Assembly: GCA_945918795.1 (NCBI GenBank)
Contig: CAMEIT010000014.1
Span: 1 to 46,434 of the forward strand
DNA length: 46,434 nt
Source of the DNA: an uncultured Clostridia bacterium
GTDB taxonomy: Bacteria; Bacillota; Clostridia; HGM11327
Direction: 5' to 3'
Shown here piece after piece: positions 1 to 46,434 of the stretch. The position numbers and the translations under genes are program-made. Numbering within the stretch: the first letter of the stretch is position 1; each line of letters starts with the position of its first letter. The notes below the pieces were generated by a model. That model was not told the DNA's origin. It saw only the letters and a list, made by a program, of their open reading frames with translations, and made no database searches.

Positions 1-180
1 TATTCTTCTGTATATAATTCGTCATAGTACCAACGAATCGGATTTTCGTAAATATAATTCGATCGGATTTGGTAATCCTTTTTATTTCGTATCACATGTT
101 CAATATAGGATTTTTGCCAAATGGGCGCCCCGATCTTTTTTGTAGCCGCACCTTTGAATTGCTTTACCATCCGTTCCACC

Positions 181-203
181 GTAGGGGCGACCTGTGGTCG
201 CCC
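181..203 (+). repeat. REP-like palindrome, GTAG-headed, inside the transposase pseudogene
   Basis: GTAG (181-184) precedes GGGCGACC-TGT-GGTCGCCC (185-203), a perfect 8-bp stem. It is the inner member of an inverted pair with 352-374. GTAG at the 5' foot of a hairpin is the known recognition layout of E. coli-type REP sequences. Confidence 0.75.
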
Positions 204-351
204 GTATTCATCAGCAGAAATAACAACCATTATGTGTAAGTGATTCGGCATAATTACGTAAGAATACAATGATACTGCAGGATACGTTTGATTCCGACGT
301 TCCAATTCGTCTAACACGATCTTGCCGATATTCGATAATGGCAGATTTTGC

Positions 352-374
352 GGGCGAACACAGTTCGCCCCTAC
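352..374 (-). repeat. REP-like palindrome, GTAG-headed, opposite orientation
   Basis: On the minus strand GTAG (374-371) precedes GGGCGAAC-TGT-GTTCGCCC. It belongs to the same family as 181-203 but points the other way, so the two bracket the second HUH half. It is translated in frame as VGANCVRP. Confidence 0.75.
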
Positions 375-477
375 GGAACACTCATAAAATGAAGTTTGAA
401 ACAATTTTCCGTCAAATCCGTTATTCTTACATTCTCTCGTTGTCAACGATTTATATGCACAAACAATGTCTGTGATT

Positions 478-501
478 GTAGGGCGGGGGCTTGCTCCCGC
501 C
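478..501 (+). repeat. REP-like palindrome of a second family, GTAG-headed
   Basis: GTAG (478-481) leads into GGCGGGGGC-TT-GCTCCCGCC (482-501). The stem sequence differs from the pair at 181 and 352 and matches 651-674. It is the downstream bracket of the first HUH half. Confidence 0.75.
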
Positions 502-650
502 GCTTCGCTCTCTAAAATCAAAACAACATGGATGTGGTTTGGCATAATTACATATTTGTCAACCGATAAAAATTCATATCGGTCTTCGAGCGATAACAGC
601 TGTTGCTCTGCAATATTTCCAAATGATGTGTATTCCATACCGCTTGCTTC

Positions 651-674
651 GGCGGGAGCAAGCCCCCGCCCTAC
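651..674 (-). repeat. REP-like palindrome of the second family, opposite orientation
   Basis: On the minus strand GTAG (674-671) precedes GGCGGGGGC-TT-GCTCCCGCC. It is the inverted partner of 478-501 and encodes VGRGLAPA in the transposase frame. Confidence 0.75.
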
Positions 675-827
675 AATGCGAGATAAAACACACCTTCTGT
701 TTTGCGTACATATCGTTATAAAATAGGCACCTGCAGAACTTTAATCATAATTGTCAAGACGAGGATGCTTTCTTTGCGGCAACTTTTTCTTTATCCGTTT
801 TCATCACCCATATCATTATAATACGAA

Positions 828-856
828 TCGGCAGAGGAAAACAATTTCTCTGCCGA
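828..856. other. Hairpin between transposase remnant and malic enzyme
   Basis: TCGGCAGAG (828-836) and CTCTGCCGA (848-856) form a perfect 9-bp stem with an 11-nt loop. It lies about 60 bp beyond the malic-enzyme stop codon and could end that minus-strand transcript, but no good U-tract follows on either strand. Confidence 0.4.
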
Positions 857-914
857 AATTTTGTGCATACCGATTCTCCGTTGTGAATAATAGAGTAACA
901 GTTCCCGAATTTTT

Positions 915-2087
915 TTATATTCTTGCAACACCTGTTTTATGTGCCGCGTCAATTACGGCTTGTGCGACAACCTTTGCGACTCTTTTGTCAAGCGCCGGAG
1001 GAATTATGTTTTCAGCCGAAAGCTCATCATCCGGAATCAAGGAAGCAAGCGCAAATGACGTTGCAACCTTCATTTCTTCGTTTATGCAGGAGGCTCTGCA
1101 ATCAAGCGCACCGCGGAAAATGCCCGGGAAAGCAAGCACGTTGTTTATTTGATTCGGGAAGTCGGAGCGACCTGTGCCGACAACGGCGGCGCCTGCCTTT
1201 TTGGCAAGATCGGGCATTATTTCAGGCGTAGGATTTGCCATTGGGAATACTATGGCTTTTGCTGCCATGGACTTAACCATTTCTTCCGAAACGACTCCCG
1301 GGGCACTCACGCCTACGAATACATCGGCGCCTTTCATTGCATCGGCAAGAGAACCTGTTTTGCATTCCTCATTTGTCATTGCTGCCATTTCTTTGTGCGC
1401 GTCATTGAGCGTGGAATCGTTGCGGCAGAGTATGCCGAAGCGGTCTACCATTGTCAGGTGCTTTACGCCGAGATTGAGGAGATGCTTGCCTATTGCAATT
1501 CCTGCCGAGCCTGCACCGTTAATTACGACGCGAACGTTTTGTATTTCTTTACCGACGACCTTGAGCGCGTTTATGAGTGCTGCCGCAACGACTATTGCAG
1601 TGCCGTGCTGATCGTCGTGGAATACGGGAATATCACAAATTTCTTTTAAGCGCTTTTCTATTTCAAAGCATCTCGGCGCGCTTATATCCTCGAGATTTAT
1701 TCCGCCGAATGAACCCGATATGAGATATATTGTGCGGACGATTTCATCGGGGTCCTTTGTTTTCAGGCAAATAGGGAATGCGTCAACATCGGCAAACTCC
1801 TTAAAAAGCGCGCATTTGCCCTCCATTACGGGCATACCTGCCTCAGGGCCTATATCGCCTAACCCAAGTATTGCAGTGCCGTCGGTAATGACCGCTACGA
1901 GATTCGAGCGCCTTGTAAGCTCCCATGATTTGTTTACATCATCGTGTATTTCGAGGCATGGCTGTGCTACTCCGGGCGTATATGCGAGCGAAAGCTCATG
2001 CCTGCTTTCGACCTTTACTCTGGACACGACTTCTATCTTGCCGCCCCATTCATAATGCTTTTTTAATGATTCTTCACGTATATCCAT
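915..2087 (-). CDS. Malic enzyme (NAD(P)-dependent malate dehydrogenase, decarboxylating)
   Basis: This 390-aa protein has the size and motifs of a short bacterial malic enzyme, which converts malate to pyruvate and CO2 with NAD(P)+. SLAYTPGVA (about residues 33-41) is the usual N-terminal signature. The lysine of GMPVMEGKCALFK, the metal site FHDDQHGTA (about 155) and the Rossmann loop INGAGSAGIAIG (about 190) are all present. MANPTPEI and TGRSDFPNQINN near the C-terminus also fit. The gene lies 67 bp downstream of fumC on the same strand, so fumarate to malate to pyruvate is encoded by one probable operon. No strong ribosome binding site precedes the ATG. NAD versus NADP preference cannot be read from the sequence. 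Confidence 0.93.
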   Translation of the reverse strand: MDIREESLKKHYEWGGKIEVVSRVKVESRHELSLAYTPGVAQPCLEIHDDVNKSWELTRRSNLVAVITDGTAILGLGDIGPEAGMPVMEGKCALFKEFADVDAFPICLKTKDPDEIVRTIYLISGSFGGINLEDISAPRCFEIEKRLKEICDIPVFHDDQHGTAIVVAAALINALKVVGKEIQNVRVVINGAGSAGIAIGKHLLNLGVKHLTMVDRFGILCRNDSTLNDAHKEMAAMTNEECKTGSLADAMKGADVFVGVSAPGVVSEEMVKSMAAKAIVFPMANPTPEIMPDLAKKAGAAVVGTGRSDFPNQINNVLAFPGIFRGALDCRASCINEEMKVATSFALASLIPDDELSAENIIPPALDKRVAKVVAQAVIDAAHKTGVARI

Positions 2088-2154
2088 AATATTTTCGTAT
2101 CACGCCGAGATGGCGGAGTATTCCTTTCTTAGGTGTTTTGCTTTATAAACGGTT

Positions 2155-3525
2155 TTATGCCATTTCTTCCGGGTGGAAGTATTTGTCGAACTCATCTTCA
2201 CTCAGATATGCAAGCTGAACACACGCTTCACGAAGTGAAAGATTTTCCCCGTGTGCCTTGTGTACTACACGCGCCGCATTTTCATAGCCTATATACGGAG
2301 TGAGCGCCGTGACAAGCATGAGCGAGTTATGCAGATTGTCGTGCATTTTATTTTTATCGGCTTTTATTCCCGTAACGCAGTTCTTTTCAAACGATACGCA
2401 AACGTCTCCGAGAAGTCTTACTGACTGCAAATAATTGTATATACATACGGGCATAAATACGTTAAGCTCAAAATTGCCCTGCGACGCCGCAATTCCCACT
2501 GCCGTATCGTTTCCCATAACCTGTACCGCTACCATTGTTACCGCTTCGCACTGAGTCGGATTTACTTTGCCGGGCATTATTGATGACCCCGGTTCGTTTT
2601 CCGGAATCGTTATTTCTCCCAAGCCGCATCTCGGTCCGCTTGCCAGCCAGCGTATGTCGTTTGCAATTTTCATAAGGTCGCATGCAAGAGCTTTGAGCGC
2701 ACCGTGGGCAAATACAAGCTCGTCCTTTGACGTGAGCGCATGAAATTTGTTTTCGGCTGTGTAAAATTTTGTGCCGGTAATAGATGAAATTTCTTCTGCA
2801 ACCGCACTATCGAAGCCTTTCGGCGCATTGAGCCCCGTTCCAACGGCTGTTGCACCTAATGCAAGCCTGCGCAAAGGCTCAAGAGACATATTAATTAATT
2901 CGACATCTCTTTCAAGAGAACTCCTCCAACCGCTTATTTCCTGCGAGAATTTAATAGGCGTTGCGTCCTCAAGATGCGTTCTGCCGCTTTTTACTATGCC
3001 TTCGTTTTCTTTTTCAAGGCGCAAAAACGTTTTTATTAAATTTTTTACCGACGGCAAAAGCAATTTCTCGGTTTGACATACCGCGGCAATGTGCATTGCT
3101 GTCGGGAATGTGTCGTTTGATGACTGCGACATATTGACATCGTCGTTCGGATGCAGAAGCTTTTTGCCCGCTATTGCGTTTCCGCGGTTGGCAATGACTT
3201 CGTTTGCATTCATGTTGCTTTGCGTGCCGCTGCCTGTCTGCCATACGACAAGCGGAAAGTGCGCGTCAAGTGAACCGCTTATTACTTCCTCTGCGGCGGA
3301 TTCTATCGCACTGAGCTTTTCCGACGTCATTCTGCTCGGAACAAGCTTCGCGTTCGTTCGCGCTGAGGCAAGCTTCAGTATTCCCAATGAATGAATGATT
3401 TCAAGCGGCATTCTTTCTGTGCCTATTCGGAAATTCTCAAGACTGCGCTGGGTTTGCGCTCCCCAATATTTGTCGGCGGGAACTTTTATCTCGCCCATTG
3501 AATCATGTTCTGTTCGGTATTCCAT
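2155..3525 (-). CDS. fumC: Class II fumarate hydratase
   Basis: This 456-aa protein catalyses reversible hydration of fumarate to malate. It has the full length and motifs of the iron-independent class II fumarases: GSGTQSNMNANEV (about 98-110), SQSSNDTFPTAMH (about 132-144), and the mobile signature loop GSSIMPGKVNPTQCEA near 315-330 holding the catalytic serine. The other possible reading, aspartate ammonia-lyase, belongs to the same superfamily; the N-terminus (EHDSMGEIKVPADKYWGAQTQRS) favours fumarase. It is the first gene of a probable fumC-malic enzyme unit with a promoter at 3627-3655. The ATG has only a poor Shine-Dalgarno sequence. Confidence 0.93.
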   Translation of the reverse strand: MEYRTEHDSMGEIKVPADKYWGAQTQRSLENFRIGTERMPLEIIHSLGILKLASARTNAKLVPSRMTSEKLSAIESAAEEVISGSLDAHFPLVVWQTGSGTQSNMNANEVIANRGNAIAGKKLLHPNDDVNMSQSSNDTFPTAMHIAAVCQTEKLLLPSVKNLIKTFLRLEKENEGIVKSGRTHLEDATPIKFSQEISGWRSSLERDVELINMSLEPLRRLALGATAVGTGLNAPKGFDSAVAEEISSITGTKFYTAENKFHALTSKDELVFAHGALKALACDLMKIANDIRWLASGPRCGLGEITIPENEPGSSIMPGKVNPTQCEAVTMVAVQVMGNDTAVGIAASQGNFELNVFMPVCIYNYLQSVRLLGDVCVSFEKNCVTGIKADKNKMHDNLHNSLMLVTALTPYIGYENAARVVHKAHGENLSLREACVQLAYLSEDEFDKYFHPEEMA

Positions 3526-3626
3526 TTTTGCTGTGTTTGATGCGCAGAATCATGTGAATGCTTCTGCTTACCTTTGACCTTTCATTCGCAGTTGACCTGC
3601 GTTATTCCTTTTGCTCGTACCGCTAT

Positions 3627-3655
3627 ATTTTAACATAGTTTGCTGCCTTTTGCAA
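3627..3655 (-). promoter_or_regulatory. Probable sigma-A promoter of fumC
   Basis: On the minus strand TTGCAA (3655-3650) is followed after 17 nt by TAAAAT (3632-3627), about 100 nt upstream of the fumC ATG. The leader contains two short hairpins (CGCAG-N5-CTGCG and GCAGAA-N12-TTCTGC) of unknown role. Confidence 0.55.
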
Positions 3656-3673
3656 GAAAACTTTTTGATTATT

Positions 3674-3970
3674 GGGGACTTTTGGAAAAGTCCCCAAGCC
3701 CGAAAACTTTAAAACGCTTTGCGGCTTACTCATCAGCCCGTCGAGAGTATGACGGGCTGATGAGCATTGACTTTACGACTTTATTTAAGGTATTTTACGG
3801 CAAAACGTAAACATACTGCATATCTCCCTCAAAGAGAAAAGAAAATTAAATGTCCTCGAGCGATAACTACCATAGGCATCGCTTGAGGACAGCTACAAAG
3901 TATTTTAAAGTTTAGGTCAAGCCTTTTCAAAGGCTTGGCGGGGTACGGGGCGGCAGCCCCGAAAAAAGAA
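3674..3970 (+). repeat. Dispersed variable-stem intergenic repeat, copy A
   Basis: The copy fills the gap between the fumC promoter and the stop codon at 3971. In order it holds: terminal hairpin GGGGACTTTT/GAAAAGTCCCC (3674-3695); the flank CCCGAAAACTTTAAAACGC; hairpin 1 CTCATCAGCCCGTC-GAGAGTAT-GACGGGCTGATGAG (3729-3764); an A-rich spacer with AAAGAGAAAAG; hairpin 2 GTCCTCGAGCGAT-N13-ATCGCTTGAGGAC (3852-3890); the flank TACAAAGTATTTTAAAGTTT; AAGCCTTTTCAAAGGCTT (3919-3936); GGCGGGGTAC; and GGGGCGGCAGCCCC (3947-3960) followed by A residues. Copies B and C share this order, but the stems of hairpins 1 and 2 differ. The poly-A/T lies on the wrong side of the end hairpins for simple intrinsic terminators. 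Confidence 0.85.
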
Positions 3971-4864
3971 TCATATTTCCAAGCCGGCGGTTTGGAGGTC
4001 ATGTTTAAGTTTTTGCATATCCTGTTTAGAGAATTTTGCTCCGGGGAAAACGGTACTACCCATATCGATACCGAATAGAGTGAGAGTTGCCTTAACGGCG
4101 GCGAAGCAATTATCATTTTTAATAAGGACGCTTACGACCTTATTAATATCGTACTGAATTTGTCTTGCCTTTTGGATATCACCGGCGATGAAAGCGTTAT
4201 ACAAAGCGACGTATCTATGAGGCATTACGTTATATGTAGAGCCTATACCGCCGTCAGCGCCCATTGCGAGGCCAGCCAAAAGCATTTCATCGGGGCCGTT
4301 TATGATATTTATATTACCTGAGTTAATCATTTTGAGCATTGACATGAGGTAATAATCCTTAAGAGTGAATTTAAGGCCGATAATATTATCAACGGACATG
4401 AGTTCTTCAAAGACCTTTGTGAGGTCATTGCCCAAGAGGAGCGGAGTGACGTATATAACAACGGGGAGAGAAGTCAGTGACGCTATTTTTTTATAATAGT
4501 TTACGACCTCGCTGTTTTTATGTGAATAGTAAGCGTTTGGCGCCATAGAGGAAACAGCGTCGGCACCGCTTTTTTCAGCGTGTGCGATTAATTTTTTTAC
4601 GTCTGTAAAATTCGGACCGCCGATATGAGCTATAATTTTGCCTCTTCCGTTATTATGTGCGATAACAGCTTCGAGCGTTTCCATTCTTGTTTTGACGGGC
4701 AGAGCAGGACCCTCGCCTGTTGCGCCGCAAACGTAAAATCCGTTTACGCCGCCTGCATAATCAAAATCCATGAGCTGTTCTATAACGCCCTTTTTAAGCT
4801 TTTCACTGCTGTCTACCGGCGTGGGAAGTGCCGGCATAATTCCCTTGAACAATATTTTTTCCAT
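3971..4864 (-). CDS. Dihydrodipicolinate synthase / N-acetylneuraminate lyase family aldolase
   Basis: This 297-aa class I aldolase of the DapA/NanA superfamily forms or cleaves pyruvate-derived C-C bonds. It contains the loop YVCGATGEGPAL (about 45-56), the catalytic tyrosine in VVIYVTPLLLG (about 138), and the Schiff-base lysine in IIGLKFTLKD (about 160). The carboxylate-binding segment and the substrate-specific part are not those of a typical DapA. Linkage to a GntR/FCD regulator, and not to lysine genes, suggests a catabolic sugar-acid or keto-acid lyase. The start at 4864 (MEKILFKG) matches the family; an in-frame ATG at 4876 is possible, and the 36-residue upstream extension is not family-like. 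The stop codon abuts repeat copy A. Confidence 0.85.
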   Translation of the reverse strand: MEKILFKGIMPALPTPVDSSEKLKKGVIEQLMDFDYAGGVNGFYVCGATGEGPALPVKTRMETLEAVIAHNNGRGKIIAHIGGPNFTDVKKLIAHAEKSGADAVSSMAPNAYYSHKNSEVVNYYKKIASLTSLPVVIYVTPLLLGNDLTKVFEELMSVDNIIGLKFTLKDYYLMSMLKMINSGNINIINGPDEMLLAGLAMGADGGIGSTYNVMPHRYVALYNAFIAGDIQKARQIQYDINKVVSVLIKNDNCFAAVKATLTLFGIDMGSTVFPGAKFSKQDMQKLKHDLQTAGLEI

Positions 4865-4893
4865 GCCTGATACCATACTTTTTACAATGTTAA

Positions 4894-4912
4894 CGCAGCA
4901 TGGCATACTGCG
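4894..4912. promoter_or_regulatory. Near-perfect 19-bp palindrome upstream of the aldolase gene, candidate operator
   Basis: CGCAGCATGGCATACTGCG has 9-bp arms around a central G with one mismatch. It lies 29 bp before the aldolase ATG in the short gap after the GntR gene. A regulator-binding site or a leader hairpin would both fit. Confidence 0.45.
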
Positions 4913-5016
4913 TCTGCTGTAAGGAGTTCCTTTCTTAATGAATCTGAACAGAGAAATCCTCAGGCGACGCAAAATGCAATATGCTTTTATGGCATGACAT
5001 CATTAATTGAGCCGTA

Positions 5017-5649
5017 TCAGAGGTACTCTGACATTATATCCTTGCCGCTGAATAAGTGTTCGCGCATGGCTGCTTCGGCCTCATCCTTGTTATCGGTACG
5101 AAGCGTTTCCAGGAGCTTAACATGGTTAGATCTTTCGGAAATAGAATAATGCAGATAGGTGCAGTTAAGATGATAAAACAGGCTCGGCTTTGAAACGGCA
5201 GCGTAATGCTCCGACAAAACCGGATTTTCACACAACGACACCAGAGCCGTATGAAATGCCATATCCTTGCGCCATACTTCCATTGACGAGCCGAATTCCA
5301 CAAACGAGTTCTCAAGGTCTACGGCAAGGGACAGCAATTCATCGTAATTATTCCGTATTTTTTCTCCGCAGTAATATCTGACAGCCATACATTCTATGCC
5401 CGTCTTGATAAGCAGATTGCCCAAAACGTCCTCGGGACGTATTATTTTGACCTGGGTGCCTTTCCTCGGAATGGTTTCAATGTACCCCTCCATTTCAAGC
5501 TTTACCATAGCCTCGAGTACAGGCGCAACGCTCACACCGAGCCTTGCCGCAATCTCTCTGCGATTGATGATTTCTCCCGGCATAAGCTCACCTTTTGTGA
5601 GCATATCCAACAGCGTTTCATAAATAGTTTCTGATAACATAATTTCCAC
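5017..5649 (-). CDS. GntR-family transcriptional regulator (FadR subfamily, FCD domain)
   Basis: The 210-aa protein has an N-terminal winged helix (residues about 5-70; GEIINRREIAARLGVSVAPV, then KLEMEGYIETIPRKGTQV) followed by an all-helical FCD ligand-binding domain (about 80-205). Metal-binding-type histidines occur in FHTALVSLC, near LNCTYLHY, and in MREHLFSG at the end. FCD regulators usually sense organic acids or sugar acids and repress the adjacent catabolic gene. Here the aldolase at 3971-4864 lies about 150 bp downstream on the same strand. The gene probably represses itself through the palindromes over its own promoter (5661-5711). Confidence 0.9.
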   Translation of the reverse strand: MEIMLSETIYETLLDMLTKGELMPGEIINRREIAARLGVSVAPVLEAMVKLEMEGYIETIPRKGTQVKIIRPEDVLGNLLIKTGIECMAVRYYCGEKIRNNYDELLSLAVDLENSFVEFGSSMEVWRKDMAFHTALVSLCENPVLSEHYAAVSKPSLFYHLNCTYLHYSISERSNHVKLLETLRTDNKDEAEAAMREHLFSGKDIMSEYL

Positions 5650-5660
5650 CTTTATTAAAG

Positions 5661-5711
5661 TGATATATCAGAAGATATATCCATTATACTTCACATATTG
5701 ATAAATGTCAA
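5661..5711 (-). promoter_or_regulatory. Promoter of the GntR gene overlapped by a palindromic operator
   Basis: On the minus strand TTGACA (5711-5706) is followed after 17 nt by TATAAT (5688-5683). Immediately downstream, at the expected transcription start, is GATATATC-AGAA-GATATATC (5662-5681), two identical 8-bp palindromes. This placement fits repression by the encoded regulator. Confidence 0.65.
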
Positions 5712-5763
5712 GTTTTATTTGTTGATTTTTATTAAAATTTATACGACACTCAAAAAAACAGGC

Positions 5764-7197
5764 TTATTTTTTCCATACGGCGCGTGAAAACAGGATAAGC
5801 ATGGGGAATACCTCAAGTCTGCCGGCGAGCATATCGAATATGAGGACAAGCTTTGACGGTATTGAGAAGAACGCGAAATTCTGTGTCGGGCCGACAAGCT
5901 CAAGACCGGGGCCTATGTTGTTCATAGTTGATGCCACTGCCGTAAAGTTTGTTATGAGGTCATGATTGTCAAAAGCTATCACGACAAACGAGACCACAAA
6001 TATTATAATATAGCATACCGTAAAAGCGTATACATTCTGTACGACTTCGGAGTCAACAGGATGTGAGTCAATCGAAATTTTTTGCACGCGCTTTGGATGT
6101 ATGAGCGAGTTGAGACTGTTTTTCATGCTTTTTACGAGTATGATTATACGCGAAACCTTCATACCGCCTCCGGTGCTGCCTGCGCAAGCGCCTATAAACA
6201 TGAGCAACACAAGAATTGTCCTTGAAAGCTCAGGCCAAAGGTTAAAGTCGACAGTCGCAAAGCCTGTTGTTGAGATTATGGAAGCGACCGTGAACGCGGA
6301 ATGCTTGACGGCATCCTGAACAGACGGGAATAAGTGATATACGTTTAACGATATTATCGCTATTGCGCTTATTACTATTGCGGCGAATACGCGAACCTCA
6401 GTGTTGAAGGCTTCCTTTGGTTTTCTGTGCAGGAGCAGGTAGTATGAGTTGAAGTTGATTGAAAACAACAGCATAAAAATTGTTATTGCTATCTGTATTG
6501 CGGATGAATACGAATTGATGCTGTCGTTTTTTATTCCGAAGCCGCCTGTACCGGCTGTTGCAAACGATGCGTTGAGTGCTTCAAAAACGCTCATGCCTGC
6601 AAAAAGCAGTACAAAGAACTCGGTTAATGTGAGTATGAAATACAGCGAATAAAGTATGGTTGCTGTATTTTTTACTCTCGGAACAAGCTTGCTTACGGAA
6701 GGACCGGGGCTTTCCGCTTTCATGATGTGCATATTCTGACCGCCGCTCAACGACACGAATGCCATTATAAATACGAGCACGCCCATGCCGCCTACCCAAT
6801 GTGTAAAGCTTCTCCATATGAGAATCGATTTGGGCAGAGATTCTATCTCGGTGAGTATGCTTGCACCTGTTGTGGTAAAGCCGGAAACAGTCTCAAACAG
6901 CGCGTCAATATACGAGGGTATTGCACCCGATATGTAAAACGGAAAAGCTCCGAAAATACTCAGCGCAATCCAGCTTGCCGCGGCGATCACATATCCGTCG
7001 CGCGAATAAAGCGTCGTATCGGCAGGTCTGTTCATTATGAGCAAGCCTCCGACGGCGGCGCATATGAGGATTGACACGATAAATGATATAACAGCGCTTT
7101 CCGAATATATTATTGCCGTAATAAGAGGCACTGCCATGAATATAGCTTCAAATATCAATATCCAGCCGAGGATATTTTTTATCATTTTGTAATTCAT
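5764..7197 (-). CDS. trkH: Trk-type potassium uptake channel subunit TrkH/KtrB
   Basis: This 477-aa integral membrane protein is the K+-translocating subunit of a Trk/Ktr system. Four pore loops, each with a selectivity-filter glycine, are visible: SGFTTTGAS (about 107), ATAGTGGFG (about 216), ISTTGFATVDF (about 310) and STMNNIGPGLE (about 425). Hydrophobic helices alternate with these loops throughout, and the C-terminus GRLEVFPMLILF is typical. It lies 7 bp downstream of trkA on the same strand, so channel and gating subunit are co-transcribed. Assignment to TrkH rather than KtrB rests on the two-RCK partner protein. Confidence 0.93.
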   Translation of the reverse strand: MNYKMIKNILGWILIFEAIFMAVPLITAIIYSESAVISFIVSILICAAVGGLLIMNRPADTTLYSRDGYVIAAASWIALSIFGAFPFYISGAIPSYIDALFETVSGFTTTGASILTEIESLPKSILIWRSFTHWVGGMGVLVFIMAFVSLSGGQNMHIMKAESPGPSVSKLVPRVKNTATILYSLYFILTLTEFFVLLFAGMSVFEALNASFATAGTGGFGIKNDSINSYSSAIQIAITIFMLLFSINFNSYYLLLHRKPKEAFNTEVRVFAAIVISAIAIISLNVYHLFPSVQDAVKHSAFTVASIISTTGFATVDFNLWPELSRTILVLLMFIGACAGSTGGGMKVSRIIILVKSMKNSLNSLIHPKRVQKISIDSHPVDSEVVQNVYAFTVCYIIIFVVSFVVIAFDNHDLITNFTAVASTMNNIGPGLELVGPTQNFAFFSIPSKLVLIFDMLAGRLEVFPMLILFSRAVWKK

Positions 7198-7204
7198 TGC
7201 CGCC

Positions 7205-8560
7205 TCATTTCAATATATCGGAAATATCGTGCAGAGCCATGAGCCTTGACACTATGACGACAGCGTCACCCGGCTCGATAACGTCATAGCCTCTCGGTAT
7301 TATAACGTTTTTGCCGCGCAGTATTGCGGCAACAAGAACGTCTTTTTTGAATTCAAGCTCGCACAGAGGCTTGCCCGTGACAGGCGAGTTTTCTCTGACT
7401 ATGAATTCCGCCGCTTCTGCTTTTCCCTTGATAATATTATAAAGAGTTTCCACATTGCTTCCGATAGTGTTTTTCATTGCCCTTACGTAACGAAGTATCA
7501 TATCGGCAGTAATATTTTTAGGATATATTATTGTATCGAGATCGAGATGCTTTATAACGTCGTCAAAATCTATTCTGTTTATTTTCGTTACGATTTTGCC
7601 TTGATTTGAGCTTCTGGCAAACAGTGACAAGAGTATGTTTTCCTCGTCCATATTTGTGAGCGCAAGGAAAGCTCCCGTGTTTGTAAGCCCCTCTTCAAGC
7701 AGGAGTGACTGATCTGTTGCGTCTCCGTTTATTACGGCAACATCGGGCCACAGCGAACACAGCTCTTCGCACACGCTTTTGTCTCTCTCGATTATTTTTA
7801 TGGAAATACCGGAACGATGCAATATATCGCACAGATAATGCGTTATTTCTCCGCCGCCCGCTATCATCGCGTCCTTTACGGAGTGCATTTTGTAGTCGAT
7901 TTTGCGGAAAAAATCGTCGGCATTTTTGGGAGAGGCAATTATGGATATGACGTCTTTTTCTTCAAAAACGAAGTCGCCGTTTGCAATGTATGCGTCGTCG
8001 CCGCGCTCTGCCGTGCATACGAGCACGTCGCAGTGAAGCTTTGTTACCACTTCTTTTACGGACATACCCACTATTCTGCTTTTTTCGGGCAGTCTGAATT
8101 TGAGCAGTTCAACTCTGCCTTTGGCGAATGTATCTATTTTTATTGCAGACGGGAATCGAAGAACACGTGCAATTTCGGCAGCGGCGGCATATTCGGGATT
8201 TATGACCATTGCAAGCCCAAGCTCGTTTTTGAGATAAGGCGCTTCCGTACTGTAATCCGGATTTTTAACGCGCGCGATAGTCTGGCAGTTACCTGCTTTT
8301 TTTGCAATCAGACAGCACAAAAGATTGAGTTCATCCGAGCCTGTGACCGCAATGAGCAAATCGGCATCGTATATTCCTGCCTGCTGCTGAACCATATGGG
8401 TCGCACCGTTGCCGACTATACCCATTATATCGTATCGGTTTGTTATAGATTCCACCTTTGCGGCGTTCATGTCTATAACGGTGATGTTATTGCCGTCTTC
8501 ATTGAGCTGCTCGGCGAGGGTACTTCCTACTTTGCCGCAGCCTACGATAATAATATTCAC
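7205..8560 (-). CDS. trkA: Trk potassium uptake gating subunit TrkA (two RCK domains)
   Basis: This 451-aa cytoplasmic protein gates the TrkH channel. The first RCK Rossmann fold begins at residue 1 (IIIVGCGKVGSTLAEQL); a second begins near 225 (AMIAGGGEITHYLCDIL). Each is followed by a TrkA_C-type domain: SRIVGMSVKEV about 150, and NSPVTGKPLCELEF about 380 with the end GDAVVIVSRL. The duplicated architecture at this length is that of TrkA; KtrA has only one RCK unit. It is the first gene of the trkA-trkH operon, with a promoter at 8680-8709. Confidence 0.93.
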   Translation of the reverse strand: MNIIIVGCGKVGSTLAEQLNEDGNNITVIDMNAAKVESITNRYDIMGIVGNGATHMVQQQAGIYDADLLIAVTGSDELNLLCCLIAKKAGNCQTIARVKNPDYSTEAPYLKNELGLAMVINPEYAAAAEIARVLRFPSAIKIDTFAKGRVELLKFRLPEKSRIVGMSVKEVVTKLHCDVLVCTAERGDDAYIANGDFVFEEKDVISIIASPKNADDFFRKIDYKMHSVKDAMIAGGGEITHYLCDILHRSGISIKIIERDKSVCEELCSLWPDVAVINGDATDQSLLLEEGLTNTGAFLALTNMDEENILLSLFARSSNQGKIVTKINRIDFDDVIKHLDLDTIIYPKNITADMILRYVRAMKNTIGSNVETLYNIIKGKAEAAEFIVRENSPVTGKPLCELEFKKDVLVAAILRGKNVIIPRGYDVIEPGDAVVIVSRLMALHDISDILK

Positions 8561-8679
8561 GGAGAATACGGTATCCTTTCATAAAAACATAGTTTTTTAT
8601 CGCAGTGTATGACTTGCCGACAAACAACACAATCGATTCTCTGAATCCGGGCTACAAAAATAACACTGTAATTTATATA

Positions 8680-8709
8680 ATTATACACAATAATACGGTA
8701 AGTTGTCAA
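8680..8709 (-). promoter_or_regulatory. Probable sigma-A promoter of trkA-trkH
   Basis: TTGACA (8709-8704), 18-nt spacer, TATAAT (8685-8680) on the minus strand. The roughly 110-nt leader to the trkA ATG has no c-di-AMP (ydaO) riboswitch pattern that I can recognise. Confidence 0.65.
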
Positions 8710-8777
8710 GTGCTTTTTTCATGCTTAAGTGCGCTCTTTTCCGTGGAAACGGTATTTTACGACGCAATGGAAGGCGG

Positions 8778-8805
8778 TTGACAAAAGATGAAATTGGTGT
8801 ATAAT
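8778..8805 (+). promoter_or_regulatory. Consensus sigma-A promoter of the HAD phosphatase gene
   Basis: TTGACA (8778-8783), 16-nt spacer, TATAAT (8800-8805). It diverges from the trkA promoter about 70 bp away. Confidence 0.7.
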
Positions 8806-8823
8806 ATTGACTGTAAATTTACG

Positions 8824-8857
8824 ACGGATTCTGCATGATTTCATGCTTATCGTCCGT
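8824..8857 (+). other. Leader hairpin upstream of the HAD phosphatase gene
   Basis: ACGGA/TCCGT (8824-8828 and 8853-8857) encloses the perfect stem GCATGA-TT-TCATGC (8833-8846), and TTTT follows. It sits 38 bp before the start codon and could act as a weak attenuator. Confidence 0.3.
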
Positions 8858-8894
8858 TTTGCACCCAACTTACAATTTAAGTGAGAGGAACATT

Positions 8895-9545
8895 ATGAAA
8901 TACAAGCTTGCGATTTTTGACCTTGACGGCACTATACTTGATACGCTTGACGATTTGACAGACAGCCTGAACCATGTGCTTGCGGAGAACTGCTATGGAT
9001 TACATACAAAAGAAGAGGTAAGAGGCTTTGTGGGCAACGGCATACATAAGCTTATAGAAAGAGCCGTGCCGACAGGAACTTCACCAAATGATATTGAAAA
9101 TGTTTACATTGAGTTCAGTGCATACTATAAAATTCATTGCACGGACAAAACAAAGCCTTATGAGGGCATTGAAGATATGCTGACAAAAATACGAGGTGCG
9201 GGATATAAAACTGCCGTAGTATCAAATAAGGCTGATTTTGCGGTGCAGGCTCTTTGCAACGTGTATTTTGAGGGATTGTTTGACCTGGTAAGGGGAGAGC
9301 AAAAGGGTACGCCGAAAAAGCCTTCTCCGGAGGCTGTAAATGCAATAATGGAAAAGCTTAATATGCCTCGGGACGAGACCGTTTATATAGGGGATTCCGA
9401 GGTGGATATTCTTACCGCTGCAAACGCGGGTGTTGACTGCTTGAGCGTTGTGTGGGGATTCAAGGACAGAGAATTTCTCATAAAAAACGGGGCATCAAGA
9501 ATTGTTGATGACGCCTCCGAGCTTGTCGATATATTGCTTTTGTGA
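8895..9545 (+). CDS. HAD-superfamily phosphatase, phosphoglycolate phosphatase-like
   Basis: This 216-aa HAD hydrolase with a helical cap has all four motifs: I FDLDGTILDTLD (about 8-19, nucleophile and acid Asp), II AVVSNK (about 110), III lysine in KGTPKKPSPEAV (about 145), and IV YIGDSEVDILTAANAG (about 166-181). The layout is that of Gph/PGP enzymes, but the substrate (2-phosphoglycolate, another phosphomonoester or pyrophosphate) cannot be read from motifs. The start at 8895 follows the ribosome binding site GAGAGGA; the ATG 60 bp upstream has none. The gene converges on the manganese exporter gene with only 7 bp between stop codons. Confidence 0.88.
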   Translation: MKYKLAIFDLDGTILDTLDDLTDSLNHVLAENCYGLHTKEEVRGFVGNGIHKLIERAVPTGTSPNDIENVYIEFSAYYKIHCTDKTKPYEGIEDMLTKIRGAGYKTAVVSNKADFAVQALCNVYFEGLFDLVRGEQKGTPKKPSPEAVNAIMEKLNMPRDETVYIGDSEVDILTAANAGVDCLSVVWGFKDREFLIKNGASRIVDDASELVDILLL

Positions 9546-9552
9546 TATTGAT

Positions 9553-10149
9553 TCAGCCTATAAGTCCTCTTATGAAAATTTCGATACCTATTATTATGAG
9601 TATTGCTCCGCCGAAAATTTCAGCCTTGTTTGAAAGCTTTGAGCCGAATTTTCTGCCGACTGCAACGCCTGCCAAGCAAAGCACAAATGTTACTGCGGCG
9701 ATTATCAGAGAGCATATCAGTGCGTACAAAAAGCTGTACGATGCTATTGTAAAGCCTACCGAAAGCGCATCTATCGATGTTGCAATGCCCTGAAGCACAA
9801 GTGCTCCGAAGCCTGTTTTGGAGAATGCACAAGCGCATTCGGTGTCGTCGCAGTTTTTCTTTTTGATTCCCTCAATGAGCATCTTTATGCCTATAAAAAG
9901 AAGCAATGCCAACGCAATCCACGGAATGAATTTTTCAAATACTTTGAAATGCTCTACGACGGTATGTATACATATCCAGCCGAGCATAGGCATGAGCGCC
10001 TGAAAGAATGCGAACATTCCCGGAATGCCGAACATTTTGCCCCTCGGCATATCAGGCTCGTTTAATCCGTTTGCGACTGAAACCGAAAATGCGTCCATTG
10101 CAAGACCTACTCCGAGAAGAACGCTGTTTGTGAAAAAAATAAAGTCCAT
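9553..10149 (-). CDS. mntP: Manganese efflux pump MntP family
   Basis: The 198-aa membrane protein has six hydrophobic segments and the internal two-fold repeat of the MntP family. Conserved acidic residues lie in the first and fourth helices (LAMDAFSVSVANG about 16-28; ATSIDALSVGFTIA about 125-138). Such proteins export Mn2+ and protect against its toxicity. The upstream riboswitch at 10210-10337 is of a manganese-sensing class and independently supports the assignment. The sporulation protein YtaF is a more distant relative, and the riboswitch argues against that reading. Confidence 0.9.
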   Translation of the reverse strand: MDFIFFTNSVLLGVGLAMDAFSVSVANGLNEPDMPRGKMFGIPGMFAFFQALMPMLGWICIHTVVEHFKVFEKFIPWIALALLLFIGIKMLIEGIKKKNCDDTECACAFSKTGFGALVLQGIATSIDALSVGFTIASYSFLYALICSLIIAAVTFVLCLAGVAVGRKFGSKLSNKAEIFGGAILIIIGIEIFIRGLIG

Positions 10150-10209
10150 GATATTGATCTCCGTTTTATTTTAGTCGTAAATTCTTATGTGACAAGCTAT
10201 AAAGAGGAT

Positions 10210-10337
10210 AAAAAAACAGACTCACAGTATAGCCGTTACAGTTATACATGAGTCTCGTAATTTAAAACAAGCCAGACTTTTGCGTCAGTATGTTGACTTG
10301 CTACATATACATAATACGCTTACTACTCCCTCACGGA
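10210..10337 (-). ncRNA. yybP-ykoY manganese riboswitch with intrinsic terminator, upstream of mntP
   Basis: On the minus strand the leader contains the aptamer landmarks GAGGGAGTAG (about 10336-10325), GTCAACATACTGACGC and ACGAGACTCA (about 10258-10248). The 5' GTGAG pairs with 3' CTCAT to close the aptamer. The same 3' strand is also the first arm of a terminator: GACTCA-GTATA pairs with TATAC-GTGAGTC, followed by seven T residues (10216-10210). Aptamer closure and terminator formation are mutually exclusive, so Mn2+ binding should permit readthrough into mntP. This is the established logic of the class. Confidence 0.88.
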
Positions 10338-10350
10338 AATTACATATGAT

Positions 10351-10379
10351 ATTATACCACAAATTATGCTTTTTGTAAA
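10351..10379 (-). promoter_or_regulatory. Promoter of the riboswitch-mntP transcript
   Basis: TTTACA (10379-10374), 17-nt spacer, TATAAT (10356-10351) on the minus strand. It lies directly before the aptamer. Confidence 0.7.
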
Positions 10380-10414
10380 CAATGTTAAATGATTAAATTT
10401 TGTGAGGAAATGCA

Positions 10415-11137
10415 TTATTTTTTCAGCCCGAATTTTTTTGCGAGCTTATTGAGCGCCCTGCTTTCTATTCTGGATACGTATGAACGCGAAATGTTCAGTC
10501 TGTCCGCTACTGCCTGCTGAGTAAGCCCGTCTTTGCCGTTTGACGAAACATGACCTTTAAGTCCGTATCTGAGTTCAAGAACCGTTCTCTCCATATCGCT
10601 CAGGCACGTTTTTATCATCATACACATTTTTTTTATGTCCTCTTCCGATTCTATCTGCTCGTAAATTGCACTGTCTTCTGCTCCGAGCACATCCGAGTAT
10701 ACCATTTCGTTGCCCTCGTCATCGGAACCGAGGCAGTCCGACAGCAGAACGTTACCCATATCCTTTTTGGCGGAGCGTATTGTCATAAGTATTTCATTTT
10801 CTATGCACGTGGACGCAAATGTCGCTATTCTTGCCTGCTTTGTCGGGTCGAACTTATCGACAGCCTTTATAAGCCCTATTGTACCTATGGATATAAGGTC
10901 GTCTATATCAATATCCGTATTTGCAAAGCGCTTTGCTATGTGTACGACAAGCCTGAGATTGTGCTCGACAAGCTTGCGCTTTGCTTCGACGCTTCCGTTT
11001 GCAAGCTCGGCAAGAAGCTCATTTTCCTCCTCAAGCGTGAGCGTGGGAGGAAAGGCGCCCATGTCCGATACGCTCCCGACAAAAAATATCGCGCTTTGCA
11101 GTAAAAGCCATATATCATTATTAAACACCGCATTCAC
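10415..11137 (-). CDS. sigK: RNA polymerase sporulation sigma factor, sigma-K type, with pro-sequence
   Basis: This 240-aa sigma-70 family protein has region 2 (EHNLRLVVHIAKRF, DIDDLISIGTIGLIKAVDKF, FASTCIENEILM, about 55-120) and region 4 (TVLELRYGL, LTQQAVADRLNISRSYVSRIESRALNKL, about 185-235). A hydrophobic stretch (about residues 8-22, IWLLLQSAIFFVGS) precedes the conserved FPPTLTLEEENELL, as in pro-sigma-K, where the N-terminus is removed by an intramembrane protease. Sigma-K drives late mother-cell genes in sporulation. The coding sequence is uninterrupted: no skin-type element splits it. The start appears to be GTG at 11137 with AAAGGG very close upstream, so the exact N-terminus is uncertain. 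Confidence 0.88.
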   Translation of the reverse strand: MNAVFNNDIWLLLQSAIFFVGSVSDMGAFPPTLTLEEENELLAELANGSVEAKRKLVEHNLRLVVHIAKRFANTDIDIDDLISIGTIGLIKAVDKFDPTKQARIATFASTCIENEILMTIRSAKKDMGNVLLSDCLGSDDEGNEMVYSDVLGAEDSAIYEQIESEEDIKKMCMMIKTCLSDMERTVLELRYGLKGHVSSNGKDGLTQQAVADRLNISRSYVSRIESRALNKLAKKFGLKK

Positions 11138-11269
11138 ACCCTTTAAATATAATATATTACATAATATGCAAAAGCGGGCGTTTTGTGATATAAAAAAACA
11201 AAAAAATCGCGTAAATGAAAATAATATTAAATATCACGCAATATTGTGTAAATACTTTGACATTGACTA

Positions 11270-11298
11270 TTGAAAAAGCAAGGATTTGATTATATAAT
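11270..11298 (+). promoter_or_regulatory. Probable promoter of the two-component system
   Basis: TTGAAA (11270-11275), 17-nt spacer, TATAAT (11293-11298). About 95 nt of leader follow, with two hairpins: GAGGGAACG-N8-CGTTTCCTC (near 11320-11345) and the one at 11364-11382. Confidence 0.55.
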
Positions 11299-11363
11299 AA
11301 ACATATGGATAAAAACGTGAGGGAACGGTAAAAAACGTTTCCTCGGCACATTAAGGAAAGGAG

Positions 11364-11382
11364 AGCTTTGCGCCGCAAAGCT
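11364..11382 (+). other. Stem-loop between two possible ribosome binding sites of the response regulator gene
   Basis: AGCTTTGC-GCC-GCAAAGCT is a perfect 8-bp stem. A strong site, GGAAAGGAG (11355-11363), lies just before it, and a weaker site, GAGGAG (11385-11390), lies only 3 nt from the ATG. Folding the stem would bring the upstream site to about 11 nt from the start codon. Confidence 0.4.
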
Positions 11383-11393
11383 ATGAGGAGTTT

Positions 11394-12074
11394 ATGTTTA
11401 ATATACTTGTTGTTGAAGATGATGAAAATTTAAGAAAGCTTATTACGGCGGTGCTTCGCCGCAACAGATACGATGTTTTGCAGGCAAAGGACGGCAGAGA
11501 GGCTCTCGATGTGATAGAACAGAATCACGTTGACCTCATGATTTGCGATATAATGCTTCCCGTAATGGACGGCTACGAGGTGACAAGGGAGGTAAGGCTG
11601 ACAAACAAGGAAATGCCCATTCTGATTGTGACGGCAAGAGAGACTCTTGAGGATAAAAGGCGCGGCTTTGCCGTCGGAACGGATGATTATATGGTAAAAC
11701 CGATAAATATGGACGAAATGCTCATGAGAATAAGCGCGCTTTTAAGACGTGCCAAAATAACGAGCGAGCGAAAAATAACGATAGGCGACGCTGAAATCGA
11801 TATGGACGCAATGACAGTTAATTACAAGGGCGAACAGATGCAGATACCCAAAAAGGAATTTTTCATACTGTTCAAGCTCCTCAGTATGCCGAACCATATA
11901 TTTACGCGCCACGCCCTTATGGAAGAAATATGGGGTCCTGATGCCGAAACGGATGAGCGCACGGTTGACGTTCATATAAAGCGTCTCAGAGAACGCCTTG
12001 AGGAGGCTAAAATAACTGAATTTGAAATTGTTACGGTGAGAGGACTCGGATATAAGGCAGTAAAGAACGTATGA
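11394..12074 (+). CDS. OmpR/PhoB-family response regulator
   Basis: The 226-aa protein has a receiver domain (1-115) with the acidic pocket VEDDENL, phospho-acceptor Asp in MICDIMLP (about 54), Thr in LIVTARE and Lys in YMVKPI (about 103). A C-terminal winged helix (about 130-225) ends in RTVDVHIKRLRERL and TVRGLGYKAV, the DNA-binding signature. Its stop codon overlaps the ATG of the histidine kinase gene (ATGA), so the two are translationally coupled. The regulon is not evident from neighbours. Confidence 0.93.
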   Translation: MFNILVVEDDENLRKLITAVLRRNRYDVLQAKDGREALDVIEQNHVDLMICDIMLPVMDGYEVTREVRLTNKEMPILIVTARETLEDKRRGFAVGTDDYMVKPINMDEMLMRISALLRRAKITSERKITIGDAEIDMDAMTVNYKGEQMQIPKKEFFILFKLLSMPNHIFTRHALMEEIWGPDAETDERTVDVHIKRLRERLEEAKITEFEIVTVRGLGYKAVKNV

Positions 12075-13378
12075 GAAAGAATATTATAGTCAGCCTGATG
12101 ATAGCGTTTCTGTTTGCTACAACATTTTCGGCGGGCTTGAGTTACAGCTTGTCACATTATATAAATTTGCAGAGGATTGTAAAGCAGCTTCGCGAGGATG
12201 AAATAAATATGGCTCAAAGCATAAGCGATATTTGCAAAGACTATGATGCCGATGTTTTTGAGCTTGCCCGACAGTTCAGCTCATCGGTATATACCGTTTT
12301 CGTAATGAGTGATGAGCAGATAGCATCCATTCCCGAAGAAACGGCAACAAGGATAAATAACGGTGAGATCATTACAAACTCAAAATTCCTTGATTTTGAT
12401 ACGGATTGTATGTTCAGGGCAAACAACAACATAATGAGCATAAAGCTGAATCCTCAGAGCGATATAATAAAATCATTCGGAGACAGAATAGGCTTGGTTT
12501 TATCTTTCACGCTGATTCTGAGTGCGCTGCTTATGTTCTTTATGAGCAGATCGGTAGCAAAGCCGATCATGCAGCTCAACGCCGCGACGAAAAAGGTTGC
12601 CAAGGGTGATTTTGATGTACAGGTAGACGTGGACTGCGATAATGAGGTTGCCCAGCTTGCCAAAAGCTTTAACAGCATGGTAAACGAGCTGAAAAGCAAT
12701 GAGCTTCTCAAAAAGGATTTTATAAGCAATGTTTCGCATGAATTCAAAACTCCGCTTGCAACCGTAAACGGATTCGCAAAGCTTTTAAGAGAGGGCAACT
12801 GCACCCATGAGGAGGTGGCGGAGTATGCCGAAATAATCGATCACGAAACGAGCCGTCTTTCTACATTGTGCAGTAACATACTCAGACTCTCGCGTATAGA
12901 AAATCAAAAGATCGTAACGAAATCAGTGGATTTTCGCCTTGACGAACAGATGCGCGACGTATTGCTCATGCTTGAACCGCAGTGGAATGAAAAAGAGATT
13001 GACCTGGACGTTGACCTTGATGAAACGGAATACTGTGCGGACGAGGAGCTTTTACAGCAGGTGTGGATAAACCTTATCGGGAATGCGATTAAATTCACAG
13101 ACAATCAAGGACAGATAAAAATAACGATGCGCAATTCGCCGGACGATGTGACGGTTATCATAAAGGACAGCGGAATCGGAATGAGCGAGGAAACTCAAAA
13201 GCATATATTCGAGAAGTTTTACCAGGCGGACAAATCCCATGCCGCACAGGGCAACGGTCTCGGACTTGCGCTCGTAAAGGAAATACTTGATATATGCTCG
13301 GGCAAGATAAGAGTAAAATCAGCTCCCGGGTGCGGCTCGCAGTTTACCGTTGTGCTCCCCAAAACGGATAAGGAATAA
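12071..13378 (+). CDS. Membrane-bound sensor histidine kinase
   Basis: This 435-aa class I kinase has a membrane helix near residues 7-30, a roughly 100-residue extracellular sensor segment, a second helix about 137-158, then HAMP (about 160-210). The dimerisation/phospho-acceptor box is FISNVSHEFKTPLATVNGF (His about 223). The ATPase domain has the N box WINLIGNAIKF, G1 DSGIGMS, F box IFEKFYQAD and G2 GNGLGLALVKEI. It is encoded in a two-gene operon with the response regulator and ended by a terminator at 13395-13444. The stimulus is unknown. Confidence 0.93.
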   Translation: MRKNIIVSLMIAFLFATTFSAGLSYSLSHYINLQRIVKQLREDEINMAQSISDICKDYDADVFELARQFSSSVYTVFVMSDEQIASIPEETATRINNGEIITNSKFLDFDTDCMFRANNNIMSIKLNPQSDIIKSFGDRIGLVLSFTLILSALLMFFMSRSVAKPIMQLNAATKKVAKGDFDVQVDVDCDNEVAQLAKSFNSMVNELKSNELLKKDFISNVSHEFKTPLATVNGFAKLLREGNCTHEEVAEYAEIIDHETSRLSTLCSNILRLSRIENQKIVTKSVDFRLDEQMRDVLLMLEPQWNEKEIDLDVDLDETEYCADEELLQQVWINLIGNAIKFTDNQGQIKITMRNSPDDVTVIIKDSGIGMSEETQKHIFEKFYQADKSHAAQGNGLGLALVKEILDICSGKIRVKSAPGCGSQFTVVLPKTDKE

Positions 13379-13394
13379 AAAATGTCATAATATT

Positions 13395-13444
13395 ACGGCG
13401 TGAAATATAAGTCTTCAAGTACATATTTCATGCCGTATTTTTGT
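13395..13444 (+). terminator. Intrinsic terminator after the two-component operon
   Basis: ACGGCGTGAAATAT (13395-13408) pairs with ATATTTCATGCCGT (about 13423-13436), followed by ATTTTTG. The stem is about 14 bp with one G-T pair. Confidence 0.75.
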
Positions 13445-13538
13445 TGTGCTCCTAAAAGCAAATACTCTTTTTCATGAATAATATGCTCCCGTAACGTTTG
13501 AATTGCAAATATCATATAAATATACGGGAGGTTTTTAT

Positions 13539-14018
13539 ATGGTAAGGAAAAACAACAGCACCACGGCATTAGCGCACATAACGGGCAGTAGCGTTTACCC
13601 CGATGTAAACGGATACGTCAGCTTCAGTGGGATGAAAAACGGTGTGCTTGTCACAGCCGAAATACGCGGACTGCCGGATTCTCACGGGCACGGAATATAC
13701 GCATTTCATATTCATAACGGAACAGCCTGCACGGGCGATGCCGAGGACCCGTTTGCGGATGCCGACGGGCATTACAATCCCGATGAAGCTATGCACCCGT
13801 ATCATGCAGGTGATCTGCCGCCGCTCTTTTCAAATAACGGATATGCTTATATGTCGGTGTTCACCGACAGATTCAACATCGGCGAGATTATTGGACGTGT
13901 TATAATAATTCACAAAAACACAGACGATTTTACAACACAGCCCTCGGGAAATTCGGGAACAAAAATTGCCTGCGGAAAGATTTTTCTTCAGAAAAACATG
14001 AACGAAAAGCTTTTCTGA
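13539..14018 (+). CDS. Cu/Zn superoxide dismutase family protein without a signal peptide
   Basis: The 159-aa protein follows the Cu/Zn-SOD pattern: HGIYAFHIH (copper ligand pair), HYNP and HPYHAGDLPPL (bridging and zinc ligands), IGRVIIIHKNTDDFTTQPSG (fourth copper histidine and electrostatic loop) and SGTKIACGKI at the end. Two cysteines (TAC and IAC) could form the family disulfide. The start at 13539 follows a strong GGGAGG site; the in-frame ATG 36 bp upstream does not. There is no signal sequence or lipobox, whereas most bacterial members are exported. It lies between its own terminator and that of the two-component operon, so it is probably monocistronic. Confidence 0.85.
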   Translation: MVRKNNSTTALAHITGSSVYPDVNGYVSFSGMKNGVLVTAEIRGLPDSHGHGIYAFHIHNGTACTGDAEDPFADADGHYNPDEAMHPYHAGDLPPLFSNNGYAYMSVFTDRFNIGEIIGRVIIIHKNTDDFTTQPSGNSGTKIACGKIFLQKNMNEKLF

Positions 14019-14052
14019 AAACGCAGATTATTGCAACAAGACACAAAAAATG

Positions 14053-14085
14053 CCGCTTACTCCTTTCGGAATGTAAGCGGTTTTT
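14053..14085. terminator. Bidirectional intrinsic terminator between the superoxide dismutase and ABC permease genes
   Basis: CCGCTTAC (14053-14060) pairs with GTAAGCGG (14073-14080). TTTTTG follows on the plus strand, and the minus strand reads into CATTTTTTG, so both converging genes could end here. Confidence 0.8.
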
Positions 14086-14105
14086 GCTTTGCATGAAAAC
14101 TGATT

Positions 14106-16988
14106 TTATTCGATAGCCTTCATTGCTTCTGCCATATTGATATGCTTTGTTTTCGATGTGAGCGTAAGGTCAACTATTATAGTAAACAGGAATGTTATCA
14201 GTATTGCAAATACGTAGCTTAAAATCTCTATATGACAGCCGAAGTATATGGTGCTGATTTTGATTTGCGCCATAACATAATACAGGAGAGCTATTCCCAT
14301 GGGTATTCCGCACAAGGCGCTTATTGCGGTAAGAACGATGTTTTCGCGGAATACGTAATAGTGCTGTTCTCTTTGATAGAAGCCGAGGACTTTTAATGTG
14401 GCAATTTCACGTGTGCGTTCCGTTATTGTGATGTTTGTCAGATTATAAAGCACTATGAATGCGAGCGCTCCTGCGCAAACCAACACGATCAGGACTATGT
14501 AATCGATGCTTTCGAGCATACTGTCAACTCTCGCCTTCATGTCCTCGATCAGTGAGACGTTTGCAACGCCCTCGGCACTGAGAATTGCCGCACCGGCAGA
14601 CTTTGCATCCTTACCGTCGGGGAAATTTACGTATGCCGCATTGCACTCGGGAGTGTAAGAGAGCTGTTCTTCATATGTCTCGGCACAAACATATATGTAA
14701 TCATATACGTAATTGTCAAAAATGCCCGATATTACAACGCTTACCTTGCGGTAATCATCGCCTATGAGCTCAATGGTATCTCCCTTTGAAATTCCGTTTT
14801 CCGAAGCAAAACGGTAATTTATTACAGCCTCTCCCTTTTTGGGGAATGGAATTGCTTCTTTTTTGCTGTGGAGACTTATAAAATCAACAGGCTCTTGGGT
14901 AAACACAACCGCTTTTATTTGCTTACTGCCGTTTTTTGTGATTATATCGGAGTTTTCCGTATGCAGGAAAAGCACGCTTTCCGCCGCATCACCTATTTCC
15001 TCGACAAATTTATCACGCTCGTATTCATCCATTGAATCCATGAACGATACCGATGCGTCGTAAAGCTCTATTTCGTTATATTGGTTATCTATAACAGGCT
15101 TTATGCTGTCGCTTATTCCGAATCCGGCAATGAGCAGTGCCGTACAGCCGCCTATGCCGATTATCATCATGAACATTCTTTTTTTGTAGCGCAGTATATT
15201 TCGTATTGAAACCTTGTGCAGGAATTTGATGTGCTTCCATATGAAATTTATATGTTCAAGCAGTATTCTTTTTCCCGCCGCGGGAGCTTTCGGACGAATA
15301 AGCTCTGCCGAGCTTTCGCTGAGGTCGCGGTAGCAGACGAGCCATGTTGCTCCGAGCGCACAAAACAGGTAGAGCAGAGAACACAAAGCAAACAACTGCC
15401 AATCAAGAACAAACTCAATAGGTCTTGCAATCGAATACATTATGTTATAAACCTGCCAGAGCGCCATAGGCAAAAATTTCGAGCCTATGAAAAATCCTAT
15501 TACACAGCCTATTACGGAAGCACTTCCGGCATAAAACAGATATTGCCCTGCAATGGCGGAGCTGTTGTAGCCCAAAGCCTTGAGAATACCGTTTTCAGTG
15601 CGCTGTTCGCTTACCATGCGCGTCATTGTGGTTATGCACACGAGCGCCGCAACGAGGAAAAAGAACAGCGGAAATACCTTTGCAACGCCCGAAACGATTG
15701 ACGTGTCGTTTTCAAAGCTTGCATAACCTATGTTGGAGGACCTCTCTAAAACATATGTTATTGCAGGCTCGAGCTTTTCAAGCTCGTTTTCGGCATCGGC
15801 TATTTCGATTTGAGCGTCATTGATTTTTTCTTTTGCATCGTCAAGCTCTGCTTGGGAATCGCTCAGCTTTTGCTCGGTATCGGCAAATTCTTTGTTAGCA
15901 TCGGCAACGGCATTTTCGTATGCTTCAATGCTCTGAGTATATAGTGCTTCCTTACCGGCAAGCTCTTTTTCTGCCGCCTCGAGTGCCGCTTTGACTTGGT
16001 CATTTGCCGAGGATGGGTCCAACCATGCCGCATCAAGCGCTGCACGTGCCGAATCAAGCTCTGTCCGCGCAGATTTCAGCGACGCTTCGGTATCGGCGAA
16101 AAGTTTTTCGGCTTCTTCACGCTTTGAGTTGTACAATGCCCAACCGTTATCTATTTCTTTTTGTGCGGAGTCAAGCTCATTTATCTTCTCTTCAAGCTCT
16201 GCTTTTGCCTCATCTATTTCCGATTTTGCGTCCGAATATATTTTCTCAAAGCGAATATCCGCTCTCTCGGCAAGCAGGTCTTCAACGGCACCTTTTGCAT
16301 TTTCAATGCAATCGTTGTATTCGTCGGAATAAATTTTGCCGTCGCTTGGAATTGTAATATATATTTCGGTATAATAATCGACATTAAAGCCCTCTATCGG
16401 AATATATACAAAGCCCGCAACAGAACCGTTTGCAAGCGACGTTGTTCCGCGCTGGAAATTAGTATATGCAGAAGCGTTTGCTATACCTACTACCTTGTAC
16501 TTGTCGTATGCAAAAGTATCGACAATATTTTCCGGATTGTTTTCCGAAAGAACTATATATGTACCTATTTTGCTCTCGTCTGAATATTTTGCATCAAGAA
16601 TACATTCGTCTGCATTCTCGGGTAGCCTGCCGCTTATGACGTCAAGCCCGTTTATGCTCTGCATAAGCGAATGTGCGCGCAATACCGAATCCGAGCCGCT
16701 GTCTGTGACATATATTAAATCACTGCTCACAGAGCCTTCTGCCGTTTTTATGCCTTGGGCTTCGCGGAATGCGTTGACGTCGTCCTCTGTAAAACCGAGA
16801 GTGCTTATAAGACGAAAATCATACAGCTCAAGCTCGTTTAAGTAGCTGTCTGCCGTTTTTATCATGGCTTTTTGTGTAACTCGCAGTCCGGCAAAAAAAC
16901 CGACGCCCAATGCAATTATGGAAAGAATTGCAAGATAGCGCCCTATTGATTTGCGGATGGTGCGAAAAAGTGATTTCCAAATCATCAT
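14106..16988 (-). CDS. ABC transporter permease, FtsX/MacB-like, with long extracellular coiled coil
   Basis: The roughly 960-aa protein starts with one membrane helix (ILSIIALGVGFFAGL). A MacB-like extracellular domain follows, then a long heptad-rich segment (about residues 245-435) dense in Glu, Ala, Lys and Asp, i.e. a coiled coil. Three helices follow (about 450-590), then a further helix near 640, a second extracellular domain, and three C-terminal helices (about 830-945). This is a double-FtsX layout as in mechanotransmitting or lipoprotein-handling ABC systems. It pairs with the ATPase whose stop lies just upstream. ATG 16988 follows GGTGAG; an in-frame GTG at 17000 overlaps the ATPase gene. 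The substrate is unknown. Confidence 0.87.
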   Translation of the reverse strand: MMIWKSLFRTIRKSIGRYLAILSIIALGVGFFAGLRVTQKAMIKTADSYLNELELYDFRLISTLGFTEDDVNAFREAQGIKTAEGSVSSDLIYVTDSGSDSVLRAHSLMQSINGLDVISGRLPENADECILDAKYSDESKIGTYIVLSENNPENIVDTFAYDKYKVVGIANASAYTNFQRGTTSLANGSVAGFVYIPIEGFNVDYYTEIYITIPSDGKIYSDEYNDCIENAKGAVEDLLAERADIRFEKIYSDAKSEIDEAKAELEEKINELDSAQKEIDNGWALYNSKREEAEKLFADTEASLKSARTELDSARAALDAAWLDPSSANDQVKAALEAAEKELAGKEALYTQSIEAYENAVADANKEFADTEQKLSDSQAELDDAKEKINDAQIEIADAENELEKLEPAITYVLERSSNIGYASFENDTSIVSGVAKVFPLFFFLVAALVCITTMTRMVSEQRTENGILKALGYNSSAIAGQYLFYAGSASVIGCVIGFFIGSKFLPMALWQVYNIMYSIARPIEFVLDWQLFALCSLLYLFCALGATWLVCYRDLSESSAELIRPKAPAAGKRILLEHINFIWKHIKFLHKVSIRNILRYKKRMFMMIIGIGGCTALLIAGFGISDSIKPVIDNQYNEIELYDASVSFMDSMDEYERDKFVEEIGDAAESVLFLHTENSDIITKNGSKQIKAVVFTQEPVDFISLHSKKEAIPFPKKGEAVINYRFASENGISKGDTIELIGDDYRKVSVVISGIFDNYVYDYIYVCAETYEEQLSYTPECNAAYVNFPDGKDAKSAGAAILSAEGVANVSLIEDMKARVDSMLESIDYIVLIVLVCAGALAFIVLYNLTNITITERTREIATLKVLGFYQREQHYYVFRENIVLTAISALCGIPMGIALLYYVMAQIKISTIYFGCHIEILSYVFAILITFLFTIIVDLTLTSKTKHINMAEAMKAIE

Positions 16989-16993
16989 ATTGC

Positions 16994-17698
16994 TCACCAC
17001 TCAATCTCTTCAACAGGTGTAACGGTATCGTTTTTCGCCTGGCTTATGACAGTGCCGTTTTTTACTTTTATGACTCTGTCAGCCATAGCCGTAAGTGCGC
17101 TGTTGTGAGTGATTATTACAACAGTCATGCCTGTTTCGCGGCTTGTATCCTGCAAAAGCTTCAAAACCTGTTTGCCTGTAACGTAGTCAAGTGCGCCGGT
17201 CGGCTCATCACAGAGCAGAAGCTTTGGATTTTTTGCAAGAGCGCGCGCAATGGATACTCTCTGCTGTTCGCCGCCGGAAAGCTGTGCGGGAAAATTTTTT
17301 GCACGCTCGGCAAGACCTACTCTTTTTATGACTTCGCTCGGCTCCAAAGGATTTTTACATATCTGCGTTGCCATTTCCACATTTTCAAGCGCAGTAAGGT
17401 TTTGAATCAAATTGTAAAACTGGAATACAAATCCCACGTCGTAACGTCGGTATGAAGTCAGCTTACGTGCGGAATATTGTGAAATATCCTCGCCGTCAAT
17501 CAAAACGTGCCCGGATGTCAGGCTGTCCATTCCTCCGAGAATATTCAAAAGCGTTGTTTTGCCTGCGCCCGACGGTCCGACAATAACGCATATTTCACCC
17601 TTTTCTATCGAAAAGCTTGCATCATGCAAAGCGTTTATCTGCACTTCTCCCATTGTGTATACTTTGCTTACATTCTGAAATTCAACAAAATGCTCCAT
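16994..17698 (-). CDS. ABC transporter ATP-binding protein (LolD/MacB type)
   Basis: The 234-aa ATPase has Walker [17 protein letters not shown] (about 39-54), Q-loop [17 protein letters not shown], signature [15 protein letters not shown], Walker [13 protein letters not shown] and switch His IITHN. TGALD and the Q-loop are those of the MacB/LolD/FtsE branch, which always works with FtsX-like permeases. It is followed within a few bases by the 960-aa permease. No dedicated sensor pair adjoins it, in contrast to bacitracin-type exporters. Confidence 0.93.
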
Positions 17699-17744
17699 TT
17701 ATGTTTGTGTTCCTCTCTTAAAAATCTGTAAATTTATTGTCTCA

Positions 17745-18257
17745 TCACTTTATATATTCAATAATATCGTTTTTATCGCGGTATATTGTGTGTCTCTCAG
17801 ACGGCATCGCATCTTTTGCAGGATATCCCATAGGCAAAAAGCATACGGGAACAATATTGTCGGGCAGATCGAACTCTTTTTTTGTGGCTTCGGGGTCAAA
17901 GCTCATTACCCATGTTGAGCCTATGCCGAGCTCTGCCGCCTCGAGAATCATATGCGTTGTTACGATTGCCGCGTCAATATCGCCGCTTTTTTTGCCGTCG
18001 TATGAACGTGTCCAGCACAGATTTGTATCACAGCACACGAGCAAAGTGAGCGGTGCGTCAAAATGACTGTGTGTGCATTTTTTAACCTTTTCAAGCGCTT
18101 CACCTGTAATAACATATATTTTTTGAGGCTGAATATTCTTTGCGGTCGGCGCAACACAGCCTACGTCCAATATTTTATCTATCTTTTCTTTCTCAACACA
18201 TTTACTGTCAAATTTTCTGACAGAATATCTCTTTAATGCCAAATCAAAAAAATCCAT
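17745..18257 (-). CDS. Nitroreductase-family FMN flavoprotein
   Basis: This 170-aa protein has the compact nitroreductase fold. The FMN-phosphate motif is KRYSVRKFDSKCVEKEKI (about 9-26), followed by CVAPTAKNIQPQKIYV (about 36). The dimer region AELGIGSTWVMSF and the closing FLPMGYPAKDAMPSERH are also present. Such enzymes reduce nitro groups, quinones or enones with NAD(P)H; the substrate cannot be told from the sequence. It follows the HD-domain gene by 12 bp and is probably co-transcribed with it. Confidence 0.9.
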   Translation of the reverse strand: MDFFDLALKRYSVRKFDSKCVEKEKIDKILDVGCVAPTAKNIQPQKIYVITGEALEKVKKCTHSHFDAPLTLLVCCDTNLCWTRSYDGKKSGDIDAAIVTTHMILEAAELGIGSTWVMSFDPEATKKEFDLPDNIVPVCFLPMGYPAKDAMPSERHTIYRDKNDIIEYIK

Positions 18258-18269
18258 ATAACTCTCCTT

Positions 18270-18821
18270 TCAGGCAACGTGCTCACTTGCTCTCATGGCA
18301 AGGATCGTTTTTTCAATCAGTTCATCTAAAGTCCACCCGAGCATTTCGGCACCTCTGAGTATGACGTCGCGCGAACAGCCTGCCGCGAATTTCTTGTCCT
18401 TGAATTTCTTTTTTACGGAAGAGCACTCAAGGTCGTTTACGCTTTTTGACGGGCGCATTATGGCAACTGCGCCTATTAGCCCCGTAAGCTCATCTGTTGC
18501 GAACAACACCTTTTCCATAGTGTGTTCCGGCTTTACATCGACGCATATTCCGTAGCCGTGGCTTGCAGTCGCATGAATTATTCTTTCGTCAACACCGTGC
18601 TCACGCATTATTTCAACGCATTTTACGCAGTGCTGTTCGGGATACATTTCAAAATCGAGGTCGTGGAGCAGACCTACTATCTCCCAGAAATCAGCCTCTT
18701 CGCCGTACCCAAGCTCACAGGCAAACCAACGCATTACATCAGCTACAATATTCGCATGAGAAAGATGAAACTCGCCGTTATTGTATTTTTTGAGCAGCTC
18801 AACTGCCTCGTCTTTTGTCAT
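18270..18821 (-). CDS. HD-domain phosphohydrolase-like protein
   Basis: The 183-aa protein carries an HD-type metal site: His in LSHANIVADVM (about 20), the HD dyad in VGLLHDLDFEMYPEQH (about 50-65), a further His in IIHATASHGYG (about 82-92) and Asp in FATDELTGLIG (about 107). The pattern resembles the small HD hydrolases often annotated as phosphohydrolases or hydrolases of unknown substrate. Its own promoter lies at 18869-18896 and the ribosome binding site is AAGGAG. It is the first gene of a probable pair with the nitroreductase. Confidence 0.82.
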   Translation of the reverse strand: MTKDEAVELLKKYNNGEFHLSHANIVADVMRWFACELGYGEEADFWEIVGLLHDLDFEMYPEQHCVKCVEIMREHGVDERIIHATASHGYGICVDVKPEHTMEKVLFATDELTGLIGAVAIMRPSKSVNDLECSSVKKKFKDKKFAAGCSRDVILRGAEMLGWTLDELIEKTILAMRASEHVA

Positions 18822-18868
18822 ATATAAATAATCTCCTTATCTTAAACCATTATAATTCTTTGTGTTAT

Positions 18869-18896
18869 ATTTTACCACAAAACAGAATAAAATCAA
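18869..18896 (-). promoter_or_regulatory. Probable promoter of the HD-protein/nitroreductase unit
   Basis: TTGATT (18896-18891), 16-nt spacer, TAAAAT (18874-18869) on the minus strand, about 45 nt before the HD-protein start codon. Confidence 0.5.
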
Positions 18897-19016
18897 GTAT
18901 AATATTCCCGTATTTGCGGTTTTCGGACAATTTTGCGCAACAGGCGTGCCGTTTTGCGGAATAATATCGAAAATGCTGTTTTTTTAAGCAGTTTTGCATG
19001 AAATCGACAATGCCGG

Positions 19017-19046
19017 TTGTTTTACATAAAGCGCCTATGCTATAAT
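19017..19046 (+). promoter_or_regulatory. Probable promoter of the 24-codon ORF
   Basis: TTGTTT (19017-19022), 18-nt spacer, extended -10 TGC-TATAAT (19041-19046). Transcription would start about 60 nt before the ORF. Confidence 0.5.
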
Positions 19047-19110
19047 AAGTATGCACTCAGCAGGGGGAACTTAAGGCGGTTGGCACTCCCATATTAAAAA
19101 AGGGGGTGAT

Positions 19111-19185
19111 ATGTTGGAAAGTATAGTGACGATACTTACCTTGATTTTAATTCCGGAAATTTTTCGGGAAATTAAAAGAAAATAA
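19111..19185 (+). CDS. 24-aa hydrophobic peptide, candidate small membrane or type I toxin-like protein
   Basis: ATG at 19111 is preceded at 4-nt spacing by GGGGGT and by its own promoter. The 24 codons give a hydrophobic core (IVTILTLILIP) and a basic tail (REIKRK), the composition of short membrane-acting peptides such as Firmicute holin-like or TxpA-like toxins. The stop codon is embedded in a long hairpin (19180-19216), as is common in type I toxin mRNAs. I saw no convincing antisense promoter, so an antitoxin RNA is not demonstrated. The ORF is too short for coding statistics to help. Confidence 0.45.
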   Translation: MLESIVTILTLILIPEIFREIKRK

Positions 19186-19216
19186 CCGCTCCAACGACCA
19201 ATTTGAACGGTTATTT
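19180..19216 (+). terminator. Hairpin overlapping the end of the 24-codon ORF
   Basis: AAATAACCG (19180-19188) pairs with CGGTTATTT (19208-19216), with two further pairs (TC/GA) across a one-base mismatch. The U-run is only TTT, so termination efficiency is uncertain. Confidence 0.5.
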
Positions 19217-19325
19217 CCATAAATAATCAATAATAAGCACGGCTTTGGCTGTATCTCGTTTATTATCTGTTCATTATCCGAATTTTTTTGTTGAAAATTT
19301 ATGCTTGAAAATATAAAAATATGTA

Positions 19326-19354
19326 TTGACAAAACTAATAATATGTGCTATAAT
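19326..19354 (+). promoter_or_regulatory. Consensus promoter of the metY-cysK leader transcript
   Basis: TTGACA (19326-19331), 17-nt spacer, TATAAT (19349-19354) with an extended TGTGC just before the -10. It starts transcription about 40 nt before the Cys-Cys leader ORF and 190 nt before metY. Confidence 0.75.
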
Positions 19355-19360
19355 CATACC

Positions 19361-19381
19361 AACCTACTGGATATGTAGGTT
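19361..19381. promoter_or_regulatory. Inverted repeat at the metY-cysK transcription start, candidate operator
   Basis: AACCTAC-N7-GTAGGTT, perfect 7-bp arms, lies 7 bp after the -10. A repressor bound here would block the promoter. Sulfur or cysteine regulators of the Rrf2 family are a reasonable guess, but no regulator gene is adjacent. Confidence 0.5.
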
Positions 19382-19401
19382 AATAAAGGAGGCGCTTATA
19401 T

Positions 19402-19476
19402 ATGGAGCATACGAAATTTTATTTTAATCGATGTTGTCTGTCTTTTTCTTTATTGTTGAACATTGACCGAATGTGA
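19402..19476 (+). CDS. 24-aa leader peptide with tandem cysteine codons upstream of metY-cysK
   Basis: ATG 19402 follows an AAAGGAGG site (19386-19393) at 8-nt spacing and the promoter at 19326. The ORF has 24 codons with TGT-TGT at 19432-19437 (context NRCCLSFS) and ends 73 bp before the metY start. Tandem codons for the amino acid made by the downstream genes are the hallmark of ribosome-mediated attenuation, and Cys-Cys leader peptides are known ahead of cysteine genes in mycobacteria. No clear intrinsic terminator is visible between 19477 and 19549, so the mechanism (Rho-dependent, or access to the metY ribosome binding site) is open. Confidence 0.6.
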   Translation: MEHTKFYFNRCCLSFSLLLNIDRM

Positions 19477-19549
19477 CTTTACAATTTACACGGAATTACA
19501 GTAGTTGTTTTTTGATATTCATTACATTAAAATAAAGGAGTAAATAATT

Positions 19550-20857
19550 ATGTCAGATATAAAGAATTCACAGAACTGGAGCTTTGAGACCAGACAGTTG
19601 CACATAGGACAGGAACAAGCAGATCCTACAACAGATGCTCGAGCAGTGCCGATTTATGCAAGCACATCATTCGTATTTCACAACAGTCAGCACGCGGCAG
19701 ACCGCTTTGGCTTGCGCGACGCAGGAAATATTTACGGCAGACTTACAAATCCTACACAGGATATTTTTGAACAGCGAATTGCTTCGCTTGAAGGCGGTGT
19801 TGCGGCACTTGCAACAGCTTCGGGTGCTGCGGCTATCAATTATGCGATAAGCGCTTTGGCATCAAGCGGAGAGCATATTGTTGCATCTAAGACTATATAC
19901 GGCGGAACGTATAATCTGTTGGCTCATACGCTTCCTCTTTCATCGGGTATCACCACAACTTTTGTTGACCCTTACATAGAAGGCTCTTTTGAAGCGGCTA
20001 TACAACCGAACACAAAGGCAATATTTGTTGAAACGCTCGGCAATCCGAACTCAAACATAATCGATATCGAGAAGTTGGCTGAGGTTGCCCATAAGCACTC
20101 AATACCGCTTGTTGTGGATTCCACATTTGCAACACCTTATCTTGTACGTCCTATTGAATACGGTGCGGATATAGTCGTTCATTCGGCTACAAAGTTCATA
20201 GGCGGACACGGCACGGCAATAGGCGGCGTTATAATTGATTCAGGCAAGTTTGATTGGAAAAAATCAGGCAAGTATCCATGGATATCCGAACCGAATCCGA
20301 GCTATCACGGCATTTCCTTTGCCGATGCTGTCGGTCCTGCGGCATTTGTAACTTACATACGTGCAATTCTGTTGCGTGATACAGGCTCTACTTTGTCACC
20401 TTTCCACGCGTTTATTTTCCTTCAGGGACTCGAAACGCTCTCACTGAGAGTTGAACGTCACGTTTATAACGCGCTGAAGATTGTTGAATATCTTAATTCA
20501 CATCCTCAGGTTGAGGCTGTTCATCATCCGTCCTTGCCGTCGGAACCGACGCACTATTTATACAATAAGTATCTGCCAAACGGCGGCGGCTCGATATTTA
20601 CATTTGAGATAAAGGGCGACGCCAAAACAGCACAGAAATTCATTGACAATCTTGCGATATTCTCATTGCTCGCAAACGTAGCCGATGTTAAGTCGCTCGT
20701 AATTCACCCTGCAAGCACAACACATTCACAGCTTACGGAAGAAGAGCTTTTGGACCAGGGAATAAAGCCGAATACGATACGCTTATCGATAGGCGTTGAA
20801 AATGTAAACGATTTGATTGCGGCTCTTGATGAAGCATTTGCCGCCGTAAAGGAATAA
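19550..20857 (+). CDS. metY: O-acetylhomoserine (thiol)-lyase, Cys/Met metabolism PLP enzyme
   Basis: The 435-aa enzyme of the Cys/Met PLP family condenses O-acetylhomoserine with sulfide to homocysteine. It starts with WSFETRQLHIGQEQADP, contains NIYGRLTNPTQDIFEQRIASLEGG (about 60-83) and GTYNLLAHTLP, and has the PLP lysine in VHSATKFIGGHGTAIGG (about 205-221). The length above 420 aa with long inserts separates it from cystathionine lyases and synthases (about 380 aa). The ribosome binding site is AAAGGAG at 8-9 nt. It is first in an operon with cysK, behind the Cys-codon leader. Confidence 0.93.
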   Translation: MSDIKNSQNWSFETRQLHIGQEQADPTTDARAVPIYASTSFVFHNSQHAADRFGLRDAGNIYGRLTNPTQDIFEQRIASLEGGVAALATASGAAAINYAISALASSGEHIVASKTIYGGTYNLLAHTLPLSSGITTTFVDPYIEGSFEAAIQPNTKAIFVETLGNPNSNIIDIEKLAEVAHKHSIPLVVDSTFATPYLVRPIEYGADIVVHSATKFIGGHGTAIGGVIIDSGKFDWKKSGKYPWISEPNPSYHGISFADAVGPAAFVTYIRAILLRDTGSTLSPFHAFIFLQGLETLSLRVERHVYNALKIVEYLNSHPQVEAVHHPSLPSEPTHYLYNKYLPNGGGSIFTFEIKGDAKTAQKFIDNLAIFSLLANVADVKSLVIHPASTTHSQLTEEELLDQGIKPNTIRLSIGVENVNDLIAALDEAFAAVKE

Positions 20858-20893
20858 ATTTATTTAACTGAATTTGATAAAGGAGAAATTATT

Positions 20894-21826
20894 ATGTCAA
20901 AAATTTATACATCAGCCGATTTACTTGTAGGCAAAACACCGTTACTTGAACTTACACATATTGAAAAAGAACTTGACCTTAAGGCAAAGGTTATTGCAAA
21001 GCTTGAATATTTTAATCCGGCAGGCTCCGTTAAGGACAGAATCGCAAAAGCGATGATAGACGACGCCGAGGAAAAAGGAATCCTTAAGCCAGGTTCTGTA
21101 ATAATCGAACCGACGTCTGGCAATACGGGAATAGGCCTCGCATCGATTGCGGCTGCCAAGGGATACCGCATTATTATAGTAATGCCTGAGACAATGTCAG
21201 TAGAACGTCGTCAGCTCATGAAGGCATACGGCGCAGAGCTTGTTCTCACGGAAGGCGCAAAGGGCATGAAGGGCGCAATAGCAAAGGCCGAGGAGCTTTC
21301 AAAGGAAATCCCGAACAGCTTTATTCCCGGACAGTTTGTAAATCCTGCAAACCCGGCAATTCACAGATCAACAACGGGTCCTGAAATATATGAGGATACA
21401 GATGGCAAGGTCGATATATTTGTTGCAGGTGTCGGAACAGGCGGCACTGTTACAGGCGTAGGCGAATATCTTAAGTCGCAAAACCCGAATGTGAAGGTTG
21501 TTGCGGTTGAGCCCGCTTCGTCACCGGTGCTTTCAACAGGCGTTGCAGGTCCGCATAAGATTCAGGGAATAGGTGCAGGCTTTGTTCCGGAAGTGCTCAA
21601 TACAAAAGTTTATGATGAGATTATTACTGTTGCAAACGAGGACGCTTTTGCAACGGGCAAGCTGATAGGCAAGAAGGAAGGCGTACTTGTCGGTATTTCA
21701 TCGGGCGCCGCAACATGGGCTGCAATAGAACTTGCAAAACGTCCTGAAAATGCAGGCAAGAACATAGTTGTTCTGCTGCCTGATACGGGTGATAGATATC
21801 TTTCCACACCATTATTTGCGGATTGA
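20894..21826 (+). CDS. cysK: Cysteine synthase A (O-acetylserine sulfhydrylase)
   Basis: The 310-aa fold-type II PLP enzyme makes cysteine from O-acetylserine and sulfide. The PLP lysine lies in [15 protein letters not shown] (about 40-54). The phosphate/substrate loop [16 protein letters not shown] (about 73) and glycine-rich [12 protein letters not shown] (about 178) are present, and the end [15 protein letters not shown] is typical. Ribosome binding site AAAGGAG. It lies 36 bp after metY, so sulfide assimilation into homocysteine and cysteine is co-expressed. Confidence 0.95.
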
Positions 21827-21849
21827 TTTGAAAATATAGTATGCGCTTG

Positions 21850-21878
21850 AGACAGAGCTGCCGTAAGCGGTTCTGTCT
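21850..21878 (+). other. Hairpin between cysK and mnmA
   Basis: AGACAGA (21850-21856) pairs with TCTGTCT (21872-21878), with additional inner pairs (CCG/CGG). It is followed by TATTGCGTTTT, a weak U-tract; it may attenuate readthrough into mnmA. Confidence 0.4.
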
Positions 21879-21925
21879 TATTGCGTTTTCAAGATAAAAT
21901 TTATTGCATATAAACGGTAAAAAAT

Positions 21926-23011
21926 ATGAAAGCACTGATTGCCATGAGCGGCGGCGTTGATTCCTCCGTTGCGGCTTATTTGATGATACAAAGAGGATAC
22001 ACCTGCATAGGATGCACAATGAAGCTTTACAATAACGAGGACGCCGGAATACCCAAAAGCCATACGTGCTGTTCGCTTGACGATGTGTACGATGCGAGAG
22101 CAGTTGCAAACAAGCTCGGGATACCATACTATGTATTTAATTTTTCAAACGATTTTCACGAGAAGATAATAGATAAATTCGTACATTGTTATCAAAACGG
22201 AATAACTCCGAATCCGTGCATCGACTGCAACAGGTATATGAAATTCGACAAGCTGTTTGAACGGGCGAAAATATTTGACTGCGGCTGCATTGCAACGGGT
22301 CATTATGCAAGAATAGAGTATGACGGCAAAAAATACGTGCTTAAAAAGGCTCTGGATGAGTCAAAGGATCAAAGCTATGTTTTATATTCAATGACGCAGA
22401 AACAGCTTGCAAGGACCGTATTTCCGCTTGGGGAAACACAAAAAACTCAGACGCGCAGAATAGCCGAGGAGAACGGATTCATTAATGCCGATAAGCCTGA
22501 CAGCCAGGATATTTGCTTTGTGCCCGATTCCGATTATGCAAAGGTAATAGAACTTCAGACGGGCAAAAAATCGCTGCCGGGTAATTTTGTGGATAAAAAC
22601 GGCAATGTACTCGGCACTCACAAGGGAATAATCCATTACACCATAGGACAGCGCAAGGGGCTCGGCATTTCATTTGATGAACCGCACTATGTTTGCGGAA
22701 TATGTCCCGAAGAGAATACCGTTGTACTCGGTAAGGAAGAAGAGCTTTATTCGACGACGCTTACGGCAGATGATTTCAACTGGATTTCGGGGGAGGCACC
22801 TGTGACCGGCATAAGGTGCAGTGCAAAGATACGTTACAGGCAAAAGGAACAGCCGGCAGCGGTAACGGTAAATGATGACGGGTCGGTAAAAATCGTTTTT
22901 GACGAGCCGCAAAGAGCAATAACTCCGGGGCAGGCGGTAGTATTATATGACGGCGACGTTGTGCTTGGCGGCGGAGTAATAAAAAGACAGAATGACTCAA
23001 AACGGCAGTAA
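21926..23011 (+). CDS. mnmA: tRNA-specific 2-thiouridylase MnmA
   Basis: The 361-aa enzyme introduces sulfur at U34 of Lys, Glu and Gln tRNAs. The PP-loop is MSGGVDSSVAAYLM (about 6-19). The two catalytic cysteines lie in NPCIDCNRYMKF (about 97) and SQDICFVPD (about 193), and GHYARIEYD (about 121) and the GIIHYTIGQRKGLGI segment (about 232) are conserved. Sulfur comes from cysteine through a desulfurase, which suits its place after cysK. The ribosome binding site is weak, and a hairpin separates it from cysK. Confidence 0.95.
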   Translation: MKALIAMSGGVDSSVAAYLMIQRGYTCIGCTMKLYNNEDAGIPKSHTCCSLDDVYDARAVANKLGIPYYVFNFSNDFHEKIIDKFVHCYQNGITPNPCIDCNRYMKFDKLFERAKIFDCGCIATGHYARIEYDGKKYVLKKALDESKDQSYVLYSMTQKQLARTVFPLGETQKTQTRRIAEENGFINADKPDSQDICFVPDSDYAKVIELQTGKKSLPGNFVDKNGNVLGTHKGIIHYTIGQRKGLGISFDEPHYVCGICPEENTVVLGKEEELYSTTLTADDFNWISGEAPVTGIRCSAKIRYRQKEQPAAVTVNDDGSVKIVFDEPQRAITPGQAVVLYDGDVVLGGGVIKRQNDSKRQ

Positions 23012-23057
23012 TCAAGTTCGTGTGGGCAAAGCAAAGTATTTGACGGTGAGGTAAAAA

Positions 23058-23519
23058 ATGATAAGATTAGCAGAGAAAAAAGATTATCATCAATTGGCAG
23101 AGCTCAGGTGGGAGCATCTGGCGGAAGACGATATTTTGTACGGAGAAACAAATATTGCGGGGGCGGATAAAAATGAATTTATCGATGAATATGTTTCGTT
23201 TTTGAATAATGATTCTTTATATAAAATATTTGTAATCGAGCAAGACGGAATAATAATATCGGCAATGTATGTTTCGATTATAAGGAAAGTGCCGAAGCCA
23301 AAGGAAACGGAATCATATATTGCATACCTTACAAATGTACACACGAAAAAGGAATACAGAAATAGGGGAAAAGGAACGGAATTGCTCTCATACATTAAGG
23401 ACTGCCTGAAAAGAATCAAATGCGAATTGATTATTGCATGGCCGAGCGAAAATTCCGTTTCGTGGTACATGAATAACGGATTTACATCTCAAAATGATGT
23501 AATGGAGTGCGACCTGTAA
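23058..23519 (+). CDS. GNAT-family N-acetyltransferase
   Basis: The 153-aa protein has the GNAT core: N-terminal MIRLAEKKDYHQLAEL, central strands IFVIEQDGIIISAMYVSI, and the acetyl-CoA pyrophosphate loop NVHTKKEYRNRGKGTELLSYI (about 94-114, the R-N-R-G-K-G pattern). A further strand (ELIIAWPSENSVSWYMNNGF) closes the fold. The substrate is not predictable. Start 23058 follows GGTGAGG. It lies 46 bp after mnmA and before the terminator at 23552, so it may ride on the same transcript. Confidence 0.87.
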   Translation: MIRLAEKKDYHQLAELRWEHLAEDDILYGETNIAGADKNEFIDEYVSFLNNDSLYKIFVIEQDGIIISAMYVSIIRKVPKPKETESYIAYLTNVHTKKEYRNRGKGTELLSYIKDCLKRIKCELIIAWPSENSVSWYMNNGFTSQNDVMECDL

Positions 23520-23551
23520 GCCGCAATTTTTACGTAAAAAAGGGCAAATAA

Positions 23552-23585
23552 AATCCTCCGCATGATTTGACTCATACGGAGGATT
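23552..23585. terminator. Intrinsic terminator shared by converging genes
   Basis: AATCCTCCG (23552-23560) pairs with CGGAGGATT (23577-23585), followed by GTTTGT. On the minus strand the stem is followed by TTATTTGC. It separates the acetyltransferase from the converging zinc-ribbon gene. Confidence 0.7.
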
Positions 23586-23602
23586 GTTTGTAATGTGTTT
23601 AA

Positions 23603-24085
23603 TTATTTTATAAGCTTTATTCCGCCGATTATGGGAAGCTCTTTTGCTTTGCCGTTCAAAACGTTTACGATGCCTATTATTGCAAGCACCAATGCAACGA
23701 CCTCAAGCAACATTGCAACGTACTTAACTATCGGTATAGCCGCTAAAATGCCGAGTACAACACTGCATATAAACAGTACCAATCCCTGGTTTGCGTGGAA
23801 TCTTGCAAATTTGGAATTCTTTGCTGCGAGAAGCGGCACAAGGAAGAGAATCCATATGTAAGAAAGCAAGCTTACTACCTTGTTATTCTCAATATCGCTC
23901 TTGTCGAAACGTGCTGTATCGTCGGGAGTGTCATTGAACTGTTCCCAAGTCTTGTTGATCTTGTCTGTTGCCGACTGTTTCTGTCCTTCATCGTTTGTTC
24001 CTGCCGAAGCTGCTTGTGCGCCGCACTTAGGGCAAGGCTTTGTTTCATCTGTTATCTGCTCTCCGCATTTTGAACAAAATGCCAT
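23603..24085 (-). CDS. Zinc-ribbon membrane protein
   Basis: The 160-aa protein opens with a zinc ribbon (MAFCSKCGEQITDETKPCPKCG, CxxC-CxxC, residues 4-21). A polar linker (25-65) follows, then hydrophobic helices near 72-88, 100-117 and 122-145. The LSYIWILFLVPLLAAKNSKFARFHANQGLVL segment (about 74-104) resembles the DUF4870 / chloride-channel-like small membrane family, which is often fused to a zinc ribbon. The role is unknown. It appears monocistronic, with converging terminators on its 3' side. Confidence 0.75.
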   Translation of the reverse strand: MAFCSKCGEQITDETKPCPKCGAQAASAGTNDEGQKQSATDKINKTWEQFNDTPDDTARFDKSDIENNKVVSLLSYIWILFLVPLLAAKNSKFARFHANQGLVLFICSVVLGILAAIPIVKYVAMLLEVVALVLAIIGIVNVLNGKAKELPIIGGIKLIK

Positions 24086-24247
24086 ATGCTCATCCTCCTG
24101 TGGATAAAATTTAGTTTATTATGCTGATAATGCAACCTTATATATTATACATCGTTTTTTATCTTTTTTCAAGACAAAATTCGACAAATCTTATGTTTTC
24201 CGTATAATTTTCCGAAATAAATATTGTCTCTGCCTGTTAAAAAGTAC

Positions 24248-24276
24248 TTGATTTTTTGCAATATATGTTGTATAAT
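24248..24276 (+). promoter_or_regulatory. Promoter of tRNA-Leu
   Basis: TTGATT (24248-24253), 17-nt spacer, TATAAT (24271-24276), 10 bp before the tRNA 5' end. Confidence 0.7.
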
Positions 24277-24286
24277 ATACACATGA

Positions 24287-24372
24287 GCCGATGTGTTGGA
24301 ATGGCAGACGAGGTAGACTCAAAATCTATTGTTCGCAAGAACGTGTGGGTTCGAGTCCCACCATCGGCACCA
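24287..24372 (+). tRNA. tRNA-Leu (anticodon CAA)
   Basis: The acceptor stem GCCGATG/CATCGGC is perfect, and A-CCA is encoded (24369-24372). The anticodon stem GTAGA/TCTAT holds loop CTCAAAA, giving anticodon CAA, which reads TTG. A long class II variable arm (TGTTCGCAAGAACG) and T-arm GTGGG-TTCGAGT-CCCAC are present. The length with CCA is 86 nt. Confidence 0.97.
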
Positions 24373-24378
24373 AAAAGA

Positions 24379-24407
24379 CGATTGCATACGCAATCGCCTT
24401 TTTATTT
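24379..24407 (+). terminator. Intrinsic terminator of tRNA-Leu
   Basis: CGATTGC-ATAC-GCAATCG (24379-24396) followed by CCTTTTTATTT, 6 bp after the tRNA. Confidence 0.9.
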
Positions 24408-24453
24408 GAAATATCAACCAAATATGACGTACTGTGCTAAAGGCGGTGATGAT

Positions 24454-24966
24454 GTGCAATTTAAGGCTAAATTAAATATAAAATTCTATGTTGTTTTTGT
24501 TTTGCTGTTGGGAATTGTTATTCTGGGATTGTATGGGTTATATTTTTTAAATACGAATACAATTTTAGTGGAAAACGGATTACCAATGGATAATCAGACA
24601 AAATTGCTTCTTTCTGCTCTAATAGGTGTTGCTGTGCTGTCATGGACTGTTTCTCTTTTTACATTAGTAAGACAAATATTGCTTGCTCAGGCTTTTTCTA
24701 TCGATAAGGACGGAATTCATTCTACTGCAACTGCAAAAATATTATTTGCTCTCATTTTGGTAATACCTGTAAGAACTATTCCGTATTCTGCAATAAAAAA
24801 GATTTCAAAAGAAAATGGAGTATTGACATTACTTCTTGATAAATCGCAACTTGATATTAACCCTATTTTGCGATTTTTTGTCTCAAAAAGATACTGTTTC
24901 TTCTCGGGATTTACATCAGTAAAACAGGAGAATATAGCATCTGAATTAGAAAAATATATGAAATAA
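24454..24966 (+). CDS. Small membrane protein of unknown function (PH-like layout)
   Basis: If read from GTG 24454 (AAAGGCGGTG site at proper spacing) the product is about 170 aa; an in-frame ATG at 24424 lacks a ribosome binding site. Two membrane helices (about 9-31 and 48-70) are followed by a soluble part of about 85 residues containing FSIDKDGI, PYSAIKKISKENGVLTLLL and VKQENIASELEKYM. This resembles bacterial PH-domain (YdbS/YcxB-like) membrane proteins. I do not recognise a specific family. The frame also runs backward through the tRNA, and that upstream part is not coding. Confidence 0.6.
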   Translation: MQFKAKLNIKFYVVFVLLLGIVILGLYGLYFLNTNTILVENGLPMDNQTKLLLSALIGVAVLSWTVSLFTLVRQILLAQAFSIDKDGIHSTATAKILFALILVIPVRTIPYSAIKKISKENGVLTLLLDKSQLDINPILRFFVSKRYCFFSGFTSVKQENIASELEKYMK

Positions 24967-24973
24967 CATTACC

Positions 24974-25015
24974 AACAGAAGTGTATTGATTGTGTACACT
25001 TCTGTTGTTTATTAT
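24974..25015 (+). terminator. Intrinsic terminator after the small membrane protein
   Basis: AACAGAAGTGT (24974-24984) pairs perfectly with ACACTTCTGTT (24996-25006), followed by GTTTATTATTG. Confidence 0.7.
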
Positions 25016-25041
25016 TGATCGATGTAATTGCTATTTACATT

Positions 25042-25866
25042 CTATTCGTTAATTTCAAACGGCGCGTCGCTTTCATTCGGCGATACTGTTTCTTTCGGAT
25101 ATTCGTTTTCCTCTGAATCGTCCGGCGAAAACAAGTCATTTAATGCACTCAGAAAGCCTCCGAATAATGCCTCTCTGAGAACCTCGTCCGGCTGTATTTT
25201 CCATTCGTCATCGCTTGTCTTTATGAGCATTATATCGACGATATTCGTTATTGTGTCAAGGCCCTCTTTCATGCAGCTTTGAGTGAACAGCTCCTTTATT
25301 GCACTTTGCTGTTCCTCCTCACTCGGCTGTGGGTCGGTAAACGCAATGGAAAAAAGATATTCGATCATATTAGTAAAAAACTCGTTTACAACAGGCTTCA
25401 TATCGGTTACGGTGATTTCTGCCGTTACAACGGCGGTATACTCATCCGATATCCTCGACGAAATGATTTTATAGCCCATATTCTTAAATATTGTTTCCAT
25501 TAATACATTTTCATCTATTACCGATGTCTCATCGGTACCGCCTTCATCGGGATATGTGATTGTATTGTCGCTTACTATATACAATTCAGCTTCAGCCATA
25601 TCCATTTCGCTTAAAGCCGCAAGCATTTTTTCGACCGTATCTTCAGGCAGATTTATCGGCGGCTCGGTGGGTGCGGGAGTAGGCGCGGCGGTGGCGGCAG
25701 GAGTAGGTGAGGGTGTGAAAATGGGGGATGGAGTGAGGGTAGGAGTTTTGTCGGGCGAACTGTCGCAAGTGGCACCGGGTGTTATTGCAGTAGTGCTCGT
25801 CATTGGGCAGATGCAATACATAAAGGCAAGTGCGGCAGCAAATATTGTCAAAATGATTTTCTTCAT
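25042..25866 (-). CDS. Secreted protein with Pro/Thr-rich linker, unknown function
   Basis: From ATG 25866 (GGAGA site at 8-9 nt) the product is about 274 aa. It has a signal sequence (KKIILTIFAAALAFMYCIC), a low-complexity linker of about 45 residues rich in TPSP/TPAP repeats, then a roughly 190-residue folded domain and an acidic C-terminus. The folded domain (AALSEMDMAEAELYIV, then SRISDEYTAVVTAEITVTDMKP, WKIQPDEVLREALFGG) has the pattern of NTF2-like or DUF5105-type extracellular domains. The lipobox is not canonical (FMYC). A proline/threonine linker suggests display across the cell wall. It is not linked to a recognisable pathway. Confidence 0.7.
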   Translation of the reverse strand: MKKIILTIFAAALAFMYCICPMTSTTAITPGATCDSSPDKTPTLTPSPIFTPSPTPAATAAPTPAPTEPPINLPEDTVEKMLAALSEMDMAEAELYIVSDNTITYPDEGGTDETSVIDENVLMETIFKNMGYKIISSRISDEYTAVVTAEITVTDMKPVVNEFFTNMIEYLFSIAFTDPQPSEEEQQSAIKELFTQSCMKEGLDTITNIVDIMLIKTSDDEWKIQPDEVLREALFGGFLSALNDLFSPDDSEENEYPKETVSPNESDAPFEINE

Positions 25867-25955
25867 TTTATAATTCTCCGTAAGACTATGCTGTGTACTG
25901 TAATATTTCATACTGTATCAATACATTAATACAGCCGGTTAATTATACCAAAAAA

Positions 25956-25996
25956 CAGAGCGTTTTGCACTATATTTTTTTAGCGCATTTGCTCTG
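25956..25996. terminator. Terminator downstream of the pot operon
   Basis: CAGAGC (25956-25961) pairs with GCTCTG (25991-25996), with extra inner pairing of GCGTTTTGC/GCGCATTTGC type. On the minus strand the stem is followed by TTTTTTGG, ending potABCD. On the plus strand CTTTTGTTTTTTG follows. Confidence 0.6.
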
Positions 25997-26043
25997 CTTT
26001 TGTTTTTTGCAATGAAATCGAATTTCTGACTTTTATTCAGTGA

Positions 26044-27096
26044 TTATTGCCTTATGGTTGACCACCTTGACTGATACTTTTCAAGGTCGCTTCCGAGATA
26101 TTTAAATGCAACGCATCTTTTGAGTATATCTTCCGTAGCCCAGAAGTCATCGTCATTTCTGTACGCCTCATCGAGAATTTCATATGCCGCTTCGTTTGCG
26201 GTTGAGTAGCCTATATATTCGGATATGCGCTTTGCGTTTTCGGCTTCGCACAGGAAGTTGATGAATGCCTCGGCAAGCTCTTTGTTTTTGGATGTTTTGG
26301 GAATAACGAGTCCGTCATACCATATGTTTCCGCCCTCTTCGGGAACCACATAATCAAGTCTTCTGCCGTTTTCTTCAGCGAGTGCTTTTGCTGCAACAGC
26401 TTCTCCCGAATATGTTATTGCAACATCTGCCGTACCCTTTGAAAGCATATCCTTTATTGTATCTGTTTCGTAGGACAAAACGAGCGGAAGCTGATCCTTA
26501 AGAAGCTGAGCCGCTTCTTCTATTTCGTTTTCATCAACCGTGTTTATGGAATATCCGAGCTTTATGAGTGCGGCAGCCATAGAGTCGCGCACGCTGTCTA
26601 TCATGACTATTCTTCTTGAATACTTCTCGTTCCACAAAACGTCCCAGCTCTTTGCTTCTTCATCGCTTACGACATCGGGATTGTACAGGATGCCGAGCGT
26701 TCCCCACATATACGGTACCATGTATTCCAAATCTACACCGTTGCTCATGTTGAGCACCATTTGGCTTATGTTTGAATAGTTCGGAATGTTGTTAAAATCA
26801 AGCTTATAGAGGAGATCGTCCTTTATAAGACGCTCTATCATATATTCAGACGGCACGAGAACGTCATAGTTGCTGGAGCCGTTTTTGACTTTTATATACA
26901 TATCTTCGTTTCTGTCGAAATATTCTTCAACAACGTCTACATTGTACTCTTTTTCAAATGCTGCTATAACGTCGGGGTCCATGTAGTCTCCCCAATTATA
27001 AAGATACAGCTTTTGCTTGCTTTCGCAACCTGCTGTGCAGAATATTGTGCACAGACCCATAATAACTGTTAAACAAATTGCGGTAAATCTCTTCAA
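26044..27096 (-). CDS. potD: Spermidine/putrescine-binding lipoprotein PotD
   Basis: The 350-aa solute-binding protein delivers polyamines to PotBC. Its N-terminal signal ends in the lipobox TAGC (Cys24). Polyamine-site features of the PotD/PotF family are present: LYLYNWGDYMDPDVIAAFEK (about 31-50), NYDVLVPSEYMIERL (about 78), YMVPYMWGTLGILYNP (about 124) and DSVRDSMAAALIKLGYS (about 163). It is the last gene of puuR-like/potA/potB/potC/potD, 17 bp after potC. Putrescine versus spermidine preference cannot be assigned. Confidence 0.93.
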   Translation of the reverse strand: MKRFTAICLTVIMGLCTIFCTAGCESKQKLYLYNWGDYMDPDVIAAFEKEYNVDVVEEYFDRNEDMYIKVKNGSSNYDVLVPSEYMIERLIKDDLLYKLDFNNIPNYSNISQMVLNMSNGVDLEYMVPYMWGTLGILYNPDVVSDEEAKSWDVLWNEKYSRRIVMIDSVRDSMAAALIKLGYSINTVDENEIEEAAQLLKDQLPLVLSYETDTIKDMLSKGTADVAITYSGEAVAAKALAEENGRRLDYVVPEEGGNIWYDGLVIPKTSKNKELAEAFINFLCEAENAKRISEYIGYSTANEAAYEILDEAYRNDDDFWATEDILKRCVAFKYLGSDLEKYQSRWSTIRQ

Positions 27097-27113
27097 TTAA
27101 GTTTCCTCCGGAT

Positions 27114-28001
27114 TTATTTTCTTTCTTCTTCTATATTGAAATCCTGTGCTGTGGCAGGATTCTGAAGCTCGAATACAGCTTCTTCGTTACGCGAAGCTTC
27201 TTTATTTGCGGCGTGCTTTTTGCGTCCCTTATTCTGATAAGCGTTTATAAGTATAAGCAGTATCAGAACTGTGGCAAACATGAGCGTTGACAGAGCGTTT
27301 ATTGTCGGATTTACGCCGCGCTTTGTCATGGAATATATTATTGTAGACAGGTTCGTTACGCCGTTGCCCGTGGTGAAAAAGCTTACCACAAAATCATCTA
27401 TAGAAAGCGTGAACGACAGCATAAAACCGCTGAGTATACCGGGCATAAGCTCCGGAAGTATTACCTTCTGCAATGCCTGCGACGGTGTTGCACCGAGGTC
27501 CTGAGCTGCCTCATACTTTGAAAAATTGATTTGTCTGAGCTTGGGCATTACCGAAAATATAACATACGGTATGCAGAATACTATGTGCGCTATGAGCATA
27601 GTGAAAAAGCCGAGCTTTATGTTGGCAAACATGAACAGCATCATAAGTGAAAGTCCCGTGATAATATCGGGGTTTACTACCGGTATATACGTTATGTTCA
27701 TTATGAGCGACTTTGAAAATTTGCCGTATCCGTGCAGACCTATTGCCGTAATAGTTCCGACTGCAGTTGCAATGACAGCCGCAAGAAGCGCAACCACAAG
27801 CGTGTACATAAGCGCACTCATTATCTGTGAGTTGTTGAAAAGCTGTTCATACCACTTCAGCGAAAAGCCTGTCCAATGCCCGAGCTGTCTTGACTCGTTA
27901 AATGAGAACACTATCATTACGGCTATCGGCGCGTACATGAATATGAGGATAAGCAGGAGGTAAAGCTTTTTTAACGGGTTTTTTATCTTGAAGTGCTTCA
28001 C
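27114..28001 (-). CDS. potC: Polyamine ABC transporter permease PotC
   Basis: The 295-aa permease has about six membrane helices and the cytoplasmic EAA loop EAAQDLGATPSQALQKVILP (about 164-183), which docks PotA. The N-terminal YLLLILIFMYAPIAVMIVFSFNES is typical of PotC/PotI. An Asn/Lys/Glu-rich C-terminal tail (after about 255) is longer than usual. Its ATG overlaps the potB stop (ATGA), indicating coupled translation. Confidence 0.93.
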   Translation of the reverse strand: MKHFKIKNPLKKLYLLLILIFMYAPIAVMIVFSFNESRQLGHWTGFSLKWYEQLFNNSQIMSALMYTLVVALLAAVIATAVGTITAIGLHGYGKFSKSLIMNITYIPVVNPDIITGLSLMMLFMFANIKLGFFTMLIAHIVFCIPYVIFSVMPKLRQINFSKYEAAQDLGATPSQALQKVILPELMPGILSGFMLSFTLSIDDFVVSFFTTGNGVTNLSTIIYSMTKRGVNPTINALSTLMFATVLILLILINAYQNKGRKKHAANKEASRNEEAVFELQNPATAQDFNIEEERK

Positions 28002-28834
28002 ATCAATGTACCTCCCTCATGGTCTTTATCGTATCTGTTGAGAACGAACATTGAAATCAGTATTATAACGAGAAGCACGAGCGATATAGCGGCGCCCTTA
28101 TGCCATCCGTTGATCGATTCTATAAAGTAGTTCTCTATAATATTTCCTATCAGATAATATTTTCCTCCGCCGAGCAGCTTTGATACGACGAATGTTGAAA
28201 CGGCAGGCATGAATACCATTACTATGCCGGATATTACGCCGGGCAGACTCAACGGGAATATTACCTTCCTGAATACGTTTACTTTGTTTGCACCGAGATC
28301 CTGAGCAGCTTCAATTACTCGCGGATTTATCTTGCTTAAAACCGTATATACGGGCAGTATCATAAACGGCAGGAAATTGTATACCATACCTAAAATGACG
28401 GCAAAATCGGTGAATAAAAGCGTTACGGGGCCTATGCCGAATACTGCAAGTATGTTGTTGAGCCATGTGACGTCTTCAAGAATATATCTCCATGCGTATG
28501 TTCTGAGAAGAAAGTTCATCCACATGGGTATAACAAATAAAAACAGAAGAATTGTCTTATCCTTGAAGTCCTTACTTGCAAGAATCATCGCTATCGGATA
28601 TGCGATAATAAGGCATACAATGGTACATATACCTGCCATTTTGAGCGACTTCCAGATAAGCTCCATATTGTTTTTATTGAATGCTTCTTTTATGTTTTCA
28701 AGCGAAAACTGAATAGTACCGTCTACCGTGTCTGTGAAAGCGTAACAGCATATCAGGATCAAAGGAACTATTGTAAACACTATCATCCATACTATATACG
28801 GAATGGCAAACCATTTCTTTTTCATTGCGCACAC
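27998..28834 (-). CDS. potB: Polyamine ABC transporter permease PotB
   Basis: The 278-aa permease has six membrane helices. The EAA loop is EAAQDLGANKVNVFRKVIFP (about 175-194), with the family phrase NFLLRTYAWRYIL (about 106). It pairs with PotC to form the translocation channel. It lies 10 bp after potA and overlaps potC by 4 bp. Confidence 0.93.
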   Translation of the reverse strand: MCAMKKKWFAIPYIVWMIVFTIVPLILICCYAFTDTVDGTIQFSLENIKEAFNKNNMELIWKSLKMAGICTIVCLIIAYPIAMILASKDFKDKTILLFLFVIPMWMNFLLRTYAWRYILEDVTWLNNILAVFGIGPVTLLFTDFAVILGMVYNFLPFMILPVYTVLSKINPRVIEAAQDLGANKVNVFRKVIFPLSLPGVISGIVMVFMPAVSTFVVSKLLGGGKYYLIGNIIENYFIESINGWHKGAAISLVLLVIILISMFVLNRYDKDHEGGTLM

Positions 28835-28844
28835 AATGCTCCTT

Positions 28845-29891
28845 TCACACGCTTTTTTTCATTATATGAATATTGAACGGTGTAACGTACATTCCGATAT
28901 TGCTTCCCTCGGGACTGAGCACTGTGCTGTGTATAAGCCATGTGTTGCCGTCGTTGCCGTCTACTATCATCTCATAATGAACACCCTTGAATATAGCCGT
29001 TCTTACTACGCCGCATATGACGTCGTTGCTCGGTTCGCACACCTCAACGTCCTCGGGACGTATGACAACGTCCACAGGCTCGTTCTTTTCAAAGCCTGAG
29101 TCAACGCACTTTACCCTGTGACCTGAAAATTCAACGTCAAAATCATTGTGCATTATTCCGTTTACTATATTGCTTTCGCCGATAAACCTTGCTACAAAAG
29201 CATTTTTCGGTTCGTTATATATATCGGTCGGTGCTCCGTACTGTTGAATTACGCCGTCCTTCATGACTGCAATGTTATCGGACATTGTCAGAGCTTCTTC
29301 CTGGTCGTGCGTTACGTATATGAATGATATTCCCAAGCGCTTTTGCATTGCTTTAAGCTCAAGCTGCATACTCTGGCGCATTTTGAGGTCGAGTGCTCCC
29401 AACGGTTCGTCAAGCAGAAGAAGTGCAGGCTCATTGACTACGGCTCTTGCTATGGCGATTCTTTGCTGCTGACCTCCCGAAAGCGCACCTATATCTCTTT
29501 TTTCATAGCCCGAAAGATTTACCATCCTGAGGACATCTTTAACCTTTGATTCTATCTCGCTTTTTTTCACGCCCTTTATTTTAAGCCCGAATGCTATATT
29601 GTCAAATACGTTCATGTGCGTAAACAATGCGTAGCTCTGAAATACTGTGTTCAGATTCCTTTTGTGCGCCGGAACGTCGTTTATTCTTTTGTTCTCAAAA
29701 TAAACGTCGCCCGATGTGGCATTGACAAAGCCTGCTATTATTCTCAGTGTCGTTGTCTTGCCGCAGCCGCTCGGACCGAGAAGAGTGACAAATTCATTGT
29801 GCTTTACAGCAAGGTTTATATTGTCAAGAACGGTGAAGCCGTCCTCATATGTTTTTGTTACATTTTCAAGTCTAACGATATAATCTTCCAT
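28845..29891 (-). CDS. potA: Polyamine ABC transporter ATPase PotA
   Basis: The 348-aa ATPase powers polyamine import. Walker A is [13 protein letters not shown] (39-51), signature [16 protein letters not shown], Walker [18 protein letters not shown], and switch His VTHDQEEAL. The C-terminal TOBE-type regulatory domain runs from about 235 ([10 protein letters not shown], then [12 protein letters not shown] about 285). EPLGALD with DLKMR is characteristic of the PotA/CUT1 branch. It follows the repressor gene by 35 bp and heads the transporter genes. Confidence 0.94.
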
Positions 29892-29926
29892 TTAAGTAAG
29901 TACCTTTCGGATAATAATCAGTTTCT

Positions 29927-30460
29927 TCAGAAGTTGGGCGGTGTGGATACCCATATGAATTTCAGCGGCCTCTTGTGTGTGTTCTCGATGTAATGCGTTT
30001 TTTCAGCCGCAAAATAAAAGGACATATTCTTTTTTACCGTATACGTCCTGTCGCCTATGTGCAGGTCGGCGGTTCCTTCTAAAATATACCCCCATTCCTC
30101 TCCTGCATGAGGACTTTCGAGCGCAGTTTTTGCTCCCGCGTTCAGTTCAACGAGGATAGGCTCCATATCGTTTTTCTGCGAGTCCGGCACAAGCCATGTG
30201 ATCTTTACTTCGTCGTTATCATTTGTGAACATATCGTTCTCGTCAAATACGATCCGCTCTGACGGCTCTCCGCTGAAAAATTCGCCCAGATTTGTGCCGA
30301 GACATTGCAATATGTCCGCAAGCGTGGCAATGGACGGAGATGTTACATCTGTTTCAAGCTGGGATATGTATCCCTTTGAAAGCTCCGTTCTGTCTGCAAG
30401 CTCCTGCTGGGTGAGACCGTTTTTTACACGCAGATCCTTTATTTTTGCACCAAGCTCCAT
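29927..30460 (-). CDS. XRE-family repressor with cupin sensor domain (PuuR-like), regulator of the pot operon
   Basis: This 177-aa regulator has an N-terminal helix-turn-helix (LTQQELADRTELSKGYISQL about 18-37, then SIATLADILQCLG). A C-terminal cupin follows (HAGEEWGYILEGTADLHIG about 119; NMSFYFAAEKTHYIEN about 145; KFIWVSTPPNF at the end). This fusion is the PuuR-type polyamine sensor. Its gene is the first of the pot operon, and two strong palindromes lie directly upstream (30488-30510, 30532-30563). The gene is therefore probably autoregulated, with polyamine in the cupin controlling the whole operon. Confidence 0.92.
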   Translation of the reverse strand: MELGAKIKDLRVKNGLTQQELADRTELSKGYISQLETDVTSPSIATLADILQCLGTNLGEFFSGEPSERIVFDENDMFTNDNDEVKITWLVPDSQKNDMEPILVELNAGAKTALESPHAGEEWGYILEGTADLHIGDRTYTVKKNMSFYFAAEKTHYIENTHKRPLKFIWVSTPPNF

Positions 30461-30487
30461 AAGCTTTCCTTCTTTCGGCTTTAGATG

Positions 30488-30510
30488 TTACTAAACATAA
30501 AGTTTAATAA
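30488..30510. promoter_or_regulatory. Operator O1 of the pot operon
   Basis: TTACTAAAC-ATAAA-GTTTAATAA, 9-bp arms with one mismatch. It is centred 44 bp (about four helical turns) from O2 and lies in the untranslated leader. Confidence 0.75.
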
Positions 30511-30531
30511 TACCTTTCTGTGGGGTTGCAA

Positions 30532-30563
30532 TTACTAAACTTTAAGTTTAGTAATCACTAAAC
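30532..30563. promoter_or_regulatory. Operator O2 of the pot operon with an extra half-site
   Basis: TTACTAAAC-TTTAA-GTTTAGTAA (30532-30554) is perfect. A third half-site TCACTAAAC (30555-30563) abuts it, directly after the predicted transcription start. Confidence 0.8.
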
Positions 30564-30572
30564 ACGCTGTAT

Positions 30573-30600
30573 ATTATATACCTTTTTCCACGTTTGTCAA
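30573..30600 (-). promoter_or_regulatory. Promoter of the pot operon
   Basis: TTGACA (30600-30595), 16-nt spacer, TATAAT (30578-30573) on the minus strand. The start point falls next to O2. Confidence 0.8.
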
Positions 30601-30682
30601 TAGGTAAATCATATAATTTAAAATTTTTTGTCGAATTTTGTCTTTTTTGCCTTTCCCGGGGTTGCCGCTGAGGTTTTTTTCC

Positions 30683-30992
30683 GGGGCTGCCGCCCCGTAC
30701 CCCGCCAAGCCTTTGAAAAGGCTTGACCGAAACTTTAATAAACTTTGTAGTTGGCAATCAGCCTCGCCGGTGGTCGTCGAGTCGGATTGCCATTTACTTT
30801 ACGTTTCTTTTTGGAGTGAAATGTGGTATATTAAAGACTTGCCGTAAAAACTCAAATGAAAACGAAAATAAAATGCGCATCTTCTCGCCATGTTATCGAC
30901 GGAAAGATGCGCACAGATGTAAAGCGGTTTAAGAATTTGGGGCTTGCGTAATTATCTCAAAGAGGTAATTACCGGCTTTTTCAAAAGTCCCC
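30683..30992 (-). repeat. Dispersed variable-stem intergenic repeat, copy B (inverted relative to A and C)
   Basis: In minus-strand order: a degraded terminal hairpin GGGGACTTTTGAAAAAGCC (30992-30973); an extra hairpin GTAATTACCTC-TTT-GAGATAATTAC (30972-30948) not present in A or C; hairpin 1 TGCGCATCTTTCCGTC-GATAACAT-GGCGAGAAGATGCGCA (30913-30874); a spacer with AAAAAGAAACGTAAAGTAAAT; hairpin 2 GGCAATCCGACTCG-N11-CGAGGCTGATTGCC (30791-30753); ACTACAAAGTTTATTAAAGT; AAGCCTTTTCAAAGGCTT; GGCGGGGTAC; and GGGGCGGCAGCCCC followed by A residues. A decayed second end unit continues to about 30655. It fills the gap between the pot promoter and the stop codon at 31007. Confidence 0.85.
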
Positions 30993-31006
30993 GAGGAAAT
31001 GAAACA

Positions 31007-31969
31007 TTATGCTTTCGGAAGCGGAATGGGGGTTTCGGCGTTTAAGATATAGAAGAGATGATTGCCGTCGCCGTCTGGCTCGCCATACGGGAAAAATTCA
31101 ATAGAGGAGACGGTATAATCACTCATCGTCAATGTATCCCAATTATCGCTGCCGTCCTCATATCGTTCATAACAGTAAGTGAATTGTATCTTCAAAACGC
31201 CGTCCTCAAGCAAGCGATATGCAGTAAAAGTATAATGGCTCGAATCCACAACTTTGCCTTTATCAACAACTTCGCTGCTTTTCTCTGCCGGCAAATCCCT
31301 CCGATCGATGTCTGTTTTAACCAAAGGATCTATGGCACAAACTGTTTTTAAGGTATCACCGATTTTTATTGAGTCAAAGTCACTGCTTTTCAATGAGGCA
31401 GAAACATAATACCCCTCTGTTGTTGTGTACCAAAGTCCGGTTGTATCAATGTCTTCCGGAATCTCGAATTCATATGTTTCCTGTACCATTTTGCCGTCAA
31501 CCGAATTAATGAATGTCATGGATTGCTTTTGAGGCGGAATGCTTGTAAACATTTCATAATAATATACACCGTCGTCATATTTGAATATTGCAAGCCTGTG
31601 TTCATCGTCTATTTTGTACGTATACTTATCAAATTCATCTTCACGTATATATTCATTTAACAAAATATGATAGGCAGAGGTCCTCATGAAAAATGGACAT
31701 ACTCCTAATCGGGAAAATCTCCTTACTACGAGTCTATCTTTTATTTTGCTTTTGTCAATATATTTAAGTTCTTCATATTCATAAGAAGGAGTAATACTGT
31801 TTTCCATATTTATCTCCGTATCCGCTTCATCAAGGAAATTTGTATTGCTTTCCGCATTGTCGGTATCGAGATTATCGGATTGAGCAAAAGCGCAATATAC
31901 CGAACCTAATACCATACAAAACACCAATGATATGGTAATTGTCAAAATCAATATTTTCTTGTTTTTCAT
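31007..31969 (-). CDS. Secreted protein of unknown function, paralogue of the 32055-33176 product
   Basis: The 320-aa protein has a signal peptide or anchor (KKILILTITISLVFCMVLGSV) and an acidic, Asn-rich low-complexity stretch (about 31-55). A folded region then begins at about residue 65. The C-terminal third (YYVSASLKSSDFDSIKIGD, CAIDPLVKTD, YRLLEDGVLKIQF, EFFPYGEPDGDG, ending ETPIPLPKA) aligns with the upstream gene product. I recognise no enzyme motif. The phrase about an I-GD-T and IDP resembles small extracellular lipoprotein repeats of Clostridia, with no known role. Its stop codon abuts repeat copy B. Confidence 0.75.
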   Translation of the reverse strand: MKNKKILILTITISLVFCMVLGSVYCAFAQSDNLDTDNAESNTNFLDEADTEINMENSITPSYEYEELKYIDKSKIKDRLVVRRFSRLGVCPFFMRTSAYHILLNEYIREDEFDKYTYKIDDEHRLAIFKYDDGVYYYEMFTSIPPQKQSMTFINSVDGKMVQETYEFEIPEDIDTTGLWYTTTEGYYVSASLKSSDFDSIKIGDTLKTVCAIDPLVKTDIDRRDLPAEKSSEVVDKGKVVDSSHYTFTAYRLLEDGVLKIQFTYCYERYEDGSDNWDTLTMSDYTVSSIEFFPYGEPDGDGNHLFYILNAETPIPLPKA

Positions 31970-32054
31970 AATTATTTTGTTTCCTTTCTGTTTTATATTG
32001 TTAAACTATGTATTTCAATATTATCTATTCCGACTTCCCAAAAACCTCAAAATA

Positions 32055-33176
32055 TCATGCTTTCGGAAGCGGAATGGGGGTTTTGGTGTTTAAGATATTG
32101 AAGAATTCGCCGTCATCGCCGTTTGGCTGTCCGTACGGGAAAAATGCAATATCGGAGACAATAAGACCGGTATCGTCCAAAATAGTCTTGTCGCTGTCAT
32201 TTTTGATAAACTGTCTTGTAAAAGATATTTTCAAAATGCCGTCCTCAAGCAAACGGTATGTTTCTCTTTCAAATTTATAAAGAACGGTACCGTCATCGTA
32301 CTTCTCAACTATTTCAGGAACTCTGCACCCGAAAATATCTTTTGATACAGACGGGTCTATTGCGATTACGTCATCTATGCTGTCGCCTAATTTAATGGAA
32401 TCAAAGTCACTTGATTTCAATGAGCCGGAAACATAATAGCTTTCGCCGTATGTTAACCAACTTTCCAGATAGCCAACCGGGAGAATAGTTTGTTCTGCTT
32501 TTATTGAAGGATAGTTTGGCGGGATATTAACCGGTTCTACTGAAGCACTTTCAAATACAATATAAACATAAGCGCCTTCGACTTTATATACAACGCAAAC
32601 ATGATCATTGTCTATCTTGTATATATATTCTACGGGAGAAAGCGGGTCATTATTGAAATCTGACAAGGATTTTTTTGAAACCGTCATCATATGTCCCCAT
32701 AAATAGTCCTCTTTTTTATAGTCTCTGTATGGCAAATAAACACAAAACAAATCATCAACGATTCTTAAATCCTCAAATGCAACGTTTGTTTTTTCACTCA
32801 TCAGTTTTAACAGATCTCCGCGTATTGTCTGCGATGGAAAATATCCCAATATACCTCTGTTTTCCACGGGCACCTTATTTTCCCATTGCTCGGCTTTACT
32901 TTTATTGTTTGCTGCGAGTTTTTCGGCATAAGCCTTTTGTTCATCGGATAAAACAAATTCAATTTCGTCTTCTGTATTGACCTGCATAAGCGCTCCCTCT
33001 ACTACATTATGGTCTTCTGCACTGATGAGCAAAGGCGATACCTCGGCAGTATAAAGATTATTTTGATTTTCGCTGTCAGAACAGTCGTTTATTGCAAGGG
33101 CAACAGCCCCGGCGCCTGCCGTCAAACAAAGTATGACTAATATCAGCGAAACAACCAATATTTTATTTTTTTTCAT
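32055..33176 (-). CDS. Secreted protein of unknown function, paralogue of the 31007-31969 product
   Basis: The 373-aa protein has an N-terminal hydrophobic signal or anchor (KILVVSLILVILCLTAGAGAVALA). A Lys/Glu-rich stretch about 75-105 precedes the folded region. The C-terminal part (YYVSGSLKSSDFDSIKLGDS, AIDPSVSKD, YRLLEDGILKISF, AFFPYGQPNGDD, ending KTPIPLPKA) matches its neighbour closely, so the two arose by tandem duplication and have diverged at the N-terminus. Ribosome binding site GGAGGG. A possible own promoter (TTACGA-N16-TATAAT, -10 at 33213-33208) lies just after the terminator at 33245-33284. Confidence 0.75.
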   Translation of the reverse strand: MKKNKILVVSLILVILCLTAGAGAVALAINDCSDSENQNNLYTAEVSPLLISAEDHNVVEGALMQVNTEDEIEFVLSDEQKAYAEKLAANNKSKAEQWENKVPVENRGILGYFPSQTIRGDLLKLMSEKTNVAFEDLRIVDDLFCVYLPYRDYKKEDYLWGHMMTVSKKSLSDFNNDPLSPVEYIYKIDNDHVCVVYKVEGAYVYIVFESASVEPVNIPPNYPSIKAEQTILPVGYLESWLTYGESYYVSGSLKSSDFDSIKLGDSIDDVIAIDPSVSKDIFGCRVPEIVEKYDDGTVLYKFERETYRLLEDGILKISFTRQFIKNDSDKTILDDTGLIVSDIAFFPYGQPNGDDGEFFNILNTKTPIPLPKA

Positions 33177-33244
33177 GTTACCCTCCTGTATTTTCTCATT
33201 ATTTAATATTATACTTGTTTATTTGAAGCTCGTAATACAAAAAA

Positions 33245-33284
33245 GCGCATAAGTCGACACAAACAACGTCACCGACTCATGCGC
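33245..33284 (-). terminator. Intrinsic terminator of the 29-codon transcript
   Basis: On the minus strand GCGCAT-G-AGTCG pairs with CGACT-T-ATGCGC around a 16-nt loop, followed by TTTTTTGT. It lies 4 bp after the stop codon of the 29-codon ORF and 68 bp before the next gene. Confidence 0.8.
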
Positions 33285-33288
33285 AAGT

Positions 33289-33378
33289 CTAACTGAATTT
33301 AAGGGGAAAACCTCTCTGTGAAATAATGAATCGGCGACGGTATATTCTGAACTTCTCAGTCAAATCCGATGTTCTCAT
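33289..33378 (-). CDS. 29-aa basic peptide encoded on its own short transcript
   Basis: ATG (33378-33376) follows GGGAAGG at 8-nt spacing and a consensus promoter at 33419-33446. The stop codon is at 33289, directly before a good intrinsic terminator. The peptide is basic and aromatic (EKFRIYRRRFIISQRG in the middle). The complete unit of promoter, ribosome binding site, ORF and terminator is about 170-nt long. It could be a small protein, a dual-function small RNA or an attenuated leader for the downstream secreted-protein genes. No homologue is known to me. Confidence 0.5.
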   Translation of the reverse strand: MRTSDLTEKFRIYRRRFIISQRGFPLKFS

Positions 33379-33418
33379 TTTATATACCTTCCCGGAAATA
33401 TTTTACATATCTGATTAT

Positions 33419-33446
33419 ATTATACACAAAATAAATTATTTGTCAA
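33419..33446 (-). promoter_or_regulatory. Promoter of the 29-codon transcript
   Basis: TTGACA (33446-33441), 16-nt spacer, TATAAT (33424-33419) on the minus strand. Confidence 0.75.
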
Positions 33447-33626
33447 TGGATTTTTTGATGTTTTTACAAAAAATATATAATTTTAAGCTTGTCTTATTAA
33501 AAAAGAAAAGCTCGCGGAATCCGGGCTTGTCCTCTGCTGACTCTTTGAGTACGGCAATACTCGCCGATGATCGTTGATAACGGATTTCGTGAACTTTTTA
33601 CATTAAGCTTTTTTCTTATTAAAATA

Positions 33627-34586
33627 TCATGTACGGCTTCTCAGCTTTGAGAGGACGTTTTCGAAATAATCCGGAATGGGTGCTTCAAACTCCATAAAGC
33701 GCTTGGTAATCGGGTGTACAAAGCTCAGCTTTTGTGCGTGAAGAAGCTGACCGTTCAAGGCAAACTTTTGATTTTTGCTTCCGTATACCGGGTCGCCCAC
33801 AACGGGATGCTTTATATATGCCATATGAACTCTTATCTGATGCGTTCTGCCCGTATGAAGGTCGCATCTGACGAGAGCATAATTATCCTTGCCCTTGAAC
33901 TGCTCGAGCACTGTATAGTCCGTTCTTGCATAACGGATATTTGTGTCGGCGCCGGGCGAAGGGAGAGGAAATACTGCCATTTTGAGTCTGTCGGTCGGGT
34001 TCCTGCCATAGCCTGTTTCGATAACGCCCGAATCTGTATTGAAGCAATTATCAACAAGCGCAACGTATTGGCGGTGAGCCGACTTTTCTTTTATCTGCTC
34101 GGCAAGAGATATGTGTGCCTCATCGGTTTTGGCGATCACAATCAAGCCCGATGTGTCCTTATCGAGCCTGTGCACTATTCCCGGGCGCAGAACGGAATTT
34201 ATTCCCGACAGATCCTTGCAGTGATAAAGCAGAGCATTGACGAGCGTGCCCGAATAATTTGCGCACGCTGGGTGTACGACCATGCCCTGAGGCTTGTTTA
34301 TTACGGCAATATATTCGTCCTCAAAAACTATGTCAAGCGGTATGTTTTCGGGTTCAACATCTATTTTGACGGGTTCGGGGAACTCCACCTCTATTTCGTC
34401 ACCTGTGCGGACGGAATACGAGGCTTTTTTCATGACTTTACCGTTCACCTTTACCATAGAGCCTGTTATGAGGCGTTGGAAAAAAGAACGAGAGTTCTCG
34501 TTCTTTTTTTGCGAAAGATATAAATCCAAGCGGTCGCCCGATTCGTCATCGTCAACCGTAAAGCATAACGTTTTACCGGTCTGCAT
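33627..34586 (-). CDS. rluD: RluD-family 23S rRNA pseudouridine synthase
   Basis: The roughly 319-aa protein has an N-terminal S4 RNA-binding domain (GDRLDLYLSQKKNENSRSFFQRLI, about 12-35, then GSMVKVNGKVMKKASYSVRTGD). The catalytic domain begins at about 80, with catalytic Asp in HRLDKDTSGLIVIAKT (about 135) and RCDLHTGRTHQIRVHMAYI plus HPVVGDPVYG near the end. It isomerises uridines in large-subunit rRNA. Three consecutive ATGs (34592, 34589, 34586) follow GGAGA, and the last has the best spacing. The start overlaps the lspA end, as in many Firmicutes. Confidence 0.93.
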   Translation of the reverse strand: MQTGKTLCFTVDDDESGDRLDLYLSQKKNENSRSFFQRLITGSMVKVNGKVMKKASYSVRTGDEIEVEFPEPVKIDVEPENIPLDIVFEDEYIAVINKPQGMVVHPACANYSGTLVNALLYHCKDLSGINSVLRPGIVHRLDKDTSGLIVIAKTDEAHISLAEQIKEKSAHRQYVALVDNCFNTDSGVIETGYGRNPTDRLKMAVFPLPSPGADTNIRYARTDYTVLEQFKGKDNYALVRCDLHTGRTHQIRVHMAYIKHPVVGDPVYGSKNQKFALNGQLLHAQKLSFVHPITKRFMEFEAPIPDYFENVLSKLRSRT

Positions 34587-35100
34587 CATCATTCTCCGTT
34601 TGAGTGTTTTGTTTTGATTCGGATATTTCTTTTTTGTTCTTATCCTTATTAAGGAATTCTTTATCAAAAAACAGTATATATATTCCCAGCAGAACAACTC
34701 CCACAACGAGCATATTGTCGGCAGGATTAAACACAGGGTATTCTATAAAAGTCACCTGCATCATGTCAATAACGTATCCGAAAAACACTCTGTCAAACAG
34801 ATTGCCGAATGCGCCTGCAAGAATAAGCCCGGAAGCAACACGCAAAAGCTTTGTTGTTCTCCCGTAATTTTTTACAAGGAACCATATCACGAGAGCGCAT
34901 ACCACGCACGTTACTGCGATAAGCGGCCAGCGCTGTCCCTGAAGGATACCGTGCGCCGCACCTCTGTTTTCCACGTACGTAAAGCTGAATATGCCGTCGA
35001 TTACAGTCACGGAGCCGACCGGCTCAACAAATAGCTTTGTAAGGATTTTTGCGATTCTGTCTGCCGCAAAACCGATTACGGCAATAATTATCGTAAGCAT
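34573..35100 (-). CDS. lspA: Lipoprotein signal peptidase (signal peptidase II)
   Basis: The 175-aa membrane aspartic protease cleaves prolipoproteins before the lipidated Cys. Four membrane helices and the family boxes are visible: DRIAKILT, ENRGAAHGIL (about 43-52), GAFGNLFDRVFFGYVIDM (about 96-113) and FNPADNMLVVGVVLL (about 124-138). The two catalytic Asp lie in the last two boxes. A Lys/Glu/Asn-rich tail of about 25 residues follows. It lies in the divIVA-lspA-rluD block, 5 bp after divIVA. Its likely clients in this window include PotD. Confidence 0.94.
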   Translation of the reverse strand: MLTIIIAVIGFAADRIAKILTKLFVEPVGSVTVIDGIFSFTYVENRGAAHGILQGQRWPLIAVTCVVCALVIWFLVKNYGRTTKLLRVASGLILAGAFGNLFDRVFFGYVIDMMQVTFIEYPVFNPADNMLVVGVVLLGIYILFFDKEFLNKDKNKKEISESKQNTQTENDDADR

Positions 35101-35105
35101 ATTCG

Positions 35106-35603
35106 TCAGCCGTTAACAACAGCGGATTTTTCTTCAAAAGATGAAACAATGGAATCAGAGTCCGCGTTGTGTTTAAGATAATCAAGCTGTGCGGTGAGCA
35201 TATCCTCGAATTTGGCCTTGAAGGCATCGTATTCCTTCTTCATGGTTTCCGTTTCAGCCTTGAGCTGTTCAAGCCGCGTATCAAGGCCGTTTGTCATTTC
35301 GTTCGCCTTTGCTTTTGCGGCGTCTATGATTTCCTGTGCCTGCTCGTTCGCCTTTGAAATGATCTCTTCTTTCTTTTCCTTTGCAAGCAGGAGAAGCTCT
35401 TTCATTGAATCTTCAGTCTGCTTATACACATTTATAGTTTCGTACAGTGTCGAGCATTTACGGCGCAGATCATTCAATTCGTTTTCCGTGGAATCCATCT
35501 GCATCATAATATCTTCAAGAAACGTATCGACCTCAAACTTATCATAGCCGCGCGAACGCGTTGTAAACTGTTTTTTCTGTATGTCCTCAATACTTATTGC
35601 CAT
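35106..35603 (-). CDS. divIVA: DivIVA-family polar/septal coiled-coil protein
   Basis: The 165-aa protein has the conserved N-terminal membrane-binding domain (SIEDIQKKQFTTRSRGYDKFEVDTFLEDIM, about 4-33, including the family Gly-Tyr). Long heptad-rich coiled coils follow (about 35-150), rich in Lys, Glu and Ala. DivIVA proteins recognise curved membrane at septa and poles and recruit division or sporulation factors. It is encoded in the classic yggS-sepF-divIVA-lspA order, and the ribosome binding site is AAGGAG. Confidence 0.92.
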   Translation of the reverse strand: MAISIEDIQKKQFTTRSRGYDKFEVDTFLEDIMMQMDSTENELNDLRRKCSTLYETINVYKQTEDSMKELLLLAKEKKEEIISKANEQAQEIIDAAKAKANEMTNGLDTRLEQLKAETETMKKEYDAFKAKFEDMLTAQLDYLKHNADSDSIVSSFEEKSAVVNG

Positions 35604-35692
35604 ATACAGAGCATCTCCTTTTCAATAACAAGAATATAAAACCGTTGATTATTCTCAATTCCCCCGAAACGGCGCTTGGGGGATCAATGTAT

Positions 35693-36166
35693 TTATCTGT
35701 AGCTCGGTGCCTTCTGATTGTCGCTCGAACCGGATATTTCAGACAGATTTACTCCGTAATTTGTTACAACGTATACTCTTGTGCCTACTTCTTTTATCTT
35801 GCCTGACAGTGCAAACGTACCGCCGTAAACAAAGTCAAGAATACGGATAGCCAGATCGTCATCAACAAGCTCGAGGCTGAACACGATTATATTGCCGTCG
35901 CGAAGCTTTTCGATTATCTTGTGAGCATCGCTGTATGTAGCCGGTTTGATTGTCTCGATATTGCTTGATTTTCTGTAATTCTGAGCCGTCTCATACTGCT
36001 GTGTGGGACGCGGATTGCGCTGAAGACGTGCTGTATTCTGCGCATCATCGTTCTGCTCGCCGGACGGAACATCCTCGTAAGCTTCTTCTATTTCGGCTTC
36101 TTCGTTTTCGTCATATCTGTCGTCATCAAATCCGATGTTTGACAAAAAATCTTTGATTTTACCCAT
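35693..36166 (-). CDS. sepF: Cell division protein SepF
   Basis: The 157-aa protein has a short N-terminal membrane-targeting helix (MGKIKDFLSNIGF) and an acidic/Gln-rich linker (about 15-65). The SepF core is ATYSDAHKIIEKLRDGNIIVFSLELVDDDLAIRILDFVYGG, then IKEVGTRVYVVTNYGVNLSE (about 75-145). SepF anchors FtsZ to the membrane. The 90-bp gap to divIVA holds no ylmG or ylmH homologue, both of which often sit here in Bacilli. Confidence 0.9.
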   Translation of the reverse strand: MGKIKDFLSNIGFDDDRYDENEEAEIEEAYEDVPSGEQNDDAQNTARLQRNPRPTQQYETAQNYRKSSNIETIKPATYSDAHKIIEKLRDGNIIVFSLELVDDDLAIRILDFVYGGTFALSGKIKEVGTRVYVVTNYGVNLSEISGSSDNQKAPSYR

Positions 36167-36248
36167 TGTAAATTCATCCTTTCAATGTGTTTGTTTTTTT
36201 ATGATAAATAAAAATAATATACGTACCTGAAATCTCGATTCGGCAATG

Positions 36249-36944
36249 CTATCTGCTTTCGCGTTCACCGAATATTGCTCTTCCCACGCGCACAATGTTT
36301 GCACCGTGCTTTATTGCGAGCATATAATCGTTCGTCATGCCCATGGAAAGATATTTTATCTGTCCCTTTGCCTTCTCGAAATTCTTCATGCTTTCAAAAA
36401 GAGCGTATGTGCTTTCAAAACATTCTTCAACCGATTTTATATCAGTCGTGTTCGGACCTATCGTCATCAAGCCCTCGATGCGGATATTTTCATATTCGAG
36501 GCACTTTTCAAACAGCTCCGAAAGCTCTTCGGGTTCGCAGCCCGATTTTGTGTCCTCGCCCGACGTGTTTACCTGCATGAGCACCGGAATCACGCGGTCA
36601 AACTTTTTTGCCTGCTTTGAAAGCTCCTCTGCAATGGAAAGCCTGTCCACAGTCTGCACAATCACGTTCTTATCTGCAATGTACTTGACTTTATTCCTCT
36701 GAACATTGCCTATGATATGCCACTGTATGCCGTCTGAGCCGAGCGCGGCATATTTGTCGTTGAATTCCTGAATATAATTTTCACCGAAATCGGTTGCTCC
36801 GAGGCTTGCCGCCAGACGTATATCATCAACGCTTTTGAACTTTGAAACAGCCACGAGCTTTATATCTTCACTTTTGCGGCCCGATTCCTTTGCCGCACGC
36901 CTGATATTTTCTCTTACGGTCAAAAGACCTTCTTCTATACTCAT
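36249..36944 (-). CDS. yggS: PLP homeostasis protein YggS/PLPBP family
   Basis: The 231-aa PLP-binding barrel protein of the alanine-racemase fold has KLVAVSKFKSVDDI (PLP lysine, about 35), DFGENYIQEF (about 54), WHIIGNVQRNKVKYI (about 76), EGLMTIGPN (about 155) and LSMGMTNDYMLAIKHGANIVRVGRAIFG at the C-terminus. The family buffers PLP and is catalytically silent. It is the first gene of the yggS-sepF-divIVA-lspA-rluD cluster, with a promoter at 37137-37165. Confidence 0.93.
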   Translation of the reverse strand: MSIEEGLLTVRENIRRAAKESGRKSEDIKLVAVSKFKSVDDIRLAASLGATDFGENYIQEFNDKYAALGSDGIQWHIIGNVQRNKVKYIADKNVIVQTVDRLSIAEELSKQAKKFDRVIPVLMQVNTSGEDTKSGCEPEELSELFEKCLEYENIRIEGLMTIGPNTTDIKSVEECFESTYALFESMKNFEKAKGQIKYLSMGMTNDYMLAIKHGANIVRVGRAIFGERESR

Positions 36945-37136
36945 ATCAATTTTCCGTTTTGCCTGCCGATAATTTTAATTTGTGCAACGATATTGCAAAG
37001 GAAACCGGCACATGACCGTAAACGCACTGTCAATTCATTGAAAATGCACGCTCAAGGCTGTTTTCGACGGCGCACTTTTTTAATATCGAAGCTTTATGCG
37101 ATAATTGTATAAAGTTATCCACTATACCTATATATC
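36945..37136. other. yggS leader region without a recognised gene
   Basis: About 190 bp between the yggS start and its predicted promoter. It contains no ORF with a ribosome binding site and no riboswitch pattern that I can name. Confidence 0.4.
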
Positions 37137-37165
37137 ATTTTACAATATAATCCGATTAATGTCAA
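37137..37165 (-). promoter_or_regulatory. Probable promoter of the yggS-sepF-divIVA cluster
   Basis: TTGACA (37165-37160), 17-nt spacer, TAAAAT (37142-37137) on the minus strand. The implied leader to yggS is about 190 nt. Confidence 0.55.
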
Positions 37166-37253
37166 GCGAATTTTGCGAATTTTCTCACTGTATTTAAAAT
37201 TTTTTTCATTTACACTCGCAAACATTACTTTCAAATTACCTCGTATTGACTTT

Positions 37254-37284
37254 GCTTTATTTTGATGCACATTGAAAATAAAGC
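37254..37284. other. Perfect 10-bp hairpin in the yggS/DUF2975 intergenic region
   Basis: GCTTTATTTT (37254-37263) pairs with AAAATAAAGC (37275-37284) around 11 nt. Neither strand has a U-tract after it, so its role is unknown. Confidence 0.4.
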
Positions 37285-37365
37285 CTTTGACGGTTTTACG
37301 GCGTGCTCCGAACAGTCAATAAATTGTAAATTCATATAAATATATCGTAATTCGATAAAAATATA

Positions 37366-37394
37366 TTGACATTTGTATTTGCCTGTGCTATAAT
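37366..37394 (+). promoter_or_regulatory. Promoter of the DUF2975/XRE pair with inverted repeat over the -10
   Basis: TTGACA (37366-37371), 17-nt spacer, TATAAT (37389-37394). The -10 is enclosed by GTGC-TATAATAA-GCAC, a possible binding site for the small XRE protein encoded downstream. Confidence 0.65.
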
Positions 37395-37489
37395 AAGCAC
37401 GTAATGACAGAGCGAACCTTGCTTTGCCGTTCAATTTATCAAAGAAAGGATTCCAAACAAATTCATATTTGTAAGGGTTATTTAAGAAA

Positions 37490-37969
37490 ATGAAGCAGAA
37501 AACACTTGAAAGAGTATTGAAAATAATCATAGTCGGTTTGGCTCTCTGCGGCGCGCTTCTGTTCGCGTATGTTATTCCCGGGTCGGGAAAGCATATTGTT
37601 GAATGTTATCCCGAATTTTCGTCGTGGTTTGTGCCTTGGCTCGTATTCATTCTTATCGCGGCGGTACCGTGCTATGCGGTGCTTGTGTTTGCTTGGCGCA
37701 TTGCCGTAAGAATAGGCGCCGATGATTCGTTCTGCATCAAAAACGCAAAGGACCTCAAAGCGGTATGTATTCTTGCTTTGTCGGATTCCGCTTACTTCTT
37801 GCTTGGTAATATTGTCCTCTGGTTATTCGGCAAGAATCATCCGTCTGTGATTATGGCTTCCTTGCTCGTCGTTTTCGTCGGCGTCGCAATAGCCGTTGCA
37901 TCCGCTGTCCTCTCACACCTCGTTCTTAAGGCTGCTCTCATTAAGCAGGAAAATGACCTCACAATATAA
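37490..37969 (+). CDS. DUF2975 membrane protein
   Basis: The 159-aa protein has four hydrophobic segments (about 10-30, 48-72, 90-115 and 122-148) and the DUF2975 look, including SFCIKNAKDLKAVCILALSDS (about 80-100) in the middle loop. Function is unknown. In Firmicutes this family is typically encoded directly upstream of a short YozG-type XRE regulator, exactly as here (14 bp gap), so the two probably act together. Confidence 0.8.
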   Translation: MKQKTLERVLKIIIVGLALCGALLFAYVIPGSGKHIVECYPEFSSWFVPWLVFILIAAVPCYAVLVFAWRIAVRIGADDSFCIKNAKDLKAVCILALSDSAYFLLGNIVLWLFGKNHPSVIMASLLVVFVGVAIAVASAVLSHLVLKAALIKQENDLTI

Positions 37970-37983
37970 AGGAGGTGCCGCAC

Positions 37984-38187
37984 ATGATAGTGATTAATAT
38001 CGACGTTATGCTCGCTAAACGTAAAATGAGCGTTACCGAACTCTCCGAAAAAGTGGGTATTACTATGGCAAATTTGTCCGTGCTTAAAAACGGTAGGGCA
38101 AAAGCCGTTAAAATCGAAACCCTTAATAAAATCTGCGCCGCACTCGATTGCCAGCCCGGCGATATCCTTGAGTTCAGAAAGGATTGA
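37984..38187 (+). CDS. Short XRE-family transcriptional regulator (YozG-like)
   Basis: The 67-aa protein consists almost only of a Cro/C1-type helix-turn-helix (MLAKRKMSVTELSEKVGITM, then NLSVLKNGRAKAVKIETLNK and ALDCQPGDILEF). ATG 37984 follows GGAGGT at 7-8 nt; the GTG at 37975 overlaps that site and is unlikely. It has no sensor domain, which suggests that the neighbouring membrane protein or a partner transmits the signal. Its stop is about 20 bp before repeat copy C. Confidence 0.88.
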   Translation: MIVINIDVMLAKRKMSVTELSEKVGITMANLSVLKNGRAKAVKIETLNKICAALDCQPGDILEFRKD

Positions 38188-38205
38188 TTTTGGTTTTTTT
38201 TCTTT

Positions 38206-38670
38206 TTTGGACGCTTTTGAAAAAGCGTCCAAACCCGAAAACTTTAAAATGCTTTGCAGTTGCTCATCTTTCCGCCGAGAGTATGGCGAAAAGATGAGCA
38301 TTAACTTTTGCGAGTTTATTTGAGGCTTTTACGGCGGAATTTTAATATACGGAACATTCACCTTAAAGAGAAAAGTGAACAGCAATCAGCTTCACTTAAA
38401 TAGAGCGTATTTTCTTTATCCGATATTTGCAAATAAAAACACATTTTCCGCATATCAATTATTGTGAATATTCAATTATACGGTACATTATGCTTAAAGA
38501 GAAAAGGAAAGCAAATGGCAATCTGACTCGACGACCACCGGCGAGGCTGATTGCCATATACAAAGTGTTTAAAGTTTCGCTCAAGCCTTTTCAAAGGCTT
38601 GGCGGGGTTCGGGGCGGCAGCCCCGAGAAAAACTCTTGGCGGGGTACGGGGCGGCAGCCCCGAGAAAAAA
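38206..38670 (+). repeat. Dispersed variable-stem intergenic repeat, copy C, with internal duplication
   Basis: In order: terminal hairpin GGACGCTTTT/AAAAGCGTCC (38209-38230); CCCGAAAACTTTAAAATGC; hairpin 1 GCTCATCTTTCCGCC-GAGAGTAT-GGCGAAAAGATGAGC (38262-38299); a spacer containing AAAGAGAAAAG twice (near 38375 and 38495), i.e. a partial duplication with a broken hairpin-2 arm; hairpin 2 GGCAATCTGACTCG-N11-CGAGGCTGATTGCC (38517-38555); TACAAAGTGTTTAAAGTTT; AAGCCTTTTCAAAGGCTT (38583-38600); and two tandem 37-bp end units each with GGGGCGGCAGCCCC (38611-38624, 38648-38661). The last A-run touches the stop codon at 38671. Confidence 0.85.
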
Positions 38671-39438
38671 TTAACGGCTTTGAGCTTCGGACTGAACGGG
38701 TTGGGGTTGGTTGGCAGGAGCGCCTGTTACATGGAAGTTTTCATTCTGGGAGCAGAAGTACTCATACACGAAGCCATGTTTTGATTTAAGGGATACATAG
38801 CCATAGACGGAGGAGAGGACCGCGCCGACGGTATCGATAATAATATCCTTCATAGTATCCAAAAGAGCGAGTCTGCCCACTTTTTCCACGCCGTCCTCGA
38901 ATGCGAATTTCTGCATATTAAGTCCGAGGAGTCCGTCGCAAGTAAATTCATATATTTCCCAGATTGCGCCGATTGCGACAGAGAAGCACAATGCGAACAT
39001 GATTGCGGCGGTAGGCGAAATCTGAGAATCCTTACCCTTAAAGAGCATTGCGAAAACCATATATCCGAGCAAGCCTGTCATCAAGCTGCTGAGGAGGTGC
39101 AGGAATGTATCCCAATGCGGAACGGTATAATAGAATTTAGCCACCTCGCCGAGGAACACGCTGCCGAAAAGGAAGAACCAGAACGCTATACACAAAAACG
39201 CGGGTATTTGCATTTTAAACACCTTTTTTATAAAAAGCGGAGCGTGTATAACGATGCAAGCGAGCACGCATTGCAGAAGCATGAGCTTCAAGTTTGATCT
39301 CTGCATTTCTGTTTCAATGCTGTCAGACATAAATATAAGCTTAAATGCTATACACAGCGCCGATACGGCATGAAACGCAAGCACTGTGATATATGATATT
39401 GTCAGCACGAGGTCTTTTGTTTTATTGTTTTGTTTCAT
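38671..39438 (-). CDS. Multi-pass membrane protein (DUF2238/YjdF-like)
   Basis: From ATG 39438 (AAAGGAAA site) the product is about 255 aa with six or so membrane helices. The conserved central box is TVPHWDTFLHLLSSLMTGLLGYMVF (about 106-130), with Trp-Glu-Ile-Tyr-Glu in IGAIWEIYEFTCDGLLGLNMQ (about 160-180) and DTMKDIIIDTVGAVLSSV (about 196-213), all typical of the DUF2238/YjdF-like membrane family. The polar C-terminus is Pro/Gln-rich. Function is unknown. An upstream ATG at 39525 would add 29 residues without a ribosome binding site. Confidence 0.75.
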   Translation of the reverse strand: MKQNNKTKDLVLTISYITVLAFHAVSALCIAFKLIFMSDSIETEMQRSNLKLMLLQCVLACIVIHAPLFIKKVFKMQIPAFLCIAFWFFLFGSVFLGEVAKFYYTVPHWDTFLHLLSSLMTGLLGYMVFAMLFKGKDSQISPTAAIMFALCFSVAIGAIWEIYEFTCDGLLGLNMQKFAFEDGVEKVGRLALLDTMKDIIIDTVGAVLSSVYGYVSLKSKHGFVYEYFCSQNENFHVTGAPANQPQPVQSEAQSR

Positions 39439-39467
39439 AACGGATACCGTTTCCTTTCTGATTATTT

Positions 39468-39483
39468 GGCGGAATATTCCGCC
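39468..39483. promoter_or_regulatory. Perfect 16-bp palindrome upstream of the DUF2238-like gene
   Basis: GGCGGAATATTCCGCC lies 30 bp before the start codon at 39438. It could be an operator or a leader hairpin; a DNA site is more likely because the hairpin has no loop sequence. Confidence 0.45.
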
Positions 39484-39558
39484 GCCGCGGATATATGGGT
39501 TGTACAAATATATTATATGGGACAATGTGCAATATTTTGCTTAGCAATTCCTCTTTTT

Positions 39559-40422
39559 TTACACTTCATTATACAATTTTACGGAGTAAGATGTTACATT
39601 CGGTATTGTTTCTCCGTCAATTTGGAGAGCGCACGGTCTGTCAAATTCGACTGTTACGGAATTACCTCTGAGCACGTCCACCATTTCTTTATGCTCGATG
39701 TGTTCGCCCTTGAATATCGACGGGAACACACGCAATGTTTTGAGCTTGCCGGAGCCGTACATTATTACGGTGGAAACCTTTTTGTTTTCTTCGAGCCTGT
39801 TCTGCATAGGTGCCACGTCCATGCCGCCGCCGTAATATCTGCCGTTCATTGTGGGGGCAAGCCACACCTTTTTGTATGTGCGCGTCACGTTGTCAACGGT
39901 AACGGAAGCATTTACGGGATGATAATCATACAGGAGTCCTTTTATTGCAATACGTGTGTAATTGATAGGCTTGTCCGATTTGGCACGCAGCTCATCGCCT
40001 GCCTGAGTGCAATAGCCGTCTATTCCGTAGCCGACGCCGTTTATAAAGCGGTATTCACGACCTTTTACCGTAACGACGGGGAGCTGCTTTACATAATCGT
40101 TAAGACGAATAAGCCCGTTTTCGGAAGCGCTCTGAACGTCACGCATGAAGTCGTTTCCGGAGCCTGCGGGGTAATAGTAAATACATTTGTCGGTTATATC
40201 CCAATTCTCAAAATTGTTTATAAATCTGTTAAGCGTGCCGTCACCGCCGGCAATGACAATTTCGTTGTCGTCCAGCGACAGTATGTAATCGGTTATATCG
40301 TCTATTTGCGTAATATCTTCAAATGTCATGTTGTCTCTGTCAATAGTCTGTTTGATTTTTGCGGCGGATTGAGCACCGTGCATATTATTTGCGAGAGGAT
40401 TGTAGAGTATGTGCATTGCCAT
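39559..40422 (-). CDS. Diacylglycerol kinase-catalytic-domain lipid kinase (YegS/DgkB family)
   Basis: The roughly 287-aa protein begins MHILYNPLANN, the family phosphate-binding start. The nucleotide loop is NEIVIAGGDGTLNRFINNF (about 55-73), followed by YYPAGSGNDFMRDV (about 87) and INGVGYGIDGYC (about 122). The C-terminal beta-domain contains KVWLAPTMNGRYYGGGMDVAPM and the closing PCALQIDGETI. These kinases phosphorylate diacylglycerol or related lipids. Start 40422 follows GGAGTGA; MHIL at 40416 is an alternative. Confidence 0.88.
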   Translation of the reverse strand: MAMHILYNPLANNMHGAQSAAKIKQTIDRDNMTFEDITQIDDITDYILSLDDNEIVIAGGDGTLNRFINNFENWDITDKCIYYYPAGSGNDFMRDVQSASENGLIRLNDYVKQLPVVTVKGREYRFINGVGYGIDGYCTQAGDELRAKSDKPINYTRIAIKGLLYDYHPVNASVTVDNVTRTYKKVWLAPTMNGRYYGGGMDVAPMQNRLEENKKVSTVIMYGSGKLKTLRVFPSIFKGEHIEHKEMVDVLRGNSVTVEFDRPCALQIDGETIPNVTSYSVKLYNEV

Positions 40423-40579
40423 TTCACTCCTTACTTCATTTTTCGACAAAATTTTACCATATGTAAATAAACTCTACATAATCTCAAAATAAACTCAACA
40501 TAAACTTTTAAAGAAAAATCAAACTTTTTTTGCTATGAAGCATGAAAAACGTCATTTTACACAAATTTTTATAAAATGA

Positions 40580-40609
40580 TTGCCCGGAAGTAAAAAAATA
40601 TGGTATAAT
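40580..40609 (+). promoter_or_regulatory. Probable promoter of the small membrane-protein gene pair
   Basis: TTGCCC (40580-40585), 18-nt spacer, TATAAT (40604-40609), about 40 nt before the start at 40648. Confidence 0.5.
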
Positions 40610-40647
40610 AATTATATTATTTGAATCAGCTTAAGAGGGAGATTTTT

Positions 40648-41040
40648 ATGGACGATTTTTCAAACATGAATTATGAAAACAGCGGACACACACGCTTTGC
40701 GGTTACTGTTGAGCGTGAAAAAGCAGTCAAAATGGTGAAGCAGATGAAAGCGGTTGCAATACTGAACATGGTATTCGGCGTGCTGTACTGTATCGGCTCA
40801 AGCCTTATTTTCGGCATATTTTCAATTCTGGCGGGAATGAAGCTGAAATCCGCGTCGGAAAAATTGCATATGCTTGTTTACGGCGCTCCTGATTTTATGG
40901 GCGAAGCAATCGGCGCAGACCTTACGGAGTATTATAAGAAGCTCGGTATGGGAATAATATTCCTTGTTATATCGTCTGTGTTGAACATGCTGTTCAGCTT
41001 TGCAATGCTGAATTGGATGAACTCATTGATTTATTGGTGA
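40648..41040 (+). CDS. Small two-helix membrane protein (DUF5362-like)
   Basis: ATG 40648 follows GAGGGAGA. The 130-aa product has a polar N-terminus (about 1-40), one long hydrophobic pair (AILNMVFGVLYCIGSSLIFGIFSILAGMKL, about 44-73), an amphipathic segment, and a C-terminal hydrophobic helix (IIFLVISSVLNMLFSFAML). KLKSASEKL after the first helix pair resembles the KLLNACTDI of the next gene product, so the two are distant paralogues. Function is unknown. Confidence 0.65.
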   Translation: MDDFSNMNYENSGHTRFAVTVEREKAVKMVKQMKAVAILNMVFGVLYCIGSSLIFGIFSILAGMKLKSASEKLHMLVYGAPDFMGEAIGADLTEYYKKLGMGIIFLVISSVLNMLFSFAMLNWMNSLIYW

Positions 41041-41103
41041 TTGAAGATTATAATACGCAAAATTAAATGAAAGGAATGCTTTATAAACAAATTATAAGGC
41101 TTG

Positions 41104-41601
41104 ATGATTGATATGAGTTTTACACCTGATGATCAGAATAATTTGAATAACAAAGTAACGTTTTATTTTAATCCGATAACGCTCACGCCTTTTATAAGGT
41201 GGGCGAAATTTACCGCTATAATGCTTATGTTATATTTTGTGTTTGCGTGCTTCGGCATAATAACGCTTCCGTTTGCGATATTCGGAATTATAGCATCAAG
41301 CAAGCTTTTGAATGCTTGCACGGATATTAAAGCCGTTATGGAAACGGGCAACGGGCTTTATTCGGAATATGCGGGCGAAAATCTTCAGAAGCATTTTTCG
41401 TCATTGCTTAAATCATACATGGCAATGATCATTACGGTTATAATCGTTTTTGTTGTTGTTATGGTTTTGTTCGCGTTATTTACAGAGGAAATAGTGGAGC
41501 TCTGGAAAAAACTGCTTGACGGCTACTTTGAGTCGGGAGATCCCGATTCGTTACCCGACAATGTAAACGATCTCGTAACATACTTAAGGGCAATGTTTTA
41601 A
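41104..41601 (+). CDS. Small membrane protein, distant paralogue of the preceding gene product
   Basis: The 165-aa product from ATG 41104 (AAGG close upstream; ATG 41113 and TTG 41101 are alternatives) has helices about 34-62 (WAKFTAIMLMLYFVFACFGI and on) and about 102-128 (MAMIITVIIVFVVVMVLFAL). A middle segment (SSKLLNACTDIKAVMETGNG) has the spacing seen in the gene at 40648. The C-terminus is acidic. Gap to the previous gene is 63 bp on the same strand. Function is unknown. Confidence 0.6.
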   Translation: MIDMSFTPDDQNNLNNKVTFYFNPITLTPFIRWAKFTAIMLMLYFVFACFGIITLPFAIFGIIASSKLLNACTDIKAVMETGNGLYSEYAGENLQKHFSSLLKSYMAMIITVIIVFVVVMVLFALFTEEIVELWKKLLDGYFESGDPDSLPDNVNDLVTYLRAMF

Positions 41602-41685
41602 TTTTATATTGTTTTAAGGCACATTTGGCGTTTGAGTTGCATATATTGTATTATTATGCAATAAAAATGCGGAGGAAGCTGTGCA

Positions 41686-42342
41686 ATGAAAATTAAAACA
41701 AGGGGATTGCCTAAAAGATTGGTTATTGCGTCGGCGGCGGTAATTATTGTGTGCATATTGCTTTTGGCTGTGATAGACAGCAAAATAAAGCCTGCAATGA
41801 ATGCCGTTGCGGAATTGAGAGTACGCTATTATGCTGTTGCGATAATGAATCAGGCGATAAAAGAAGTGACGTCCCAGACAGATGTCAAGTCTGTGGTCGA
41901 GGTGCTTATGAATGACGACGGCTCGGTGCGTCTTGTGCAGACGGATTCGGTTGCAATGAACAGGCTTTCTACCATGGTAAGCGAACGGGCGCAGGAAAAG
42001 CTCCAGGAGCTTAAAAATATACAGGTATCCATTCCGCTCGGCTCACTTATAAGCAACGGTGTTTTATCGGGCAAGGGTCCGAACATTCATATAACAATGC
42101 TCCCCGCAGGCGCGGTGAATACAGACTTTTCCACGGAGTTTGAAAACGCAGGCATAAACCAGACGCGCCACAGGGTATACCTTAAGGTCAGCGCACAGGT
42201 GAGAATTGTCGCGCCGCTGTCGGGCAGTGCCATAGAAGTGCAAACGGTAGTTCCGATAACGGAAATGATAATAGTCGGAGACGTGCCGGACACTTATATA
42301 AACGTGGAACGTATTGACGATGCGCTTGAGCTTATTCCCTGA
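41686..42342 (+). CDS. yunB: Sporulation protein YunB
   Basis: The 218-aa protein has one N-terminal membrane helix (VIASAAVIIVCILLLAVI, about 13-30). The YunB core follows: KPAMNAVAELRVRYYAVAIMNQAI (about 35-58), DGSVRLVQTDSVAMNRL (about 78-94), IPLGSLISNGVLSGKGPNIHI (about 115-135), then ENAGINQTRHRVYL and TVVPITEMIIVGDVPDTYI near the C-terminus. YunB is a sporulation (sigma-E regulon) membrane protein in Bacillus. Ribosome binding site GGAGG. With sigK in the same window it supports a spore-forming host. Confidence 0.88.
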   Translation: MKIKTRGLPKRLVIASAAVIIVCILLLAVIDSKIKPAMNAVAELRVRYYAVAIMNQAIKEVTSQTDVKSVVEVLMNDDGSVRLVQTDSVAMNRLSTMVSERAQEKLQELKNIQVSIPLGSLISNGVLSGKGPNIHITMLPAGAVNTDFSTEFENAGINQTRHRVYLKVSAQVRIVAPLSGSAIEVQTVVPITEMIIVGDVPDTYINVERIDDALELIP

Positions 42343-42396
42343 AATGATGTCAATACAATATAATTATTACTAATTACTAAAGGCACGGTAAATATA

Positions 42397-43320
42397 ATGA
42401 ACCTTCAACATTTGAAATACGTGGCAGAGGTTGCCAAAACAAACTCAATAAGCAAGGCGGCTGAAAATCTGTACATGGGACAGCCGAACCTCAGCAGGGC
42501 GATAAAGGAGCTTGAGGATTCGCTCGGTATAACCATTTTCGAACGCAGCAAGCACGGCATAAGCATTACTCCCGAGGGCGAGGAATTCCTTATGTATGCA
42601 AAACGCATACTGCATCAGGTGGATGAGGTGGAATCCCTTTACAAAAACGCCAAAACTCACAAGCAACGCTTTTCAATATGCGTTCCGAGAGCAAGCTACA
42701 TATCCGAAGCCTTTACGCGCTTTGCCTCATCGATAAGTAAGGACGTGCCGGCAGAAATTTTTTACAAGGAAACAAATTCGATGCGCACCGTAAACAATCT
42801 GCTTAAGGAAGAATACAACCTCGGCATAGTGCGCTATCAGGCGGCGTTTGATGAGTATTTCAAAAGAATGTTCGACGAAAAAAATATCGAGCACGAGCTT
42901 ATAACCGAATTTTCATACAGGCTTATCGTATCGAAAAATTCTCCGCTTGCAAAGTCGGAATCGGTTTCGCCTGAGGAGCTTGCCGATTACATTGAAGTTT
43001 GCCATGCCGACCCTTATGTTCCGTCGTTGCCGCTTATTGACGTGAAAAAAGCGGAGCTTTCGGAATATGTGGATAAAAGGATATATATTTTCGAAAGAGG
43101 AAGTCAGTTCGATATTCTCGAAAACGTTCCGGGCACATTTATGTGGGTATCGCCCATACCGAATAAATTCCTTGAAAAGTACGGACTCGTCAATATAAAA
43201 TGCGAATCCGGGGCAAAAATGTACAAGGACGTGCTGATTTACAGGAAGGGTTACAAGCTTTCCGAGCTTGATAAAAAATTTATAACGGCTTTGTGCGAGG
43301 TTAAACGCGAAATATTTTAA
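42397..43320 (+). CDS. LysR-family transcriptional regulator
   Basis: The 307-aa protein has the N-terminal winged helix (MNLQHLKYVAEVAKTNSISK, AAENLYMGQPNLSRAIKELE, GITIFERSKHGISITPEGEEF, residues 1-65). A linker helix and a substrate-binding-like effector domain follow (about 90-300). The ligand is unknown. The neighbours yunB (upstream) and rex (downstream) give no obvious target, and no divergent gene adjoins it, which is unusual for the family. It ends before the terminator at 43351-43386. Confidence 0.9.
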   Translation: MNLQHLKYVAEVAKTNSISKAAENLYMGQPNLSRAIKELEDSLGITIFERSKHGISITPEGEEFLMYAKRILHQVDEVESLYKNAKTHKQRFSICVPRASYISEAFTRFASSISKDVPAEIFYKETNSMRTVNNLLKEEYNLGIVRYQAAFDEYFKRMFDEKNIEHELITEFSYRLIVSKNSPLAKSESVSPEELADYIEVCHADPYVPSLPLIDVKKAELSEYVDKRIYIFERGSQFDILENVPGTFMWVSPIPNKFLEKYGLVNIKCESGAKMYKDVLIYRKGYKLSELDKKFITALCEVKREIF

Positions 43321-43350
43321 TTGTTTTATCGATACTATGTTATCGATAAT

Positions 43351-43386
43351 AGCATATCGATATTGATATATTGATATGCTTTTTTT
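43351..43386 (+). terminator. Intrinsic terminator of the LysR gene
   Basis: AGCATATC (43351-43358) pairs with GATATGCT (43373-43380), followed by TTTTTT. Just upstream, TTATCGATA occurs twice (about 43328 and 43341) as a direct repeat. Confidence 0.7.
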
Positions 43387-43390
43387 ATAT

Positions 43391-43419
43391 TTTACAAAAA
43401 ACGGCACCGATGGTATAAT
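43391..43419 (+). promoter_or_regulatory. Probable promoter of rex
   Basis: TTTACA (43391-43396), 17-nt spacer, TATAAT (43414-43419). A second, weaker TTGACA-N17-TATATA pair lies at 43421-43449. Confidence 0.55.
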
Positions 43420-43511
43420 ATTGACAAAATAGAATCAATGCACTATATAATCTGCAGGTGCCGATAATATGTATATTTCAGGCAGAAAGACCAATATTAA
43501 GGAGGAGTGAC

Positions 43512-44147
43512 ATGAACGGAAAACAGGTTTCAAAAGCAACTTTGCAAAGACTTCCGTCATATCTGACATACTTGAGAACGGTTCCGTACAGGGAAAACAT
43601 TTCATCAGCGGCAATAGCCGGCGAGCTTGGCTTGGGAGAAATACAGGTCAGAAAGGACTTGGCGTCCGTGAGCGGCTGCGGCAGACCGAAAACAGGGTAT
43701 CGGACAGATAAGCTCATTGCCGATCTGGAAGAATTTTTGGGATATAAAAATATAGATAACGCGGTTGTTGTGGGCTGCGGCAGACTCGGCATGGCGATAC
43801 TCGATTATAACGGCTTCAGTGAGTACGGCATGAATATAGAGGCCGGCTTTGACGCAGACGAGGACAAAGTCGGTGTGTCTCAGACGGGCAAGGAAATACT
43901 TCCCACGGAAAAGCTTGAGGAATATTGCGGAAAATATGATATTAAAATAGGCATACTGTGCGTACCGCCGGAATGTGCTTTTCAGGCGTGCAGAATGATG
44001 GTTGATGCGGGAATAAAGGCAATTCTGAATTTTGCACCCGTGTGTCCGTCGGCGCCCGAGGGAATAATAGTAAAAAACGTAAATATTGCGGCACAACTTG
44101 CACAGCTGGCAAATAGTATGGCTAATAGGGAATACAGTGAAATTTGA
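43512..44147 (+). CDS. rex: Redox-sensing transcriptional repressor Rex
   Basis: From ATG 43512 (AAGGAGGAG site) the product is 211 aa. The N-terminal winged helix (SKATLQRLPSYLTYLRTV, then IAGELGLGEIQVRKDLASVSG, residues 6-55) carries the Rex recognition signature. The Rossmann domain has VVVGCGRLGMAILDYNGF (about 80-97) and FDADEDKVG, binding NADH/NAD+. High NADH/NAD+ releases Rex from fermentation-gene operators. The adjacent adhE is the most typical Rex target in Clostridia. The ORF extends 54 bp further upstream but without a ribosome binding site. Confidence 0.95.
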   Translation: MNGKQVSKATLQRLPSYLTYLRTVPYRENISSAAIAGELGLGEIQVRKDLASVSGCGRPKTGYRTDKLIADLEEFLGYKNIDNAVVVGCGRLGMAILDYNGFSEYGMNIEAGFDADEDKVGVSQTGKEILPTEKLEEYCGKYDIKIGILCVPPECAFQACRMMVDAGIKAILNFAPVCPSAPEGIIVKNVNIAAQLAQLANSMANREYSEI

Positions 44148-44265
44148 TTTGTTTGTATAATACATTCTGATTATACTTGTTTTGATTGGGATTTATTTAT
44201 AAAGTTTTTTTGAGAAAGGCATTGATTGCCCGCGCTTTTTATAAGCGGTAAGAAGGAGGATTTAG

Positions 44266-46434
44266 ATGAAGAAGAACGAACGTAAGATCGTTGACAGCGT
44301 TGAAGCGCTGGAAGCCGAAATTGCAAGGGTACAGGCTGCCCAGAATGTTTATGCACAGTATACGCAGGAACAGGTGGACAAAATATTTTTTGCGGCAGCT
44401 GTTGCGGCAAATAAAATGAGAATACCCCTTGCCAAAATGGCAGTGGAAGAAACCGGAATGGGAGTCGTTGAGGACAAAGTAATAAAGAATCATTATGCGT
44501 CAGAATATATTTACAACGCATATAAAAATACAAAGACCTGCGGCGTAATCGAAGAGGATAAAGCATACGGAATCAAAAAGATAGCCGAGCCTATCGGTGT
44601 TGTTGCGGCTGTAATACCTACAACAAATCCGACATCAACGGCTATTTTCAAGACGCTCCTTGCTCTCAAGACGCGCAACGGAATTATTATCAGTCCGCAT
44701 CCGCGCGCAAAAAAGAGCACGATAGAAGCGGCAAAAACTGTTTTAGAGGCGGCTGTTGAAGCAGGCGCTCCCGAAAACATTATTTCATGGATAGATGTTC
44801 CGTCTTTGGATATGACGAATACGCTCATGCGTGAGGCCGATATTATTCTTGCAACGGGCGGCCCGGGCATGGTTAAGGCGGCTTATTCAAGCGGCAAGCC
44901 GGCAGTGGGCGTAGGTGCGGGAAATACTCCTGCAATAATCGATGATTCGGCAGATATTATTCTTGCGGTAAACTCGATAATTCATTCAAAGACGTTTGAT
45001 AACGGCATGATATGCGCTTCCGAGCAGTCTGTTATAGTTCTTGACAAGATATACGATAAAGTAAAAAAGGAATTTGCCGACAGAGGCTGCTATATTCTCA
45101 ACCCGGAGGAGCTTGACAAGGTAAGAAAGACTATAATCATAAACGGTGCTCTCAATGCAAAGATAGTAGGTCAGAAAGCTCATGATATTGCCGCACTTGC
45201 AGGAGTTGAGGTTCCGGAAAATGCAAAGATTCTTATAGGCGAGGTTGAGAGCGTTGAGCTTTCCGAGGAATTTGCTCATGAAAAGCTTTCTCCGGTGCTT
45301 GCAATGTACCGTGCAAAGAATATCGAGGAAGCATTCGGCAAGGCGGAAAGACTCATTGCCGACGGCGGTTACGGTCATACGTCATCTATATATCTCAATG
45401 TCATCACCGAAAAGGCAAAGCTTGACGAGTTTGCGGAAAGAATGAAGACGTGCCGTATATTGGTAAATACTCCGTCATCTCAGGGCGGCATAGGAGATCT
45501 GTACAATTTCAAGCTTTCACCGTCACTTACGCTTGGATGCGGTTCGTGGGGCGGCAACAGCGTCTCCGAGAACGTAGGCGTAAAACATTTATTGAATATA
45601 AAAACAGTTGCCGAGAGGAGAGAAAATATGCTTTGGTTCAGAGCACCCGAGAAAATATATATCAAGAAGGGCTGTCTGCCCGTTGCTCTTGATGAGCTTA
45701 AGAGCGTAATGAATAAGAAGAAAGCCTTTATCGTAACAGACAGCTTCCTTTACAAAAACGGCTACACAAAGCCGATAGCCGATAAGCTCGATGAAATGGG
45801 CATACAGCATACAACATTCTATAATGTTGCTCCGGACCCGACGCTTGCAAGCGCAAAGGAAGGCGCGGCACAAATGACGAGCTTTGAGCCTGATGTTATT
45901 ATTGCCGTCGGCGGCGGCTCCGCAATGGACGCGGCAAAGATCATGTGGGTGCTGTACGAGCATCCGGATGCTGACTTCATGGATATGGCAATGCGCTTCT
46001 CGGATATAAGAAAGCGTGTATACACATTCCCGAAAATGGGCGAGAAGGCATATTTTATCGCTGTGCCCACATCTGCCGGCACAGGCTCTGAGGTAACGCC
46101 TTTTGCCGTTATCACAGATGAAAAGAGCGGCGTTAAATATCCGCTTGCCGATTACGAGCTTATGCCGAAAATGGCAATTGTGGACGCTGACCTTCATATG
46201 AATGCTCCTAAGGGGTTGACATCCGCATCGGGTATTGACGCGGTAACTCATGCGCTTGAGGCTTACGCTTCAATGCTTGCAACGGATTATACGGACAGCC
46301 TTGCACTGCGCAGTCTCAAAATGGTATTTGAATATCTGCCGCGCGCTTACGACAACGGTCCGAATGATCCGCTTGCACGTGAAAAAATGGCAAATGCCGC
46401 AACTATGGCAGGTATGGCATTTGCAAATGCGTTC
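44266..46434 (+). CDS. adhE: Bifunctional acetaldehyde-CoA / alcohol dehydrogenase AdhE, 3' end outside window
   Basis: From ATG 44266 (AGGAGG site) 723 codons are open to the edge; full-length AdhE has about 860-880. The N-terminal half is an acyl-CoA-reducing aldehyde dehydrogenase: IPTTNPTSTAIFK (about 118), ILATGGPGMVKAAYSSG (about 195) and catalytic Cys in NGMICASEQS (about 246). The linker is followed by the Fe-alcohol dehydrogenase half from about 450, with IIAVGGGSAMDAAKIMW (about 545) and the iron-site region SGIDAVTHALEAYAS (about 660). The enzyme turns acetyl-CoA into ethanol with 2 NADH and usually forms spirosomes. The missing part is the end of the iron-binding domain. I found no clear TTGTTAA-type Rex box in the 118-bp gap after rex. 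Confidence 0.95.
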   Translation, partial: MKKNERKIVDSVEALEAEIARVQAAQNVYAQYTQEQVDKIFFAAAVAANKMRIPLAKMAVEETGMGVVEDKVIKNHYASEYIYNAYKNTKTCGVIEEDKAYGIKKIAEPIGVVAAVIPTTNPTSTAIFKTLLALKTRNGIIISPHPRAKKSTIEAAKTVLEAAVEAGAPENIISWIDVPSLDMTNTLMREADIILATGGPGMVKAAYSSGKPAVGVGAGNTPAIIDDSADIILAVNSIIHSKTFDNGMICASEQSVIVLDKIYDKVKKEFADRGCYILNPEELDKVRKTIIINGALNAKIVGQKAHDIAALAGVEVPENAKILIGEVESVELSEEFAHEKLSPVLAMYRAKNIEEAFGKAERLIADGGYGHTSSIYLNVITEKAKLDEFAERMKTCRILVNTPSSQGGIGDLYNFKLSPSLTLGCGSWGGNSVSENVGVKHLLNIKTVAERRENMLWFRAPEKIYIKKGCLPVALDELKSVMNKKKAFIVTDSFLYKNGYTKPIADKLDEMGIQHTTFYNVAPDPTLASAKEGAAQMTSFEPDVIIAVGGGSAMDAAKIMWVLYEHPDADFMDMAMRFSDIRKRVYTFPKMGEKAYFIAVPTSAGTGSEVTPFAVITDEKSGVKYPLADYELMPKMAIVDADLHMNAPKGLTSASGIDAVTHALEAYASMLATDYTDSLALRSLKMVFEYLPRAYDNGPNDPLAREKMANAATMAGMAFANAF

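Follow-up and report, generated by a model that had tools for sequence, protein, structure and literature searches.

A short open reading frame (ORF) ahead of metY and cysK in an uncultured Clostridia bacterium is very probably a conserved, translated leader of sulfur genes. The ORF lies in contig CAMEIT010000014.1, which was analysed from position 1 to 46,434 (the window), and it has the properties of a family of such leaders: a preceding Shine-Dalgarno (SD) sequence, an in-frame CGA-ATG usually at most 5 codons from the stop, and a sulfur gene downstream. A preliminary description of this DNA had picked out a true member of the family by its tandem cysteine codons, which are the variable part. 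Judged from the aligned sequences, the invariant element is CGA-ATG near the ORF end, which that description had overlooked, and not the Cys pair.

The leader ORF and its locus

The features of the locus are summarized in Table 1. The 24-codon ORF with its strong SD, the consensus promoter and the identities of both downstream genes were confirmed as previously proposed, and TGT-TGT was located at 19432-19437, in the middle of the ORF. About 40 nt separate the -10 region from the leader ATG. The palindrome between them is likely to be an operator for a transcription factor (a sulfur regulator), or it may form a hairpin at the 5' end of the mRNA.

Table 1. Features of the metY-cysK leader locus in the window
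Feature	Position	Strand	Evidence
Sigma-70 type promoter TTGACA-17-TATAAT, extended -10	19326-19354	+	12/12 consensus match, TG before -10
Palindrome AACCTAC-TGGATAT-GTAGGTT, directly 3' of -10	19361-19381	+	sequence
SD AAAGGAGG of leader ORF	19385-19392	+	sequence
Leader ORF, 24 codons, MEHTKFYFNRCCLSFSLLLNIDRM and stop	19402-19476	+	translation; gapless alignment to L009, L010, L014, L015, L018
CGA-TGT-TGT (Arg-Cys-Cys), proposed brake codon and Cys codons	19429-19437	+	CGA-before-Cys enrichment in leaders
Pyrimidine tract TTTTTCTTTATT, weak candidate anti-SD against metY SD region 19531-19539	19443-19454	+	
CGA-ATG-TGA (Arg-Met-stop), conserved family motif	19468-19476	+	CGAATG in 53/81 upstream regions
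Untranslated A/T-rich spacer between leader ORF and metY, terminator-free	19477-19549	+	
metY SD AAAGGAG	19534-19540	+	sequence
metY, O-acetylhomoserine sulfhydrylase	19550-20857	+	TIGR01326, 613.7 bits, E 1e-184
cysK, cysteine synthase A	20894-21826	+	TIGR01139, 461.5 bits, E 1e-138

The window contains 50 ORFs of 8-50 codons with a preceding SD, counting both strands. The leader ORF alone among them contains a Cys-Cys pair, and it is also the only one in which CGA is followed by a Cys or Met codon. A terminator-like hairpin was looked for in the spacer (19477-19549) and is absent; the Rfam search of the window gave zero family matches, and the T-box covariance model (RF00230) did not match the window at the gathering threshold or at a relaxed one. 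The earlier statement that this locus is not a classical attenuator therefore holds.

Two other units were observed nearby. Past a terminator-like hairpin (21848-21880) 3' of cysK lies mnmA (tRNA 2-thiouridine synthase; 21926-23011, plus strand). Upstream of the promoter, at 19112-19184 (plus strand), an SD (AAAGGGGGTGAT) precedes an ORF (MLESIVTILTLILIPEIFREIKRK and stop) and then a hairpin (AATAACCGCTCC..AACGGTTATTT); this arrangement resembles a type I toxin unit of the small hydrophobic kind, and the Pfam search of the ORF gave no match.

The closest relatives of the window leader are the leaders of five loci (L009, L010, L014, L015 and L018), in which ISCTSFSVLLSLNRM aligns without gaps with RCCLSFSLLLNIDRM of the window. 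The 3' end, CGA-ATG plus TG, is kept in these relatives. Three of them (L009, L015 and L018) retain the second Cys, and the other two (L010 and L014) have Arg in its place; the first Cys occurs in none of the five and is unique to the window. Thus, conservation among relatives holds for the ORF and not for the Cys pair. A peptide search with the window leader in its own order and family found only the window itself. Four genomes of the order were covered, and only that of the window has such a metY with the leader; the other three have a metY homologue, but a distant one. With the pattern CGATGTTGY..CGAATGTG in 381 genomes of the class, the sole true leader was again that of the window. Within the window's own genome no second leader was found; other matches to SD-ATG-CGAATG are at the level of control patterns, and those inspected are not leaders.

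A leader family upstream of metY in Clostridia

A MetY scan of bacterial contigs gave 80 homologous loci with 73-91% identity, and the 260 nt upstream of metY were compared in 81 sequences including the window. Metagenome-assembled genomes, which bear unreliable names, are the source of most of these loci. The commonest 6-mer is CGAATG. It occurs in 53 of 81 sequences, the window among them; all 53 have it in frame within an SD-preceded short ORF of 10-49 codons. Counted over all CGAATG sites, frames +0, +1 and +2 hold 54, 0 and 1, respectively. In a control over all common 6-mers, the mean in-frame fraction is 0.11, against 1.00 for CGATGT and 0.98 for CGAATG. The SD is present in all 53 loci by construction of the scan. 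Since the leaders were gathered by the motif itself, the argument rests on the count of 53 of 81 and on the in-frame and synonymous-codon tests, and not on the fact that every member has the motif.

The conserved stretch comprises 8 nt, CGAATGTG, and its flanks carry at most 0.57 bit per position. Generally, the motif stands close to the end of the ORF: in 47 of 53 leaders 0-5 codons separate it from the stop, and in 21 leaders it adjoins the stop. Cys codons are common and not obligatory: 42 leaders contain Cys and 11 contain none. Short ORFs ahead of metY in related genomes, which the preliminary description had suggested looking for, are thus present at 53 of 81 loci, while the Cys-Cys named in that suggestion occurs in only 13 of 53. 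From its idea of translation-dependent Cys sensing, the translated leader tied to sulfur supply stands, and the tandem Cys as conserved core does not.

None of the leaders tried matched Pfam, NCBIfam or Rfam. In the MetY tree, genes with a leader are found on both sides of the deepest split, and gain and loss of the leader take 15 changes compared with 23.5 for shuffled labels, which suggests an old leader that was often lost. CGAATG is absent from 28 of 81 metY regions, and no known riboswitch was found ahead of leader-less metY in 20 loci. At leader-less metY genes of Lachnospiraceae (e.g., L034, L050, L053 and L055), another promoter type is seen, TATAACCGGGTATTTTTTTTGCGTATTGGACA, suggesting that another regulator replaced the leader there.

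Two single loci have peculiar sequences. The leader ahead of metY at L059 carries the motif duplicated in tandem (CGAATGTGC CGAATGTGC CGC TGA), with a peptide ending in KRMCRMCR before the stop, and the spacer between leader and metY at L030 contains GGTTCGAGTCCGGGTAGCACC, which resembles a tRNA 3' half.

CGA is fixed before Met in the motif and enriched before Cys elsewhere in the leaders

A search of SD-led upstream ORFs for Arg-Met, open to every Arg codon, gave 54 cases with CGA and one with CGG. By comparison, CGA accounts for only 1.9% of Arg codons (13 of 693) in the same metY genes. Outside the motif, CGA precedes Cys in 19 of 31 cases and the other Arg codons do so in 3 of 86 cases (p 4e-11); the difference persists after clustering to 40 groups (16 of 26 vs 1 of 55; p 2e-9). 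CGATGY in leaders is always in frame (19 of 19). The codon following CGA-ATG is TGA in 18 leaders, TGC in 18 and TGT in 7 (43 of 53 together), and never TGG. The nearly constant reading frame of CGAATG indicates that translation matters, and the fixation of CGA (54 of 55) indicates that the identity of the codon matters and not the peptide alone. Read in this way, the shared unit of the leaders is CGA plus a codon for a sulfur amino acid.

In the window's own genome, assembled to 95% completeness, tRNA-Arg genes with anticodons ACG, TCT and CCT were found, and none with TCG was among the tRNAs detected and typed. The most likely reader of CGA is therefore the ACG tRNA in its inosine-modified form (ICG), the only tRNA found that could decode this codon. 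In yeast, ribosomes are slowed or stalled where tRNA-Arg(ICG) decodes CGA by wobble, and the decoding step that follows a CGA in the P site is weakened (PMC6301793). By analogy, such slowing may also take place in Clostridia, and we slightly favor CGA as a functional brake in these leaders. If the brake is real, codon choice would have a specific role in a regulatory ORF, and one synonymous change should break the regulation.

Other genes downstream of the leaders

The pattern AGGAGG, ATG and then CGAATGTG, with the downstream gene unspecified, was searched in 391 genomes of the class, followed by a filter for in-frame short ORFs and inspection. Leaders were found ahead of metY (L093, L095, L106 and L107), a sulfate-binding protein gene with cysT after it (L115 and L182), an ABC cluster of the nitrate/sulfonate/taurine type that has a cystathionine-lyase-type gene close by (L104 and L181), and a lipoprotein gene of the MetQ/NlpA type (L180). 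One more leader, L174 (MYKKLFRYFLLFLRHNWRNGRMCNICMSDGGISYC), came from a search that started from sulfate-binding proteins; of the 27 genes of this kind, 2 carry the leader. The phylum-wide scan found zero leaders outside the class, its sole true one being in a genome of the same class (G087).

A few further in-frame short ORFs from the class scan (L101 and L112) are located within other genes or at a long distance from the next one and were regarded as chance matches. Other inspected phylum-wide matches are rpoA starts and further coding sequence, not leaders. At L181 (about 1110-1870; G128), the substrate-binding protein gene 3' of the leader reads in broken frames, which may reflect either a pseudogene or misassembly.

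The 8-nt in-frame signature offers a way to find sulfur-controlled genes that are unmarked by Pfam, NCBIfam and Rfam.

Proposed mechanism and alternative explanations

We propose that the leader acts in the metY-cysK mRNA as a sensor of sulfur amino acid supply, with CGA as the brake; for this model as a whole, which is drawn from sequence comparison, we consider the chances evenly balanced. The sensing units in the window leader would be CGA-TGT-TGT in the middle of the ORF and CGA-ATG just before its end. The inosine-adenine wobble at CGA would be slow in the handover to the following codon, so that ribosomes would dwell with CGA in the P site when Cys-tRNA or Met-tRNA is scarce. The held ribosome would raise metY-cysK expression by blocking premature termination, probably Rho-dependent, or decay of the spacer mRNA; in some relatives, it might keep the metY SD free.

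On charged tRNA as the signal, we lean neither way. Cys-tRNA alone cannot be the general signal because 11 of 53 leaders have no Cys codon, a lone Met codon is classically judged a weak sensor, and tRNA charging does not account for the 18 leaders in which CGA-ATG is immediately followed by the stop UGA. A broader reading, which we hold tentatively and think somewhat less probable, is that the leaders form a class of bacterial attenuator that would be new. In it, CGA, as an obligatory rare codon decoded by inosine-adenine wobble, would serve as a built-in brake, and one Met or Cys codon after it would suffice to report starvation for sulfur amino acids. The class would then be a Clostridia-wide switch of the sulfur regulon for metY and for sulfate, sulfonate and methionine uptake genes.

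The position of the motif at the ORF end (47 of 53 within 5 codons of the stop, 21 adjoining it), the Cys codon or UGA after it in 43 of 53 leaders with TGG never used, and recurrent hydrophobic/basic segments upstream (VLLSxNRM, NFRNGRM) would also fit an arrest peptide. In this case, a chain ending in Arg-Met would hold the ribosome at the next codon (Cys or UGA) on binding of a metabolite (candidates are Met, SAM, Cys and O-acetylserine), as in the models TnaC and SpeFL, and metY would be controlled via downstream termination. We consider this unlikely: Arg-Met is invariant, yet its Arg codon is CGA in 54 of 55, although a constraint on the peptide only would permit AGA, CGC and CGT, which are most of the Arg codons in metY. 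This speaks against a pure peptide effect, and the upstream peptide varies between groups with little conserved. The conservation of CGAATGTG at the nucleotide level, synonymous positions included, would also fit a binding site for a protein or small RNA, on RNA or DNA, that lies by chance inside an ORF with no regulatory role; a weak extra complementarity between motif and spacer (z 3.4; control segments up to 1.9) points the same way. However, all CGAATG sites but one and all 19 CGATGY sites are in frame 0 of an SD-preceded ORF, and TGN is conserved after the motif while TGG never occurs; we consider a binding site very unlikely. Control of the promoter by a repressor on the palindrome, with the leader ORF minor or vestigial, is very unlikely too. 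The palindrome directly follows the -10, and a crude scan found similar sites (ACCTA..ATAGGT-like, just 3' of the -10) in 20 of 53 leader loci, but leaders are also found under other promoter types, and an operator does not explain their conservation at the codon level. Both layers, operator and leader, can coexist.

How the leader is coupled to metY expression seems to differ within the family. In translation attenuation, sequence near the motif would mask the metY SD, and a ribosome on the leader would free it. Pairing of this kind exceeds shuffled sequences (p<0.05) in 11 of 49 leaders (e.g., L036, L012, L017, L026, L079 and L085), and a ribosome mask at the motif saves 2-4 kcal/mol of metY SD opening in several leaders. 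But the metY SD is accessible at most loci, and SD sequestration was rejected as a family-wide mechanism. In the window, the duplex of TTTTTCTTTATT with the metY SD (-7.2 kcal/mol) is no better than in shuffles (p 0.25), and opening of the SD costs 1.5 kcal/mol, or 1.2 with a stall at the motif. As the explanation of the leaders, masking is improbable, somewhat more so than the arrest peptide; it is probably one of several couplings in the family and not that of the window. The window 5' UTR also folds no better than shuffles (z +0.86), and conserved RNA structure or pairing between motif and spacer in the leader regions gave a weak signal, on which the proposed model does not draw.

With no terminator and the SD already open, the candidates left for the coupling in the window are Rho-dependent termination and mRNA stability. 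Rho is encoded. The spacer of the window, with 7 C and 6 G in 59 nt, is hardly C-rich and shows no obvious Rho site.

Comparison with known systems

TnaC and SpeFL are arrest peptides encoded by short leaders, with the decisive residues at the stop and often with Rho-dependent coupling. The leaders described here are likewise short with key residues at the stop, but differ in that no peptide is conserved beyond Arg-Met and that the Arg codon is fixed. As in a trp-type attenuator, an SD-led ORF with Cys and Met codons precedes metY-cysK; unlike in such an attenuator, the spacer contains no intrinsic terminator or competing antiterminator.

In clostridia, sulfur genes carry Cys T-box leaders, and a study of C. 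perfringens described Cys T-boxes and SAM riboswitches and considered that further cysteine-control mechanisms may exist in several species (PMC2940859). The CGA-ATG leader family would be one such additional mechanism in gut and rumen Clostridia. No earlier description of it was found in the open-access literature searched, in line with the preliminary description, which knew of no characterised clostridial case. T-boxes also sense tRNA charging to control sulfur genes, but they do so with a structured RNA that binds tRNA directly (PMC2940859); none is present at the window locus. A metY paralogue of the same genome (G000:C22) has a T-box upstream (L002, 2839-3069, minus strand; RF00230, 95.7 bits), and a similar T-box-like sequence is visible ahead of the gene at L004.

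The uORFC-8-2 motif of Rhodobacterales, an upstream ORF (uORF) with two tandem Cys codons ahead of cysS, shares the tandem Cys codons with the window leader, but its RNA is structured and includes an intrinsic terminator, and the enzyme under its control is Cys-tRNA synthetase (PMC8632094). Cys leader peptides were also predicted in the Actinobacteria Mycobacterium, P. acnes and B. longum, with no conserved terminator, and Rho-dependent termination was suggested (PMC1262725). These candidates resemble the present leaders in having Cys codons near the stop and no terminator; they differ in phylum, in having Cys runs and not CGA-Met/Cys units, and in the cys or cbs operons downstream (PMC1262725).

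Mycobacterial Cys leaders have been detected by ribosome profiling (PMC4633059), and polycysteine leaderless uORFs of cysA2 and other genes respond to cysteine (Canestrari et al. 2020, as reported in PMC9031893 and PMC13236596). As far as these reports describe them, they are similar to the present leaders in the short upstream ORF with Cys codons, the sulfur genes downstream and the lack of an intrinsic terminator, and their signal, cysteine-dependent ribosome speed, is of the type proposed here. The window ORF has an SD and about 40 nt between -10 and ATG, and is thus not initiated as a leaderless ORF; its Cys pair is in the middle of the ORF, and 11 of 53 leaders of the family are Cys-free. 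On the same reports, the mycobacterial uORFs are leaderless with C-terminal Cys runs, whereas the clostridial leaders are SD-led and end in CGA-ATG followed by Cys or stop, with Cys optional and CGA fixed.
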